The translations under genes were made by a program, and so were the position numbers. Source: an uncultured Flavobacteriaceae bacterium (GTDB taxonomy: Bacteria > Bacteroidota > Bacteroidia > Flavobacteriales > Flavobacteriaceae). From it: a DNA stretch of 61,130 nt. The stretch is taken from contig CALKFR010000031.1 of the NCBI GenBank assembly GCA_938084555.1, positions 1 to 61,130 on the forward strand, given 5' to 3'. The notes beneath the pieces were generated by a model. That model worked only from the letters and a program-made list of their open reading frames with translations. It did not search any database and had not been told where the DNA came from. Each line of letters opens with the position of its first letter. The stretch's first letter is position 1. This document shows positions 1 to 61,130 of the stretch, piece by piece.

Positions 1-105
1 TTGTGCGTTTTGTATATTCATATTTAGGTTCCTAGAATTAAATGTAAAGTTATGTTGCTTCTAAACTAATTTCAATTGAGTCTTATATCAAAACTTTTTT
101 AGAAT

Positions 106-771
106 TTATCTCATTTTTTTTAGTAAAGTTAAAAATTTATCTCTCATAATCTCTTTTGCTCCCAGAGTTTTCAAATGATCATTGTATACCTGACAATCAA
201 TTAATTGATATAAATTGGATTGAACCATATGAATAAATGCAACTTTTGAAGCATTTGAAACTTTAGAAAACATGCTTTCACCACAAAATACATTACCAAT
301 TTTGAGCCCATACAACCCACCTACAAGAATTTTTTCATTTTTATCTTGCTCACTCAAATCTGTATTTGGCAACCAAACTTCAATCGATTTTGCAATACCT
401 TTTTTAAAAAGTTTTATGTAAGCTTGTTCCATTTCATTGGTAATCCAAGTTCCTAAACCATCTTTACGAGCTGAAGTTTTACATTGAGATATCACTTCTT
501 CAAAAGCTTCATTTTCAGTAATTATAAATTTTTCTTTTTTAAAAATACGTTTCATTGATTTAGAAACTTTTAACTCATCAGGAAATAAAACCATTCTTTT
601 ATTAGGACAATACCATACGATAGGTTCGTTTTCAGAATACCAAGGAAAAATTCCGTTTTGATAGGCATAAATTAATCGATCTGGGTGTAAATCACCTCCT
701 AAAGCAATGATGCCATCTTTGCGAATTGACTCATACGATGGAAATTCTATTTTTTCTGTTAGCCAAATCAT
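106..771 (-). CDS. aat: Leucyl/phenylalanyl-tRNA--protein transferase
   Basis: Transfers Leu or Phe from aminoacyl-tRNA to the N-terminus of proteins with basic N-terminal residues, which marks them for ClpAP/ClpS-type degradation in the cytoplasm. The 221-residue length is normal for the family. Family signatures are visible: GGDL at about 25-28, AYQNGIFPWY at 36-45, GTWI near 128, and LVGGLYG followed by CGESMFS at roughly 149-169, which builds the acyl-acceptor pocket. It begins with ATG at 771, only 5 bases after the stop of the upstream transporter gene, so the two are probably cotranscribed, although no functional link is obvious. The identification is by family motifs. Confidence 0.95.
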   Translation of the reverse strand: MIWLTEKIEFPSYESIRKDGIIALGGDLHPDRLIYAYQNGIFPWYSENEPIVWYCPNKRMVLFPDELKVSKSMKRIFKKEKFIITENEAFEEVISQCKTSARKDGLGTWITNEMEQAYIKLFKKGIAKSIEVWLPNTDLSEQDKNEKILVGGLYGLKIGNVFCGESMFSKVSNASKVAFIHMVQSNLYQLIDCQVYNDHLKTLGAKEIMRDKFLTLLKKMR

Positions 772-776
772 TAATT

Positions 777-2153
777 TTAAAATAATAAGATGCCAATAAT
801 ATAAATTATACTTCCTACAAGCATGGCAAATAAAGTGTAAGGCAATATCTCTTTCGCTTTTAGTTTTGTGATTCCTAAAAGAGGTAAAGCCCAGAAAGGT
901 TGAAGCATATTAGTGATTTGGTCTCCATAAGCTAAAGCCATAATTGCTTTGTTTAAAGGAACACCTAATTTCAAAGCTGACTCTAGAACTATAGGTCCTT
1001 GAATCACCCACTGCCCTCCTCCACTTGGCACAAAAATATTCACCAAACCAGCACTAAAAAAAGTAACAACGGGTAAAGTTGTCTCAGTTGAAAAAGACAC
1101 AAAAAAATCTGAAATATGTGCTACCATTCCACTAGAACTCATAACCCCCATAATTCCAAAATAAAGGGGAAATTGAATTAAAATACCAGAAATATCTGAA
1201 ATAGATGCTGCGATCGCCCGTGTGAAATTCTTAAAACTACCATGAAATAAAATACCCAAGCCCAACATCAAAAAATTAATAAGATTTGGGGTAATTTTTA
1301 AACCTTTAATGGCCTCAAAATATCGATAAAAAAAAGTGGCAATGATTAATAATCCAAAAATGGTAGCTAAAATTCTTGAATTATCTAACTTGTTTATTTT
1401 TGTTGATGTGTTTTCAGCATGATGCATTTCATATTGCGAAAGATTAATTTCTGTGGGTTTAGAATTTTTACCTAAAACATAAAACATCCCACTAATTACA
1501 ACAAGTATTGTCAAAAAAATTAATAGGTTAGAAAAACTAAAGATGGTTTGACTAAAATCTATAGATGAGGGAACTTTATGCATAGGCTCAAAAGTGTTAT
1601 TTGACATCATAGCAGATAGATGTCCAACTTCATTAATTTTTATTGGAGCTGATCCTGAAATTCCACCATGCCAGACCATCATTCCCATATAGCCTGAAGC
1701 ACCAACTATAGGATAATTTAATTTTAAATTATTCTGCTGAGCATGTTCTGCTATTTTTCGAGCTAACAAAGCCCCAAAAATAAGTCCCAAACCCCAATTA
1801 AAAAAAGCTACCAACATGGTTAAACAAGCTACTATAGCAGCACTTGAAGCTGTATCGTTACAGTATCTGGTAATTTTCATTATTAAATTACTAACGGGCT
1901 TACTAAGAACCAAAACATGTCCCAATATTAAAATTAACATCATTTGATAAGCAAATTCCAACAAATCACTAGACCAAATTCCCTTTTCCCAATATTGTAA
2001 TACCACTATTGTATAATCTCCAAAGCCAATCGTGTTGGGTTTTGCAAAAATTAATGCTAAGACAATAGTTAAAATGGTTAAAAGAACAGCAATTGTAAAT
2101 GGGGAGGGTAAAAATTTTTTAAAAAAAATCTCAATTGCTTTCGTAATATTCAT
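777..2153 (-). CDS. Short-chain fatty acid transporter (AtoE-type permease)
   Basis: A 458-residue polytopic inner-membrane protein with about a dozen hydrophobic segments and no signal peptide. Composition and conserved stretches (FNWGLGLIFGA at about 118-128, GGGQWVIQGP at about 376-385, and a C-terminal MLQPFWALPLLG) match the AtoE/short-chain fatty acid transporter family, which moves butyrate- or acetoacetate-type acids. Substrate here is inferred from family only. It lies just upstream of aat (5-base gap) on the same strand. In E. coli atoE is linked to CoA-transferase genes; no such partner is present here, so the physiological substrate stays open. Confidence 0.85.
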   Translation of the reverse strand: MNITKAIEIFFKKFLPSPFTIAVLLTILTIVLALIFAKPNTIGFGDYTIVVLQYWEKGIWSSDLLEFAYQMMLILILGHVLVLSKPVSNLIMKITRYCNDTASSAAIVACLTMLVAFFNWGLGLIFGALLARKIAEHAQQNNLKLNYPIVGASGYMGMMVWHGGISGSAPIKINEVGHLSAMMSNNTFEPMHKVPSSIDFSQTIFSFSNLLIFLTILVVISGMFYVLGKNSKPTEINLSQYEMHHAENTSTKINKLDNSRILATIFGLLIIATFFYRYFEAIKGLKITPNLINFLMLGLGILFHGSFKNFTRAIAASISDISGILIQFPLYFGIMGVMSSSGMVAHISDFFVSFSTETTLPVVTFFSAGLVNIFVPSGGGQWVIQGPIVLESALKLGVPLNKAIMALAYGDQITNMLQPFWALPLLGITKLKAKEILPYTLFAMLVGSIIYIIGILLF

Positions 2154-2230
2154 AATGGGTATTTTAAAAGCTAAAATATAAAGAAAAGTTAATTATTTTA
2201 TTTTCTATTTATAAAGAGGCGATTACTTCT

Positions 2231-2238
2231 TACTTTTG
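2231..2238 (+). promoter_or_regulatory. Putative -7 element for DUF1456 gene
   Basis: TACTTTTG fits the Bacteroidota housekeeping -7 consensus TAnnTTTG. It predicts transcription starting near 2245, about 45 bases before the ATG at 2290. No clear TTG -33 element is seen at the usual distance. Its position inside an upstream TTG-initiated extension of the reading frame argues for the downstream ATG as the true start. Confidence 0.4.
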
Positions 2239-2289
2239 AGGTCTTTAAACTATGAAAAAAAGAAAATTAAAAACAATTATCTTTATCCC

Positions 2290-2529
2290 ATGGGATTAAC
2301 AAACAATGATATTTTTAAAAAATTACGAGTTGCTCACAAACTTCGTGATAACGATATTGTAGACATCTGTAAACTTGTAGATTTTAAAGTTTCAAAAAGT
2401 GAATTAGGTGCTTTTTTTAGAAAAGAAGACCACCCAAAATATATGGAATGTGGAGATCAAATTTTACGTAACTTTTTAAATGGATTAGTTATTCACCTTC
2501 GTGGACCAATGCCGCCAAAAAAACAGTAA
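2290..2529 (+). CDS. DUF1456 family protein, single-repeat form (YehS-like)
   Basis: A 79-residue cytoplasmic protein. It aligns with the second repeat of E. coli YehS: NNDIFKKLRVA, then KVSKSELGAFFRKEDH, then ECGDQILRNFLNGL. E. coli YehS has two such repeats (about 156 residues), whereas this protein has one. The biochemical function of DUF1456 is unknown. I chose the ATG at 2290 because the family repeat begins immediately after it and because a promoter-like TACTTTTG occupies 2231-2238; the frame is open upstream to a TTG at 2236. The gene stands alone on the + strand and its stop is one base from the convergent mscS-like gene. Confidence 0.75.
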   Translation: MGLTNNDIFKKLRVAHKLRDNDIVDICKLVDFKVSKSELGAFFRKEDHPKYMECGDQILRNFLNGLVIHLRGPMPPKKQ

Positions 2530-2530
2530 T

Positions 2531-4156
2531 CTATTTTTGTTGGTTTTTAATTACTGATTTAAAATCTGAAACTACCTTGTTTATTACATCATCAATCCTT
2601 TTTTCATCATTGTTATAATGAAGTTCTACTGATTTTTTTTCAGGAAACTGCTCAATCATTACTGTTGTGGAAGGAAAAGCAAAATCTACTCCAAGTTCTT
2701 TTGCCAATTTAACAATAGCAATATGAATTTGATGTCTTGATTTTTGTTCACTAGACCATGCTAAATCTTCTAAATACATATTCATCATTATTAATAAAGC
2801 AGAATCGCCAAATCCTGTAAATTCTACATTGTAAGAATCTGATTTAGTATCTGGATGTGCAACAATAATCTCACGAACGCCCTTAACAAAAGCTTCTATC
2901 AATTCTGGGGGTGTATCATATCTCAATCCTAATTGAGTATTATATCGTCTGTATAGTCTTAAGCCGCTATTATTTATTACTAGCTCAGACAATTTACTAT
3001 TAGGAATTTGAAATATCGAAGTATCTGCTGCTCTGATCCTAGTAGATCTAAATCCAACCTCTTCAACAGTTCCTACAACCTCACCTGCAGAAATCCAATC
3101 CCCAATATGAAATGGTTTATCAACGAAAATCATAACGGTTCCAATAAGATTCTTAACTGTGTCTTGTGAGGCAAATGCTAATGCTAAACCTCCAATTGAA
3201 GCACCTGCTAAAATGGTTGCAGCATCAACACCAAAAAGGAGAAGAACTTTAAATGCTCCAATAATAAAAATAATAACGGTTGAAAAATTTCTTAAAATAG
3301 GGGTCAGTTGATCATCTAACTTACCTTCAGTTTTCTGAGTATATTCTTGATAAAAACTTATTAAAACTTGTGCTAATTTTAAGAATACATAAATCCAAAA
3401 AACTGTAGATGCTATATTAATACCTAAAAATATCCACCTATTAATTTCTAACCCAAATTGTAATGAAGGAAAAACCATATCTAATATTTCAATGGCTATC
3501 AATAGACTTATTGGATGAGCTAATTTTTTAAGCGTTTCATTAACTTCATCACTATTTTTAATGTATTTGTAAAGAATTCTCTTCAAAAACAAAAATGCCA
3601 GTTGCTTGGCAATCATAAATACTACAAAAGCGAGTATTATTAAAAGTAAAAAAGATATATACTGCCAAATCTCAATAGAAAATATTTTTTTATGTCCAGC
3701 TCCAGGGATACTATTTTGAATTTTCTCAATATACCATGGAAATATTTCTGCATATAATACATCTAAATTTTGAATGGTCTCTGATGAATAATACCATGAC
3801 TTACCAAATTTCTCTAGAGATACCAATGGCATGCGTTCTGGAAATAGGACGAGTTTATGCTGAGCTACAAAAGCTATGGTATCTGTAAACATAGAGTCAT
3901 TAGAAATTCTATTAAAATCTATTCTTAATCCTTTACCATCTAAAATCCTTTTGATCTTAACAACTGCCTCTACAGCTTCTTTTTCATCTAATCCATAAAT
4001 AGTTTTTGCAGCTTTCTTAGGTTGATAGGAAGCTGTTTGTAGAAAATACATATGAGTGTATACAGCAGCTCTAGGATTTGATAAGTCTACCTCTGGTGCT
4101 TTTTGACCAAATGAATAACTAAAAACAAATAGCAGTAAAAACAGTATATTTTTCAT
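2531..4156 (-). CDS. MscS-family mechanosensitive ion channel with extracytoplasmic N-terminal domain
   Basis: A 541-residue protein. Residues 1-17 form a cleavable signal peptide. A non-membrane region follows (about 18-160), then hydrophobic helices at about 165-190, 215-230, 240-265 and 290-315. The pore-lining MscS helix is clear: glycine/alanine-rich GASIGGLALAFASQDTVKNL, followed by the beta domain with VDKPFHIGDWI and VEEVGFRSTRIR. It should be an inner-membrane tension-gated channel that protects against osmotic downshock. The signal peptide plus periplasmic domain makes it one of the larger MscS relatives rather than a minimal E. coli-type MscS. A -7-like TAAATTTG lies 34-41 bases upstream of the ATG. 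Confidence 0.9.
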   Translation of the reverse strand: MKNILFLLLFVFSYSFGQKAPEVDLSNPRAAVYTHMYFLQTASYQPKKAAKTIYGLDEKEAVEAVVKIKRILDGKGLRIDFNRISNDSMFTDTIAFVAQHKLVLFPERMPLVSLEKFGKSWYYSSETIQNLDVLYAEIFPWYIEKIQNSIPGAGHKKIFSIEIWQYISFLLLIILAFVVFMIAKQLAFLFLKRILYKYIKNSDEVNETLKKLAHPISLLIAIEILDMVFPSLQFGLEINRWIFLGINIASTVFWIYVFLKLAQVLISFYQEYTQKTEGKLDDQLTPILRNFSTVIIFIIGAFKVLLLFGVDAATILAGASIGGLALAFASQDTVKNLIGTVMIFVDKPFHIGDWISAGEVVGTVEEVGFRSTRIRAADTSIFQIPNSKLSELVINNSGLRLYRRYNTQLGLRYDTPPELIEAFVKGVREIIVAHPDTKSDSYNVEFTGFGDSALLIMMNMYLEDLAWSSEQKSRHQIHIAIVKLAKELGVDFAFPSTTVMIEQFPEKKSVELHYNNDEKRIDDVINKVVSDFKSVIKNQQK

Positions 4157-4189
4157 AAGTGATTTTTTAATTACTCAATAAATTAAATT

Positions 4190-4197
4190 CAAATTTA
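4190..4197 (-). promoter_or_regulatory. Putative -7 element for the MscS-like gene
   Basis: Read on the - strand this is TAAATTTG, a perfect TAnnTTTG match, predicting a leader of roughly 26 bases. No TTG -33 element is evident at the expected spacing, and such 6-base matches arise by chance in AT-rich DNA. Confidence 0.35.
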
Positions 4198-4272
4198 AAC
4201 CTTTTCTGATTTCATAGCCTAAAAATATCATAAATAGTTTACTTGTTTGTTCTAGAATTATATTTAGATTAT

Positions 4273-4788
4273 TTATTCCTTAAACCAACTAGAATATTCT
4301 ACATAGTTATTTGCAATTCTATCAATTTCATCAGAAATCAACTCCTTTGAAATATTTTTGATCTTTTTAGCTGGAACTCCAGCATAAATAGATCCACTCT
4401 CTACATGAGTATTTTTTGTAACTATGGCACCTGCAGCTATAATTGAATTAGACTCTATAATACAGTCATCCATAACTATGCTTCCCATGCCTATTAAAAC
4501 ATTATCATGAATTGTACATCCATGAACAATTGCATTATGACCTATTGATACGTTATTCCCAATAGTAGTAGGTGATTTTTGAAACGTAGCATGAATTACT
4601 GCACCATCTTGAATATTTACCTTATCTCCTATTTTTATAAAATGAACATCTCCTCTGATTACAGCATTAAACCAAACACTACATTGCTTTCCAATAAAAA
4701 CCTCTCCAACAATTGTTGCATTTTCAGCGATAAAACAATCTTTTGATATCTGAGGATGTTTCCCTTTAACAGGTTTAATAATTTTCAT
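4273..4788 (-). CDS. Gamma-carbonic anhydrase-like hexapeptide-repeat protein
   Basis: A 171-residue left-handed beta-helix protein made of imperfect hexapeptide repeats, of the PaaY/YrdA/gamma-CA family. Three histidines that bind the metal in gamma carbonic anhydrases are present with the right spacing: H66 (in DGAVIH), H84 and H89 (in SIGHNAIVHG). It may hydrate CO2 or act as a related thioesterase-like or structural trimer; many bacterial members have no measured activity, so the reaction is uncertain. It follows the glucosaminidase gene by 58 bases on the same strand. Confidence 0.85.
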   Translation of the reverse strand: MKIIKPVKGKHPQISKDCFIAENATIVGEVFIGKQCSVWFNAVIRGDVHFIKIGDKVNIQDGAVIHATFQKSPTTIGNNVSIGHNAIVHGCTIHDNVLIGMGSIVMDDCIIESNSIIAAGAIVTKNTHVESGSIYAGVPAKKIKNISKELISDEIDRIANNYVEYSSWFKE

Positions 4789-4846
4789 TTACATCTATTT
4801 TACAATTAACAAGACCCTTATTTTATTTAAATTAAGTCGTAGGCTT

Positions 4847-5692
4847 TTAATTAATGAGAAGTTTTTGACCAATTGAAAGCGTATTACTTGTTAAGGCATT
4901 TATTCTCTTCAAATTAGCAACTGTAGTTTCGTATTTTCTAGCAATTGAATACAATGTATCCCCTTTTTTTACTTCGTAATAATTTTTAGTTCTTTTTTTT
5001 ATTTTGATTTTTGGCTTAGGTTGAGTTTTTTTAGTTTCTTTTTTTACCTGTTTCAAATCTTTTTTACGAATCTTATCAAATTCATATAACTCGTAGGTCT
5101 CTATAATTTTAATTAATTTTTTGGGATAATTTTTATCAGTTGCATAACCTGCTTTTTTAAGCCCTTTAGACCACCCTTTATAATCTGTTTTATTTAATGC
5201 GAATAAACTGGCATAGCGTCTTCTTCCGCTAAGAAATTTAGAATGATCTTCATATGAACTTTCAACGTATTTATATTTCCTAAAACATTCTCCCTTTTCA
5301 TCATCATCATGGTATACTTTAGCTCCTTTCCAACCTGTATGGCACTTTATTCCAAAATGATTATTTGATTTGGAGGCTAGCTGACTCCTTCCGTTACCAG
5401 ATTCTAAAATACCCTGGGCCAAAGTAATACTTGCTGGCACATTGTACTTATGCATTTCAGATACGGCTATAGGAGCATATCTTTTAATGTATTGAAGTGA
5501 GTATTTATTTAATGATTTATTACTTTTTTGAAGCTTTTTAACATGTTGAACCTGTTTAACAGGTGCCACAGTTTTATAAGGACTTTCTGTAATTGTTTCT
5601 TTTTTCTTTTTAGAAGAAGAAATTTTTCTACTGGAACTACAACTCATAAAAAGTAGCACAAAAAAAATCAAAAAAAATAATTTAATTTTCAT
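4847..5692 (-). CDS. Glucosaminidase (FlgJ-type) lipoprotein with C-terminal LysM domain
   Basis: A 281-residue predicted lipoprotein with a lipobox ending at C18 (LFMSCSS). The central domain (about 75-215) is a mannosyl-glycoprotein endo-beta-N-acetylglucosaminidase/FlgJ type peptidoglycan hydrolase; ASITLAQGILESGNG carries the usual catalytic Glu. A Lys-rich linker leads to a LysM domain at about 238-280 (KKGDTLYSIARKYETT), which binds peptidoglycan. It probably trims or remodels the cell wall while tethered to a membrane. Its ATG lies immediately after the stop of the ACC deaminase-like gene with no intergenic base, so the two are surely cotranscribed. Confidence 0.92.
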   Translation of the reverse strand: MKIKLFFLIFFVLLFMSCSSSRKISSSKKKKETITESPYKTVAPVKQVQHVKKLQKSNKSLNKYSLQYIKRYAPIAVSEMHKYNVPASITLAQGILESGNGRSQLASKSNNHFGIKCHTGWKGAKVYHDDDEKGECFRKYKYVESSYEDHSKFLSGRRRYASLFALNKTDYKGWSKGLKKAGYATDKNYPKKLIKIIETYELYEFDKIRKKDLKQVKKETKKTQPKPKIKIKKRTKNYYEVKKGDTLYSIARKYETTVANLKRINALTSNTLSIGQKLLIN

Positions 5693-6631
5693 TTATAGAA
5701 TTTTTACATCACTGTTTTTACGTTTCAATCTATGGTTAAATCCTTCAATTCCTTGTATACCTCCTGAATGAATGATCAGTATTTTACTTCCTTTCGGAAA
5801 GCTGTTTTTTTTAATCATATCTAGCACTCCAAACATCATTTTCCCTGTATAAATTGGATCTAAGGGAATCGTTGTATCTTCTTTAAATCGATTGATAAAA
5901 TAAATCAATTCGTCCGAATATTTTCCATAACCTCCAAAATGATAATCGAATACCAGTTGCCAATTTTTTTGACCTCTACAATATTGTTGAATTTCTTTTA
6001 TTAAAAAATCGCCTTTTAAAGCTGGAAATCCGATAACCTTTTGAGGTGTATCTATGCTATTAATAATTCCAGCTATAGTCCCTCCGGTACCCACACATGA
6101 ACAAATATAATCAAACTCGTTATCATCTGAAGTTAAAATTTCTTCACATCCTTTTACGGCTAATGCATTGGTTCCTCCTTCAGGTAGGGTGTAAAAGTCT
6201 CCGTATTTTAATTCTAGTTTTTTTAAAAAGTCAGAAGACATTTTATCTCGATATTTCTCTCGAGAAATAAATTCAAATTTCATTCCATGTTCATAAGCGG
6301 CTCTTAATGTGGAATTGGTTGCCAAAGTTTTTGAGAGATCTTGTCCTAATTCGTCTCCTCTTATGACTCCTATAGTTTTAAAGTTTTGTAATTTCCCTGC
6401 TACCGCTGTAGCAAGAATATGATTAGAAAAAGCACCGCCAAAAGTAAGAAGTGTTTTGTTTTTATTTTGCTTAGCAGCTTTTAAATTATATTTTAATTTT
6501 CTAAACTTATTTCCAGATACTAAAGGATGAATTTCATCTTCTCTTTTTATAAAAAGCTGGTAGTTATTAGCTTTGAGCTCGGGGAGGACAATTGGTTGAT
6601 TTTTACTTTGTATTTGAGAATTAAAATCCAT
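5693..6631 (-). CDS. 1-aminocyclopropane-1-carboxylate deaminase / D-cysteine desulfhydrase family PLP enzyme
   Basis: A 312-residue fold-type II PLP-dependent enzyme. The PLP lysine lies in LVSGNKFRKLKYN (about 38-50), the substrate-binding stretch TFGGAFSNH at about 63-71 follows, and CVGTGGTIAGI (about 179-189) is the phosphate-binding loop. Family members cleave ACC to 2-oxobutyrate and ammonia or D-cysteine to pyruvate, sulfide and ammonia. In bacteria lacking plant association the D-cysteine desulfhydrase activity is the more likely, but the sequence alone does not decide it. It starts 19 bases after the stop of the ABC-F gene and abuts the glucosaminidase gene. Confidence 0.85.
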   Translation of the reverse strand: MDFNSQIQSKNQPIVLPELKANNYQLFIKREDEIHPLVSGNKFRKLKYNLKAAKQNKNKTLLTFGGAFSNHILATAVAGKLQNFKTIGVIRGDELGQDLSKTLATNSTLRAAYEHGMKFEFISREKYRDKMSSDFLKKLELKYGDFYTLPEGGTNALAVKGCEEILTSDDNEFDYICSCVGTGGTIAGIINSIDTPQKVIGFPALKGDFLIKEIQQYCRGQKNWQLVFDYHFGGYGKYSDELIYFINRFKEDTTIPLDPIYTGKMMFGVLDMIKKNSFPKGSKILIIHSGGIQGIEGFNHRLKRKNSDVKIL

Positions 6632-6650
6632 AGTATGTATTCACAACAAG

Positions 6651-8567
6651 TTATGAAAATTTTTCAATCTCTTCTTCCACTAACTCCCAATTAGACATTA
6701 AAGATTCTAAAGTTGCTTTTTTAGCTTTGTAATTTTCAAAGAAATTAGGTGTACTTGAAACCTCTTCGTAATTCTGAGCTAATTCTATATCTATCCTAGA
6801 AATTTCTGATTCTAAATCACCAATTTCTGATTCAATTTTTGTTAACTTATTTTTCAATTTTCGAAGTTGTTTTTCCTGATCTCTAGATAATTCATTTTCT
6901 TTTTTTGAAGAACCTTTATCAAGCTTGGCGACTGTTCTTTTTTCAGCTTCACGTAGATTTTCCATTTGGTGTTGTTCTAGAAAATAATCTATATCACCCA
7001 AATATTCTTTGATAATTTTATCTTTAAAACCTAAAACTGTTGAAGTTAATCCTTGTAAAAAATCTCTGTCATGAGATACTAAAATTAAGGTTCCATTAAA
7101 TTGTTTTAAGGCTTCCTTGAGTACATTTTTAGAGGCGATATCAAGGTGATTGGTTGGCTCATCCATGATCAAAACATTGAAAGGCGATAACAATAATTTA
7201 CATAAAGCCAAACGATTCCTCTCTCCCCCAGAGAGTACTTTTGCCTTTTTATCAACTGCATCACCTCCAAATAAGAAAGCCCCTAACATATCTCTAACTC
7301 GAACTCTGTTTCCATCTGTTGCAGCATCCTCCATGATTTCCAAAACTGTTTTTTCGGGTGGTAAATATTCTGATTGATTTTGAGCAAAATACCCAATCTC
7401 TACGTTATGACCCAGCTTTAAGTAGCCTTCAAATGGAATTTCACCCACCATCATTTTTGCTAAGGTAGATTTTCCTTGTCCGTTTTGACCCACAAACGCA
7501 ATTCTACTGTTTCGTTCTATTAAAAGATTTACATTTTCAAGAACATGATTATCCCCATAACTTTTACTCATGTTTTCTGCCTCAACAACAATCTTTCCTG
7601 GCTCTTTTGAAATTGCAAAACGAACATTCATCGTTGCGTTGTCATCTTGATCAACCTCTATAAGCTCAACTTTGTCTAGTTGTTTCATTAATGATTGTGC
7701 CATTGAAGCTTTACTTGCTTTTGCTTTGAATTTATTAATCAGCAACTGCTTTTGTTTGATTTCTTTTTCTTGATTTTTTTGTGCTTGTAATTGTTTTTCC
7801 TTGATTTCTCCTCTTAAAAGTAAAAACTGAGAATAGGGTTTTTTATAATCATAAATTTGTCCTAAAGAAATTTCAATAGTTCTGTTCGTAACATTATCTA
7901 AAAACATTTTATCGTGAGAAACTAATACAATTGCACCAGCATAGGATTTTAAAAAATTTTCTAGCCAGATGATAGATTCAATATCTAAGTGGTTTGTTGG
8001 TTCATCTAACAAGAGAATATCATTATTTTGCAGCAAGAGTTTCGCCAATTCTATTCGCATTCTCCATCCGCCAGAAAAGGTGTCGGTTAGTTTGTTAAAG
8101 TCTTTTCTTTGGAAGCCCAATCCTTGGAGTATCTTCTCAGTATCTCCTTGATAATTATAACCTCCTAATAATTCATAGCGTTCTGTTAAATCAGTCAAAT
8201 CTATAATTAATTGACTGTATACCTCACTTTCGTAATCGGTTCTCGTAGCTAATTGTTCATTTATAGCCGCTAACTTTAACTCAATTTCTTTAATTTCTTC
8301 AAATGCTTGATAGGCCTCTTCGAGTATTGTTCTTCCGGCTACAAAATCTATGTCTTGCCGTAAAAACCCAATTTGAATATCTTTATCAAATGCCATAGTA
8401 CCACCACTACTTTCAATATCTTTAGATAAAACTTTCAATAAGGTAGATTTCCCGGCTCCATTTTTACCTATTAATCCAATTCTGTCTCCTTTATTTAGTT
8501 TAAAAGTTATCCCTGAAAACAAATCTGATCCCATAAAAGAGACCGTTAAGTTATGTACGTTAAGCAT
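6651..8567 (-). CDS. ABC-F family ATP-binding protein (ribosome-associated type)
   Basis: A 638-residue soluble protein with two ABC ATPase domains and no membrane segments. Domain 1 has Walker A GKNGAGKST at 34-42 and signature FSGGWRMR; domain 2 has GQNGQGKST and LSGGERNR, each followed by LLLDEPTNHLD or LIMDEPTNHLD. The interdomain linker is long and charged, typical of ABC-F factors that enter the ribosomal E site, and the last about 110 residues form a Lys/Glu-rich coiled coil as in Uup/YheS-like members. I set the start at MLNVHNL (ATG at 8567), the usual family N-terminus; the frame opens 9 codons further upstream, but a promoter -7 element overlaps that region. Specific role (translation rescue versus antibiotic protection) cannot be assigned. 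Confidence 0.92.
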   Translation of the reverse strand: MLNVHNLTVSFMGSDLFSGITFKLNKGDRIGLIGKNGAGKSTLLKVLSKDIESSGGTMAFDKDIQIGFLRQDIDFVAGRTILEEAYQAFEEIKEIELKLAAINEQLATRTDYESEVYSQLIIDLTDLTERYELLGGYNYQGDTEKILQGLGFQRKDFNKLTDTFSGGWRMRIELAKLLLQNNDILLLDEPTNHLDIESIIWLENFLKSYAGAIVLVSHDKMFLDNVTNRTIEISLGQIYDYKKPYSQFLLLRGEIKEKQLQAQKNQEKEIKQKQLLINKFKAKASKASMAQSLMKQLDKVELIEVDQDDNATMNVRFAISKEPGKIVVEAENMSKSYGDNHVLENVNLLIERNSRIAFVGQNGQGKSTLAKMMVGEIPFEGYLKLGHNVEIGYFAQNQSEYLPPEKTVLEIMEDAATDGNRVRVRDMLGAFLFGGDAVDKKAKVLSGGERNRLALCKLLLSPFNVLIMDEPTNHLDIASKNVLKEALKQFNGTLILVSHDRDFLQGLTSTVLGFKDKIIKEYLGDIDYFLEQHQMENLREAEKRTVAKLDKGSSKKENELSRDQEKQLRKLKNKLTKIESEIGDLESEISRIDIELAQNYEEVSSTPNFFENYKAKKATLESLMSNWELVEEEIEKFS

Positions 8568-8591
8568 TAATTTTTGTTGTTTTTTACGATG

Positions 8592-8619
8592 CAAAACTAG
8601 TTAAAAAAATAGAATACAA
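8592..8619 (-). promoter_or_regulatory. Putative promoter for ABC-F gene (TTG-N17-TAGTTTTG)
   Basis: On the - strand TAGTTTTG occupies 8599-8592, with TTG at 8619-8617 giving a 17-base spacer. Transcription would begin near 8585, about 18 bases before the ATG at 8567, which supports that start. Confidence 0.5.
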
Positions 8620-8777
8620 TTGATTTACAAAATTTTGATGTTTTAATAGATTTTCTAATTTCTAGTACTCACTAAATATTTATAGATAATTATAATGAGT
8701 AGATTACTACTATTTTATTTTCAATTTGAGTATTTTTACACTATGTGAACTCATATACTTTCATTATTAAAATCTTA

Positions 8778-9146
8778 ATGTTAAAAAAAGGATCTAAAAT
8801 CTACAGTATTTTAAGAGGAAAATGTCCAAGTTGCCATGAAGGGAATTTTTTCAAATACACTTTTACAATGAATATTTTTAAGGTAAATAAAATTAAAAAA
8901 ACATGCTCACAATGCGATCTTAAATATATGATTGAACCCGCTTTCTATTTTGGTGCATTGTATGTAAGTTATGGAATAACTGTGGCAATATGTATTGTAA
9001 CTTTTATTACCTCAAAAATAATATTTGATGTAGCGCTTCTATCATCTTTTGTCACGGTCTTTATAGTTTTAATTCTATTTATGCCTGTAAATCTAAGGCT
9101 TTCAAGAATCCTATGGATAAATATGTTTATTAATTATAAACCCTAA
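8778..9146 (+). CDS. DUF983 family membrane protein with zinc-ribbon-like cysteines
   Basis: A 122-residue protein. The N-terminal part has two CxxC pairs, C16-P-S-C19 and C43-S-Q-C46, which look like a small zinc ribbon. Two hydrophobic segments follow at about 60-85 and 92-112. The sequence GKCPSCHEGNFF and the EPAFYFGALYVSYG motif after the second knuckle are typical of DUF983, a family of unknown function common in Bacteroidota. I chose the ATG at 8778 because RGKCPSC-type members start just upstream of this motif; the frame is open to a GTG at 8745. The stop is 5 bases from the convergent oxidoreductase gene. Confidence 0.8.
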   Translation: MLKKGSKIYSILRGKCPSCHEGNFFKYTFTMNIFKVNKIKKTCSQCDLKYMIEPAFYFGALYVSYGITVAICIVTFITSKIIFDVALLSSFVTVFIVLILFMPVNLRLSRILWINMFINYKP

Positions 9147-9151
9147 AATTT

Positions 9152-10192
9152 TTAATCAAACCTATTAATGTCTATTTCAGGATCTAGCTCCGTACCGAAT
9201 TCTATGTGCTGAAACAAATTTTTAGCTACAGTTGGGGCAATCATCACACCACGAGTTCCTAAGCCATTTAAAACATTTAATTGCTTGTATTTATGATGAA
9301 CTCCAACCAGTGGTCTTCTGTCTTTTACAGCAGGTCTTATGCCTGCTGATTGATCTATAATCTTATACGGAACGGTAATCACTTTTTTAAGTTTTTCAAC
9401 CAACTCGTCTTTTCCTTCAATTGAAGGTATAGAGGTTTTGTCTTTATGGTTAAAAGTTGCTCCAACTTTGTAACGATGGTTCCCTAAGGGTAAAACAAAT
9501 AAAGTTGACTTTAATAAAAATTTGATTTCTAATTTTGGCGCATAAATAGTTAGAATTTCCCCTTTAACTTCCTCCAAAGGTAAATGATTAAAATAGGGGT
9601 TTTGTTTTACCCCAAAGCCTTCACAAAATACAATTTTACTTGCCTTAAGATTATGGTATGTAACCAAATTACCTTCAAATAAAATATCATTATGATTAAA
9701 CTTCTCAAAGCGAATCCAATGATTGTTTTTTAGATACTTTCTGTAAGCCTCTACTAATTTATGAGTATCAATTCTGCCACCTTCTTTTACATTTCCAAAA
9801 TAGTGTTCTCCTATAACACCATTGTATGTTTTTTTATCTAGTTTAGCATCTAAGAATGGTGCAACAGTTGGTTTATCAAACGCAGAAAACCAATTGTTTT
9901 GATCTTCTATAGATTTGAACGCTTTTTTTATAACAAATTTTTGATCGAAAGTTTGACTAAATTTTTTTTCTAGATGTTCATAAAAAGGAAGTGCAATGGC
10001 TAATTGATTTTTGGCATTCCAAACAGGTGAAAACCGTTTTAAAATAACAGGGTTATAGACCCCCCCAGCAACTAAAGAAGAAGTTTGAGAATCATCTTCA
10101 AAAACAATAAAACTCTTATTAGCTTTAATTAATTCTTCAACAAAAGCTAAACCTGCTAAACCTAAACCAACTATTATATAATCCACTTTCAC
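9152..10192 (-). CDS. FAD-dependent oxidoreductase (DAO / glycine-oxidase-like)
   Basis: A 346-residue flavoprotein of the D-amino-acid oxidase (DAO) superfamily. The N-terminal Rossmann motif is VGLGLAGLAF, GGVYNPVILKRF follows near residue 43, and AGIRPAVKDRRPLVG near 283-297 is the C-terminal FAD-contact region. Likely substrates are amines or amino acids, but nothing in the context identifies one. The start is GTG at 10192, with an alternative GTG at 10186 in frame; a -7-like element at 10197-10204 would put the transcript start almost on these codons. It lies after the gldKLMN terminator and is therefore a separate unit. Confidence 0.8.
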   Translation of the reverse strand: MKVDYIIVGLGLAGLAFVEELIKANKSFIVFEDDSQTSSLVAGGVYNPVILKRFSPVWNAKNQLAIALPFYEHLEKKFSQTFDQKFVIKKAFKSIEDQNNWFSAFDKPTVAPFLDAKLDKKTYNGVIGEHYFGNVKEGGRIDTHKLVEAYRKYLKNNHWIRFEKFNHNDILFEGNLVTYHNLKASKIVFCEGFGVKQNPYFNHLPLEEVKGEILTIYAPKLEIKFLLKSTLFVLPLGNHRYKVGATFNHKDKTSIPSIEGKDELVEKLKKVITVPYKIIDQSAGIRPAVKDRRPLVGVHHKYKQLNVLNGLGTRGVMIAPTVAKNLFQHIEFGTELDPEIDINRFD

Positions 10193-10196
10193 TATT

Positions 10197-10204
10197 CAAA
10201 AATA
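10197..10204 (-). promoter_or_regulatory. Putative -7 element, near-leaderless oxidoreductase transcript
   Basis: TATTTTTG on the - strand, directly upstream of the GTG start at 10192. If used, the transcript would start within a few bases of the start codon. Chance occurrence is possible. Confidence 0.33.
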
Positions 10205-10218
10205 GTCTTTTACAATAA

Positions 10219-10247
10219 AAAAGCGTTTCGATATTCGAAACGCTTTT
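10219..10247 (-). terminator. Intrinsic terminator after gldKLMN
   Basis: A perfect 13-base inverted repeat with a 3-base loop (arms 10219-10231 and 10235-10247) just beyond the gldN stop. On the - strand the second arm ends in a run of T, the expected layout for Rho-independent termination of the gld operon. Confidence 0.85.
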
Positions 10248-10270
10248 GATAATTTGTATAATTATAGAAT

Positions 10271-11128
10271 TTAATAATTCCACATATCTATTTCCTTGTT
10301 TCGAATAGATTCTTTTATTCTGTCGGCTTCGAGTAACTGAAATAAAGCATTTCCTCTAATATAATCTGCAATCGATCTGTTACCATAAACGTTTTCTTCT
10401 CTAACAATTACAGCATTAAATCTTCGGGCATTTAAGAGATGATCATATGAAATAGGTTGAGAAACATTCTTTGGATTAAAAACCTTTGAATCATGTAATA
10501 TCTGTCTAGCTTCTGGATAAAAAACCCAAAATAGTTCATATAATTCTTCATCTTCAATATCTGGTAACCCAAGTGTTAAAACATCTTTACCCATTGGAGC
10601 TAGCGCTAACAATCTATATTTTAATTCCCCTAAACGTTTATCAAAATACCACATCCCTTTCATCATATACCCTTCAATATCTTGAGTTTTAATTCTAAAT
10701 GTATCCGAGTAATCACCATTTAATCTGACGTTTACTAATTTTTCATCAATTTCAGATCTAGTAATTTTAGAAGTAAAAAAGGAATCTGAGTATACATTTT
10801 TTATGGATCCCTTTCTAATACCTCTTAGGAGTGTATCAAATAATGAACGTCTGTTGTTAGAAATATTAGAAGTATCAATAGGAAAATAATAAGGAAGATT
10901 AATCTTTTGATTTAAATCTACAAATTCCCAAACTACCTTAGACCAAAGAATATCGCGTTCATCGATATAACCATAAGCTAGCGGTTTGTCATTATCTGCG
11001 GCAATTCTCGCATCTGTTTGTTTTCCTATTTCTTCTACCTTAGTCGCATTTAATATATTAGCCTGAGCACATATATAACTTGTAGCTAATAATGAAATAA
11101 CAACTGTATAAAAACGCTTCCTTATCAT
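10271..11128 (-). CDS. gldN: Gliding motility / T9SS ring component GldN (PorN)
   Basis: A 285-residue periplasmic protein with an N-terminal signal peptide (cleavage likely after SYICA, about residue 21). It carries the GldN/PorN features: the AYGYIDERDILWSKVVWE stretch at about 51-68, then INLPYYFPID, and a C-terminal ANARRFNAV-like block (LLNARRFNAVIV). GldN joins the GldK lipoprotein in the periplasmic ring under the outer membrane and contacts the GldLM motor in the type IX secretion system. It is the last gene of gldK-gldL-gldM-gldN, 19 bases after gldM, and is followed by a strong terminator. Confidence 0.96.
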   Translation of the reverse strand: MIRKRFYTVVISLLATSYICAQANILNATKVEEIGKQTDARIAADNDKPLAYGYIDERDILWSKVVWEFVDLNQKINLPYYFPIDTSNISNNRRSLFDTLLRGIRKGSIKNVYSDSFFTSKITRSEIDEKLVNVRLNGDYSDTFRIKTQDIEGYMMKGMWYFDKRLGELKYRLLALAPMGKDVLTLGLPDIEDEELYELFWVFYPEARQILHDSKVFNPKNVSQPISYDHLLNARRFNAVIVREENVYGNRSIADYIRGNALFQLLEADRIKESIRNKEIDMWNY

Positions 11129-11147
11129 ACTATAATATTTAATTCTT

Positions 11148-12707
11148 CTAATTTGTAATTGATATACTTACAGGCAATACTTTCTTAATTCTTGTTCCTA
11201 TTACTTTTTCAAAAGCTTGAATATCAAAAATTGTAACTAAATCTCCTCTTCTTGCTTTAGCTAATGCTTTTTTAGCTCTAGAATCTAATTTTGAACCTGT
11301 TACTTTAACTGCTAACTGCCCAGGTACTTTTATTGTAAATCCTTTAACAATTAATTGCAAGTCAAATACAAAATCTGGAAGAGCGGCTCCTATAGGAACA
11401 TTATTTAAACTAGATTTAGGCATTGGAACAATCCCAAAATCATTTCTAACAGTTCCAGCCGCAGCCGGAATATCTTTAATTCTAAATGTTTTTGGTGTAT
11501 TGATTATTTTACCATTACTTAATTTAGCTGATACATTAATTTTAACTTCAGAACCACTTCCCGGATTTAAAATATATTTTCCTAAACCTGTTCTTTTTAA
11601 TTTATTATTTCCTGGAACACTAGAGGTGATGTCCTTGTCTCCAACACCAGGAACAGATATTGATATTGGGTTATCTAAACCTCTATAAACCACATTCATT
11701 TTATCTGCAGAAATTACTGCTTCACTTGGCAAAGCAATTACAGAGTATTTACTTTCAAAGGATACAGGAACTGGTTCTCCGTCTTGCATGAATGTAATTG
11801 TTCCTTTAATATTATTGGTTCCTACATTTCCAGCAGGGATATCTATCTTAACTTGACCATCTATTACCTTATCTGTAGCATCTCTACCATTTAAAATCAC
11901 TTCAGTTGGCACTAAGGTTGCATCATAACGTCCTAAAACAACTTTCCCTTCAACGCGCTCACCGGCAAAGTAAGCTGTTTTTTCAAGGGCTACAATACCT
12001 TTATAATTTGTTAAAGAAACTTCTGATTCTAATTGACCTCCTAAAAGATTGGTGTATATCTCAGCTTCTGTATTTTTTATATCTCCCTGAATCTGTGTCA
12101 TATTTGCTAATGAAGTAATCATTGGCATTCCTTCATATCTACTTTTTATCCAAGGAATTTCTGGAGAATCTTCCTCTCTTGCTGGCTCAGGGTCTGTATT
12201 GAATCGTTTTTTAATATTTCTAATCAAATCTGGATTTGCATTAGTTCCAAGAATAGACAACAATTTTTCTCTGTAAGAATTAATACGTTCTACAAATGCT
12301 TCACCCTGAGGTGTTAAACCTTCCCCTTTAAAAAATAGTTCATCAAGTCTATCTCCATTACTCATAGACTCATAATTGGTTTTGTCTTCTTCGTCTGTAT
12401 CTGATAATATAGAGTCTTTTAAAGCACCCATATAAGCAAATAAATCCTCAGAGAGTTTATTAATTTCTTGTGCTTTTTTATTCAAGTCTGCAAACTTTTC
12501 TTGTTGATCGGTTGCTTTTGTATTTAAACTTGATAAAATATTGTCAATATTAGTGGTAGATGCAACGTTTGCATCTTCAATTTTTTCCTTCATAAAGCCA
12601 AACGATGACAATACCTTTTTATCCATTTGCATTGCTAGCATTGCAATGAAAATTAGATACATTAAGTTAATCATCTTTTGCCTTGGGGATAATTTTCCTC
12701 CTGCCAT
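11148..12707 (-). CDS. gldM: T9SS motor shaft protein GldM (PorM)
   Basis: A 519-residue protein with a short cytoplasmic N-terminus, a single transmembrane helix (about 13-33, MINLMYLIFIAMLAMQ) and a long periplasmic part with the D1-D4 beta domains. R9 in GGKLSPRQK matches the conserved Arg that faces the GldL glutamate in the motor core. GldM dimers within a GldL pentamer convert proton motive force into rotation that drives T9SS export and gliding. Its C-terminus would contact the GldKN ring. It lies between gldL (33-base gap) and gldN (19-base gap). Confidence 0.97.
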   Translation of the reverse strand: MAGGKLSPRQKMINLMYLIFIAMLAMQMDKKVLSSFGFMKEKIEDANVASTTNIDNILSSLNTKATDQQEKFADLNKKAQEINKLSEDLFAYMGALKDSILSDTDEEDKTNYESMSNGDRLDELFFKGEGLTPQGEAFVERINSYREKLLSILGTNANPDLIRNIKKRFNTDPEPAREEDSPEIPWIKSRYEGMPMITSLANMTQIQGDIKNTEAEIYTNLLGGQLESEVSLTNYKGIVALEKTAYFAGERVEGKVVLGRYDATLVPTEVILNGRDATDKVIDGQVKIDIPAGNVGTNNIKGTITFMQDGEPVPVSFESKYSVIALPSEAVISADKMNVVYRGLDNPISISVPGVGDKDITSSVPGNNKLKRTGLGKYILNPGSGSEVKINVSAKLSNGKIINTPKTFRIKDIPAAAGTVRNDFGIVPMPKSSLNNVPIGAALPDFVFDLQLIVKGFTIKVPGQLAVKVTGSKLDSRAKKALAKARRGDLVTIFDIQAFEKVIGTRIKKVLPVSISITN

Positions 12708-12740
12708 GTGAATTAGTTTTTTAAGTTAAATATGAACTAA

Positions 12741-13367
12741 TTATTTGGTAGACATTGCAGAAAGCATTCCACCATACACTCCGTTAAGAGAAGATAAATT
12801 ACTTGCCAATGATTCCATTTGTTCTTTTAGTCGTTCAGAATTTTCAACCATAGCGTTGTTTAACTCTGCTTGTTTATTGGAATTTTCCATTTGAACTTGG
12901 TATAATCCATTAAGAGATTCCATTTGTGCAGCTGCTAGTTCAACTTGCTCATTATATTTTGCAGTAGAAGAAATTGACTCAGAGGCTACACTTAACCCTT
13001 CTGCAGCAACATGAAAACTTTTTATACTATTCCCTAAATTTGTCATTAAATCTGTATCTACTTTTGCTTCTTGTAAAAGATTGTCTAGTTTTTGAGATAA
13101 CATCCCATTAACTCCTACTCCTTCACCTTCTGCATCTCCAAGTTCCGGATATACTTTGGTCCAATCTAGATCTTCTTCAATGGGCTCAAATGCAGATATT
13201 GCAAAAACAATCGCCTCAACAGCCATACCTATAGTTAACATTAACCCACCTGTTAGGGGGCCAAAAGAAATATGTTGAATTTTAAATAAAGCTCCTAATA
13301 TCACAATAGCGGCTCCGATACCGTAAGCCATATTAAAAAGTTTCTTAGTTGATTTTGATTGTGCCAT
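12741..13367 (-). CDS. gldL: T9SS motor stator protein GldL (PorL)
   Basis: A 208-residue inner-membrane protein with two transmembrane helices near its N-terminus (about 12-30 and 37-58) and a long cytoplasmic helical tail. The intramembrane charged residue needed for proton flow is present as E51 in GMAVEAIVF, and K29 and H32 in FKIQHIS match other conserved polar residues. GldL forms the pentameric stator around GldM. It sits 22 bases after gldK and before gldM, the standard gene order. Confidence 0.97.
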   Translation of the reverse strand: MAQSKSTKKLFNMAYGIGAAIVILGALFKIQHISFGPLTGGLMLTIGMAVEAIVFAISAFEPIEEDLDWTKVYPELGDAEGEGVGVNGMLSQKLDNLLQEAKVDTDLMTNLGNSIKSFHVAAEGLSVASESISSTAKYNEQVELAAAQMESLNGLYQVQMENSNKQAELNNAMVENSERLKEQMESLASNLSSLNGVYGGMLSAMSTK

Positions 13368-13389
13368 AATTTATATTATTTTTTTTTTA

Positions 13390-14766
13390 TTAATTGTTTG
13401 CTTGATTGTTTGCGCCTAGTTTACTTTGAACGGTTCTAAAACCTATGTAGCTTCTTGCTGTATCTCCATATTCAAAATCTCTAGTACTTACCTCTAAAAA
13501 GTAGGCAACATCTTTCCAGGAACCTCCTCTTGTTATTTTTCTATTGTTAGCCCGATCTTCTACATTGGCATTCATGGTAGAACCCATGTAATAAGAATTT
13601 GGATTGTATGATGAATTTGTCCATTCAGAAACATTACCAGACATGTTATACAAACCATAATCGTTTGCATTATATGATTGAACTTCAACTGTGTACAGTG
13701 CACCGTCAACTGCATAATTACCTCTAACTGGTTTGAAATTTGCTAAAAAACAGCCACGATCACTAGTGATATTTGGCCCACCCCATGGATATTTAGAGAA
13801 TTCTAAACCTCCTCTGGCTGCGTATTCCCACTCTGCTTCGGTTGGAAGTCTAAAACTAGAGTTTGCAATAGCATTTTTCTTGTTGCGCATGTTATCGCTC
13901 TTATTTTTTGTTCTCCAATTACAAAATGCTTGTGCTTGATACCAATTTACACCCACAACTGGATAGTCTTGATAGGCTGGATGATAAAAATAATCTTGAT
14001 GCATAGGATCATTGTAAGAATAATTAAAATCTTTGATCCATACAGTAGTATCAGGATATACACTTACGGTTTCATTCACTAAAAAACTTTTTCTTTCATT
14101 AGGTTTGGCTACAGCAGAATTCACATCATACCAAGAGTAGTTGTATTTTAGTTTTTTTGTATTGAAAGTTCTCACTCCATCTCTAGAATCTTCTTTTTTA
14201 ATGTAGAGTGAGTCCATCACTTCAGCATAATAAACATCTGGATATTCACTTGTATCCCAAATAATATCTTCACTTTTATTTAATGGTTTTGTGTAAAGAG
14301 TATCTAATTCATAGTAATTCTCAAACATGTATTTTTGGTAAGCAGTTTGATCAGTAGTGTCTGCTACTGCGTAGGCGAAATCATAGATACCTCCTTCAAG
14401 AGCAGCACCAGTTTCATCTGTTAAAGTACCGCCAGAAATAAAATCTGCCATAAGAGCCAATTCAGTTCTAACAATTGAATCTTTAACCCAATTCACAAAC
14501 TGCTTGTATTCAGAATTCGAAATCTCAGTTTCATCCATGTAAAAAGAACTTAAACTTACTGTTCTCGGTGGTGCGGTCATTGTTCCAGTAATATCTTCGT
14601 CCTGTTTACCCATTGTAAACGAACCTGCCGGAATTGAAACCATTCCAAAGGGTTTCTCTGCAAACCATTTTACATTAGATTTTACTCCAACTAATTCACC
14701 TCTATCGTTAGACCCACATCCAAACAATAGGGGAATAACAAGTGCACATAATATTAATTTCTTCAT
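13390..14766 (-). CDS. gldK: Gliding motility lipoprotein GldK (PorK), FGE-sulfatase fold
   Basis: A 458-residue outer-membrane lipoprotein with lipobox LLFGC (C17). The bulk is a formylglycine-generating-enzyme/sulfatase-modifying fold: MVSIPAGSFTMG at about 43-54, DETEISNSEYKQF at about 80-92, FRLPTEAEWEYAARGG at about 315-330, and NMSGNVSEWTNS with ITRGGSW near the C-terminus. In T9SS this fold is structural, and GldK multimerises with GldN into the periplasmic ring. It is the first gene of gldKLMN; a 103-base gap separates it from the arginase-like gene upstream, so it may have its own promoter or be read through. Confidence 0.96.
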   Translation of the reverse strand: MKKLILCALVIPLLFGCGSNDRGELVGVKSNVKWFAEKPFGMVSIPAGSFTMGKQDEDITGTMTAPPRTVSLSSFYMDETEISNSEYKQFVNWVKDSIVRTELALMADFISGGTLTDETGAALEGGIYDFAYAVADTTDQTAYQKYMFENYYELDTLYTKPLNKSEDIIWDTSEYPDVYYAEVMDSLYIKKEDSRDGVRTFNTKKLKYNYSWYDVNSAVAKPNERKSFLVNETVSVYPDTTVWIKDFNYSYNDPMHQDYFYHPAYQDYPVVGVNWYQAQAFCNWRTKNKSDNMRNKKNAIANSSFRLPTEAEWEYAARGGLEFSKYPWGGPNITSDRGCFLANFKPVRGNYAVDGALYTVEVQSYNANDYGLYNMSGNVSEWTNSSYNPNSYYMGSTMNANVEDRANNRKITRGGSWKDVAYFLEVSTRDFEYGDTARSYIGFRTVQSKLGANNQANN

Positions 14767-14869
14767 ATTTTTTTATTCTTTCCTGGAAAAGTTCGTAAAC
14801 CTATAATATTTTTTAAACAAATACAATGTAATGTTTGTATTTTAACGTAAAATTATTAACCACTCTGAT

Positions 14870-16030
14870 TTAAATCATTTTGCTCTGCGCTTTAAACCAA
14901 CGATCAGGTATCAATTGATTCGTTGTTTCTATGTAATCTTGATAGGTACATGGTATTAACGCATGCCTTTTGTATTTATTATGTTGTATGAGATTAATCT
15001 CCATCCACCATCTACCTGTTTTATTACTCTTGTAAAAATTTATCGGATCATCATTTTCTAGCATAACTGTAAACTTTTGGTAATCTTCTTTTGTGGCGAA
15101 AGGATAATCTTTTACTCTGGAATTAAAACCCTCAATAAAACACCAAATCATTTGAGCAATCAAATGAGCAGTTAAATTATGGCTGTCAAATGCTGAATTG
15201 AACTCATATATACCAAAAGATGAAACCTTATCACTTATACCCGCATATCTAGCAATTCCACAAATTTCATCGCCATAAAATCCATTTGGAGATGCGTTTT
15301 TATTTGCTGGAGCATCACTTTGCCTAACAGATCCAATATCTATACTAACAATATCAGCATCTCTTAGAACCGGTTCTAAAGTTTCTACTTCCTTTGCTTC
15401 AGCCAGTCTATAGGTATCAAAATTTAAACCTTGAATTAATTTAATTTCTTCTTGAGGATTTAAATAGGTTTGATATCCAATATTACTAAAATTAAAAAGG
15501 TTTGTAGGCACCTCCATAATTATTTTACTGAGATAAGATTTTGAAGATAATTTATCATCCAAACTACCTAAATCAAATTTACTATCTACAACAACTAAAT
15601 TAACAGTTTGCTCTAACTGATCATAAGCTTTATAATTTGAAAAAGTAATGTCTTGACCACCTCCTAAGATAATTGGAATGATATTCATTTTTAACAAATC
15701 CTTAATTACCTCTGTAATTGCAAAATGTGTATCTGAAGGTAGATTCCCTTTTTTTATATTGCCTAAATCTGCCATTGAAACATTCCAATTGCCTGGAAAT
15801 AATTTGTAAAAATGACTTCTTATATGGTGAAGGTCTTTACCTGAACCTAAATTACCATCTGTATTCCTGTCTTCTTCAACACCTAACAAGGCTAATTGAA
15901 TATTGTGAAGTTCAGGAAAACCCTTAATTTTTGAGTGTGTAAGAATTGAATTTCCTATAGATCCTGGCATTAACATCTCTAAAGATGCTTCTAAATCATC
16001 ATGAATAGGGGTTAAAAAATCAGTATTCAT
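14870..16030 (-). CDS. Arginase/formimidoylglutamase-fold protein with degenerate metal site
   Basis: A 386-residue protein of the ureohydrolase (arginase/agmatinase/formimidoylglutamase) superfamily, usually annotated as formimidoylglutamase in flavobacteria. The three metal motifs can be located but are eroded. The GGDHS motif reads GGGQD (123-127, His replaced by Q126). DAHxD reads DSKFD (149-153, His replaced by K151). The last motif reads SIDIG (229-233), with the second Asp replaced by G233. Three of six expected Mn ligands are therefore missing, so hydrolase activity by the standard mechanism is doubtful. It lies between topA (36-base gap) and gldK, an arrangement I recall from other flavobacterial genomes. 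No histidine-utilisation genes are nearby. Confidence 0.75.
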   Translation of the reverse strand: MNTDFLTPIHDDLEASLEMLMPGSIGNSILTHSKIKGFPELHNIQLALLGVEEDRNTDGNLGSGKDLHHIRSHFYKLFPGNWNVSMADLGNIKKGNLPSDTHFAITEVIKDLLKMNIIPIILGGGQDITFSNYKAYDQLEQTVNLVVVDSKFDLGSLDDKLSSKSYLSKIIMEVPTNLFNFSNIGYQTYLNPQEEIKLIQGLNFDTYRLAEAKEVETLEPVLRDADIVSIDIGSVRQSDAPANKNASPNGFYGDEICGIARYAGISDKVSSFGIYEFNSAFDSHNLTAHLIAQMIWCFIEGFNSRVKDYPFATKEDYQKFTVMLENDDPINFYKSNKTGRWWMEINLIQHNKYKRHALIPCTYQDYIETTNQLIPDRWFKAQSKMI

Positions 16031-16066
16031 CTGAATGTGTATATCTTATGGCAAGATAATGATTTA

Positions 16067-18550
16067 TTATTTCTTTTTAATAGGCTTTTTTCTGGATGTT
16101 TTCTTTTTTGGTGTTTTAGATTCAATCATTTTAACAGCATCTTCTTTTGTAATTTTCTCGATTTTAGTGGTTTTGGGCAACTCAATTTTTATTTTACCTT
16201 TTAATACATGAAATCTTCCCCAACGTGCTTTTTCAATTCTAATACCAACATCTTCCCAATTCTGAATTATTTTGTCTTTTTCTTTCTGAATCTTTTCTTC
16301 AATCAATTCTTTCATATCTGATGGTGAGAGATTCTCAAAATCATATCTTTTATTAACATTAATAAACATTGAATTCCATTTGAGGAAAGGACCAAATCGT
16401 CCAACACCTTTTTGAATAGGCAATTCGTCATAGTAACCTACTGGCGCATCTAATTTTCGCTTAGTTTCTATCAAATCTATTGCACGCTCTAAATTAATAG
16501 ACATGGGATCTTCTCCTTGATCTAATGAAACAAACATTTTATCAAAACGAATGTATGGTCCAAATCGTCCATTTGAAACCACTACTTTATGGTTTTCATA
16601 ATCTCCAATGGTTTTAGGCAATAAAAATAATTCAAGTGCTTCCTCTATAGTTATAGTTTCTAAGTTTTGATCTTTATTTAAACTTGCAAATTGTTTTTCT
16701 TCATCTTCTGGTGCTCCAATTTGAGCTATTGCTCCAAATTTACCTAAACGAACCAAAACAGTCTTTCCAGATTCAGGATGGTTTCCTAAAATACGTTCTC
16801 CACTTTCTCTTAATGCATTTTTCTTAACATCTTCAACATTGTTATGAAATTTTGAATAGAAGTTTTTGATCATTTTTGTCCAATTTTCATCTCCTTCAGA
16901 AATATCATCAAAAGAAGACTCTACCTTAGCAGTAAATCCAAAATCTAAAATGTTAGAAAAGTTTGATACTAAAAAATCATTTACAATATTACCAATATCA
17001 GTAGGTATTAATTTATTTTTATTGGCCCCTGTTTTCTCAGTTAATATATGAGTTTTCAATACTTTGTTCGATAGAATAATTTGTTCGTATGGTCTTTCTA
17101 CCCCTTCATTTTGTCCTTTTTCTACATAACCTCTTCTTTGTACCGTAGAAATTGTAGGGGCATAAGTTGAAGGTCTTCCAATTCCTAATTCTTCTAATTT
17201 TTTAACTAAAGATGCCTCAGTAAATCTGTAGGGTGGACTTGTAAAACGCTGGGTTGCATGAATAAAGTTATAGCCTAGATGCTCTCCAATTTTTAAATTA
17301 GGTAACATTCCTGCTTTTTCTTCATCTTCATTATCGTTTCCCTCTAAGTATACCTTTAAAAAACCATCAAACTTTATCATTTCACCATTAGCAGTAAAAA
17401 TTTTATCGTTTTCTGTATTCTCAATTTTAACATTTGTTCGTTCTAAAAGTGCTTCGCTCATTTGGGAAGCTAATGTCCTTTTCCAAATTAAATCATATAA
17501 TCTATTTTGATCAAACTCATTGTCTATGGAATGTAATTTCATATTTGTTGGTCTTATAGCTTCATGTGCTTCCTGAGCTCCTTTAGACTTTGATTTAAAT
17601 ACGCGCTGTTTACTGTATTCTTTTCCATAAAAGTTTGTAATTTCCTCTTCTGCTGCATCCCTTGCGTCTACAGATAAGTTTACACTATCAGTTCTCATAT
17701 AAGTTATAAAACCTGCTTCATATAAGCGTTGAGCAACTTGCATTGTCTTTCCTACTGGATACCCAAGTTTTCTTGAAGCTTCTTGCTGTAACGTAGAGGT
17801 TGTAAAAGGAGCAGCAGGAGATTTTTTTGCTGGTTTTTTTTGCAAATCAGCAATTGAAAAATCTGATGAAGAACATGATTGTAAAAATTCCTCTGCAGCT
17901 ATTTTTGATTCAAAATTCTTTGGAATGATTGCTTTGAATGATTTACCATCAGAATTAAAAAATTGAGCAACTACTCTATAATGAGTATCTGCTTTAAATT
18001 GTTGAATGCTTCTTTCTTTTTCGACAATTAACCTTACCGCTACAGACTGAACCCTACCTGCAGACAAACCGCCTTTAACTTTTCTCCACAAAACTGGAGA
18101 TAATTCATACCCTACGAGTCTATCTAACACTCTTCTAGCTTGTTGAGCATTTACCATATTATAATCAATATCTCTAGGTTGATCTACAGCTTTAAGTATT
18201 GCTTTTTTAGTAATTTCATGAAAAACAATACGTTTTGTGTTTTTATCCTCTAATTTTAACTGCTCTTTTAAATGCCAAGCAATTGCCTCTCCTTCTCTAT
18301 CTTCATCACTTGCTAACCAGACAATATCTGCTTTTTTAGCTAAGGCTTTTAATTTTTTTACAACTGGTTTCTTATCCTCCGATATGATATATCTGGGACT
18401 AAAATCTCCATCAACATCTATTCCTAATTCTTTAGATGGTAAATCTACAATATGACCATAACTTGATTCTACTTGAAAATCTTTACCTAAAAATTTCTCA
18501 ATAGTTTTTGCCTTTGCTGGTGATTCTACAATTACTAAATTTTTTGCCAT
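16067..18550 (-). CDS. topA: DNA topoisomerase I
   Basis: An 827-residue type IA topoisomerase that relaxes negatively supercoiled DNA. The Toprim domain starts at LVIVESPAKAKTIEKFLG, with DEDREGEA near 82-89; GGLSAGRVQSVAVRL lies around 160-174, and the catalytic tyrosine is in ITYMRTDSVNLS near 290-300. The C-terminal third is made of zinc-less Toprim C-terminal repeats (GKFGAIAQIG, NGRFGPYIRF, VGRFGPFLKW, ARWGRFHVLKG) and a Lys-rich tail. I find only one cysteine in the whole protein, so the tetracysteine zinc fingers of E. coli TopA are absent. It starts at ATG 18550 and heads a same-strand run to the gld genes. Confidence 0.97.
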   Translation of the reverse strand: MAKNLVIVESPAKAKTIEKFLGKDFQVESSYGHIVDLPSKELGIDVDGDFSPRYIISEDKKPVVKKLKALAKKADIVWLASDEDREGEAIAWHLKEQLKLEDKNTKRIVFHEITKKAILKAVDQPRDIDYNMVNAQQARRVLDRLVGYELSPVLWRKVKGGLSAGRVQSVAVRLIVEKERSIQQFKADTHYRVVAQFFNSDGKSFKAIIPKNFESKIAAEEFLQSCSSSDFSIADLQKKPAKKSPAAPFTTSTLQQEASRKLGYPVGKTMQVAQRLYEAGFITYMRTDSVNLSVDARDAAEEEITNFYGKEYSKQRVFKSKSKGAQEAHEAIRPTNMKLHSIDNEFDQNRLYDLIWKRTLASQMSEALLERTNVKIENTENDKIFTANGEMIKFDGFLKVYLEGNDNEDEEKAGMLPNLKIGEHLGYNFIHATQRFTSPPYRFTEASLVKKLEELGIGRPSTYAPTISTVQRRGYVEKGQNEGVERPYEQIILSNKVLKTHILTEKTGANKNKLIPTDIGNIVNDFLVSNFSNILDFGFTAKVESSFDDISEGDENWTKMIKNFYSKFHNNVEDVKKNALRESGERILGNHPESGKTVLVRLGKFGAIAQIGAPEDEEKQFASLNKDQNLETITIEEALELFLLPKTIGDYENHKVVVSNGRFGPYIRFDKMFVSLDQGEDPMSINLERAIDLIETKRKLDAPVGYYDELPIQKGVGRFGPFLKWNSMFINVNKRYDFENLSPSDMKELIEEKIQKEKDKIIQNWEDVGIRIEKARWGRFHVLKGKIKIELPKTTKIEKITKEDAVKMIESKTPKKKTSRKKPIKKK

Positions 18551-18603
18551 ATATGATATAAATTAGACCTAAATTAACTTCTAGGTGAGCTGTTTTAGGT
18601 TTG

Positions 18604-18611
18604 CAAAAGTA
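18604..18611 (-). promoter_or_regulatory. Putative -7 element for topA
   Basis: TACTTTTG on the - strand, matching TAnnTTTG; it predicts a topA leader of about 47 bases. The -33 region shows no good TTG at standard spacing. Confidence 0.4.
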
Positions 18612-18719
18612 GAGAGTTTTTTTTTATATTTTGATTTTTCTAATAAATCTAGACAGATTTTAACAGGAATTTAGTTTAATTTATTGTGACAATATGTCAT
18701 ATTTTTTCTATTTTGGTTG

Positions 18720-18727
18720 TATCTTTG
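18720..18727 (+). promoter_or_regulatory. Putative miaB promoter with upstream palindrome
   Basis: TATCTTTG is a perfect TAnnTTTG -7 element and would give a leader of only about 9 bases before the ATG at 18743. The same bases also read as TTGG-N10-TTTG (18713-18727), loosely resembling a sigma-54 -24/-12 element. A palindrome TGACA-ATA-TGTCA lies at 18687-18699. Which sigma factor acts here is not decided by sequence. Confidence 0.45.
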
Positions 18728-18742
18728 TAGCCAATTAACAAG

Positions 18743-20197
18743 ATGAAGCATACAGAAAAAACTATAGACGAAAAGATACAGGGCAAGGCCCTTTTCACTG
18801 AAAATAAAGCAGAAAATACAAAAAAACTCTTTATAGAAAGTTATGGGTGTCAAATGAACATGAATGATAGCGAGATCGTTGCATCGATTCTTGACAAAGA
18901 AGGATATAATACTACTCAAATATTAGAGGAAGCAGATTTAGTTTTAGTAAACACCTGCTCTATTAGAGAAAAAGCCGAAACTACTGTTAGAAAAAGATTG
19001 CAGAAATATAATGCTGTAAAAAAAGTAAATCCAACCATGAAAGTAGGTGTATTAGGCTGTATGGCTGAACGCCTTAAAGAAAAGTTTTTAGAAGAAGAGA
19101 AAATTGTTGATTTGGTTGTTGGGCCTGATGCCTACAGAGATCTTCCAAATCTATTGACTGAAGTTAACGAAGGGAGAGATGCCATTAATGTAATATTGTC
19201 TAAAGATGAAACCTATGGAAATGTGTCACCTGTTCGATTAAATTCTAATGGAGTTTCTGCATTTGTATCAATAACCAGAGGTTGTGACAATATGTGTACT
19301 TTTTGTGTAGTTCCATTTACTAGAGGAAGAGAAAGAAGTCGAGATCCTAAAAGTATAATTTTAGAGATTCAAGAAATGGTTGACAAAAACTTCAAAGAAA
19401 TAACCTTACTTGGTCAAAATGTAGATAGTTATTTATGGTTTGGTGGAGGCTTAAAAAAAGATTTTAAAAAAGCTTCTGAAATTGCACAAGCTACTGCTGT
19501 AAACTTTGCTCAACTTTTAGACATGTGTGCTATAGAATTTCCAAAAATACGTTTTCGTTTTTCAACTTCTAATCCTCAAGACATGAGTTTAGATGTAATT
19601 CATATTATGGCTAAACATAAAAATATTTGTAAATATATTCACCTTCCTGTTCAGAGTGGTAGCAATAAAATGCTCAAAGCAATGAATAGACAACATACCA
19701 GAGAGGAATACAAAGAATTAGTAGATAATATATTTAGAATAATACCAGAAATGTCACTTTCTCAAGATATGATTGTTGGTTTTTGTGGAGAAACAGAGGA
19801 AGATCACAAAGACACACTAGAATTGATGGATTATGTTAAATATGATTTTGGCTTTATGTTTGCATACTCTGAACGACCTGGAACTCTTGCTGCTAAAAAA
19901 ATGCCAGATGATGTGCCTCATCACATAAAAAAAAGACGTTTACAGGAAATTATTGACCTTCAACAAGCTCATAGCTTGTATAGGACTAAACAACATCTTG
20001 GTAAAGTTGAAGAGGTACTAATTGAAGGAACCTCCAAAAAAGACCCTAACCAATGGAAAGGTAGAAATACACAAAACACAGTTATTGTTTTTCCTAAAGA
20101 ACACTATCTATTAGGTGATTTTGTTAACGTTAAAGTTGAGGATTGCACTTCAGCAACCCTTAAAGGTATTGCAGTTGGATATTCTGATAATAACTAA
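18743..20197 (+). CDS. miaB: tRNA-2-methylthio-N6-isopentenyladenosine37 synthase MiaB
   Basis: A 484-residue radical-SAM methylthiotransferase that converts i6A37 to ms2i6A37 in tRNAs. Order of domains: UPF0004 N-terminal domain with cluster cysteines in SYGCQMN, NTCSIREKAE and LGCMAERL; radical SAM core with the CxxxCxxC motif in GCDNMCTFCVVPFTRGRERSR; C-terminal TRAM domain. An insertion between the radical-SAM strands (about 230-255, rich in Gly, Lys and Ala) is typical of Bacteroidota MiaB. It is followed 6 bases later by the sigma-54 activator gene and seems to lead a five-gene operon ending in a terminator at 23041-23076. Confidence 0.96.
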   Translation: MKHTEKTIDEKIQGKALFTENKAENTKKLFIESYGCQMNMNDSEIVASILDKEGYNTTQILEEADLVLVNTCSIREKAETTVRKRLQKYNAVKKVNPTMKVGVLGCMAERLKEKFLEEEKIVDLVVGPDAYRDLPNLLTEVNEGRDAINVILSKDETYGNVSPVRLNSNGVSAFVSITRGCDNMCTFCVVPFTRGRERSRDPKSIILEIQEMVDKNFKEITLLGQNVDSYLWFGGGLKKDFKKASEIAQATAVNFAQLLDMCAIEFPKIRFRFSTSNPQDMSLDVIHIMAKHKNICKYIHLPVQSGSNKMLKAMNRQHTREEYKELVDNIFRIIPEMSLSQDMIVGFCGETEEDHKDTLELMDYVKYDFGFMFAYSERPGTLAAKKMPDDVPHHIKKRRLQEIIDLQQAHSLYRTKQHLGKVEEVLIEGTSKKDPNQWKGRNTQNTVIVFPKEHYLLGDFVNVKVEDCTSATLKGIAVGYSDNN

Positions 20198-20203
20198 AAT
20201 AAT

Positions 20204-21430
20204 ATGGAAAACTTACAAACAGTAAAACAACGATTCGGAATTATTGGAAACGATGTTCAACTCTCAAGAGCACTTGAAAAAGCTGTACGAGTTTCTCCTA
20301 CAGACATATCGGTACTAGTTACTGGTGAAAGTGGTGTTGGTAAAGAAAGTATTCCAAAAATAATTCATCAATTGTCACATAGAAAACATGCTAAATACAT
20401 AGCTGTAAATTGTGGTGCAATACCTGAAGGAACTATTGACAGTGAACTTTTTGGCCATGAAAAAGGTGCATTTACAGGTGCTACAGCATCTCGTAAAGGG
20501 TATTTTGAAGTAGCAGATGGTGGAACAATTTTTTTAGATGAAGTTGGTGAATTACCCTTAACAACTCAAGTTAGATTGCTACGTGTTTTAGAGAACGGAG
20601 AATTTATAAAGGTTGGAGCTTCTCAGGTTCAAAAAACTAATGTAAGAATTGTTGCTGCAACTAATTTAAACATGCAACAAGCTATTGAAAAGGAAAAATT
20701 TAGAGAAGATTTGTATTACAGGCTAAGCACCATCGAAATTCACCTTCCACCATTAAGAGAAAGAAAAGAAGATATTCATTTATTATTTAGAAAGTTTGCG
20801 TCAGATTTTGCCCAAAAGTATAGAATGCCTACAGTTAGATTAGATGACAAAGCCTCTTCTCTTCTCTTAAACTATCATTTCCCTGGTAATATTCGTCAGT
20901 TGCGAAATATTGCAGAACAAATATCTGTAGTTGAAGAAAAAAGACTTGTTACTGTTGAAAAAATGGGGCAATATCTACCTAATAATAAAGGAAATTTACC
21001 TGCACTTGTTGGAGGAAATTCCTCAGCAAATGATTTTTCAACAGAAAGAGACATCATGTACAAGGTTCTTTTTGATATGAGGAATGATATTAATGATTTA
21101 AAAAAATTAACATTGGATTTAATGCGAAGGGGAAACTCCGAAAAAGTTCAAGAAGAAAATCATCAATTAATTGAAAAAATATATCAAGAAAAAGAACAAG
21201 ATCCTTATCATGTAGAGGTTGTTAATTTGCCTCAGCATACAAGTACCAAAAATACTTATGATTTTGTTGAGGACATTGAAGAATCTGAAAATTTATCTCT
21301 TCAAGAAAAAGAAATTGAAATGATTAAAAAATCTTTAGAAAAAAACAATAACAAAAGAAAGTTAGCAGCAAAAGAATTGGGCATTTCTGAACGAACATTA
21401 TATAGAAAAATCAAACAATATGATTTATAA
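20204..21430 (+). CDS. Sigma-54-interacting transcriptional activator without sensory domain
   Basis: A 408-residue AAA+ bacterial enhancer-binding protein. Walker A is GESGVGKE (41-48), the sigma-54 contact loop GAFTGA is intact at 88-93, Walker B is [11 protein letters not shown] (about 111-121), and an arginine-rich [11 protein letters not shown] follows. The C-terminus carries a Fis-type helix-turn-helix ([23 protein letters not shown] region). There is no receiver, PAS or GAF domain: the AAA+ domain starts almost at residue 10. It should therefore be controlled by abundance, a partner protein or its divergent 250-370 linker. It lies 6 bases after miaB and 24 bases before lptE; the targets are unknown. 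Confidence 0.92.
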
Positions 21431-21454
21431 TTATATTGTACATTTGAACTACTT

Positions 21455-21961
21455 ATGAAAAAAACAACATACCTTTTTTTATTCCTAATTTCAATCACAC
21501 TCATTTCTAATTGTGGGATTTATAAATTTAATGGAGGATCAACAGGTAATGCAAAAACCATTCAAGTAGATTTTTTCCCAAATCAAGCTTCTTTAATTGA
21601 ACCACAATTAAGTCAACGTTTTACCCAAGATATGCAAGATTTGTTTTTAAGACAAACAAATTTAGACCTTACAAACACTGGTGGAGACTTGCGTTTTGAA
21701 GGGGAAATTACAGGGTACCGAATCAATCCAATGAGTGCAACATCTCAACAAACTGCAGCGCAAAATAGACTAACAATCACTGTTAACGTTCGTTTTTATA
21801 ATCGATTAAAGGAAGAAGATGATTTTGAAAAGCAGTTTTCTTTTTATTCAGATTTTGACGCTAATGCTCAGTTAACTGGAGGAGTTTTAGATGGAGCTCT
21901 AGATGAAATTTTGGAACGTATTATTCAAGATATTTTTAATGCCTCATTAGGAAACTGGTAA
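21455..21961 (+). CDS. lptE: LptE-family LPS-assembly lipoprotein
   Basis: A 168-residue lipoprotein with lipobox ISNC (C20), followed by GIYKFNGGS, which resembles the CGYxF-type start of LptE proteins. The remainder predicts a small alpha/beta fold, with ALDEILERIIQDIF at the C-terminus. LptE plugs the LptD barrel at the outer membrane during lipopolysaccharide insertion. The assignment rests on general LptE-like organisation and on the neighbourhood (sigma-54 activator before, secG after), which is common in Bacteroidota. Its stop overlaps the next ATG by one base. Confidence 0.8.
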   Translation: MKKTTYLFLFLISITLISNCGIYKFNGGSTGNAKTIQVDFFPNQASLIEPQLSQRFTQDMQDLFLRQTNLDLTNTGGDLRFEGEITGYRINPMSATSQQTAAQNRLTITVNVRFYNRLKEEDDFEKQFSFYSDFDANAQLTGGVLDGALDEILERIIQDIFNASLGNW

Positions 21962-22686
21962 TGAATATTGAAATTTATAAAAATCTACTATCTGACCCTA
22001 ATCTTTTAAAAGATGAACAGACTATTGAGCTAAAAAATATCATTGGAGAATACCCTTATTTTCAATCTGCAAGAGCACTTTATTTAAAAGGCTTAAAAAA
22101 TCAAGAAAGTTTTAAATACAATAACGAACTTAAAATTACAGCTGCTTACACCTCAGACAGGAGTGTCTTATTTGATTTCATAACCTCTACATCATTTAGA
22201 GAAAATTCTAATATTCATAAACAAATAAGTAAAAAAATAGCTCAACAAGATGTTTATGACCATTTTGAAATTAGATCAAGTATTGAGCAGGAACTATCCA
22301 TTGGGAAACCAATTCATTTTTCTGAAAATGAAACTCATTCTTTTCAAGAATGGTTAAAAATTTCGACTCAAAAACCAATTTCAAGAAAAAAATCAACCAT
22401 AAACACAAAAGATGTTGATAAAGAGTTTCTGATCAATCGATTTATAGAAAACAATCCTAAAATTTCGTCTATAAAAAAAGACGAGGATACAATAATAACT
22501 GTTTCTCAGAGTAACCCTGAAAATTTCTTAATGACAGAAACTCTGGCAAAAGTTTATCTTGAACAAAAAAAGTTTTCAAGTGCTATTAAAGCTTATGATA
22601 TTTTAAGTTTGAAATATCCAGAAAAAAGTGGTTTCTTTGCAGACCAAATAAAAAAAATCAAAACTTTACAAAATATAAAATCATGA
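21961..22686 (+). CDS. TPR-like protein of unknown function in lptE-secG operon
   Basis: A 241-residue soluble, Lys/Glu/Ser-rich protein with no signal peptide or membrane segment. I do not recognise a catalytic domain. The C-terminal region (about 185-240) contains a tetratricopeptide-like helix pair, with LAKVYLEQKKFSSAIKAYDIL followed by a KYP turn. The N-terminus has a conserved-looking EYPYFQSARALYLKGLKNQ segment that may be another helical repeat. It is tightly embedded: 1-base overlap with lptE and 4-base overlap (ATGA) with secG, so translational coupling is likely. Location between Lpt and Sec genes suggests an envelope-related helper, but this is inference. Confidence 0.7.
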   Translation: MNIEIYKNLLSDPNLLKDEQTIELKNIIGEYPYFQSARALYLKGLKNQESFKYNNELKITAAYTSDRSVLFDFITSTSFRENSNIHKQISKKIAQQDVYDHFEIRSSIEQELSIGKPIHFSENETHSFQEWLKISTQKPISRKKSTINTKDVDKEFLINRFIENNPKISSIKKDEDTIITVSQSNPENFLMTETLAKVYLEQKKFSSAIKAYDILSLKYPEKSGFFADQIKKIKTLQNIKS

Positions 22687-23015
22687 GTTATAACCTATTC
22701 TTAGCTGTGATACTGCTTGTTGCTGTTATTTTAATCTTAATAGTAATGGTTCAAAACCCTAAAGGTGGAGGACTATCCTCATCATTTGGCGGGGGCGGAG
22801 CGCAATCCCTTGGAGGAGTTCAAAATACTAACAACTTTTTAGATAGAACCACTTGGACCCTGGCAATTGCTATGTTTGCCTTAATTTTACTATCAAACTT
22901 TTCTATAGAAAGAAATGGATCATCAGATATTAAATTAGACAATTCATTAGAAGATGTTAGATCAACCCCAAAGACTAACGATTCTCCTTTACCATCTTCC
23001 AATGATTCATTATAA
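22683..23015 (+). CDS. secG: Preprotein translocase subunit SecG
   Basis: A 110-residue inner-membrane protein with two transmembrane helices (about 3-22 and 55-75). They flank the conserved cytoplasmic loop VQNPKGGGLSSSFGG, the SecG hallmark. SecG stimulates SecYEA-driven protein export. The C-terminal tail is Ser/Asn/Asp-rich and extends beyond the usual 70-80 residues of E. coli SecG's core. It is the last gene of the miaB-sigma54-lptE-TPR-secG unit, with a terminator 26 bases after the stop. Confidence 0.95.
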   Translation: MSYNLFLAVILLVAVILILIVMVQNPKGGGLSSSFGGGGAQSLGGVQNTNNFLDRTTWTLAIAMFALILLSNFSIERNGSSDIKLDNSLEDVRSTPKTNDSPLPSSNDSL

Positions 23016-23040
23016 AATTAGTTTATAAAAAATTTAAATG

Positions 23041-23076
23041 AATGCCAGCGAAATGACACGTTGGCATTTTTTTTAA
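23041..23076 (+). terminator. Intrinsic terminator after secG
   Basis: A 10-pair stem (arms 23041-23050 and 23059-23068, one G-T pair) with an 8-base loop followed by a T run. It separates secG from groES. Confidence 0.85.
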
Positions 23077-23129
23077 CTCTAAAATTCAAATTTAATAGCT
23101 ATATTGAAAAAATGGCAGTTCATTAGAAG

Positions 23130-23145
23130 TGGCATAATTTCTGAA
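23130..23145 (+). promoter_or_regulatory. Candidate sigma-54-like promoter for groESL
   Basis: TGGCAT-N5-CTGAA resembles the -24/-12 consensus TGGCAC-N5-TTGCA, with the GG and the second G at the correct 12-base distance but A in place of the final C. It would give a start near 23156, about 17 bases before the groES ATG. No TAnnTTTG element and no CIRCE inverted repeat are present in the gap, which makes an alternative sigma factor plausible. Confidence 0.38.
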
Positions 23146-23172
23146 CAATTTACTAAAATTAAAAATTTAATA

Positions 23173-23448
23173 ATGGGATTAAATATTCAACCTCTAGCAG
23201 ATAGGGTTCTCGTAGAACCGGCTGCTGCAGAAACCAAAACTGCCTCTGGTATTATTATACCGGATAATGCAAAGGAAAAACCACAAAAAGGAACTATTGT
23301 TGCTGTTGGAAATGGAAAAAAAGACGAACCTTTAACCGTAAAAGTAGGAGATACAGTATTATATGGAAAATACGGTGGAACAGAATTAAAACTTGAAGGA
23401 AAAGACTATTTAATGATGCGCGAAAGTGACATCTTAGCAATTGTATAA
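23173..23448 (+). CDS. groES: Co-chaperonin GroES
   Basis: A 91-residue Hsp10 lid of the GroEL chamber. Family motifs: [13 protein letters not shown] at the start, the mobile loop around [18 protein letters not shown], and [19 protein letters not shown] near the C-terminus. I set the start at ATG 23173 ([12 protein letters not shown]), the usual family N-terminus. The frame is open for 23 more codons upstream, but that region overlaps the candidate promoter and has no similarity to GroES. It precedes groEL by 21 bases. Confidence 0.97.
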
Positions 23449-23463
23449 TTTTTACAAAAATAA

Positions 23464-25107
<1,644 letters not shown>

Positions 25108-25126
25108 GATATTTTATTCAATTAAT

Positions 25127-25165
25127 AATAAATCCCAATCTTCTAGATTGGGATTTATTTTTTTT
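25127..25165 (+). terminator. Intrinsic terminator after groEL
   Basis: A perfect 14-base inverted repeat (arms 25127-25140 and 25146-25159, 5-base loop) followed by a T run. It also lies at the end of the convergent lipoprotein gene, and its A-rich 5' flank could support some termination on the - strand. Confidence 0.9.
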
Positions 25166-25910
25166 ATTTCTTCAAAATAACTTTGTAATTCGAATAAAAA
25201 TAAGCTGCTCTCAAATAATCTTCTGTACCATCCTTATTCATAAAAGTACTTACTCGTTCTGAATTAAAAACAAAAGGTGTTTTAGTATGAAATTTTGTGT
25301 TTTTAATAAAACTTATTGTTGGTGAATGAAAAACTTTTGCTGCTACTACTAAAAATGTCTTGGCGTTAAAAAAATAAGTCCATTGATCTGGAGTATTTGT
25401 ATTTTCATCTTCTTTGTAAGAAACCTCCACAACAAATGTTTTTTCACCATTTAAAATCGTGTCTTTTTTATAAAAAAGTAATGCATTACTTTCCTTCAAA
25501 TTAAAGGGCTGGCTTATGACATAATAAGCAGATTTGAAGGAGTTAATTATTGATTTCATTTCGTCACTACTAATTGAAATCAAAGAATCTCCAATAGTTT
25601 TTGTGAAATTATTATTTAAAATGGAGATAGTAGATTTATTCTCTGCTATAGAAGTTATATTTCCATTTATAAAATCACCACCATAAAATGATTGATGTTG
25701 AGTAATCTCTTTCTCTTTTAATCCTTCCTTATTGTATAAAATTGTTTTCTTCGTAAAAGATAATGTGTCAATTTTTTGCCAAAGTTCTAGACCTCCATGA
25801 GCTTCTAAAGACCTCAAAAGTATTTGTTTTGCTGTTAGTTCTGTTTTCTGACAAGAAAAAAGAAAACTAATAGCAATCATAAAAATGACTTTAAAAAAAT
25901 CTTTAATCAA
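25164..25910 (-). CDS. Predicted lipoprotein, DUF6503-like, last gene of metal operon
   Basis: A 248-residue lipoprotein with lipobox LFSC (C20). After it comes a helix with SLEAHGGLELWQKIDTL (about 34-50), a start typical of flavobacterial DUF6503/LolA-like beta proteins, and the rest is a predicted antiparallel beta structure. No catalytic motif is seen. It probably sits in the inner leaflet of the outer membrane or periplasmic face and may bind a hydrophobic ligand; that is inference from the fold type. It starts 5 bases after the HMA-protein gene and so belongs to the HYC_CC_PP/TonB-receptor operon. Confidence 0.65.
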   Translation of the reverse strand: MIKDFFKVIFMIAISFLFSCQKTELTAKQILLRSLEAHGGLELWQKIDTLSFTKKTILYNKEGLKEKEITQHQSFYGGDFINGNITSIAENKSTISILNNNFTKTIGDSLISISSDEMKSIINSFKSAYYVISQPFNLKESNALLFYKKDTILNGEKTFVVEVSYKEDENTNTPDQWTYFFNAKTFLVVAAKVFHSPTISFIKNTKFHTKTPFVFNSERVSTFMNKDGTEDYLRAAYFYSNYKVILKK

Positions 25911-25915
25911 TGATT

Positions 25916-26278
25916 TTAATTTTTATGAGATTCAACAACTTTCTTATCTCTATATTTACAACACGCTGGATTAGCATTGTAAGAGTGATCTAATGCTTTT
26001 ATACCTTTGGTATCATGACCAACAGCAGCAACATTTTGTTGAATGATCTTTATACCTGTTTTATTTTCATCTATAATAAGTGAAAGCTGATGAGTGTTAA
26101 GATCCCAAGAGGCAAACTTTACTCCTTTAGAATTTAATGCTGCTTTTTCTATTCGTTTTTTACACATCATACAAACTCCATCAACTTCAATAGCAACTTT
26201 TGAATTCTTGTTTTTCTTTTGTGCTACTGAAGAGAATCCTACCAACAATAAACAAACTATTATAATACTTTTTTTCAT
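25916..26278 (-). CDS. Periplasmic heavy-metal-associated (HMA) domain protein
   Basis: A 120-residue exported protein: signal peptide 1-20 (cleavage after SVAQ), then an HMA ferredoxin-like domain with a CxxC metal motif at C36-M-M-C39 (GVCMMCKKRIEKA). A second cysteine pair, C106-C107 in NPACCKYR, is near the C-terminus. Such domains bind Cu(I) or similar soft metals and hand them over to partners. It is encoded 1 base after the TonB-dependent receptor and 5 bases before the lipoprotein gene, so it probably binds metal arriving through, or destined for, the receptor system. Confidence 0.85.
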   Translation of the reverse strand: MKKSIIIVCLLLVGFSSVAQKKNKNSKVAIEVDGVCMMCKKRIEKAALNSKGVKFASWDLNTHQLSLIIDENKTGIKIIQQNVAAVGHDTKGIKALDHSYNANPACCKYRDKKVVESHKN

Positions 26279-26279
26279 T

Positions 26280-28523
26280 TTAATCTATTTTAAATCTTAA
26301 ACCACTGTATAACATTCTTCCAAAAATTGGTGCGTAAATAATTGTTGAATCAAAATTTTCGCCAAAAGGATTGTCAGCTGCTAAAATAGGATTTTTCTGT
26401 TTCAAATTTGTTAAATTCTCTACTCCAAAATACATCTCAAACTTTTTAGAAAAAACTTTAGTGACTTGAGTGTTTAGTAAACTATAAGAATTTGAATACT
26501 CTTCTAATTGATAATCAACAGGATTCATTGAAGTATTAGGAAGACGTTGCTCTCCGATAAAATTATAGGTTAAGTCAAACTTCCACTGCTTAATCAATCC
26601 TACTGGCTTTGTTTCGTATGACAAATTTGCAAAGAAGCGGTGATTTGGAGTCAGTGGTTTTGAAAATCTTCCAGAGGTATAGTCAGTTTCTATGCCATAG
26701 AATTTATAAGCCAATCGAACATTTAGATACTCATTAATAAAATAATTTATTTCTGTCTGAAAGCTATTTGCATAACTTTCACCTTCCAAATTATAGAAGG
26801 AAATTCTTTGTGGGTTTTCCCAATCTACCACCACTTGGTTTTGAAAATACGTTCTATAAAAGTCGAAGGTAATATCTCCTTTTTTATCAAATAAATTAAA
26901 TCCTTGTAAATATGAAATTCCATAATTCCAGGCAACTTCTGGATCTAAACCGTATATTTTACCTCCTGAGGATTGAATGTCTATCTGTCTAGCACTTGCA
27001 AATAATTGCTGATTTTCTGCAAACACATTAGCACTTTTTCTTCCCTGACCAACAGAGGCCCTAAAAACTGCTTTTTCCCAAGGTGCATACCTTAAATGAA
27101 CTCTAGGTGTTATAAAGGTTCCTAATAAATTATGAGTATCAACTCTCAGTCCTGTGGTAAAACTAAAATTTTCTAAATTATCATACGCATATTCAAAAAA
27201 ACCTCCAAAAGAATTCTCATTTCTAGAAAAATTAATAGAATTTACAAATTCATCATAGGTATCATAAGTAAAATTTACCCCTGTTGTAAACTTGCTTCGA
27301 GTATCTCCTATAATTGAATTAAATAGCAAATTTGAATAAATACTTTCATGCTTAATATCATAGGTTTTTAATCCAAAATAAGAATCTTGTTCGTGTTTGC
27401 TATACGCTAATTGAAATCCAAAACTTTGAAAGGGAAGCTCTGGAAAAACATAGCCTAATTTTAGAGAAGAATCAAAGCGTTTAGTGTCAATTTCACCTCC
27501 CCAGATATCTGACCCTCCTTTATCTAAACGAGGATTAAAATTGATTTCTCCTGTTTGTTTGGCATCATTCATATAACGAACATTGATGAAGCTTACCCAA
27601 CCTTTTTCTGCATCTAAGTATTGCCATCGGCTCATCACATTCACTTGGCTAGTTAATGGGTTATCTAAAAAATTATCTTTATTTCTATCAAATTTCTCAC
27701 CTCTGTAGTTTCCATGAATATACAAGCCTGTTTGCCATTTTTCAGATATTTTATGATTAAAATGCGTGTTCAATTCTAATCTACCACCTAAAGACCCATA
27801 AGTGTTTAAAAAAAATCTTTTATCTGTAAAAGGCTTTACTAATTCTGCATTAATTTGTCCAGAGATACTCTCATAACCATTAATAACACTTCCTGCTCCT
27901 TTAGTTATTTGAATACTTTCTACCCAAGTACCGGGAGTAAATGTGAGACCAAAAACCTGGGCTGCACCACGAATTGAAGGAAGATTTTCTTGAGTTATGA
28001 GTAAATAAGGACTTTTTAAACCTAACATTTGAATTTGACGAGTCCCTGTTAAGGCATCTGAAAAATTTACATCTATAGACGGGTTAGTTTCAAAGCTCTC
28101 AGCTAGATTACAACAGGCAGCCTTCAATAATTCTGCACTGTTTACTGTAAAAACATTTTGTGTTTGTACAAAAGATCTTTGTGTTGCTTTCTTTTTACTA
28201 TTTATAGTTACTTCTTCTAACTCATTTTCTGGGGTTATAAAATGATGTATGGGTTCTAAATTAGTTATAGTAAGTGTATCTGTCTTATAACCAACATAAC
28301 TAACTACAAGCTTCTTGTAACTTTTTTTGTAAGGAATTGTAAACCATCCTTTTTCATTAGTTGTAGCCCCTGTAGAGCTATTTAACCAATAAACATTGGC
28401 TCCAAAAACTCCTAAATTATCTTTAGGATTGTTTTTATCCATAATCATACCCGTTAATGTTTCTTGAGAGAATAAAAACAAGGGTAATAATAAAAAGATG
28501 GTAATAATGCTATTTTTTTTCAT
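26280..28523 (-). CDS. TonB-dependent outer-membrane receptor, probably metal-related
   Basis: A 747-residue receptor: signal peptide 1-20, a carboxypeptidase-regulatory-like beta domain at about 20-105 (TLTGMIMDK to ITPENELEEVTI), a plug domain at about 120-245 (SIQITKGAGSVINGYESISGQINAEL) and a 22-strand-type barrel ending in LYSGLRFKID, with the aromatic/charged C-terminal strand expected for BAM insertion. An unusual AACC pair (C137-C138) lies at the start of the plug. The adjacent HMA and HYC_CC_PP proteins suggest copper or another soft metal as cargo, but the substrate is inferred. It is a single-protein receptor without a SusD partner. Confidence 0.88.
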   Translation of the reverse strand: MKKNSIITIFLLLPLFLFSQETLTGMIMDKNNPKDNLGVFGANVYWLNSSTGATTNEKGWFTIPYKKSYKKLVVSYVGYKTDTLTITNLEPIHHFITPENELEEVTINSKKKATQRSFVQTQNVFTVNSAELLKAACCNLAESFETNPSIDVNFSDALTGTRQIQMLGLKSPYLLITQENLPSIRGAAQVFGLTFTPGTWVESIQITKGAGSVINGYESISGQINAELVKPFTDKRFFLNTYGSLGGRLELNTHFNHKISEKWQTGLYIHGNYRGEKFDRNKDNFLDNPLTSQVNVMSRWQYLDAEKGWVSFINVRYMNDAKQTGEINFNPRLDKGGSDIWGGEIDTKRFDSSLKLGYVFPELPFQSFGFQLAYSKHEQDSYFGLKTYDIKHESIYSNLLFNSIIGDTRSKFTTGVNFTYDTYDEFVNSINFSRNENSFGGFFEYAYDNLENFSFTTGLRVDTHNLLGTFITPRVHLRYAPWEKAVFRASVGQGRKSANVFAENQQLFASARQIDIQSSGGKIYGLDPEVAWNYGISYLQGFNLFDKKGDITFDFYRTYFQNQVVVDWENPQRISFYNLEGESYANSFQTEINYFINEYLNVRLAYKFYGIETDYTSGRFSKPLTPNHRFFANLSYETKPVGLIKQWKFDLTYNFIGEQRLPNTSMNPVDYQLEEYSNSYSLLNTQVTKVFSKKFEMYFGVENLTNLKQKNPILAADNPFGENFDSTIIYAPIFGRMLYSGLRFKID

Positions 28524-28601
28524 TGGATTGTATTTAACTTTTAATAATAACTAGACGAGGAATCATCTAAAAAGATGATGCTATTGTAGTATTATTTAAA
28601 A

Positions 28602-29012
28602 TTAAATTAAAAAAGCCTGATGTAAAACCTGAATATCTTGGACTATATCAGGTGGAGTGAAGTCTAAGCAACACTTTATTGCTGTGGCAATGAAGTTGAA
28701 ATTTCCTAAATAAGTATTTGTCTTATAAAAAATAACTTCTGCATCTACATCCTTAAGATTAATAAATTTTTCTTTATTAAATATTGATGCTTCGAGGAGT
28801 GTTGTTTCATCTTTACAACAATTATTTTGATTAACTGAGGATGAACTAGAGTTCATAGTTACCTTTGAATTACAATTATCAGCATCACCAAAATAAGATA
28901 CATCAATTAAATTAGTGCCACAGTAATGTTCATCTATGGTAAAAGACATGGATGAGAATAGCACTACAAATGACAGTAGCGTTGTACTTATTTTTCTTAC
29001 AATTTCATTCAT
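28602..29012 (-). CDS. HYC_CC_PP family small secreted protein
   Basis: A 136-residue protein with an N-terminal hydrophobic segment (about 8-24) acting as signal peptide or anchor. It matches the pattern that names the HYC_CC_PP family: HYC at 29-31, a vicinal cysteine pair in NNCCKDE (65-66) and PP at 120-121 (DFTPPDI). There is a further C47 and a second pair C114-C115. The function is not established; position at the head of an operon with a TonB receptor and an HMA protein suggests metal sensing or binding. The start ATG at 29012 follows a -7 element by only a few bases. Confidence 0.75.
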   Translation of the reverse strand: MNEIVRKISTTLLSFVVLFSSMSFTIDEHYCGTNLIDVSYFGDADNCNSKVTMNSSSSSVNQNNCCKDETTLLEASIFNKEKFINLKDVDAEVIFYKTNTYLGNFNFIATAIKCCLDFTPPDIVQDIQVLHQAFLI

Positions 29013-29019
29013 TGTTACG

Positions 29020-29027
29020 CAAAAATA
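29020..29027 (-). promoter_or_regulatory. Putative -7 element of the HYC/TonB/HMA operon
   Basis: TATTTTTG on the - strand, 8-15 bases upstream of the ATG at 29012. If correct the message is leaderless or nearly so. Confidence 0.4.
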
Positions 29028-29153
29028 CAACAGAATTTTTTAAAATTATGTTAAACTATTTTTAGTTTTTTTTAACCAAGTAAATTTTTATGAGACTAGA
29101 CTTTTTCAACTAAATAAATGATTCTACTATAGATTTCAAGAAAGGATAAAACC

Positions 29154-29207
29154 ATGAACAAAAAATTAAAAAAATACTTTAATTTTATACTTTTAAATTT
29201 TACATAA
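29154..29207 (+). CDS. Possible 17-codon leader ORF upstream of the fRMsr-like gene
   Basis: ATG at 29154 opens a 17-codon frame rich in Lys, Phe and Leu whose TAA overlaps the ATG of the next gene as TAATG (29205-29209). An AGGA-like purine stretch lies about 8 bases before it, unusual in this AT-rich, SD-poor genome. It could couple translation to the downstream gene. The composition is that expected of random AT-rich sequence, so the call is weak. Confidence 0.2.
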   Translation: MNKKLKKYFNFILLNFT

Positions 29208-29662
29208 TGATAAACACCAGCAAGATTAAAGACTTTGTAAATAATGTTATTTCATCACCTAAATCTACAGGTGAAAAACAACAAATTATTTGTGATTTCT
29301 TAAAGAATGAAGTCTCTTATTATGATTGGGTTGGTTTCTACTTTAAAAATGGAGAAAATGAAGAATTAAAGTTAGCTGAATTTGCTGGAGAGCCAACAGA
29401 GCACACTATTATACCTTTTGGAAAAGGAATTTGCGGTCAAGTAGCCGTTACTAATCAAAATTTTGTTGTTCAAGATGTAAGTGAACAAAGTAATTATATT
29501 TCTTGTGGCTGGAAAGTAAAATCAGAAATTGTAATACCAATTATGGTGAGAAATGTAAATATTGGCCAAATTGATATTGATTCTCATACTTCTAAACCAT
29601 TCTCTGAAGCTGATGAAGAATTGTTAATGTTTATATGCAATAAAATAGCCACTTTATATTAA
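29207..29662 (+). CDS. GAF-domain protein, free methionine-(R)-sulfoxide reductase-like
   Basis: A 151-residue single GAF domain of the fRMsr (YebR) family, which reduces free methionine-R-sulfoxide. IPFGKGICGQVA holds C76 and SNYISC holds C100, 24 residues apart as in yeast and E. coli enzymes, where these act as catalytic and resolving cysteines. The third conserved cysteine, 10 residues before the first, is replaced by H66. DIDSHTSKPFSEADEE near the C-terminus is typical of the family. Activity is therefore plausible but a cyclic-nucleotide-free sensor role cannot be excluded. It is separated from purH by a weak hairpin and a promoter. Confidence 0.8.
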   Translation: MINTSKIKDFVNNVISSPKSTGEKQQIICDFLKNEVSYYDWVGFYFKNGENEELKLAEFAGEPTEHTIIPFGKGICGQVAVTNQNFVVQDVSEQSNYISCGWKVKSEIVIPIMVRNVNIGQIDIDSHTSKPFSEADEELLMFICNKIATLY

Positions 29663-29670
29663 ACTGAAAC

Positions 29671-29693
29671 TTCAACTTCAACCAGAAGTTGAA
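29671..29693 (+). terminator. Possible terminator after fRMsr-like gene
   Basis: A 9-base inverted repeat (29671-29679 and 29685-29693) with a 5-base loop shortly after the stop codon. The following bases are AT-rich but lack a clean T run, so termination may be weak. Confidence 0.4.
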
Positions 29694-29787
29694 TTACTAT
29701 TTTATAGATATATAAACTTCAAAATCCTAAAGAAAAAAATTTATTCACAATTGTAGTATAAGTTTCTTTATTTCTAATGAGATTCTG

Positions 29788-29818
29788 TTGTTTTAGCAAT
29801 TCACATTTAGTAGATTTG
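29788..29818 (+). promoter_or_regulatory. purH promoter (TTG-N20-TAGATTTG)
   Basis: TTG at 29788-29790 and TAGATTTG at 29811-29818 with a 20-base spacer, a good match to the Bacteroidota promoter pattern. Predicted start is near 29825, giving a leader of about 15 bases. The 3' half of the -7 element lies inside a large palindrome. Confidence 0.6.
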
Positions 29819-29841
29819 TGTGCTTAACTAAGCACACAAAT
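29814..29841. promoter_or_regulatory. Perfect palindrome over purH promoter and start codon
   Basis: Two 13-base arms, 29814-29826 and 29829-29841, form a perfect inverted repeat around the dinucleotide AC. The core half-site is TTTGTGTGCTTA. It begins in the TTTG of the -7 element, covers the predicted transcription start and ends on the second base of the purH ATG (29840-29842). This is the layout of an operator that a dimeric repressor would occupy. Alternatively, a transcript starting upstream would fold it into a hairpin that hides the start codon. Confidence 0.6.
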
Positions 29842-31366
29842 GAGCAATCTAAAAATTATCCAATCTGCATTAATTTCAGTATTTCACAAAAATGGTTTAA
29901 AGCCAATAGTTGAGGAGTTACATAAAAATAATGTTACCATCTTCTCAACTGGAGGAACAGAAAAATTTATCAAAGAATTAGGAATTCCCGTTACACCTGT
30001 TGAGGATGTTACCTCTTATCCTTCAATTTTAGGGGGTAGAGTAAAAACATTACATCCAAAAGTTTTTGGAGGCATTTTAAACAGGCAAGATCATCAGGGA
30101 GATATTTCAGAGATGAAAGCATATGAAATTCCACAAATTGATCTTGTAATTGTAGATTTGTATCCTTTTGAAAAAACAGTAGCCTCTAATGCAAGTGAAC
30201 AAGATATTGTTGAAAAAATAGATATTGGTGGCATCTCATTAATTAGAGCCTCTGCAAAAAACTTTAAAGATACGTTTACCATATCTTCAATGGATCAATA
30301 TGAGGAATTCTTAACACTTTATAAAGCCAATAATGGTGCTTCGCACTTAGCTGAAAGAAAAAAATTCGCTGCAAAATCATTCAACATATCTTCACATTAT
30401 GATACCGCAATTTTTAATTATTTTAATGAAGATGAAATTGCATATAAAGTTAGTGAAACTGTTTCTAAAACTTTACGTTATGGAGAAAATCCTCATCAAA
30501 AAGGGTATTTCTTTGGGGATTTAGATGCCATGTTTGAAAAAGTTCATGGAAAAGAATTAAGCTACAACAATCTATTAGATATTGATGCTGCAGTAAATTT
30601 AATGGGAGAGTTTACAGGTGAATCTCCAACATTCGCTATTTTAAAACACAACAATGCATGTGGTTTTGCTCAGAGAGAAACTATTTCTAATGCCTATATA
30701 GATGCTCTAGCAGGTGATCCTGTATCTGCTTTTGGAGGAGTCCTCATCTCTAACACTAGGATTGATAAAATAACTGCTACTGAAATTCATAAATTATTTT
30801 GTGAGGTTGTTATTGCTCCTTCTTTTGATGAAGAGGCTTTACTTATTTTAAAAGGAAAGAAAAACCGTGTTCTTTTAATACAAAAAAGTGTAGAGCTTCC
30901 AAATCAAATCGTTAGAACTTCACTAAACGGGATACTAGTTCAAGATAGAGATACCATAACTGACTGTTTGGAAGATTTAACATATGCAACAAATTGTAAA
31001 CCTTCCAATAACGAACTAGATGATTTATTATTTGCTTCAAAAATATGCAAGCATACAAAATCAAATACTATAGTACTAGTAAAAAATAAACAGTTATATG
31101 CTAGTGGAACAGGTCAAACAAGTAGAGTTGATGCTTTAAATCAAGCTATAGAAAAGGCAAATAATTTTGGTTTTAATTTAGATGGGGCTTCGATGGCTAG
31201 TGATGCATTTTTCCCTTTTCCAGATTGTGTAGAAATTGCAAATAATGCAGGAATTAAGAATGTGATTCAACCAGGTGGCTCTATAAAAGACCAACTAAGC
31301 ATTGATTATTGCAATAAAAATAACGTAGCAATGGTTATGACTGGAACCAGACATTTTAAACATTAA
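29840..31366 (+). CDS. purH: Bifunctional AICAR transformylase / IMP cyclohydrolase
   Basis: A 508-residue enzyme for the last two steps of de novo purine synthesis: formylation of AICAR with 10-formyl-THF and cyclisation to IMP. Residues 1 to about 190 are the MGS-like cyclohydrolase domain (STGGTEKFIKELG, LGGRVKTLHPKVFGGIL). The remainder is the transformylase, with LRYGENPHQKG, the LKHNNACG motif near 267-274 and SDAFFPFPD near the C-terminus, ending in MTGTRHFKH. Its promoter overlaps a strong palindrome, suggesting specific transcriptional control. Confidence 0.98.
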   Translation: MSNLKIIQSALISVFHKNGLKPIVEELHKNNVTIFSTGGTEKFIKELGIPVTPVEDVTSYPSILGGRVKTLHPKVFGGILNRQDHQGDISEMKAYEIPQIDLVIVDLYPFEKTVASNASEQDIVEKIDIGGISLIRASAKNFKDTFTISSMDQYEEFLTLYKANNGASHLAERKKFAAKSFNISSHYDTAIFNYFNEDEIAYKVSETVSKTLRYGENPHQKGYFFGDLDAMFEKVHGKELSYNNLLDIDAAVNLMGEFTGESPTFAILKHNNACGFAQRETISNAYIDALAGDPVSAFGGVLISNTRIDKITATEIHKLFCEVVIAPSFDEEALLILKGKKNRVLLIQKSVELPNQIVRTSLNGILVQDRDTITDCLEDLTYATNCKPSNNELDDLLFASKICKHTKSNTIVLVKNKQLYASGTGQTSRVDALNQAIEKANNFGFNLDGASMASDAFFPFPDCVEIANNAGIKNVIQPGGSIKDQLSIDYCNKNNVAMVMTGTRHFKH

Positions 31367-31374
31367 ATTTCAAC

Positions 31375-31404
31375 TTGATTACTAGCTTATTTTTACTAGC
31401 TTTG
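31375..31404 (+). promoter_or_regulatory. mreB promoter (TTG-N19-TAGCTTTG)
   Basis: TTG at 31375-31377 and TAGCTTTG at 31397-31404, 19-base spacer. A 10-base direct repeat (TTACTAGCTT at 31379-31388 and 31393-31402) runs through the spacer and -7 element. Predicted leader is about 31 bases. Confidence 0.6.
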
Positions 31405-31441
31405 TAATTAGAGATTCTTACACAGAAAATTAATCATATTT

Positions 31442-32470
31442 ATGGGCTTTTTTGATTTCATGACTGAAGACATTGCCATTGACTTAGGAACGGCAAATAC
31501 ACTTATTATCCACAATGGAAAAGTTGTGGTTGATAGTCCGTCTATAGTTGCAAGAGATCGAGTTAGCGGAAGAATTATAGCTACTGGTACAGAAGCTAAT
31601 TTAATGCAAGGAAAAACTCATGAAAATATTAAAACTATTCGCCCACTAAAAGATGGAGTAATAGCTGATTTTCAAGCCTCTGAAGAAATGATTAAAGAGT
31701 TTGTAAAAAAAATTCCTGCCTTTCGAAAAAAGTTTTTCCCTCCTTCACTAAGGATGGTTATTTGTATTCCATCAGGAATTACTGAAGTTGAAAAAAGAGC
31801 TGTTCAAGATTCAGCGAGACATATGAATGCTAAGGAGATTTACCTTATATACGAACCTATGGCAGCTGCTATTGGTGTTGGAATTGATATCATGGAACCC
31901 AAAGGTAATATGATTATTGATATTGGAGGTGGAACTACAGAAATTGCAGTAGTAGCTCTTGCAGGTATAGTCTGTGATCAATCAGTGAAAGTTGCTGGTG
32001 ATTTATTTACGAATGACATCATGTATTACATGCGAACTCAACACAATTTATATGTAGGAGAAAGAACCGCTGAAAAAGTAAAAATAAATATTGGTTCGGC
32101 AACAGAAGACCTAGACAACCCTCCAGAAGACATGCTGGTTCAAGGTAGAGATTTATTAAGCGGAAAGCCAAAACAAGTTCAAATCTCACATAGAGAGATT
32201 GCAAAAGCTTTGGATAAATCAATTCTTAGAATTGAAGACGCAGTAATGGAAACATTATCTAAAACACCTCCAGAACTAGCTGCCGATATATACAATACAG
32301 GAATATATTTAGCAGGTGGTGGCTCTATGCTAAGAGGTTTAGATAAAAGACTTTCTAGAAAAACAGATTTACCTGTTTATATTGCTGAAGACCCCTTAAG
32401 AGCAGTAGTAAGAGGTACTGGAATAGCTTTAAAAGAGCTAGATAAATATAAAAATGTCTTAATGAAATAA
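31442..32470 (+). CDS. mreB: Rod-shape-determining actin homologue MreB
   Basis: A 342-residue bacterial actin. Phosphate 1 motif IDLGTANTLI near residues 13-22, phosphate 2 motif MIIDIGGGTTEIAVV near 158-172, and adenosine motif YLAGGGSMLRGL near 289-300 are all present. MreB filaments on the inner membrane guide the elongation machinery for lateral wall synthesis. It heads the mreB-mreC-mreD-mrdA-rodA cluster and has its own promoter. Confidence 0.99.
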   Translation: MGFFDFMTEDIAIDLGTANTLIIHNGKVVVDSPSIVARDRVSGRIIATGTEANLMQGKTHENIKTIRPLKDGVIADFQASEEMIKEFVKKIPAFRKKFFPPSLRMVICIPSGITEVEKRAVQDSARHMNAKEIYLIYEPMAAAIGVGIDIMEPKGNMIIDIGGGTTEIAVVALAGIVCDQSVKVAGDLFTNDIMYYMRTQHNLYVGERTAEKVKINIGSATEDLDNPPEDMLVQGRDLLSGKPKQVQISHREIAKALDKSILRIEDAVMETLSKTPPELAADIYNTGIYLAGGGSMLRGLDKRLSRKTDLPVYIAEDPLRAVVRGTGIALKELDKYKNVLMK

Positions 32471-32491
32471 TCAAAGACATCTCTACTTCTT

Positions 32492-33322
32492 ATGCAACAA
32501 CTCATTTATTTTATTCAGAAGTATCGATATTTTTTATTTTTTCTATTTCTTGAGCTTATTGCATTTCAACTTATTATAAATAACCTTAGCTTCCATAAAA
32601 GTAAATTTATAAATTCTGCTAGTTCTATAACTGGAGATTTCTACAGTAAAACTAACTCAATCCGTGATTATTTTCAACTTGATACTGAAAATAAAGAACT
32701 GTTAAACGAAAATTTAATATTGAGAAACAAACTCGAAAAATTGTCTCTAAGTATTGACACCTCTCCTATCACTAAAATTTTTGAAAAGACAGATCTTCGT
32801 CAAAGATACTCATACATTCAGGGTAGAATAGAGAAAAATCAATTTCGTAATAATTATAATTTTTTAACTATTAATTTAGGGAAAAAAGACAGTCTTGTTC
32901 CTGAGATGGGAGTTATTAATAGTAAGGGAATTCTTGGCATTACAGAAAATGTCCTGCAGCGTTATTCTAGAGTTAGATCAATATTAAATAAGAACAGTAA
33001 GATTAATGCGAAACTCAAAAATAGCAACTATTTTGGAACTTTAACTTGGGATGGTTTAGATTATAATAGTACTCAATTATTAGATATCCCTAGACAAGCA
33101 AAACTGAAGGTAGGTGATACAATTATAACTGGAGGAATGTCTTCAATTTTCCCAGAAGGAATACCTATTGGAAGTATTGATAATATCGTTAATGAAGCCA
33201 GTATAAAAAGAATCATAAATATTAAACTCTTTAATGATATGAGTAACTTGAAAAATATTTATGTTGTTAAAGATTTTGACAAACAGCAACTTGTGAATCT
33301 TGAAAAAACCAGCAATGAATAA
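32492..33322 (+). CDS. mreC: Rod-shape-determining protein MreC
   Basis: A 276-residue inner-membrane protein with one N-terminal transmembrane helix (about 10-31), a coiled coil (about 60-90, ending RNKLEKLSLS) and a periplasmic double beta-barrel with the MreC stretch NLGKKDSLVPEMGVINSKGILG and VGDTIITGGMSSIFPEGIPIG. MreC links MreB filaments to PBP2 and RodA. It follows mreB by 21 bases and overlaps mreD by 8 bases. Confidence 0.96.
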   Translation: MQQLIYFIQKYRYFLFFLFLELIAFQLIINNLSFHKSKFINSASSITGDFYSKTNSIRDYFQLDTENKELLNENLILRNKLEKLSLSIDTSPITKIFEKTDLRQRYSYIQGRIEKNQFRNNYNFLTINLGKKDSLVPEMGVINSKGILGITENVLQRYSRVRSILNKNSKINAKLKNSNYFGTLTWDGLDYNSTQLLDIPRQAKLKVGDTIITGGMSSIFPEGIPIGSIDNIVNEASIKRIINIKLFNDMSNLKNIYVVKDFDKQQLVNLEKTSNE

Positions 33323-33821
33323 AATTCGTGTTTTTTTATGGATAATAGTCATCCTCTTCCTCCAAATATTAGTGTTGAACAATATTAATTTTTCTCAACA
33401 CATTAACCCATATCTATACATTTCTTTTATTTTCTTATTTCCATTAACCAAAAATCGATTTATATTTTTAACAGCTGCTTTTTTTTATGGTTTAATCTTA
33501 GATTTTTTCTCTGATACTGGAGGTATTCATGCCGCCTCACTATTATTTGTTGCTTTTTTTCGTTTATACTTTATCAAACTTTTTTTTAGAAAAAATAACA
33601 TAGACTATCTACTCTTTAATCTTCATTCTGAAGCATTTGGACAAGTATTTAATTATGTGGTAACCATAACAATTATTCATCATTTTATGTTATTTTCGTT
33701 AGATAACTTTAGTTTTAATAATATAAATATTGTGTTGTTAAATACTTTATACTCTAGTATTTTTACCTTGGTTCTTTATTTTTTAGGGTCATATATTTTA
33801 AGAAAAAAACAACTTCATTGA
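33315..33821 (+). CDS. mreD: Rod-shape-determining protein MreD
   Basis: A 168-residue very hydrophobic protein with about five or six transmembrane helices and short loops, matching MreD in size and topology; FYGLILDFFSDTGGIHAAS is the most conserved stretch. I set the start at ATG 33315 (MNKIRVFL), which overlaps mreC by 8 bases; the frame also opens at TTG 33300. MreD stabilises the MreC-PBP2-RodA complex. The stop is one base from the PBP2 gene. Confidence 0.9.
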   Translation: MNKIRVFLWIIVILFLQILVLNNINFSQHINPYLYISFIFLFPLTKNRFIFLTAAFFYGLILDFFSDTGGIHAASLLFVAFFRLYFIKLFFRKNNIDYLLFNLHSEAFGQVFNYVVTITIIHHFMLFSLDNFSFNNINIVLLNTLYSSIFTLVLYFLGSYILRKKQLH

Positions 33822-33822
33822 T

Positions 33823-35703
33823 ATGAAAAGGAGTTTTTTACTATACTTTTTAATTACTCTAATCGGGATCCTTTTTGTGGGAAGATTATTTCAATTGCAA
33901 GTTGTAAGAGGTAAAAATTATAACCCTGTAAAAAATTCTGCTGTAAAGGTTAAATTTGACATGCCTGAGAGAGGCTATGTATATGATAGAAATGGAGAAT
34001 TACTAGTTGCCAATCAACTCTCCTATGATGTAACTATAGTTCCAAATGAGGTAACTCCATTAGATACAATAGAGTTTTGCTCACTTTTAAAAATTAGCAA
34101 AGAAAACTTCATTAAGCGTTTTAAAAAAGCGGAAAATTATGCTCCCTGGTTAGAATCAGTTTTTTTAAAACAACTTGCAAAAGAAGATTTTGCTTTTTTG
34201 CAAGAAAAGCTTCACAAATTTCAAGGGTTTTATATTCAAAAAAGAGTAATAAGAAATTATCCAATAAAATCTGCAGCAAATATTTTAGGATATATTAATG
34301 AAGTAAATGAGCTTATTGCAAAAAAAGACAACTATTATCAACAAGGAGAGCTTATTGGTAAAGCTGGAATAGAGGCTCAATATGAAAAAGTTTTGAGAGG
34401 AAAAAAAGGTAAAAAATATTTTAGAAGAGATCGATTCAATAAAATAAAAGGACCTTTTAAAAACGGCATATATGACTCAATAGCTGTTAATGGAAAAGAT
34501 ATCACATTAACAATAGATAGTAAACTTCAACAGTATGGAGAATATTTAATGAAGGGTAAACGCGGAGGTATTATAGCACTTGAACCCTCTAGTGGTGAAA
34601 TTCTAGCTTTAGTAACTTCACCTAGCTATGACCCTAATATGATGGTAGGTCGATTACGATCTCCTAATTCTGTGAAGCTCATTGGAGATACCATTAACAA
34701 GCCGATGTATGATCGAGGGCTCAAAGGAACTTATCCTCCTGGGTCACCATTCAAATTAGTTAATGCCCTCATTGGACTTCAAGAAAATGTGATAGATGAA
34801 AACACTCATTTCTTTTGTAATGGTGGTTATCGTTACGGGAATCGGAAAAATGAATTTATGAAGTGTCATTGTGATATTTATGGAAAACCGATTCAACTAA
34901 ATTCAGCCATTTCAAAATCTTGCAATAGTTATTTTGCAAATACGTATAAGAGAATTATTGAAAAAGATAAAAATTCCACAAACGGAATGAATAACTGGAG
35001 TACACATGTTAAAAGTTTTGGATTAGGCAACTATTTAGGATATGACTTGCCAGAGGGAGACAAAGGCTTAATACCCAATGGAGATTATTATAATAGAATG
35101 TATACTTATAGGTGGAATGCATCCACAAATATCTCAAATGCCATAGGACAAGGAGAGGTTTTAACAACACCTATTCAACTAGCAAATGTAACTGCAGCTA
35201 TTGCAAATAGAGGTTTTTTTTATACACCTCATGTAGTTAAAAAAATTGATAACCAAGCCATTACAGATTCATCATATACTACTCCAAAATACACTACCAT
35301 TGAAAAAAAACACTTTGAACCTATAATTCAAGGAATGCATGAAGTATTTAAAACAGGTACAGCTAGTTGGGTTAATATTGAAGGTATTGATATTGTTGGA
35401 AAAACAGGTACATCAGAAAATTTTATGAGAGTGGGTAGAAAAAAAATTAAATTACCAGACCATTCTATTTTGGTAGCTTTTGCGCCAAAAAACGATCCTA
35501 AAATTGCTGTTGCTGTGTTTATTGAAAATGGAGGGTTTGGATCAACTGTTGCCGCACCAATAACTAGTCTAATTATAGAAAAATATCTAAGAGGAATGAT
35601 TAGTAGAAAATGGATTGAAGAACGAATGTTAAAAACGGATTTAAGTCCAATATATGAAAGACAAACTATAGCATTAAAACAAATTGAGACAGAAACAAAA
35701 TAA
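33823..35703 (+). CDS. mrdA: Penicillin-binding protein 2 (elongation transpeptidase)
   Basis: A 626-residue class B PBP anchored by one N-terminal helix (about 5-22). The pedestal domain contains MPERGYVYDRNGELL. The transpeptidase domain has the SxxK motif in YPPGSPFKL, the SxN motif in SKSCNSYF, and the KTG motif in VGKTGTSENF. PBP2 crosslinks new glycan strands made by RodA during cell elongation. The gene is one base after mreD and overlaps rodA by 20 bases, a compact elongasome operon. Confidence 0.97.
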   Translation: MKRSFLLYFLITLIGILFVGRLFQLQVVRGKNYNPVKNSAVKVKFDMPERGYVYDRNGELLVANQLSYDVTIVPNEVTPLDTIEFCSLLKISKENFIKRFKKAENYAPWLESVFLKQLAKEDFAFLQEKLHKFQGFYIQKRVIRNYPIKSAANILGYINEVNELIAKKDNYYQQGELIGKAGIEAQYEKVLRGKKGKKYFRRDRFNKIKGPFKNGIYDSIAVNGKDITLTIDSKLQQYGEYLMKGKRGGIIALEPSSGEILALVTSPSYDPNMMVGRLRSPNSVKLIGDTINKPMYDRGLKGTYPPGSPFKLVNALIGLQENVIDENTHFFCNGGYRYGNRKNEFMKCHCDIYGKPIQLNSAISKSCNSYFANTYKRIIEKDKNSTNGMNNWSTHVKSFGLGNYLGYDLPEGDKGLIPNGDYYNRMYTYRWNASTNISNAIGQGEVLTTPIQLANVTAAIANRGFFYTPHVVKKIDNQAITDSSYTTPKYTTIEKKHFEPIIQGMHEVFKTGTASWVNIEGIDIVGKTGTSENFMRVGRKKIKLPDHSILVAFAPKNDPKIAVAVFIENGGFGSTVAAPITSLIIEKYLRGMISRKWIEERMLKTDLSPIYERQTIALKQIETETK

Positions 35704-36958
35704 TATTTTTTTTGGTATAGATTGGCTACTCGTACTTTTCTTCACACTACTAGTTGGTTTTGGATGGATAAATATATATGCTGCATCTTATACTGATGAA
35801 AATATTCAGGCGTTTGATTTTTCCTCAAAATATGGCAAACAACTTCTTTGGATATTATTTAGTATTCCTCTCATTATTTTGATTTTATTTATTAATGCAA
35901 AATTTTATCAGCGTTTTTCTAGTATTTTTTTCATTCTTTCATTATTAACTTTGATAGGACTATTTATTTTTGGAACAGAGGTTAATGGTGCAAGATCTTG
36001 GTATCGTTTTGGAAGTGTTAGTATCCAACCCTCTGAGTTTGCAAAGGCTTTTACTGCTCTAGGGCTAGCAAAATTAATGAGTGATAGAAAATACAATTTA
36101 AGCATACTAAAAAATCAAATAAAAGCATTTATAATAATTTTTTTACCTGCTTTACTGATTGCTCTTCATGACCCAGGTTCTGCCATTATATATTTAGCAT
36201 TCTTTTTTGTTTTAAATAGAGAGGGATTAACCTTAGCCTATATTATTTTTGGGGCTCTATCTATTGTATTATTTATTGGTACCATTATAGCAGGCGTTAA
36301 AATTATTATCAGCTTATTATACATTATCATTTCCATTTATATCATTTACAGCATATATAAAAATAAACGTTTCTTAAAATTTAATTGGATAAAGATTGTA
36401 GGGATATATTTGTTTTCCTCTTTTTTTATTCTTAGTGCAGATTATTCTTATAATAATATTTTAAAGAAACACCAAAGAGATCGATTTGAGGTAATTTTAG
36501 GAAAAACCTCAGATACTAAACAAATTGGATACAATTCAGATCAGTCCATACAAACGATTAGTTCAGGGAAATTTTGGGGAAAAGGTTTTCTTGAAGGAGA
36601 TAAAACTCAAGGAAATTTTGTGCCTGCACAAGACACAGATTATATCTTCAGTGTTGTAGGAGAAGAGTGGGGATTTGTAGGTTCTAGTTTGGTTATATTT
36701 TTATTTATGGCGCTTCTTTACAGAATAATATATAAGGCAGAAAAACATGCCAATAAGTTTGGTAGAATTTATGGTTATGGAGTGGCCTCTATTTTATTTT
36801 TTCATTTAATTGTAAATATTGGAATGGTGATTGGACTTTTACCAACAGTTGGAATACCATTACCTTTTTTTAGCTATGGAGGATCTTCATTGTGGGGATT
36901 TACGCTTTTACTCTTTATTTTCATAAAACTTGATACCCAAAAAAGTTATGACTGGTAA
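35684..36958 (+). CDS. rodA: Peptidoglycan glycosyltransferase RodA
   Basis: A 424-residue SEDS-family polymerase with about ten transmembrane helices that extends glycan strands with PBP2. Conserved stretches include GARSWYRFGSVSIQPSEFAKAF region (about 102-122), QDTDYIFSVVGEEWGFVG and the C-terminal GIPLPFFSYGGSSLW. No ATG is available before the first helix, so a TTG at 35684 inside the end of mrdA (20-base overlap) is the most likely start, implying translational coupling. A strong bidirectional terminator follows the stop. Confidence 0.95.
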   Translation: MRQKQNNIFFGIDWLLVLFFTLLVGFGWINIYAASYTDENIQAFDFSSKYGKQLLWILFSIPLIILILFINAKFYQRFSSIFFILSLLTLIGLFIFGTEVNGARSWYRFGSVSIQPSEFAKAFTALGLAKLMSDRKYNLSILKNQIKAFIIIFLPALLIALHDPGSAIIYLAFFFVLNREGLTLAYIIFGALSIVLFIGTIIAGVKIIISLLYIIISIYIIYSIYKNKRFLKFNWIKIVGIYLFSSFFILSADYSYNNILKKHQRDRFEVILGKTSDTKQIGYNSDQSIQTISSGKFWGKGFLEGDKTQGNFVPAQDTDYIFSVVGEEWGFVGSSLVIFLFMALLYRIIYKAEKHANKFGRIYGYGVASILFFHLIVNIGMVIGLLPTVGIPLPFFSYGGSSLWGFTLLLFIFIKLDTQKSYDW

Positions 36959-36970
36959 TTTTTAACACCA

Positions 36971-37012
36971 AAAAAAACGCTCTATTTTTCATCAAAATAG
37001 AGCGTTTTTTTT
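36971..37012. terminator. Bidirectional intrinsic terminator between rodA and rpsT
   Basis: A 12-base perfect stem (36977-36988 and 36994-37005) with a 5-base loop, preceded by an A run and followed by a T run, so it works on both strands. It ends rodA (+) and rpsT (-). Confidence 0.9.
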
Positions 37013-37029
37013 AATTTTTATAATAAAAC

Positions 37030-37281
37030 CTATAAGGTAGCAACTTGCTTAGTTAATTTTGATTTTAAATTAGAAGCCTTGTTTTTGTGTATAATATTAT
37101 TCTTTGCTAGTTTGTCTAACATTGAAACCACTTTTATTAACATACCCTCAGCCTCCTTCTTATCAGAAGATGCACGTAGATCTCTTACAGCGTTACGTGT
37201 AGTTTTATGCTGATGCTTGTTACGCAATCTTTTTGATTCGTTACTTCTTATTCTTTTTAATGCTGACTTATGATTTGCCAT
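37030..37281 (-). CDS. rpsT: 30S ribosomal protein S20
   Basis: An 83-residue Lys/Arg-rich helical protein that binds 16S rRNA in the small subunit body. [21 protein letters not shown] at the start (first 20 residues very typical) and [18 protein letters not shown] near the end define the family. It lies 27 bases after tRNA-Glu on the same strand with no promoter between, so it is probably transcribed from the tRNA promoter. Confidence 0.98.
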
Positions 37282-37308
37282 TTCTTTAATATTTTTTTTT
37301 TAAAATTG

Positions 37309-37380
37309 TAGTCCGTACGGGAATCGAACCCGTGTTACCAGGATGAAAACCTGGCGTCCTAACCCCTAGACGAACGGACC
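37309..37380 (-). tRNA. tRNA-Glu (anticodon TTC)
   Basis: A 72-base cloverleaf on the - strand. The acceptor 5' strand is GGTCCGT (37380-37374), pairing with ACGGACT. The anticodon arm is CCAGG-TTTTCAT-CCTGG with anticodon TTC, and the T-arm contains GGTTCGATTCC. Position 1-72 is a G-U pair. The 3' CCA is not encoded. It is followed by rpsT. Confidence 0.97.
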
Positions 37381-37420
37381 AATTGCAATCTTAAATAAAA
37401 TAATCCTTCGATTGCGGATG

Positions 37421-37450
37421 CAAATATACAACGTTTTTAAAACTCTACAA
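37421..37450 (-). promoter_or_regulatory. Promoter of tRNA-Glu and rpsT (TTG-N19-TATATTTG)
   Basis: On the - strand TTG (37450-37448) and TATATTTG (37428-37421) with a 19-base spacer. It predicts a start near 37413, about 33 bases before the tRNA 5' end. Confidence 0.6.
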
Positions 37451-37466
37451 TATTTTTTTAAAAAAT

Positions 37467-38945
37467 TTAATAGGCCTTTGCGAATAAGACTTTTCTTGAT
37501 GATTTCTCTCCAGTTAAAACACAAGTCCCCACCTCTTCTTTTGCATTGTTTGGTATACATCGAATCGTGGCTTTCGTTAACTCTTTAATCTTATTTTCTG
37601 ACTCTTTGGTGCCATCCCAATGAGCAGACACAAAACCACCTTTATTCTCAATAACTTCCTTGAACTCTTCAAAAGAATTCACTTCAGTAATATGACTATT
37701 CCTGAAAGAAAGTGCTGTGTCAAATAAATTTTCTTGAATTTCCTCTAATAAATTTTCAATATAATTAATTAATTCGTCTTGAGAAACGGTCTTTTTTTCT
37801 AGGGTATCTCTTCTAGCAACTTCAACAGTATTATTCTCAATATCACGGTTGCCAATAGCAATTCTTACAGGAACACCTTTAAGTTCATATTCTGCAAACT
37901 TTGCTCCAGGTCTAAAAGTATCTCTGTCATCAAATTTAACAGAAATTCTTTTTGACTTTAACGATTTTACAATAATTGCTGCTTTTTCAGAAATCATAGC
38001 TAATTGATCTGCCCCTTTATAAATAGGAATAATAGCGACCTGAATTGGTGCCAGTTTTGGAGGTAACACCAAACCTAAATCGTCTGAATGAGTCATTATC
38101 AATCCACCAATTAATCGAGTAGAAACCCCCCAAGAAGTTGCCCACACATATTCTTGTTTACCTTCTTTAGATGTATATTTTACGTCAAAAGCTTTAGCGA
38201 AATTTTGTCCTAAAAAATGTGATGTTCCAGCTTGAAGTGCTTTACCATCTTGCATTAATGCTTCTATAGTGTAGGTGTCTTCTGCACCTGCGAACCTTTC
38301 GCTTTCTGACTTATAACCTTTAATCACTGGCATTGCCATAAAACTCTCTGCAAATTCAGCATAGATTTTTTGCATTTGAACGGCTTCTGCAACTGCTTCA
38401 TTTTTAGTTGAATGTGCAGTATGCCCCTCTTGCCATAAAAACTCAGCAGTTCTCAAAAATAATCTGGTTCTCATTTCCCATCGAACAACATTAGCCCATT
38501 GATTAATTAACAATGGTAAATCTCTGTAGGACTGAATCCATCCTTTATAGGTATTCCAAATAATAGCTTCAGATGTAGGTCTAACTATTAACTCTTCTTC
38601 TAATTTAGCCTCAGGGTCAACCCTAAGTTTACCTGAGTTATCAGGATCATTCTGTAATCTATAATGAGTAACAACAGCACACTCTTTAGCAAATCCTTCT
38701 GCATTTTTTTCTTCAGCTTCAAATAAACTTTTGGGAACAAATAGAGGAAAATAAGCATTCTGATGTCCTGTCTCTTTAAACATCCTATCTAATTCTGCCT
38801 GCATTTTCTCCCATATTGCAAAACCATAGGGCTTGATTACCATACAGCCTCTTACTGCAGAATTTTCGGCTAAATCTGCTTTCTGTATAATTTCATTATA
38901 CCATTTAGAATAGTCTTCTGCTCTTTTTGTTAACTTCTTGCTCAT
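37467..38945 (-). CDS. proS: Proline--tRNA ligase
   Basis: A 492-residue class II aminoacyl-tRNA synthetase. Motif 2/3 regions are visible: [47 protein letters not shown] and [24 protein letters not shown], followed by the anticodon-binding domain and a C-terminal extension. The short form without the bacterial editing insertion fits the eukaryote/archaea-like ProS type that is frequent in Bacteroidota. It lies upstream of tRNA-Glu but has its own transcription context. Confidence 0.97.
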
Positions 38946-38996
38946 AATCCAAACTTTGGCACAGATGTTGTTATTTCTATGTTATTAAATATATTG

Positions 38997-39004
38997 TAAA
39001 TTTG
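38997..39004 (+). promoter_or_regulatory. Putative -7 element for the Ser/Arg-rich lipoprotein gene
   Basis: TAAATTTG matches TAnnTTTG. It would produce a leader of about 104 bases containing the inverted repeat at 39034-39070. No well-placed TTG -33 element was found. Confidence 0.38.
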
Positions 39005-39033
39005 TTGTAATGTAAAAATACGAAAGCAAAACT

Positions 39034-39070
39034 AAAGCATTTTAAGCATAGAGAATAAAAAAAATGCTTT
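39034..39070 (+). promoter_or_regulatory. Leader hairpin before the Ser/Arg-rich lipoprotein gene
   Basis: A perfect 10-base inverted repeat, AAAGCATTTT (39034-39043) and AAAATGCTTT (39061-39070), with a 17-base loop and TTT after it. The layout is that of a weak terminator or attenuator inside the leader. Confidence 0.4.
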
Positions 39071-39113
39071 TTAGTTCTAATACCGGTTTTTTATTGACTC
39101 TAAAAAAATTATT

Positions 39114-40184
39114 ATGAAGTTAAACTATCACAAACTAAATCAGTCACCTTTACTATTTCTCTTAGTACTTACTTTGATAACATCCTGTACGGTTTATCAA
39201 AACGTTCCTGATACTGATGGTATTTATTCTTCAGAAAGAAATAGAACAAGAATAATTGTTGATAATACCAAAGAATATCAAGAACACGAAAATCAGTACT
39301 TCACAAGAGAACTTGAAAGGATTGATGGTATTAATGGAACAGATATCCTTACCAATATTGAAACCTATAGTTCAATTGAAGACACCATAAATAATGCTCC
39401 TGAAAGTATCTATTCATACAACATGAATAATGCTTGGGGAAATGCTGACAGTGATCAAGTAGTTATAAATCTAAATTTAAATAACCTTGGATACGGATGG
39501 AATAATTATTGGAATTTTTACGATCCTTATTATAGTTTTGGGTATCTAAACCCTTGGAATAGAAGAGCATGGAGATTTGGATGGAGAAATAGGTTTGGTG
39601 ATCCCTCTTTTTGGCCTGGTTATGGATATTTCCAGTTACCACATTACAACCCTTATTTCAATGGGATGTATGGGTACGGTTATTTTAATTTTAGAAACTA
39701 CTATGGTTATGGCTTTATGTACAATAGATACAGAAACTATAATTACGGAAGAAGAAATTATTATAACAATGCTTTAAGCTCAAGGAATTACACAAATTCT
39801 AGGAGAATATATAATAATAACCGAAGAGTAACTTTTACCAATAGAAGATCACAAAATACATCTAGAGATATCAATGTTGATAATCTAGCTAGTAGGCTAA
39901 GATTTGATAAAAATAAAATCAAAGTCTACAGTCAAACAAAAAATGTTCCTGAACAAAATAGACGAGCTAAAAGCACCAGAGAAAATCCTGATGTTCGCAC
40001 AAGTAGTAGATCAAGTAGATCTAGATACAACTCGAATACTTCAAGATCTAGAAACAATAATTCTTCGAGGCGTTCTTCATTTAGAAGCAGTAATTTTTCA
40101 CGAGGAAGCAGCTCATCCTCTGGAAGGAGTTCCTCGGGGAGTAGAAGTTCATCATCGAGAAGCTTTTCTAAAAGAGGTGGTTAA
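39114..40184 (+). CDS. Predicted lipoprotein with Tyr/Asn-rich middle and Ser/Arg-rich tail
   Basis: A 356-residue protein I cannot assign to a function. It has a lipobox LITSC (C25). Residues 26-130 are ordinary and acidic. About 130-230 are very rich in Tyr, Asn, Gly, Phe and Trp (short elements such as NPYFNGMYGYGYF). The final 70 residues are almost only Ser, Arg, Asn and Gly (RSSFRSSNFSRGSSSSSG). Low-complexity positively charged tail plus aromatic repeats suggests a surface- or wall-associated, possibly disordered lipoprotein. It is 17 bases upstream of the FadL-type porin and likely cotranscribed. A second reading frame over the tail is a codon-bias shadow. Confidence 0.7.
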   Translation: MKLNYHKLNQSPLLFLLVLTLITSCTVYQNVPDTDGIYSSERNRTRIIVDNTKEYQEHENQYFTRELERIDGINGTDILTNIETYSSIEDTINNAPESIYSYNMNNAWGNADSDQVVINLNLNNLGYGWNNYWNFYDPYYSFGYLNPWNRRAWRFGWRNRFGDPSFWPGYGYFQLPHYNPYFNGMYGYGYFNFRNYYGYGFMYNRYRNYNYGRRNYYNNALSSRNYTNSRRIYNNNRRVTFTNRRSQNTSRDINVDNLASRLRFDKNKIKVYSQTKNVPEQNRRAKSTRENPDVRTSSRSSRSRYNSNTSRSRNNNSSRRSSFRSSNFSRGSSSSSGRSSSGSRSSSSRSFSKRGG

Positions 40185-40201
40185 AATTTAATCAAATATT
40201 T

Positions 40202-41587
40202 ATGAAAAAAATTATTTCTTTTGTGGTTTTTGCTGCACTCACAAGTGCGTCTTATTCTCAATCTCTTGGTTATCAAAATATAGCTACAATGTTTTCAAAT
40301 AATGATGAAAATGGTAGTGCTAGGTTTGTTTCTATGGGGGGAGCTTTTGGTGCACTAGGCGGAGATGTATCTTCTATGATTATTAACCCTGCTGGGATAT
40401 CAGTTTTTAATGGTAATAATGCAGCAATAGCATTTCAAACTCGAAATACTAATATTGCAACAACCTATTATGGCAATTCACTAATAACTCAAGAAGATTT
40501 TTTTAATATATCAAATGCAGGCGCAGTTTTTACTTTCGAAAACAACATAGATAATGAGTGGTCTAAATTTGCTTTTGGAGTTAACTTTAGAATTTCTACT
40601 GATTTTGAGAATAGATTTAATGCGAAAGGAAATAGTGGTTTTTCTTCATTTGATAGTTTTCCTCTAGACGAAAATCAAAACCCAATTATCTACAATATTG
40701 CAGAAAATCAGGAATTCTCAAACTTTTATAATGGTGAGCTTTCAGAATTAAATTTTGTGTTCTCCGGAGTCTATCAAGAAAAATTACATGTTGGGGCTGG
40801 ATTAAACTTTTATGACGTTAATTTTAGTCAACAAGTTGTTTTAAAAGAAAATAATACTGATGGGGATGAAAATATATTGTCTGCAAAATTTTATCAAGAA
40901 AATTTCACAAATGGAGTTGGTTTTTCTTTGAGTGCAGGTTTTATATATAAACCAACTAATACGATACGTTTAGGTTTAAGTTATCAATCACCAACTTGGT
41001 TTACAGAACTGATTGAAAATACTAATATTATTAACAATGATGGTTTTTTGGGAGATACTGAAATTCAGGTAAGTAATGATGATGTGATTTATGATAATAC
41101 ATTTGGAGGCAATTTACCTTTCCAAGAACTACTTTACAAATTACGAACACCCGCTAAAATTACAGCAAGTACAGCACTTATTTTTGGAAAAGTGGGTTTG
41201 ATTAGTTTAGATTACTCCTCTAAAAATTATAATGGTCTATATCTATCTGGGGATGATTTTTCACAAGAAAATTTATTTTTTGACAATCAGTTAAAAAGAG
41301 CCAATTCAATTCATCTTGGAACGGAATGGAGAATTAATCAATTAAGTTTGAGGGGTGGTTTTCAATACCAGGAAAGCCCTTACACAAATTCAGTTTTATC
41401 AGATAATCAAGAAACGTACTCATTTGGCTTAGGATATAATTTTGGATCTATAAAACTTAACCTGGCCTATAGAAAAAATAATAATAACGAACAATACAAC
41501 TTTTACCCTCAATACAATCTAGTTGAACCAGCACAATTAGACATCGACAACACGGTAATTACGATTGGTCTTTCTGTTCATATTTAA
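40202..41587 (+). CDS. OmpP1/FadL-family outer-membrane transport protein
   Basis: A 461-residue outer-membrane barrel with signal peptide 1-19 (cleavage after ASYS). The N-terminal hatch has SARFVSMGGAFGALGGDVSS and INPAGISVF, the FadL/TodX signature. The rest is alternating beta strands ending in VITIGLSVHI. It probably admits hydrophobic compounds such as long-chain fatty acids; the substrate is not determined by sequence. It belongs with the upstream lipoprotein gene (17-base gap). Confidence 0.9.
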   Translation: MKKIISFVVFAALTSASYSQSLGYQNIATMFSNNDENGSARFVSMGGAFGALGGDVSSMIINPAGISVFNGNNAAIAFQTRNTNIATTYYGNSLITQEDFFNISNAGAVFTFENNIDNEWSKFAFGVNFRISTDFENRFNAKGNSGFSSFDSFPLDENQNPIIYNIAENQEFSNFYNGELSELNFVFSGVYQEKLHVGAGLNFYDVNFSQQVVLKENNTDGDENILSAKFYQENFTNGVGFSLSAGFIYKPTNTIRLGLSYQSPTWFTELIENTNIINNDGFLGDTEIQVSNDDVIYDNTFGGNLPFQELLYKLRTPAKITASTALIFGKVGLISLDYSSKNYNGLYLSGDDFSQENLFFDNQLKRANSIHLGTEWRINQLSLRGGFQYQESPYTNSVLSDNQETYSFGLGYNFGSIKLNLAYRKNNNNEQYNFYPQYNLVEPAQLDIDNTVITIGLSVHI

Positions 41588-41675
41588 TTGAAAGCCAAGT
41601 TTTTTTTGAAATTTATGGCCTTTTTTTAACTTCCATTTTTATTTATATTTAACATCTCTATTCATTTTTTTGGAC

Positions 41676-41683
41676 TAATTTTG
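41676..41683 (+). promoter_or_regulatory. Putative -7 element for nfu-ubiE-porT
   Basis: TAATTTTG, a TAnnTTTG match, predicting a leader of about 13-20 bases for the Nfu gene. No clear -33 element. Confidence 0.4.
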
Positions 41684-41702
41684 CTGCTTATTTATTTTTC
41701 TA

Positions 41703-42614
41703 ATGAATGCACAAAAAATAACAATTCAGACAACAAACAATGAGGAGATCATAAAATTTGTTAGTGATCAAATTTTAATAAACGGAGGTAGTTACGAATT
41801 TAATAATATTGATGAAGCTAAAAACTCTCTACTAGCTCAACAGCTATTTTATTTACCTTTCGTTAAAAAAATCTTCATTACTGCAAATTTTATTGCAATT
41901 CAGCGATTTAATATTGTTAACTGGGTAGATGTACAGGAAGAAGTTAGAGAGCAAATTGAAGCTTACTTTGTGGCAGGTGGAATCGCTGTGAAGGAAAATT
42001 CTGAATCTAGAAAAAAAATAGGAATTGAGGTGTATGCAGAGGCAACCCCAAATCCTTCTACTATGAAGTTTGGAACAAATAAGTCTTTAACAACATCAGA
42101 TGTTGAATATAAAAATATAGAAGAAGCAAGTAAATCTTCACCGTTGGCAAAAGCCTTGTTTGGGTTTCAATTTGTAAAAGAAGTCTTTATCTCTGAAAAT
42201 TATATTTCTATCACTAAGTTTGATATTATTGAATGGAATGATGTTTACGCTGAAATTAGAAATTTTATAAGTTCGTATTTACAGGATAATAAAACCATCA
42301 TTAAAGAACTTCCAAAATCAATTGAGAAAACAAATAAACCTTCTACTCAAGAAAATGATTCTACTGAATTAGAGGGAACTCCTGCCAAAATAGTGGCTAT
42401 TTTAGATGAATATATTCGTCCAGCAGTAGCATCAGACGGAGGTAATATAGCCTTTAAATCTTATGATCAAGAAAGTAAGATTGTAAGTGTAATATTACAA
42501 GGTGCTTGCAGTGGATGCCCCTCTTCAACCATTACTTTAAAAAATGGAATTGAAACAATGTTACAAGAAATGCTTCCTAATGAAATTAGCCAAGTTGTAG
42601 CTATTAACGGATAA
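41703..42614 (+). CDS. NifU-like Fe-S carrier with duplicated Nfu N-terminal domain
   Basis: A 303-residue Fe-S scaffold/carrier. Two Nfu_N-type domains stand in tandem (about 5-92 and 112-200). Both end in a similar block (F-I-A/S-I-x-x-F-x-I-V/I-x-W-x-D-V), but only the second has the typical EATPNPSTMKF start. The C-terminal NifU domain (about 225-303) contains the cluster-binding GACSGCPSS with C269 and C272. It probably delivers 4Fe-4S clusters to apoproteins such as MiaB. It is 31 bases upstream of ubiE. Confidence 0.92.
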   Translation: MNAQKITIQTTNNEEIIKFVSDQILINGGSYEFNNIDEAKNSLLAQQLFYLPFVKKIFITANFIAIQRFNIVNWVDVQEEVREQIEAYFVAGGIAVKENSESRKKIGIEVYAEATPNPSTMKFGTNKSLTTSDVEYKNIEEASKSSPLAKALFGFQFVKEVFISENYISITKFDIIEWNDVYAEIRNFISSYLQDNKTIIKELPKSIEKTNKPSTQENDSTELEGTPAKIVAILDEYIRPAVASDGGNIAFKSYDQESKIVSVILQGACSGCPSSTITLKNGIETMLQEMLPNEISQVVAING

Positions 42615-42645
42615 TTAATTTTAAGCGTCAACAGATAAACAAACA

Positions 42646-43374
42646 ATGTCTAAGATAATTAAACCTTATAAAGATTCTAAACTAGGTAAAAAAGAGCAAG
42701 TTGCTAAAATGTTCAACAATATATCGAAGAACTATGATGGCTTGAATAGAGTAATATCATTTGGAATAGATGTTAGTTGGAGAAAAAAAGTAGTTCAGAT
42801 TATTTCAAAAAATAACCCTCAACAGATTCTTGACATAGCTACTGGAACTGGAGATTTAGCATTAATGATGTCTGCGCTTCAACCCAAGAAAATTATTGGC
42901 TTAGATATTTCAGAAGGTATGTTAGCAGTAGGAAAAGAAAAAATATCCAAAGCAAAACTAGATGATAAAATAGAAATGATTGTTGGCGATTCAGAAAATA
43001 TGCCTTTTGAAGACAACACTTTTGATGCGATCACAGTATCATTTGGTGTTCGTAATTTTGCTAACCTAGAAAAAGGCTTACTTGAAATACGGCGAGTTTT
43101 AAAACCCAGCGGAACTTTTGTTATTTTAGAAACTTCAAATCCAACAAAATTTCCTTTTAAACAAGGGTATAAATTTTACACTTCTTTTATTCTGCCAATT
43201 ATTGGCAAGATATTTTCTAAAGATAAAATAGCCTACTCTTATTTAAGTGAATCTGCAAATTATTTTCCTTTTGGCGAAACCTTCAACAATATTTTAAAAA
43301 ATAATGGGTTTATTAATACAAAATACACCCCTGTTACGTTTGGTGTTGCTACCATATACTCTGCTTCTAAATAA
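42646..43374 (+). CDS. ubiE: Demethylmenaquinone methyltransferase (UbiE/MenG)
   Basis: A 242-residue SAM-dependent C-methyltransferase. Family motifs are clear: [20 protein letters not shown] (about 23-42), the SAM-binding [15 protein letters not shown] (about 61-75), the [15 protein letters not shown] stretch and a C-terminal [12 protein letters not shown]. In a menaquinone-using flavobacterium it makes menaquinone from demethylmenaquinone, the last step of the pathway. Its TAA is one base from the porT ATG. Confidence 0.96.
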
Positions 43375-43375
43375 T

Positions 43376-44083
43376 ATGAAAAAAATAGTTTTTTTTATTG
43401 TTTGTTTTTTACTTGTGATTTCTGCATCTTCTCAAACAAGAAGAAATGTAGATAATCTTCCAACTTTTGATGATCCAAAAATTCATTATGGTTTTTACTT
43501 AGGGATAAATCAAAACGATTTTAAGGTTAACTATAGACCTAGTAATTTTCCAAATACAGTTATTGAAATAAAACCTACTTCTGGATTTAATGTTGGTTTA
43601 ATTACAGATTTAAGAATTCACAAAAATATAAACTTACGTTTTGAACCCGGTTTAATAAGTAATTCAAAAACCATTTATTTTAATAATAGTTCATCATTAC
43701 TCACAGAAAGAGATAGTGTACGTGAAATTGGCTCTACGTATTTACATCTGCCATTAGTTTTAAAATTTAGTACTGATCGATGGAATAATGTAAGGCCTTA
43801 TGTCCTTGCTGGTGTATCCTACGACCATAATTTTTCGAGTAATCAAGAAAATTCAGATGATAATTATAGCGGAGAATTTAGGATGAAAACTAAAAACTTT
43901 ATGTATGAGGTTGGTTTTGGGGTAGATATTTATTTGTCCTTTTTTAAGTTTTCACCATCTATCAGAGGGCTTTTTGCAATGAATAGAGAACTTATAGACG
44001 ACAATAATAATGATAGCCCATGGACATCTCCAATTAATTCATTTTCTACGCGGGGTATTTTTATAAATTTTGCTTTTGAATAA
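43376..44083 (+). CDS. porT: T9SS outer-membrane protein PorT (SprT)
   Basis: A 235-residue small beta-barrel with signal peptide 1-20 (ISASSQ). TRRNVDNLPTFDDPKIHYGFYLG follows in pieces (RNVDNLPTFD, KIHYGFYLGIN), along with FNVGLITDLRIHKNINLRFEPG and PLVLKFSTDRWNNVRPYVLAG, as in PorT/SprT. The protein is required for T9SS secretion in Porphyromonas and for gliding in Flavobacterium. The start is ATG 43376, one base after the ubiE stop; the open frame extends into ubiE but lacks a signal peptide there. The ubiE-porT pairing is one I recall from other flavobacteria. It is convergent with the RNA methyltransferase gene (2-base gap). Confidence 0.9.
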   Translation: MKKIVFFIVCFLLVISASSQTRRNVDNLPTFDDPKIHYGFYLGINQNDFKVNYRPSNFPNTVIEIKPTSGFNVGLITDLRIHKNINLRFEPGLISNSKTIYFNNSSSLLTERDSVREIGSTYLHLPLVLKFSTDRWNNVRPYVLAGVSYDHNFSSNQENSDDNYSGEFRMKTKNFMYEVGFGVDIYLSFFKFSPSIRGLFAMNRELIDDNNNDSPWTSPINSFSTRGIFINFAFE

Positions 44084-44085
44084 CC

Positions 44086-44805
44086 TTACCTTCTAAATTC
44101 ATTCAATAAAATAGCTGTAGCTGTAGCAACATTTAAGCTCTCTACTTGGTTGGAATTACCATGTCTTGGAATTGATATTTTATTGGGAATTAATTGTTTT
44201 AACGTATCAGAAACACCATTAGCTTCATTACCCATAACCAAAATTGCTGAAGTAGGAAGTTTAGCTTTATGAATGTTAATACCATCCATATCTGCAATAA
44301 AAATCGGGATGGAAACAGTTTGAAGGTACTCTGATAAATTAAGATAAGATATTGATACCCTAGATAAAGAACCCATACTAGCTTGAACCACCTTTGAATT
44401 GTAACAATCTACTGTGTCTTTTGAGCAAAGAAGATGCCCAACACCAAACCAATCACACAATCGAATAATAGTTCCTAAGTTTCCAGGATCATTAATAGTA
44501 TCTAATGCAACTATTAATCCTGATGAATTTATCTTTTTTGGGGAGGGTATTTTAAATAGTGCAAGAACTTTATTTGGTGTTTTTAAACTGCTTATTTTTT
44601 TTAATTCTTGATCTGATACTTGAATAAAACAATCTAAGGAGGAAAATTCACTATCTGTAGAAAATATGATTTCTAATTCGAAAGATGATTTAAGCAACTC
44701 TCGAACTACTTTTACCCCTTCAGCAATAAATAATTGATGTTTTTGTCGATACTTTTTTTGAGATAAACTAGTTATTAGTTTTTGATGGTTATTAGATAAT
44801 ATCAT
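44086..44805 (-). CDS. TrmH/SpoU-family RNA 2'-O-methyltransferase
   Basis: A 239-residue SPOUT methyltransferase with a substrate-binding N-terminal domain (about 1-90) and the knotted catalytic domain. SpoU motifs: NDPGNLGTIIRLCDWFG near 126-142, VMGNEANGVS near 190-199, and SIPRHGNSNQVESLNVATA near 211-229. It methylates ribose 2'-OH in rRNA (RlmB-like) or tRNA; the exact target is not clear. It is transcribed divergently from tamL through a symmetric promoter region. Confidence 0.9.
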   Translation of the reverse strand: MILSNNHQKLITSLSQKKYRQKHQLFIAEGVKVVRELLKSSFELEIIFSTDSEFSSLDCFIQVSDQELKKISSLKTPNKVLALFKIPSPKKINSSGLIVALDTINDPGNLGTIIRLCDWFGVGHLLCSKDTVDCYNSKVVQASMGSLSRVSISYLNLSEYLQTVSIPIFIADMDGINIHKAKLPTSAILVMGNEANGVSDTLKQLIPNKISIPRHGNSNQVESLNVATATAILLNEFRR

Positions 44806-44887
44806 TTAATAAATTAAAATTATAAGAGAATAATAAAAACTGAAGCTTGTATATTTATATACAACTGAAAAAATTATCTTAATAAAG

Positions 44888-44912
44888 AACTCAAAAGTAG
44901 TATTTTTGAGTT
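44888..44912. promoter_or_regulatory. Divergent promoter with mirrored -7 elements
   Basis: A 9-base perfect inverted repeat, AACTCAAAA (44888-44896) and TTTTGAGTT (44904-44912). It contains TACTTTTG on the - strand (44899-44892, for the methyltransferase gene) and TATTTTTG on the + strand (44901-44908, for tamL), with one base between them. Polymerases could not occupy both at once. Confidence 0.45.
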
Positions 44913-44931
44913 TATATTTTGGATGTAATTC

Positions 44932-47445
44932 ATGAAAAAAATATTTATTTACTTTTTATTAATCTTATTTTTATCTGCATGTAGCTCGGTAAAGAGAGTA
45001 AAAGATACTAAATATTTACTGACCCAGAATACAATTATTGTTAATGATAAAAAAAACAACAATGCAGATTTAACTGAGTTATTAGTTCAAAAACCAAATA
45101 GTAAGACTCTAGGGCTACCATTATCTTTATATTTTTATAATCTAGGGGATAACAATAAACCAAAAAAAGCCTCAGATTGGGGAACCCTTAAACCAAAAAC
45201 ATACAATTTTATTAAAAATATTTTTTCTGAGAAGCAAAGTATCTCATTTGCAAACAGTATGATTGGTATGAATAATTGGTTTTTAAAAAATGGTCAAGCT
45301 CCAATAACTATTGATGATAAAAAAATTAAAAAAACCATAAATAATTTAACAGCTTACCACAAAAATAGAGGGTATTTTAGAGTAGAGGTAAGCTCTAGCA
45401 AGAAACTATTAAATAATAAAAAAGGTGAAATCGATTACATAATCAATACAGGTCGTCCAACCTATATAGATTCTATAAGAACAAAGATTAAATCACCTGT
45501 TTTAGATTCTTTATATCAATCAAAGAAGGCATTATCTTACTTGAAAACTGGAGATCAATTTATTGAGAGTAATTTTATTAAAGAAGCTAAAAGAATTACT
45601 AACCTGTTTAGAAATAATGGTATTTATCACTTTACAGAAAATGATCTAGGCTATTACAATATAGATACCGCCAATACAAACAATTATAAAACAAATATTG
45701 ACCTTGTTATTTTTGATAAAAAAAGAATCTTAAAAACAAATGGAGATTATATTTTAAAGCCGTACAAGATTCAGAAAATCAGAAAAGTGACTGTTTTTAC
45801 AGATTATTCTTTTTCCGAAAAAGACAATCCTAATTTAGACTCAACTCGTTACAAAGGAATTACTTTTCTTGCTCACAATAAAATAAAGTACAACCCTAAA
45901 CTTTTATCAGAGTCTATTTTTATTAAGCCTAATGAAGTATATGCTGATTCTCTCAGGAATTTAACTAGAAAACATCTAAAATCATTAAGAAATTTTAAGG
46001 TAATCAATATTAAATATGAACCTGTAGATAGTTTAAATAATCAACTAGATGTTTCCATTTTACTTACACCTCTAGATAAATTTAGTTTAGATTTAGAAAC
46101 TGAACTTACACATTCAAACATCAGAGACCTTGGTGTATCTGCAAAATTTTCCATAGTGAATAGAAATATTTTTAAAGGTGCGGAAATTTTTAAACTTTCA
46201 TTTTTAAGCTCATTTTTTAATGCTTCCCAAGATGCAAATAAAGAAGAGCAATTTTTTAACTCATGGGAAATTGGAGCAGATATGTCTTTAGAAATTCCTC
46301 GATTTGTTGCACCTTTTGGAATCAATAAATTAGTTCCAAAAAGAATGTCTCCAAAAACTATCTTTTCATTGGGAACAAGTATTCAGCAAAACATTGGACT
46401 AGACAGAGAAACAGTAACAGCATTAATGAGTTACAAATGGCAATACAATACAAAAAAAACAATTCAATTAGATATTTTTAATACGCAATATGTTCGAAAC
46501 TTAAGAATTGGGAATTACTTTGATATCTATAACTCTGAATACATTAAATTAAACGCTATTGCAAAAGAGTTTTTTAACGATCCTAATTACAATTTAGAGA
46601 GACAGCAAGAAACAGTTTCTTTTATGAAGAATGTATTTAATGATCAAGATTTTTTAGCCAACAATCCAGATTCATACAGAAATAATTTAAATATTTTAGA
46701 TCGATACAATATCATAACATCCGACTTTTTAATTCCAACAATTGCATATTCTTTTACCTACAATAACCAGAGTGACTTTAGAGATAATAATTTTTCTTTT
46801 TTTAAGATTAGAGTAGCAAACTCAGGTAACATTGGGGGATTGTTATCTAATAAAAAAAACAACAATAACAGAAAAACTATTTTTAATATTCCCTTGGCTC
46901 AGTATTTTAAAACTGACATAGAATATAAAAAGTTTTGGGAAATAGATGATACATCGGTAATAGGTTTTAGAAGTTTTGTTGGTGCAATTGTGCCTTACGA
47001 TAATTCTGCAATACCTTTTACTAAAAGTTATTTTGCTGGAGGTTCAAATGACATAAGAGCATGGCAAACCTATGACTTAGGTCCTGGAAATAGAAATTCT
47101 GGATTAGAATATAATATTGGAAGTCTAAAACTTTTAACTAGTGCAGAATATCGATTTGATTTGTTTGGGAGTTTGAAAGGGGCATTATTTGTTGATGCAG
47201 GTAATATATGGGATATTACAAATTCAATATTTGCTGAAGAAGAGGCAAAATTTAATGGAATTAATTCCATGAAAGATATTGCAGTTGGATCTGGTTTTGG
47301 TCTCAGGTATGATTTTAGCTTTTTAGTCTTTAGGTTAGACCTTGGTTTTAAAATGCATGAACCTTATCTAGAATCCAATAAATGGTTTAGGAATTATAAT
47401 TTTTCAAATGCAGTATATAACATTGGAATTAATTATCCATTTTAA
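44932..47445 (+). CDS. tamL: Lipidated TamA-like BamA-family outer-membrane protein (TamL)
   Basis: An 837-residue Omp85 protein with a lipobox LFLSACSS (C17), POTRA-type domains at about 90-380 (for example the FRVEVSSSKKLLNNKKGEIDY region and FRNNGIYHF) and a 16-strand barrel from about 385. The barrel carries the Omp85 lid-lock motif near YFAGGSNDIRAW, and the protein ends in YNIGINYPF. Lipidated TamA homologues (TamL) are characteristic of Bacteroidota and assist insertion of outer-membrane barrels or lipids with TamB. No tamB gene is in the window. Confidence 0.88.
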   Translation: MKKIFIYFLLILFLSACSSVKRVKDTKYLLTQNTIIVNDKKNNNADLTELLVQKPNSKTLGLPLSLYFYNLGDNNKPKKASDWGTLKPKTYNFIKNIFSEKQSISFANSMIGMNNWFLKNGQAPITIDDKKIKKTINNLTAYHKNRGYFRVEVSSSKKLLNNKKGEIDYIINTGRPTYIDSIRTKIKSPVLDSLYQSKKALSYLKTGDQFIESNFIKEAKRITNLFRNNGIYHFTENDLGYYNIDTANTNNYKTNIDLVIFDKKRILKTNGDYILKPYKIQKIRKVTVFTDYSFSEKDNPNLDSTRYKGITFLAHNKIKYNPKLLSESIFIKPNEVYADSLRNLTRKHLKSLRNFKVINIKYEPVDSLNNQLDVSILLTPLDKFSLDLETELTHSNIRDLGVSAKFSIVNRNIFKGAEIFKLSFLSSFFNASQDANKEEQFFNSWEIGADMSLEIPRFVAPFGINKLVPKRMSPKTIFSLGTSIQQNIGLDRETVTALMSYKWQYNTKKTIQLDIFNTQYVRNLRIGNYFDIYNSEYIKLNAIAKEFFNDPNYNLERQQETVSFMKNVFNDQDFLANNPDSYRNNLNILDRYNIITSDFLIPTIAYSFTYNNQSDFRDNNFSFFKIRVANSGNIGGLLSNKKNNNNRKTIFNIPLAQYFKTDIEYKKFWEIDDTSVIGFRSFVGAIVPYDNSAIPFTKSYFAGGSNDIRAWQTYDLGPGNRNSGLEYNIGSLKLLTSAEYRFDLFGSLKGALFVDAGNIWDITNSIFAEEEAKFNGINSMKDIAVGSGFGLRYDFSFLVFRLDLGFKMHEPYLESNKWFRNYNFSNAVYNIGINYPF

Positions 47446-47529
47446 ACTAGTTTACTTTTTTCTACAACGATTTCGATGATTTTTAAGCTCATATGCCACT
47501 AAAACATCTACTTGTCGCTATTTTTTGAT

Positions 47530-47537
47530 TACTTTTG
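47530..47537 (+). promoter_or_regulatory. Putative fbaA -7 element
   Basis: TACTTTTG, with a TTG at 47512-47514 giving a short 15-base spacer. It overlaps an upstream in-frame ATG, so the real start must be the later ATG at 47571 (leader about 27 bases). Confidence 0.5.
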
Positions 47538-47570
47538 ATGCCTAAATTTCAATTACTTAAAACAAGAAAA

Positions 47571-48638
47571 ATGAGTCACAATATCAAACCAGGAGTTGCA
47601 ACTGGAGAAGAAGTTCAAGCTATTTTTAAACTTGCTAAAGAAAAAGCATTTGCTCTACCAGCTGTAAATGTTGTAGGTTCAAATACCATAAATGCTGTTC
47701 TAGAAACAGCAAAAGAATTAAATGCTCCTGTTATCATTCAATTCTCTAATGGAGGAGCTCAATTTAATGCTGGAAAAGGTTTATCTAATGAAGACCAAAA
47801 GGCAGCAATAGCTGGAGGAGTAGCCGGAGCTAAACACATTCATTTATTAGCTGAGGCATATGGAGTTCCAGTAATTTTACACACAGATCATTGTGCTAAA
47901 AAGTTATTACCTTGGATTGATGGTTTGCTAGAGGCTAGTGAAGAACATTTTATCTCAACCGGAAAACCTCTTTATAGCTCTCACATGATTGATCTATCTG
48001 AAGAGCCAATCGAAGAAAATATTGAAGTTTGTAAAACCTATTTAGCAAGAATGTCTAAAATGGGGATGACTTTAGAAATTGAATTAGGAATTACAGGTGG
48101 TGAAGAAGATGGCGTTGATAATTCAGATGTTGATGTGTCAAAATTATATACCCAACCGGAGGAAGTGGCCTATGCTTATGAAGAATTAATGAAGGTTAGT
48201 CCTCAATTTACAATTGCTGCAGCTTTTGGAAATGTTCATGGTGTTTATAAGCCTGGTAACGTAAAATTAACTCCAAAAATTCTAAAAAACTCACAAGAAT
48301 ATGTTTCTCAAAAATATAACCTTCCTCACAATACAATTGATTTTGTATTTCATGGAGGATCAGGTTCTACATTAGAAGAAATTAGAGAATCTATTGGTTA
48401 TGGTGTTATCAAAATGAATATTGATACTGATTTACAATATGCCTTTACTGAAGGAATTAGAGATTACATGCAGGGTAACGCTGATTACTTAGCAAGTCAA
48501 ATTGGAAATCCAGATGGGGCAGATCAGCCTAATAAAAAACATTATGATCCTAGAAAATGGTTACGCGAAGGAGAAGTTACTTTTAAAACTAGGCTAAAGA
48601 AAGCTTTTGAAGATTTAAATAATGTAGATACATTATAG
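47571..48638 (+). CDS. fbaA: Class II fructose-1,6-bisphosphate aldolase
   Basis: A 355-residue class IIA, zinc-dependent aldolase that cleaves fructose-1,6-bisphosphate in glycolysis and joins triose phosphates in gluconeogenesis. Zn and catalytic residues lie in VILHTDHCAKK; EIELGITGGEEDGVD, AAAFGNVHGVYKPGN and DFVFHGGSGS complete the family pattern. The start was chosen at MSHNIKPGV, the typical class IIA N-terminus, rather than the in-frame ATG at 47538 that abuts the promoter. It is monocistronic, with a terminator after it. Confidence 0.97.
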   Translation: MSHNIKPGVATGEEVQAIFKLAKEKAFALPAVNVVGSNTINAVLETAKELNAPVIIQFSNGGAQFNAGKGLSNEDQKAAIAGGVAGAKHIHLLAEAYGVPVILHTDHCAKKLLPWIDGLLEASEEHFISTGKPLYSSHMIDLSEEPIEENIEVCKTYLARMSKMGMTLEIELGITGGEEDGVDNSDVDVSKLYTQPEEVAYAYEELMKVSPQFTIAAAFGNVHGVYKPGNVKLTPKILKNSQEYVSQKYNLPHNTIDFVFHGGSGSTLEEIRESIGYGVIKMNIDTDLQYAFTEGIRDYMQGNADYLASQIGNPDGADQPNKKHYDPRKWLREGEVTFKTRLKKAFEDLNNVDTL

Positions 48639-48659
48639 TTTATGAAAATCACAACTATT

Positions 48660-48695
48660 AAAGTCTGTTTAAAATTTAAACAGACTTTCTTTTTT
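48660..48695 (+). terminator. Intrinsic terminator after fbaA
   Basis: An 11-base perfect stem (48660-48670 and 48678-48688; the arms can extend inward) followed by CTTTTTT. It ends the fbaA transcript. Confidence 0.88.
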
Positions 48696-48696
48696 A

Positions 48697-48728
48697 TTGG
48701 AAAGTTAAATATTATTCCATTAAATTTG
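48697..48728 (+). promoter_or_regulatory. accD promoter (TTG-N21-TAAATTTG)
   Basis: TTG at 48697-48699, directly after the fbaA terminator, and TAAATTTG at 48721-48728. Predicted leader is about 59 bases. Confidence 0.5.
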
Positions 48729-48793
48729 TGAACTTAGTTTGAGTAAATATTTATTTAAACTAATAATAAAAATAGACGACTAACTGGTATTAT

Positions 48794-49651
48794 ATGGCTT
48801 GGTTTAAAAGAAAAGAAAAAGGAATTAACACGCCTACAGAAGCAAAAAAAGACACTCCAAAAGGCTTATGGTACAAGACGCCTAGTGGTAAAATAATAGA
48901 TACTGAAGAATTAAAACGCAACCTTTATGTAAGTCCAGAAGATGGCTATCATGTTAAAATTGGCAGTAAAGAATACTTCGAAATGCTCTTTGACAACAAT
49001 AAATTCAAAGAATTAAACTCGAAAATCACATCGAAAGATCCTCTTAAATTTGAAGACACAAAAAAATATCCAGATCGATTAAAAGCTGCACAAGAAAAAA
49101 CCAAACTAAAAGACGCAGTAAGAACTGCAGTAGGTAAATCTTTGGGGAAGGAAATTGTGATAGCGGCAATGGATTTTTCATTTATTGGAGGATCTATGGG
49201 AAGTGTTGTTGGAGAAAAAATTGCAAGAGCAATAGAATATTCAATTAAAAACAAACTCCCCTTCCTAATGATCTCAAAATCTGGAGGAGCTAGAATGATG
49301 GAGGCTTCTTTATCTCTAATGCAATTGGTAAAAACCTCTGCTAAACTTGCACAACTTGCAGAAGCAAAAATTCCCTATATTTCTTTGTGTACAGACCCAA
49401 CTACAGGAGGAACTACTGCTTCATTTGCAATGCTTGGAGATATTAATATTGCTGAACCAAATGCTTTAATTGCATTTGCAGGACCAAGAGTTGTTAGAGA
49501 TACTACTGGTAAAGATTTACCTGAAGGGTTTCAACGCTCTGAGTTTGTATTGGAACACGGATTTCTTGATGGTATCTATGAAAGAAAAAAATTAAAAAAA
49601 CAAATTAATCTATATATAGATTTAATACAAAATCAACCCATAAGAGCATAA
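48794..49651 (+). CDS. accD: Acetyl-CoA carboxylase carboxyltransferase beta subunit, zinc-ribbon cysteines lost
   Basis: A 285-residue crotonase-fold subunit that, with AccA, transfers CO2 from carboxybiotin to acetyl-CoA to form malonyl-CoA. The CoA-binding core is intact: [49 protein letters not shown] and [10 protein letters not shown]. The N-terminal region (about 24-57) still aligns with the E. coli zinc ribbon ([20 protein letters not shown]), but all four cysteines are replaced; around the second knuckle it reads VSPEDGYHV. The change seems normal for this bacterial group rather than a defect. accA is not in the window. Confidence 0.95.
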
Positions 49652-49763
49652 AAAAATCTTATCTCAGTAAACTTCTTCAACCATCTCAACTGTAATAAGT
49701 TATCCATTATCTTTTCCTTTTTTTATAGAAATAAAATTTATAGGTTAACATATAAAATAATTG

Positions 49764-49771
49764 TACATTTG
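49764..49771 (+). promoter_or_regulatory. Putative rpsO -7 element
   Basis: TACATTTG, predicting a start near 49776-49778 and a leader of about 50 bases that begins with a hairpin. No convincing TTG -33. Confidence 0.48.
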
Positions 49772-49774
49772 CCA

Positions 49775-49797
49775 CGTCAGTAAAAAAATTACTGATG
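49775..49797 (+). promoter_or_regulatory. Hairpin at the 5' end of the rpsO leader
   Basis: A 9-pair stem (49775-49783 with 49789-49797, one G-U pair) and an A5 loop, located at or just after the predicted transcription start. S15 in several bacteria represses its own message by binding leader structures, so this is a candidate regulatory element. Confidence 0.4.
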
Positions 49798-49826
49798 TAC
49801 ATAAAAATCATTTAAATAATATTGGC

Positions 49827-50096
49827 ATGTATTTGACAAAAGAAGTAAAAGAATCAATCTTCGAAAAACACGGTAATAGTAAAACTAACACCGGTTCAGC
49901 AGAAGGACAAATTGCATTATTCACGCACAGAATTAACCACTTAACAGGACACTTAAAACAAAATCGTAAAGATTTTAATACAGAGCGTTCTCTAGTAAAG
50001 ATGGTTGGAAAGCGAAGAAGTCTTTTAGACTACTTAAAGAAAAAAGACATTTCAAGATATCGTGCAATTATCAAAGAGTTAGGAATTAGAAAATAA
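49827..50096 (+). CDS. rpsO: 30S ribosomal protein S15
   Basis: An 89-residue primary 16S rRNA-binding protein. Typical motifs: HGNSKTNTGSAEGQIALFTHRINHLTGHLK and VGKRRSLLDYLKKKDISRY (quoted in part: TGSAEGQIALFTHRI, GKRRSLLDYL). The start at ATG 49827 gives the normal length; the frame is open 22 codons upstream but through the leader hairpin. It is followed by a terminator and then pnp, the common rpsO-pnp order. Confidence 0.98.
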   Translation: MYLTKEVKESIFEKHGNSKTNTGSAEGQIALFTHRINHLTGHLKQNRKDFNTERSLVKMVGKRRSLLDYLKKKDISRYRAIIKELGIRK

Positions 50097-50106
50097 TACC
50101 TACACA

Positions 50107-50133
50107 AAAGAGGTAGCTTTTGCTACCTCTTTT
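50107..50133 (+). terminator. Intrinsic terminator between rpsO and pnp
   Basis: An 11-base perfect stem (50107-50117 and 50122-50132) with a TTTT loop and short T tail. It may partly separate rpsO from pnp. Confidence 0.85.
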
Positions 50134-50214
50134 AATTTTACTTCCATTGGACTACAACAAAACACAACAACACACACAAAGAGAAAAGTTTAATTAAGAA
50201 CGAATTATTAAAGT

Positions 50215-52479
50215 ATGATTCCAAAAGTATTTAGAGAGGTCATAGACCTAGGAGATGGAAGAACCATCTCATTAGAAACCGGAAAATTAGCAAAACAAGC
50301 TCACGGTTCAGTTGTTGTTCAAATGGGAAAAGCAATGTTGTTATGTACAGTTGTATCCAACTACAAGCAAAGTCCTGTAGATTTTTTACCATTAACTGTT
50401 GACTACAGAGAAAAATTTGCAGCAGCAGGAAGATATCCTGGTGGATTTTTTAAAAGAGAAGCAAGACCAAGTGATGGCGAAGTATTAACAATGCGTCTAG
50501 TAGACCGTGTTTTACGTCCATTATTTCCAAAAGATTATCATTCAGAAGTTCAAGTGATGATTCAATTGATGTCTCATGATGAAGATGTTATGCCAGATGC
50601 ATTAGCAGGTTTAGCAGCTTCAGCAGCGATTCAATTGAGTGATTTTCCTTTTGAATGCCCTATTTCGGAAGCTCGTGTTGCAAGAGTAAATGGAGAATTT
50701 GTAATTAATCCTAGTAGAGCGCAATTAGCCGAATCTGATATAGACATGATGATTGGTGCTTCAGCTGATTCAGTAATGATGGTTGAAGGCGAAATGGATG
50801 AAATTTCAGAAGAAGAAATGGCAGACGCTATTAAATTTGCTCATGAATCCATAAAAATTCAAATTGAAGCTCAAGTTCGTTTAGCAGAAGCTTTTGGAAA
50901 GAAAGAAGTTCGCGAATACGAAACTGCTGAACATAACGAAGAATTAGAAAAAAGAATATTTGAATTAGCATACGATAAATGTTATGCTATAGCTAAAAAA
51001 GGTACCTCTAAAGCCGAGCGAGGTGCTGCATTTGCTGAAGTTAAAGAAGAAGTAAAAGCATCTTTTACTGAAGAAGAAATGACAGAATTTGGTCATTTAG
51101 TTAGCGGTTATTACAGTAAAGCCGAAAAGGAAGCTGTAAGAGAATTAACACTAGCTGAAGGAATTCGTTTAGATGGACGAAAAACTGATGAAATTAGGCC
51201 TATTTGGTCTGAGGTAGATTACTTACCATCTGTTCACGGTTCTTCTATATTTACTCGTGGAGAAACTCAAGCACTTGCTACAGTAACTCTAGGAACATCT
51301 AGAGATGCAAATAAAATAGATATGCCATCTTATGAAGGTGAAGAAAAGTTTTATTTACATTATAATTTCCCTCCATTTTGTACAGGTGAGGCAAGACCTT
51401 TAAGAGGTACTTCTAGAAGAGAAGTTGGTCACGGTAATTTAGCACAACGTGGTTTAAAAGGAATGATTCCTGAGGATTGTCCATACACTGTAAGAGTTGT
51501 GTCTGAAGTCTTAGAATCTAACGGTTCATCATCCATGGCAACAGTTTGTGCTGGTACAATGGCATTAATGGATGCAGGGGTTCAAATGACAAGACCTGTA
51601 TCTGGTATTGCTATGGGATTAATTTCTGATGGTGATCGGTATGCAGTATTGTCTGATATTTTAGGAGATGAAGATCACCTTGGTGATATGGATTTTAAAG
51701 TTACCGGAACTTCTGAAGGAATTACTGCATGTCAAATGGATATTAAAATTAAAGGGCTGCCTTATGAGATTTTAGTAAATGCTCTAAAACAAGCACGTGA
51801 TGGTCGTTTACATATTTTAGAGAAGATTACTGACACTATTGCTACTGCCAATGAAGAAGTGAAAGCTCATGCTCCAAAAATGATTAACAGAAGGATCCCG
51901 AATGAATTAATTGGTGCATTTATTGGCCCAGGTGGTAAACATATTCAGGAATTACAAAAGGAAACTGAAACAACTATTGTAATTACAGAAGACCCAGTTA
52001 CCGAAGAGGGTATTATCGAAATTTTAGGAACAAAGCCTGAAGGTATTGAAACTGTTATTTCAAGAATAGAGTCTATGATGTTTAAACCTGAAAAAGGTTC
52101 TGTATATGAAGTAAAAGTTATTAAAATTTTAGATTTTGGTGCTGTTGTTGAATATACCGAAGCTCCTGGAAATGAAGTTTTACTTCATGTAAGTGAGTTA
52201 GCTTGGGAAAGAACAAATAATGTTACCGATGTAGTAAAAATGGGCGACATACTTGATGTAAAATACTTTGGTTTAGATCCTAGAACAAGAAAGGAAAAAG
52301 TTTCTAGAAAAGCTATTTTACCAAAACCTGAAGGATTTGTAGAAAGACCACCAAGAGATAATTCTCGTGGACGGGATCAAAGAGGAAGTAGAGACAATCG
52401 TGGACGAGATAATCGCCGAGATGATCGAAAACCTAGAGATGATCGAAAATCTAAAGAGGAAAATAAGAAAGAAGAATAA
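50215..52479 (+). CDS. pnp: Polynucleotide phosphorylase
   Basis: A 754-residue phosphorolytic 3'-5' exoribonuclease. There are two RNase PH domains (first with [16 protein letters not shown], second with [18 protein letters not shown] and the active-site block [19 protein letters not shown]), a KH domain ([15 protein letters not shown], near 566-580) and an S1 domain ([18 protein letters not shown]). It ends in a low-complexity Arg/Asp/Gly/Lys tail of about 45 residues. It degrades and tails mRNA in the cytoplasm. The leader from about 50140 to 50190 is an A/C-rich, presumably unstructured tract. Confidence 0.98.
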
Positions 52480-52502
52480 AATCTTTCTATTAATAAATTC
52501 AG

Positions 52503-52534
52503 AATCGCCAAAAGTTTTTTTGGCGATTTTTTTG
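52503..52534 (+). terminator. Intrinsic terminator after pnp
   Basis: An 11-base perfect stem (52503-52513 and 52518-52528) with a 4-base loop, followed by a T run. Confidence 0.9.
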
Positions 52535-52582
52535 TTTACATTGAACCGGTATACTTTAATTTAGTTTCTTTGTAAATCAAAA

Positions 52583-53725
52583 ATGAAAATACAACGTCTT
52601 ACATATCTATCTCTAGGCTCTAATCAAGGAGATAAATTGAAAACGCTACAGAAAGCAATCAATGAAATTTCTGAAAATATTGGTTCTATTCAAAAAATAT
52701 CTTCTGTATATAAAACTGATTCTTGGGGATATGAGGGAGAAGATTTTTATAATATATGTATTAGTGTTTCAACATATCTTCAGCCAGAGAGTTTACTTAG
52801 TAAACTCCTAATTATAGAAAAAAATCTCGGAAGGCAGAGAAAAAAAACAAAAAAATATTCCGATAGAAAGATAGATATCGATATTTTATTGTTTGATAAC
52901 GAAATCATATTTTCTAAAGAAGTTGTTATTCCTCATCCTAGGATGTTAGAGAGAAATTTTGTACTAGTTCCTTTAGTTGAAATTGCAAAAAACACGCTTC
53001 ATCCCATAGAAAAAAAACAACTTTACAATTGTCTAAATAACTGCACCGACTCTTCATTAATTGAAAAAACAGAAGCTAAATTAATTAGACCGATTCCTCT
53101 GACTGAAAAATATAACTACATCGCAATCGAGGGTAATATAGGTGCTGGAAAAACATCATTAGCTAAATTAATGAGTGATGAATTTAACGCCAAAGTTGTC
53201 CTAGAACGATTTGCAGATAACGCATTTCTTCCAAAATTTTATAATGATAAAGAAAGATTTGCTTTCCCCTTAGAAATGAGTTTTTTGGCAGATAGATATC
53301 AACAACTAATTGATGATCTAGCTCAATTTGATTTATTTAAAAACCTTATTGTCTCTGATTATTACATTTTCAAATCATTAATTTTTGCTCAAGTAACGTT
53401 ACAGAAAGAGGAATATGCTTTGTATAGAAAAATATTTGACATTATGTATAGAGAAATTTCAAAACCAGATTTATACATTTACTTATATCAAAATACAAAT
53501 CGACTTTTAGATAATATAAAAAAAAGAGGGCGAGACTATGAACAGAATATAGAGGCGAGTTATTTACAAAAAATTCATGATGGGTACAGTGGTTTTATTA
53601 AAACAGAACAAGATCTTAATACACTGATAATTGACGTATCTGGATTAGATTTTGTAAACAACCTTATAGATTATAAACAAATTTTAAGAATAATCAACCA
53701 ACATGACTCTGCGATATTAACTTAG
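52583..53725 (+). CDS. Fusion of HPPK (FolK) with a deoxynucleoside kinase
   Basis: A 380-residue two-domain protein. Residues 1 to about 150 are 6-hydroxymethyl-7,8-dihydropterin pyrophosphokinase: YLSLGSNQGDK, the DRKIDIDILLFD motif (94-105) and HPRMLERNFVLVPL (118-131). Residues about 176-380 are a deoxynucleoside kinase: P-loop GNIGAGKTS (184-192), the LERFADN acceptor motif, a DRYQQL stretch and RGRDYEQ lid. It would combine a folate-synthesis step with salvage phosphorylation of deoxynucleosides. Both active sites look complete, so it is a genuine fusion and not a frame error. It is not in an operon with other fol genes; convergent with gldC. Confidence 0.9.
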   Translation: MKIQRLTYLSLGSNQGDKLKTLQKAINEISENIGSIQKISSVYKTDSWGYEGEDFYNICISVSTYLQPESLLSKLLIIEKNLGRQRKKTKKYSDRKIDIDILLFDNEIIFSKEVVIPHPRMLERNFVLVPLVEIAKNTLHPIEKKQLYNCLNNCTDSSLIEKTEAKLIRPIPLTEKYNYIAIEGNIGAGKTSLAKLMSDEFNAKVVLERFADNAFLPKFYNDKERFAFPLEMSFLADRYQQLIDDLAQFDLFKNLIVSDYYIFKSLIFAQVTLQKEEYALYRKIFDIMYREISKPDLYIYLYQNTNRLLDNIKKRGRDYEQNIEASYLQKIHDGYSGFIKTEQDLNTLIIDVSGLDFVNNLIDYKQILRIINQHDSAILT

Positions 53726-53747
53726 TTTTTTGAGAAACAAAAGAGTG

Positions 53748-54083
53748 TTATTTCTTTAATTCAAGTTTTTCAGAAAAATAATCACAGAAATCTCTCATGG
53801 TTGCTGCCATTTTTTGATCATCAGTTGCACGTTCAAAACTTGCAGCCATAGAAACCAAAGTTTGATGAAAAAATTGTTTCATTTCGTCAACAGGCATGTC
53901 TTTAGTCCAAAGATCCATTCGTAAGGTATCCTTTTTTTTATGATCCCAAACAGACAGCATAATAGCCTTGGAAGATTCATTTTGAATTCCTCCGTCTTCA
54001 GCTGACCAACTTATACTTTCAGGAATTTTATTTTCATCTAACTCAACAGTAAATTCAATTTTAGAAGTGTGTACTACAGCCAT
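53748..54083 (-). CDS. gldC: Gliding motility protein GldC
   Basis: A 111-residue cytoplasmic protein without signal peptide, close to the length of Flavobacterium GldC. Recognisable stretches are TSKIEFTVELDENKIPE, SWSAEDGG, AIMLSVWDHKKKDTLRMDLW and KDMPVDEMKQFFHQTL. GldC is a small gliding-associated protein whose biochemical role is not established. Its ATG overlaps the gldB stop as TAATG, the usual gldB-gldC pairing. Confidence 0.93.
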   Translation of the reverse strand: MAVVHTSKIEFTVELDENKIPESISWSAEDGGIQNESSKAIMLSVWDHKKKDTLRMDLWTKDMPVDEMKQFFHQTLVSMAASFERATDDQKMAATMRDFCDYFSEKLELKK

Positions 54084-55042
54084 TATTTTCTTGGTTTGTA
54101 TTTAGAATTTTTAAAAATATCCTCTTCATTTTTTATTAGTAAATCTGACAAAGATACATCATTATTATCCATAAATGAGCGTATAATTTGCAGCCCAATC
54201 CACTGTCCTATTCTACCAGGGGAATTTTTATCTTCACTTAAATAAAATTTTGAAAAAGGTGCATCTTCTAAAAATCTTTTATTCAATTTTGTGTCTGTAC
54301 TATATAATAAATTATTTTCTATAAAGTATTTCCAAACTTGCTCCTCATTAGTAATGGCCCAATCATATTTTTGCTTAGTGTATCCAATTTTTATAGCATC
54401 TGGTTTTAATGGTAAATACTGGTCAAGCAGATATAATTTTTTCCCTTCATATATCATTTTTGCTAAAAAGGATCTATTTGTTAATGGGCTAACTTGAGAA
54501 TCTATAATAGCGTTAGCAACATCAACAATAATTCTTTCGCGAATATTATTTTTTTTAATATAAACAGGAAAATCTCCATAAAATGGATGGTTACTGCCAA
54601 GATATACATCAAGGGATATAAATACTAAACGTTGATTATAAATAACTCTATAATCATAATCGATATTACTTAAACCTGTAATTATATCTGGGGGATTAAA
54701 CATTGGGTTATAATAGGTAATGTATTGAAATAATGATTTCAATTCTAATTCAATATCAGAAAATGACGAAAATAATTTTTGAGTTTCCTTATATAACTCT
54801 TGCTCATCATTATCTTTAATTTTAGCAATCCAAACACTATCAGGAGTATTCTGAGGTAAAAGCAGTGGATATTCTTTTTTAAGTGCTTGAAGATTTTCCC
54901 CCTTATAATTATAAAAATCTTGTTCAAATCGATTAATCATAAAATCTACTTCAATAAATGAAGTATCAATATTATTTTTGACCTCTTTTTGACAAGAATT
55001 TAAAAATAGTAGAAGAAAGAAAAATAAGAAATAATTTCGCAT
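54083..55042 (-). CDS. gldB: Gliding motility lipoprotein GldB
   Basis: A 319-residue lipoprotein with lipobox FLNSC (C17). Typical GldB segments: EVDFMINRFEQDFYN, LPLLLPQNTPD-like QNTPDSVW, VFISLDVYLGSNHPFY, and GRIGQWIGLQIIRSFM near the C-terminus. GldB is essential for gliding in Flavobacterium johnsoniae and resides in the envelope; its exact task is unknown. The start at ATG 55042 gives a proper signal sequence; the frame is open 12 codons further but without one. It is divergent from nadE. Confidence 0.93.
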   Translation of the reverse strand: MRNYFLFFFLLLFLNSCQKEVKNNIDTSFIEVDFMINRFEQDFYNYKGENLQALKKEYPLLLPQNTPDSVWIAKIKDNDEQELYKETQKLFSSFSDIELELKSLFQYITYYNPMFNPPDIITGLSNIDYDYRVIYNQRLVFISLDVYLGSNHPFYGDFPVYIKKNNIRERIIVDVANAIIDSQVSPLTNRSFLAKMIYEGKKLYLLDQYLPLKPDAIKIGYTKQKYDWAITNEEQVWKYFIENNLLYSTDTKLNKRFLEDAPFSKFYLSEDKNSPGRIGQWIGLQIIRSFMDNNDVSLSDLLIKNEEDIFKNSKYKPRK

Positions 55043-55075
55043 ATGCTTTGTATCTTTACTACATCTTAAGAACGT

Positions 55076-55083
55076 CAAAAATA
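55076..55083 (-). promoter_or_regulatory. Putative gldBC -7 element
   Basis: TATTTTTG on the - strand, predicting a leader of about 27 bases before gldB ATG 55042. It lies inside an upstream frame extension, favouring the chosen start. Confidence 0.45.
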
Positions 55084-55098
55084 CTAAAATAGTTTTCT

Positions 55099-55887
55099 AT
55101 GCAAGTTGAAAAAGTTACTCAATATATTATATCATGGTTAAAAGAGTATGCATCTAATGCTGGAGTTAAAGGATTTGTAATTGGGGTTTCAGGAGGTATA
55201 GATTCAGCTGTGACATCTACATTATGTGCCAAAACTGGTTTGCCAACATTATGTTTAGAAATGCCTATACACCAAGAAAAAAATCAAGTGAATAGAGCAA
55301 CTCGTCATATTTCTTTCCTTAAAGATAATTTTAAGAACGTAAGCTCAACACTTGTAAATTTAACTCCTGTTTTTAATAGTTTAAAGGAAGCTGTTCCAAA
55401 AGTGGATAAAGAAGAGGATCGTTTTATGAGTTTAGCTAATACTAGAGCTAGATTACGAATGACTAGTTTATATTATTTTGCTGGTTTAGAAAATTTATTA
55501 GTTGCAGGAACAGGGAATAAGGTTGAAGATTTTGGTGTAGGGTTTTACACAAAATATGGTGATGGAGGTGTAGATTTAAGTCCAATAGCAGATTTAATGA
55601 AATCTGAAGTATACGCAATTGCTAATTTTTTAGAAATAAATAAAGAAATTCAAGAAGCTCCTCCTACAGATGGTTTATGGGGAGATGATCGAACTGATGA
55701 AGATCAATTAGGTGCTAGTTATGACGAGTTAGAATGGGCTATGAATACTCAAGAAATGGGAAGAAAAGTTGAAGAATTTCACGGAAGAAAAAAAGAAGTA
55801 TATAAAACTTATCTTAACTTAAATAAGACTAATAAGCATAAAATGGATCCAATACCTGTTTGTATGATTCCAGAAAAATTAAAATAG
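55099..55887 (+). CDS. nadE: Ammonia-dependent NAD+ synthase
   Basis: A 262-residue N-type ATP pyrophosphatase that amidates nicotinic acid adenine dinucleotide to NAD+. The P-loop-like VSGGIDSAVTSTL (about 29-41), ANTRARLRMTSLYYFA and GTGNKVEDFGVGFYTKYGDGG (partly quoted: TKYGDGGVDLSPIADL) are the NadE signature. There is no N-terminal glutaminase domain, so ammonia is the likely nitrogen donor. It stands alone between gldB and dnaG. Confidence 0.96.
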   Translation: MQVEKVTQYIISWLKEYASNAGVKGFVIGVSGGIDSAVTSTLCAKTGLPTLCLEMPIHQEKNQVNRATRHISFLKDNFKNVSSTLVNLTPVFNSLKEAVPKVDKEEDRFMSLANTRARLRMTSLYYFAGLENLLVAGTGNKVEDFGVGFYTKYGDGGVDLSPIADLMKSEVYAIANFLEINKEIQEAPPTDGLWGDDRTDEDQLGASYDELEWAMNTQEMGRKVEEFHGRKKEVYKTYLNLNKTNKHKMDPIPVCMIPEKLK

Positions 55888-56010
55888 TTTAGCAGAATTT
55901 AATATTTTTTTTGCTTTTAGTAGCCTTCTTCGTCTTTGCCCTTTTGATATTTCAAATGGTGTTAAAATAACTAGAAAAAAGGATTTCATTAGGAGGTTTA
56001 GTTTTTTCAT
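55879..56010 (-). CDS. Possible small 43-residue basic peptide
   Basis: An ATG at 56010 opens a 43-codon frame ending at 55879, slightly overlapping the end of nadE on the opposite strand. The N-terminal half is hydrophobic (MKKLNLLMKSFFLVIL), followed by a strongly basic run with ISKGQRRRRLLKAKK. It lies just downstream of dnaG on the same strand. I recognise no family. The frame could be a chance product of a 206-base gap that otherwise contains nothing. Confidence 0.25.
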   Translation of the reverse strand: MKKLNLLMKSFFLVILTPFEISKGQRRRRLLKAKKILNSAKLF

Positions 56011-56093
56011 TCAGGGGATTTTAATTATTAAAATTCTATTCCTTATAAATATAAAAAAATTGCAAACGATTTTAAAATTTTACAAATAAACTT

Positions 56094-58049
56094 TTAAACA
56101 ACCCGCATTAATTTATTATATAATCGTTTTTTTAATTCCGTATAGTTTTGAATCATTTCTAAGTCAATATTCTGAACAGTTTGTCCTTCATTGGGATTGA
56201 TAAGTTGCTGTATTTTTTTATCAATAAGAATTCTTCTTAAATTTAAAATTGCATCAGTTACTAACTTAGATAAAACTTCTAACGATTCCGTTACGAAAAT
56301 ATTTTTTCGCTTCCAATCACTTAGTGTATATTTTTCATCATCCATTAAAATTGAGGTTACAATTGAGGATATATTAGGATTAGAATGATTTATAAATGTT
56401 TCCATTTCGATCTTTTCCTTTTGATTTAATTGATGAATCATTTCATAATAAATACTTTGAAAAATTTCATTTGAAAACTCTATTTCATCGTCTTGAAGAT
56501 TTAAATACAATTCTTTAGAGACCTGATTCGTATATTTTTCTTTTTCTAAACGGATTACCCCTTCTTCATCTTCAACTTCTATAAAATCTACAAAATCTGT
56601 TTCCTGATTTCCAAATAACAACAAAATTCTAATAATTTCTTTTTCCAAAATAAACAAAGAGTTTACCTCTTTTAATTGTTCAGTTTGCTTTTTTACAACC
56701 TCAAGGGATTGATTTTCTTTTTGCTGATTGTTTTTATAATCTTTAGTGTTTTTTGAAATCAATTGTGCTAATTCACTAAACAAAACTCGTTCTGAGATCT
56801 CCATAATGCGTGAACATTCTTGCACATAAACTTCTCGTTGAATACTATCTGGTATTTTAGAAATACTAGTTACAATATCACGAATTAAACCTGCCTTTTT
56901 CACAGGATCATTGTTCGTGTCCTTCATTAAAAGTGATACTTTAAAATTAATAAAGTCTTGTGAAGATTCTTCTAAATGTTCTCTTAAAGAAGCTTCAGAA
57001 TGTTTTTTAGCAAAACTATCTGGATCATCTCCATCAGGAAAAGTAATTACTTTTACATTCATTCCTTGCTCAAGTATTAAATCTATCCCTCTTATAGATG
57101 CTCTAATTCCAGCAGCATCACCATCGAATAAGACAGTAATATTTTTAGTTAGTCTATGAACTAATCTAATCTGATCAGAGGTTAATGCAGTTCCTGATGA
57201 TGCTACTACATTCTCAATTCCAGATTGATATAAAGAAATGACATCTGTATACCCCTCTACTAAATAACAATTATCTTGTTTCGCAATTTCTTTTTTTGCT
57301 TGATAGATTCCATAAAGAATTTTACTTTTATGATAGATGTCACTCTCTGGAGAATTCACATATTTAGCAGTTTTTTTGTCACTTGATAGAGTTCTCCCAC
57401 CAAAACCTAAAATTCTACCAGACATACTGTGAATAGGAAACATTACACGTCCTTTAAAACGATCAAATTGTTTGTTTTCTCTAACAATAGTAACCCCTGT
57501 ACTTGCTAAGTATTTTATATCATAACCTTTTTTTAATGCTTCATTGGTAAAAGAATCCCAATTATCTAAACAATACCCTAAATCAAATCTTTTGATTGTT
57601 TCTTCACTAAACCCTCTTTCCTTAAAATAGGACAGACCTATTGATTTTCCTTGTGTAGAATTAAATAATATGTCGTGAAAATATTCTTTAGCAAAATTTG
57701 AAACTAAGAACATACTTTCTCGTTCATTCATTTGTTCTTTTTCTTGATCTGTCTGAACTGTTTCCTCAATTTCAATGTTATATTTTTTAGCAAGAAACTT
57801 AATGGCTTCAGGGTAAGAATAATGTTCATGTTCCATCAAGAAAGAAACAGCATTACCACCTTTTCCAGTACTAAAATCTTTCCAAATTTGTTTTACTGGA
57901 GACACCATAAAAGAAGGAGACTTTTCATCTGTAAAAGGACTTAGTCCTTTAAAGTTACTTCCTGCTTTTTTTAATTGAACAAACTCACCGATTACCTCCT
58001 CTACACGGGCAGTTTCAAAAACTCGATCGATGGTACTTCTTGATATCAT
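56094..58049 (-). CDS. dnaG: DNA primase DnaG lacking CHC2 zinc ligands
   Basis: A 651-residue primase that lays RNA primers for replication. The RNA polymerase/Toprim core is intact: YCLDNWDSFTNEALKKG, LVEGYTDVISLYQSG, VASSGTALTSDQIRL and VLFDGDAAGIRAS. The N-terminal region aligns with the CHC2 zinc finger (SPFTDEKSPSF, residues 37-47), but the four ligands are S37, T40, D58 and T61 in place of Cys, His, Cys, Cys. The C-terminal part (about 430-651) is a helical helicase-interaction-type region with many Lys and Glu. It lies downstream of clpX behind a terminator, with its own -7 element. Confidence 0.96.
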   Translation of the reverse strand: MISRSTIDRVFETARVEEVIGEFVQLKKAGSNFKGLSPFTDEKSPSFMVSPVKQIWKDFSTGKGGNAVSFLMEHEHYSYPEAIKFLAKKYNIEIEETVQTDQEKEQMNERESMFLVSNFAKEYFHDILFNSTQGKSIGLSYFKERGFSEETIKRFDLGYCLDNWDSFTNEALKKGYDIKYLASTGVTIVRENKQFDRFKGRVMFPIHSMSGRILGFGGRTLSSDKKTAKYVNSPESDIYHKSKILYGIYQAKKEIAKQDNCYLVEGYTDVISLYQSGIENVVASSGTALTSDQIRLVHRLTKNITVLFDGDAAGIRASIRGIDLILEQGMNVKVITFPDGDDPDSFAKKHSEASLREHLEESSQDFINFKVSLLMKDTNNDPVKKAGLIRDIVTSISKIPDSIQREVYVQECSRIMEISERVLFSELAQLISKNTKDYKNNQQKENQSLEVVKKQTEQLKEVNSLFILEKEIIRILLLFGNQETDFVDFIEVEDEEGVIRLEKEKYTNQVSKELYLNLQDDEIEFSNEIFQSIYYEMIHQLNQKEKIEMETFINHSNPNISSIVTSILMDDEKYTLSDWKRKNIFVTESLEVLSKLVTDAILNLRRILIDKKIQQLINPNEGQTVQNIDLEMIQNYTELKKRLYNKLMRVV

Positions 58050-58076
58050 TTAAAAATAGACTTGAAAAAGTTAAAA

Positions 58077-58084
58077 CAAATATA
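58077..58084 (-). promoter_or_regulatory. Putative dnaG -7 element
   Basis: TATATTTG on the - strand; predicted leader about 20 bases. No TTG at the standard -33 distance. Confidence 0.45.
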
Positions 58085-58114
58085 GTAATTAGAAATTTTG
58101 AATGATTTGAAAAT

Positions 58115-58145
58115 TAAAAAACCTCACTAATTAAATTAGTGAGGT
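58115..58145 (-). terminator. Intrinsic terminator after clpX
   Basis: An 11-base perfect stem (58121-58131 and 58135-58145); on the - strand it is followed by TTTTTT. It ends the clpP-clpX transcript. Confidence 0.88.
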
Positions 58146-58168
58146 AAGTATGTTTTTATAACCAATAA

Positions 58169-59404
58169 TTATGAGGCTGCTCTTAACTTCTTTAGAGTAG
58201 TTTTTGTCATTTTTTCTTCTGCATAATCTTTCGTTACAACCAGTTGCTTTTCATCAGAACTTGGCAATTCAAACATAGCATCTGTAAGAATAGCCTCACA
58301 AAGTGAGCGCAATCCTCTTGCACCTAATTTATATTCAACAGCTTTTTCTACTATATAATTTAACGCACCTTCTTCAATAGTAAATTCTACATCATCCATT
58401 GAGAATAGTTTTTCGTATTGTTTAATAATTGAATTCTTAGGTTCTGTTAAAATTGATCTTAAAATTTTTGCATCCAACGGATTCATATAACTTAATACTG
58501 GTAACCTCCCTATAATTTCAGGTATTAATCCAAATGATTTAAGATCGGATGGAATAATATATTGCAATAAATTTTCCTCATCAATTTTATCCTCTTCTAA
58601 TGATGCACCAAAACCAACCGCCTGCATATTTAACCTCTTGCTTATCATTTTATCTATTCCAGAAAAGGCACCCCCAGCAATAAATAAAATATCTTTTGTA
58701 TTAATTTCTATAAATTTTTGCTCAGGATGTTTTCTCCCTCCTTTTGGAGCAACATTAACAACAGAACCCTCTAATAATTTTAATAAGGCTTGTTGAACTC
58801 CCTCTCCAGAAACATCTCTTGTAATAGATGGATTATCTCCTTTCCTAGCAATTTTATCTATTTCATCAATAAATACAATTCCTTTTTGTGCTTTTGCAAC
58901 ATCGTAATCTGCAGCTTGCAACAATCTGCTTAAGATACTTTCCACGTCTTCACCTACATAACCTGCTTGAGTTAATACAGTTGCATCTACTATTGAAAAA
59001 GGAACATTTAACATTTTAGCAATACTGCGTGCAATTAAAGTTTTTCCTGTTCCAGTTTCACCAACAAGAACAATATTACTTTTTTCAATCTCAACCTCAT
59101 TTTCGTCATTTACCTGAGTAAGTCTTTTGTAGTGGTTGTATACCGCAACTGACATTGCTTTTTTTGTTTCATCTTGACCGATGACATATTGATCTAAAAA
59201 AGATTTAATTTCTATGGGTTTTTTAAGAATAATTTCTTTTGCCAAAACTCCTGTTGAAGCTTCTGAAATTTCTTCCTCAACGATACCATGTGCTTGTTCG
59301 ATACATTTATCACAAATATGAGCGTCCATTCCAGCAATTAATAAATCTGTCTCAGATTTTTTCCGTCCACAAAATGAACATTCTAAATTTTCTTCCTTTG
59401 CCAT
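58169..59404 (-). CDS. clpX: ATP-dependent Clp protease ATP-binding subunit ClpX
   Basis: A 411-residue AAA+ unfoldase that feeds substrates to ClpP. The N-terminal C4 zinc-binding domain is complete (C9, C12, C31, C34). Walker A is GETGTGKT near 116-123, Walker B is [12 protein letters not shown], and the pore loop [11 protein letters not shown] and sensor region with [12 protein letters not shown] follow. It starts 28 bases after clpP, a clpP-clpX operon. Confidence 0.98.
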
Positions 59405-59432
59405 TACTACATTACTATTAAATTTATAGTAG

Positions 59433-60092
59433 TTACTTTCTTACCAAAACTTCGTCAATCATACCATAGGCTTTAGCCTCTTCTGCTTTCATCCAATAGT
59501 CACGATCAGAATCGTCATGTACTTTTTTTACTGTTTGTCCTGAATGTTTTGCAATTATTTGATACAATTCATCTTTTAATTTCATGATTTCACGTGCAGT
59601 AATTTCGATATCTGACGCCTGTCCTTGAGCCCCACCTAATGGTTGGTGAATCATTACCCTAGAGTGAGGGAGTGCAGAACGTTTTCCTTTTTCTCCTGCA
59701 CACATCAAAACTGCACCCATAGAGGCTGCCATACCTGTACAAATTGTTGCTACATCTGGTTTTATAAATTGCATAGTGTCATAGATCCCTAATCCTGCAT
59801 AAACTCCACCACCTGGTGAATTAATATATATAGATATATCTTTTGAAGAATCTACACTTTCTAAAAATAATAACTGTGCTTGGATAATATTTGCTACTTG
59901 ATCATTGATGCCTGTTCCCAAAAAGATAATTCTATCCATCATTAAACGAGAAAACACATCCATTGCAACAGCATTTAATTGGCGCTCTTCTATAATATTA
60001 GGAGTCATATTTGTAATTAACTGATTGTAATATGTGCTACTAATTCCTCGATGTTTAGTTGCATATTTCTCGAATTCTCTTCCGTAATCCAT
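59433..60092 (-). CDS. clpP: ATP-dependent Clp protease proteolytic subunit ClpP
   Basis: A 219-residue serine protease forming the double-heptamer chamber. Catalytic triad: S124 (MAASMGA), H149 (MIHQPLGG) and D198 (in DSDRDYWM). The usual [12 protein letters not shown] and GLGIYDTMQ stretches are present. An N-terminal segment of about 30 residues before [15 protein letters not shown] is probably a processed propeptide, as in other ClpP proteins. It is separated from the trigger factor gene by a terminator, and its own promoter is not obvious (a near-match TATCTTTA at 60130-60123). Confidence 0.97.
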
Positions 60093-60164
60093 TGATTTCT
60101 TTTTTTAAAAAAATTATACTTGTAAAGATAGTAACTATTAGTGAATAATTTTAAAACTCTATGA

Positions 60165-60198
60165 AGCAAAAAAAACTTCTCTGAGAGAAGTTTTTTTT
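60165..60198 (-). terminator. Intrinsic terminator after tig
   Basis: An 11-base stem (60171-60181 and 60185-60195) with a 3-base loop, flanked on both sides by A/T runs. It lies between the tig stop and clpP and works for tig on the - strand. Confidence 0.85.
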
Positions 60199-60217
60199 AC
60201 TTAATGTATATAAAATA

Positions 60218-61130
60218 TTATTTGTAGACTTCCTTTATAAAGCCTTCATAATTAACTTTTTTAGTTTTAAATGTCATTTTCTCTTTGTAAAAAGTCATTA
60301 ATTTTTGACTTAATAATTGATCTTGAAGTTTTTTTGCTTCTTCTTGATTACCAAGAATTCTATTGGCTATATCATCTAATTCAGTCTCTTCTGGATTCAT
60401 GTTTCCAAATTGTGCCATCTGAGTTCTTATAAACCCTTTAGCGTACTCTTTTAATTCTTCATAATCCAATTTTATATCATTCTCTTTTAATATTTTCTCT
60501 TGAATTAATTGATAACGTAACCCTTTTTCTGATTTATTATATTCTTCAGCTGCTTGTTCTGGTGATAATTGTTTTTCACCTGCTGTAGCTAACCACTTTT
60601 GTAAAAACTCTGATGGTAAGTCAAAACTAGTATTATCTATTAAAAATTCAGTTACTGAATTTAATAATTGTTGATCTGCTTGTTGTTGAAATTGTTTTTC
60701 AGCATCTTCTTTAATCTTATTTCTTAATTCAGTTACTGACTTTACACTACCATCAGTAAATAATTTATCAAATAACTCTTGATCTAAGTCAGCTAATTCA
60801 ATTTCAGTAGTTTCCTCAATTGTAAATAAAACCTTTACATTTAAACCTTCTATTTCTTCATTTGAAAGACCAAGAGCTCCCATTAGTTTTGAATCCTCTG
60901 AAAACAAGCCTTTAGTTTTTAACTCAATAACATCACCCACTTTAGAACCTACAAACTTTTTTAAATTTGTTTTTCCTTTTATGTCAGAAAGGTTAATGGT
61001 AGACTTATTCTCAATCTCTTTTTCTTCATTAACAAAAGTTCCTGTAACATTTGTATTTTCATTGATGATGTCTACAGCAGACATTTTCCCATAACGTGAT
61101 TGTAGGTTTTCTACTTCCTTATCTATTAGA
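60218..61130 (-). CDS. tig: Trigger factor, partial (5' end outside window)
   Basis: The C-terminal about 303 residues of the ribosome-associated chaperone. The frame is open to the window edge (residues LIDKEVENLQSRYGK precede the first internal Met at 61084), so the ATG at 61084 is not the start. The remaining part of the middle PPIase-like domain (KKFVGSKVGDVIEL) and the helical C-terminal arms (TELRNKIKEDAEKQF, SFDLPSEFLQKWL) are present; the N-terminal ribosome-binding domain is missing from view. It precedes clpP-clpX in the common tig-clpP-clpX order. Confidence 0.92.
   Translation of the reverse strand, partial: LIDKEVENLQSRYGKMSAVDIINENTNVTGTFVNEEKEIENKSTINLSDIKGKTNLKKFVGSKVGDVIELKTKGLFSEDSKLMGALGLSNEEIEGLNVKVLFTIEETTEIELADLDQELFDKLFTDGSVKSVTELRNKIKEDAEKQFQQQADQQLLNSVTEFLIDNTSFDLPSEFLQKWLATAGEKQLSPEQAAEEYNKSEKGLRYQLIQEKILKENDIKLDYEELKEYAKGFIRTQMAQFGNMNPEETELDDIANRILGNQEEAKKLQDQLLSQKLMTFYKEKMTFKTKKVNYEGFIKEVYK

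Follow-up and report, generated by a model that had tools for sequence, protein, structure and literature searches.

A palindrome across the purH promoter and start codon of Flavobacteriaceae as a candidate fold-back hairpin against read-through messages

Introduction

Fold-back in read-through RNA protects IS10 and IS50 against transposase made from chance transcription, and at Escherichia coli pyrC a hairpin at the 5′ end of the message controls translation while the start position switches by 1-3 nt. In the published passages on bacteriophage T4 gene e (and likewise soc, 49 and I-TevI), the start region of a long early RNA is covered by a fold-back and this RNA is translated poorly, while a short, well-translated RNA arises from a promoter that lies within the DNA encoding the 5′ strand (PMC3014915). 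As for purH, the pfl (purH-associated) riboswitch candidate can precede the gene, according to the section of the source that deals with it (PMC2864571).

Here we describe a perfect inverted repeat at purH of an uncultured Flavobacteriaceae bacterium, found in a stretch of 61,130 nt of contig CALKFR010000031.1 that was analysed as a whole and is referred to below as the window. The palindrome would encode an RNA hairpin with its 5′ strand over the purH core promoter and its 3′ strand over the translation start. The locus resembles T4 gene e in that the 3′ strand covers the translation start in the predicted pairing. The -7 box overlaps the left arm, and promoter RNA would lack the 5′ strand if transcription begins at the predicted start site. 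The locus differs in being a chromosomal purine gene whose 5′ strand takes in a -7 box of the Bacteroidota type, with no Shine-Dalgarno site. As in the IS10/IS50 case, a translation start would be hidden in RNA reading in from outside, although purH is a resident metabolic gene, and as in pyrC, a nucleotide-synthesis gene would carry a 5′-end hairpin, although at purH the pairing includes bases several nucleotides upstream of the expected start. Unlike the pfl candidate, which is a complex motif, the purH element is one short stem with no match at the Rfam gathering score. The literature passages retrieved on Flavobacter purH leaders or hairpins and on Bacteroidetes start-codon hairpins in read-through contain no recognisable description of it, their purH passages dealing with the pfl motif and with a motif of a neighbouring smtA gene; within the literature searched the element appears to be new, while its general kind, the fold-back hairpin, is already known.

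Results and Discussion

A perfect palindrome spans the purH core promoter and start codon

The features of the locus are as follows.

29207..29662, + strand: GAF-domain gene (Pfam GAF), co-directional and upstream of purH, presumed source of read-through RNA
29671..29693, + strand: terminator-like stem-loop in the gap between the GAF gene and purH, 9 pairs, tail TTACTATTTT
29788..29790, + strand: possible -33 element, TTG, 20 nt upstream of the -7 box, after a consensus from published work
29811..29818, + strand: -7 box TAGATTTG of the purH promoter, recognised by sequence and by like boxes in relatives' leaders
29814..29826, + strand: left arm (5′ strand of the hairpin), lying across part of the -7 box and the expected start site
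29823, + strand: expected transcription start (+1), predicted by the -12 to -5 rule
29826..29829, + strand: loop AACU of the predicted hairpin, from RNA folding
29829..29841, + strand: right arm, 3′ strand of the hairpin, extending into the purH ATG
29840..31366, + strand: purH (Pfam AICARFT_IMPCHas and MGS)
31442-32470: mreB, downstream of purH

The arm at 29814-29826 (ATTTGTGTGCTTA) is the exact reverse complement of the arm at 29829-29841 (TAAGCACACAAAT), the two being separated by AC at 29827-29828, and the repeat begins within the -7 box and ends inside the purH ATG (29840-29842). An earlier, sequence-only reading of this DNA had described the same 13-base arms and spacer and had placed the repeat on the control signals of purH, and both points are confirmed, with -7 box and ATG overlapped. 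Its judgement that such a repeat is unlikely by chance also holds, as perfect inverted repeats with arms of at least 13 and a spacer of up to 8 averaged 0.05 per window in 20 first-order Markov simulations. Palindromy by itself is not unique to the purH site within the window, which holds nine perfect inverted repeats with arms of at least 11 versus 0.55 in simulation. The eight others, with arms of 11-19 (10219-10247, 25127-25159, 36970-37012, 48660-48688, 50106-50133, 52503-52528, 58121-58145 and 60168-60198), are perhaps terminators.

In the passages that define it, the Flavobacterium -7 element occupies positions -12 to -5 (PMC6847099, PMC9723704), which places the predicted +1 at 29823 and gives a leader of 17 nt. 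A -7-like box (TAnnTTTG, or with a TTTA or TTCG ending) is found 10-50 nt before the ATG in 239 of 259 purH leaders.

Predicted folding separates read-through from promoter RNA

In the predicted fold of a 61-nt RNA around the site, 29814-29825 pairs with 29830-29841 and the pairing covers the A and U of the purH AUG, at -17.8 kcal/mol (z -4.74). An RNA from 29823 has no stable predicted fold (-0.6), and an RNA from 29822 has a 4-bp 5′ stem (-3.1 in all). At 20 C, the predicted cost of freeing positions -12 to +3 is 13.5 kcal/mol in read-through RNA versus 1.9 in promoter RNA. Since the left arm starts within the -7 box and ahead of the expected +1, only RNA running in from upstream should carry both arms. 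Of the suggestions of the sequence-only reading, the one that fits best is that a transcript initiated further upstream would conceal the purH start codon in a hairpin. Rfam 15 yields no family at gathering score here, and its three weak sub-gathering matches are all on the other strand.

We propose, as a reading with about an even chance of being correct, that the element uses fold-back to silence messages reading through into this chromosomal purine gene, by analogy with phage T4 gene e. RNA reading in from the co-directional GAF gene would carry both strands, fold, and thereby hide the purH AUG, whereas RNA from the purH promoter would start within the 5′ strand, lack most of it, and be accessible to ribosomes. 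Such a device would couple purH translation to the gene's own promoter and silence read-through; the existence of read-through RNA, a +1 near 29823 and the blocked translation are what we infer in this model.

The difference between RNAs starting at 29822 and 29823 is also what would be expected of start-site switching as at E. coli pyrC, where nucleotide pools would shift the start by a few bases and hairpin pairs would be added or removed, and purine synthesis is a fitting target for it. We nevertheless judge switching to be very improbable, as the paired changes described below extend upstream to -5, further than a shift of a few bases would account for.

The arms are kept in close relatives

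The closest named records are marine Flavobacteriaceae metagenome-assembled genomes and SCGC AAA160-P02, followed by Polaribacter and Tenacibaculum. The right arm is present in five of the seven nearest genomes by purH, the window's own included (window; G014/L043, with one G-T apposition; G010/L015; G126/L045; G105/L046), and in G130/L044 it is broken, and G161/L047 lacks it. In G105 the two arms carry a paired change, TTTGTATGCTTA / TAAGCATACAAA. At purH fourfold-degenerate sites the window differs from G105 by 0.56 and from G126 by 0.54, and by this comparison the palindrome arms are kept far better than those sites in the window clade; the rest of the ~105 nt upstream of purH is also well kept there. 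The DNA upstream of purH is near-identical in G126 (L045) and G010 (L015), yet their purH fourfold sites differ by 0.51 (G126 vs G130: 0.21), which is probably due to recombination, and on that interpretation the two genomes are not independent cases. In the GAF protein tree, G105 is grouped with the five other clade members (96/61), and one gain plus one loss (in G130) would explain the window clade on a tree whose fork is not firmly supported.

A DNA operator, bound by a dimeric repressor over the purH -7 box and start site, would suit both the near-perfect symmetry across the core promoter and the retention of the arms in five of the seven nearest genomes despite the fourfold difference between the window and G105. 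However, the exact palindrome has a single copy in its own genome (62.84% complete), and its half-site, when at most one mismatch is allowed, matches 11 times in that genome (two being the palindrome itself) against nine for the reversed control. A search for GTGTGCN{2,10}GCACAC in eight clade genomes found the core at purH only, in three of the eight, and at no other gene. Furthermore, the same letters and spacing at orthologous sites are mostly kept within the window clade and are not kept between genera, where letters and loop lengths change and the pairing stays. An operator of a purine regulon was set aside, no other copies having been found and letters and spacing changing between species; as far as tested, the palindrome does not appear to be such an operator, and a DNA operator at this site seems improbable to us. 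The sequence-only reading had proposed just such an operator for a dimeric purine regulator, to be judged by the presence of the palindrome in close relatives and of further copies near purine genes: the former was found in the five genomes and no other copy was found, and the proposal is not supported, with the half-site at control level, the core at purH only, and letters that change under a constant pairing.

The pairing recurs with other letters in other genera

Pairing at purH recurs in other Flavobacteriaceae genera with different letters and loops of 2-18 nt, the right arm mostly ending at or near the ATG. We scored 200 of 210 purH leaders by pairing 13 bases from the -7 box with the rest of the leader (L024 and L164, where no start was found, were left out), and 12 of the 200 scored at least 7, namely five from the window clade together with L167, L195, L082, L280, L285, L224 and L205. 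Outside the window clade this amounts to 7/195, against 2/176 (highest score 8) among promoter-leader pairs of other genes. These control pairs were drawn from the window itself and from members of its genus and close kin (L043-L122), with none from the KKA group defined below. This first scan is not convincing alone; the case for pairing rests on the comparison of own with swapped arms.

Ten genomes of one further genus illustrate the variety of letters: TTTGCTTGCTT/AAGTAAGCAAA in L295; TTTACGGGCT/AGCTCGTAAA in L296 (same genome as L205); TTGCGTGT/ACACGC.. in L294, L297, L298 and L300; TTTTGTGTcCTT/AAGcACGCAAAA in L301; a shorter stem in L293; and only TTTTG/CAAAA in L299 and L302. Forty more leaders were chosen by a match beginning at residue 3-8 or by large genome size, a choice made once entries of this sort had already shown hairpins, and the share of hairpins among them cannot be read as that of the family. 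They include TTTTGTGTGCTTA/TAAGCACACAAAA in L334, with the same arms as in the window around a longer loop, TTTGCGTGT/ACACGCAAA in L307-L309 and L313, TTTTGTCTGC/GCAGATAAAA in L340, TTTTACTgGCT/AGCaAGTAAAA in L324 and L326, TTGTGGG/CCCACAA in L330 and L331, and a weaker TTTTGTGC/GTACAAAA in L333, the others having shorter, different or no stems.

Paired changes reach the -5 base of the -7 box, where a change of TTTG to TTTA is matched by one from C to T in the right arm (L205/L296, L324/L326 and also L224). Among 15 hand-chosen stems, the TTT of the -7 box is constant, position 6 shows four Watson-Crick types, positions 4, 5 and 9 show two types each, and positions 7 and 8 have three mismatches. 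The -7 box thus appears to keep its letters, as a promoter must, while the other pairs change together, and the changes at -5, upstream of the expected +1, would count in favour of the fold-back reading.

A mutational by-product would leave the hairpin with no function: in quasi-palindrome correction by template switching, the leader would have been overwritten with a copy of the left arm. One such event would be enough for a perfect match, and paired changes might have arisen in concert. The right arm of the window clade does occupy a place that is CA-rich leader in G161, G025 and further relatives, as it mostly is in the other Polaribacter and Tenacibaculum leaders compared (such as GCTTAACAACACAACA at the palindrome's place). 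Against such an origin, hairpins recur at this position across several genera, their loops being 12-18 nt long and some of their pairs G-U, and the score is reached at only two of the 176 other promoter-leader pairs; we think it improbable, on a par with the operator.

Own arms pair better than swapped arms

We pooled 259 leaders for a permutation test of own against swapped arms within groups, dropping the 20 that lack a -7 box at 10-50 nt and then removing near-identical leaders, which left 139 of 239. The mean own score of these 139 non-redundant leaders is 5.04 versus 4.57 (sd 0.07) for swapped arms, a value reached in 0/500 permutations. The signal is present in the KKA group, our name for leaders outside the window's genus whose protein start resembles M...KKA (53 leaders from other genera; own 6.05 vs swapped 5.02; 0/500), and is weak in the window's genus (45 leaders; 4.75 vs 4.49; 9/500). 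The 41 other family leaders, many of them also with a GAF gene upstream, give no own-arm signal (4.06 vs 4.09; 309/500). When the first 4 or 5 bases are omitted, the KKA signal stays (0/500 each) and that of the window's genus weakens (7 and 38/500). The pairing at purH is conserved and not its letters, and the structure is well supported; as in fold-back of the T4 gene e type, the structure is kept in relatives, although it is absent in the 41 other leaders. The strand test, in which G-T as opposed to A-C appositions would mark the RNA strand, carried little information (9 G-T and 8 A-C among 23 own stems, versus 6.05 and 12.31 among 13.75 swapped stems).

Joint constraint on both arms and a stable hairpin would equally be expected of a constant or conditional brake, with transcription starting upstream of the palindrome and all purH mRNA carrying a hairpin opened by temperature, ligand or protein. 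We consider a brake unlikely: the TAnnTTTG box also occurs in hairpin-less purH leaders at the usual distance, a -7-like box being found in 239/259; its TTT is invariant in the 15 chosen stems while the pairs after it vary; and no Rfam family matches the site. For the fold-back reading, the jointly constrained pairing includes bases that promoter RNA should lack, and its simplest function would lie in RNA from further upstream.

Neighbouring genes and the case for read-through

The GAF-domain gene, a putative msrC that would encode a free-methionine-sulfoxide reductase, is co-directional with purH in most loci with enough DNA, and the distance from its stop to the purH ATG is 177 nt in the window and 92-96 nt in many relatives, including many KKA leaders. 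Of 94/139 leaders with enough upstream DNA, stems scoring at least 7 are found in 17/79 with a co-directional GAF gene, 1/11 with a divergent ABC-type gene and 0/4 others, L177 and L182 (gaps >1300 nt) being counted as co-directional though a divergent gene lies nearer to purH. This link is confounded by descent, because stem presence and neighbour orientation are both inherited.

The predicted cost difference between read-through and promoter RNA in 22 leaders with stems runs from 15.7 (L334) down to 1.4 (L330) and -0.1 (L224); 60 leaders without such a stem have a mean difference of 3.9 and a largest of 14.9. Within the KKA group, masking in read-through RNA is predicted to exceed that in promoter RNA by at least 6 kcal/mol for 12/30 leaders with a co-directional GAF gene within 220 nt vs 0/9 with a divergent gene. 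In the window's genus, the same is predicted for 3/10 with the GAF gene within 220 nt and 6/23 beyond, most of them without this stem, and 8 of those 10 leaders lack an intact stem. Several points weigh against fold-back silencing: stem-less leaders can also show a large predicted read-through cost, some stem leaders (L330 and L224) show little extra masking, and the own-arm signal is weak in the window's genus and missing from the 41 other family leaders. In the window genome, moreover, the terminator-like element upstream of the purH promoter speaks against heavy read-through.

We tentatively extend the fold-back reading, with clearly less than even confidence, to a protein-free insulator at Flavobacteriaceae purH, in which a hairpin across the core promoter would let the internal promoter decide which RNA is translated and would have been gained repeatedly with new letters, chiefly near a close co-directional gene. 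If so, the same stretch of DNA would be selected at once as promoter, pairing partner and ribosome landing site; a trick of phage T4 and of transposons would extend to a housekeeping metabolic gene in a phylum without Shine-Dalgarno sites; and crowded genes could be insulated from each other without a terminator. More generally, comparing own with swapped arms separates conserved letters from conserved pairing, and a palindrome in a promoter need not be an operator.

Other elements around purH

In the window's genus (for example L050-L122), a non-palindromic leader, GCTTAACAACACAACA, is strongly kept between the -7 box and the ATG, and possibly represents start-site and A-rich ribosome landing signals. 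A search for the leader TTTGNNNGCTTAACAA at other genes, with 30 loci examined out of a longer list, gave 11 at purH, two in a repeated element of G013, two at other gene starts (L142 and L152) and 15 without a recognised gene start or unsorted.

Further upstream, a conserved TTATTCACA was considered as a DnaA box and rejected, being the end of a small co-directional reading frame in L046 and L047; DnaA-box-like patterns in the window are at chance level (4 vs 3.68). That frame ends in ...KKIYSQF and ...KKVYSQ, respectively, with stops 84 and 86 nt before purH, and the window holds a relic ending in ...ILKKKIYSQL before a stop. The conserved TTTATTCACAA at window 29735-29752 likewise corresponds to the frame's end (..KK[IV]YSQ) in L046 and L047, only the tail being kept in the window.

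The group rich in hairpins (L167, L171, L173, L188 and L294-L302) keeps a TTTGTTGATAACC-like motif in the interval from the GAF gene to the purH promoter. Elsewhere in the window, at 49764-49829, lies an S15-Flavobacteria ribosomal protein leader (Rfam RF03161). Finally, eight genomes of the window's genus (L156-L163) carry tandem TGTTA.. motifs, TGTTAATTACT..TGTTACTATC, 20-21 nt from start to start and ~90 nt before purH. Among 39 genomes searched, these eight have the pair, once each and by coordinates always 90 nt ahead of purH; it is a possible activator site special to this gene.
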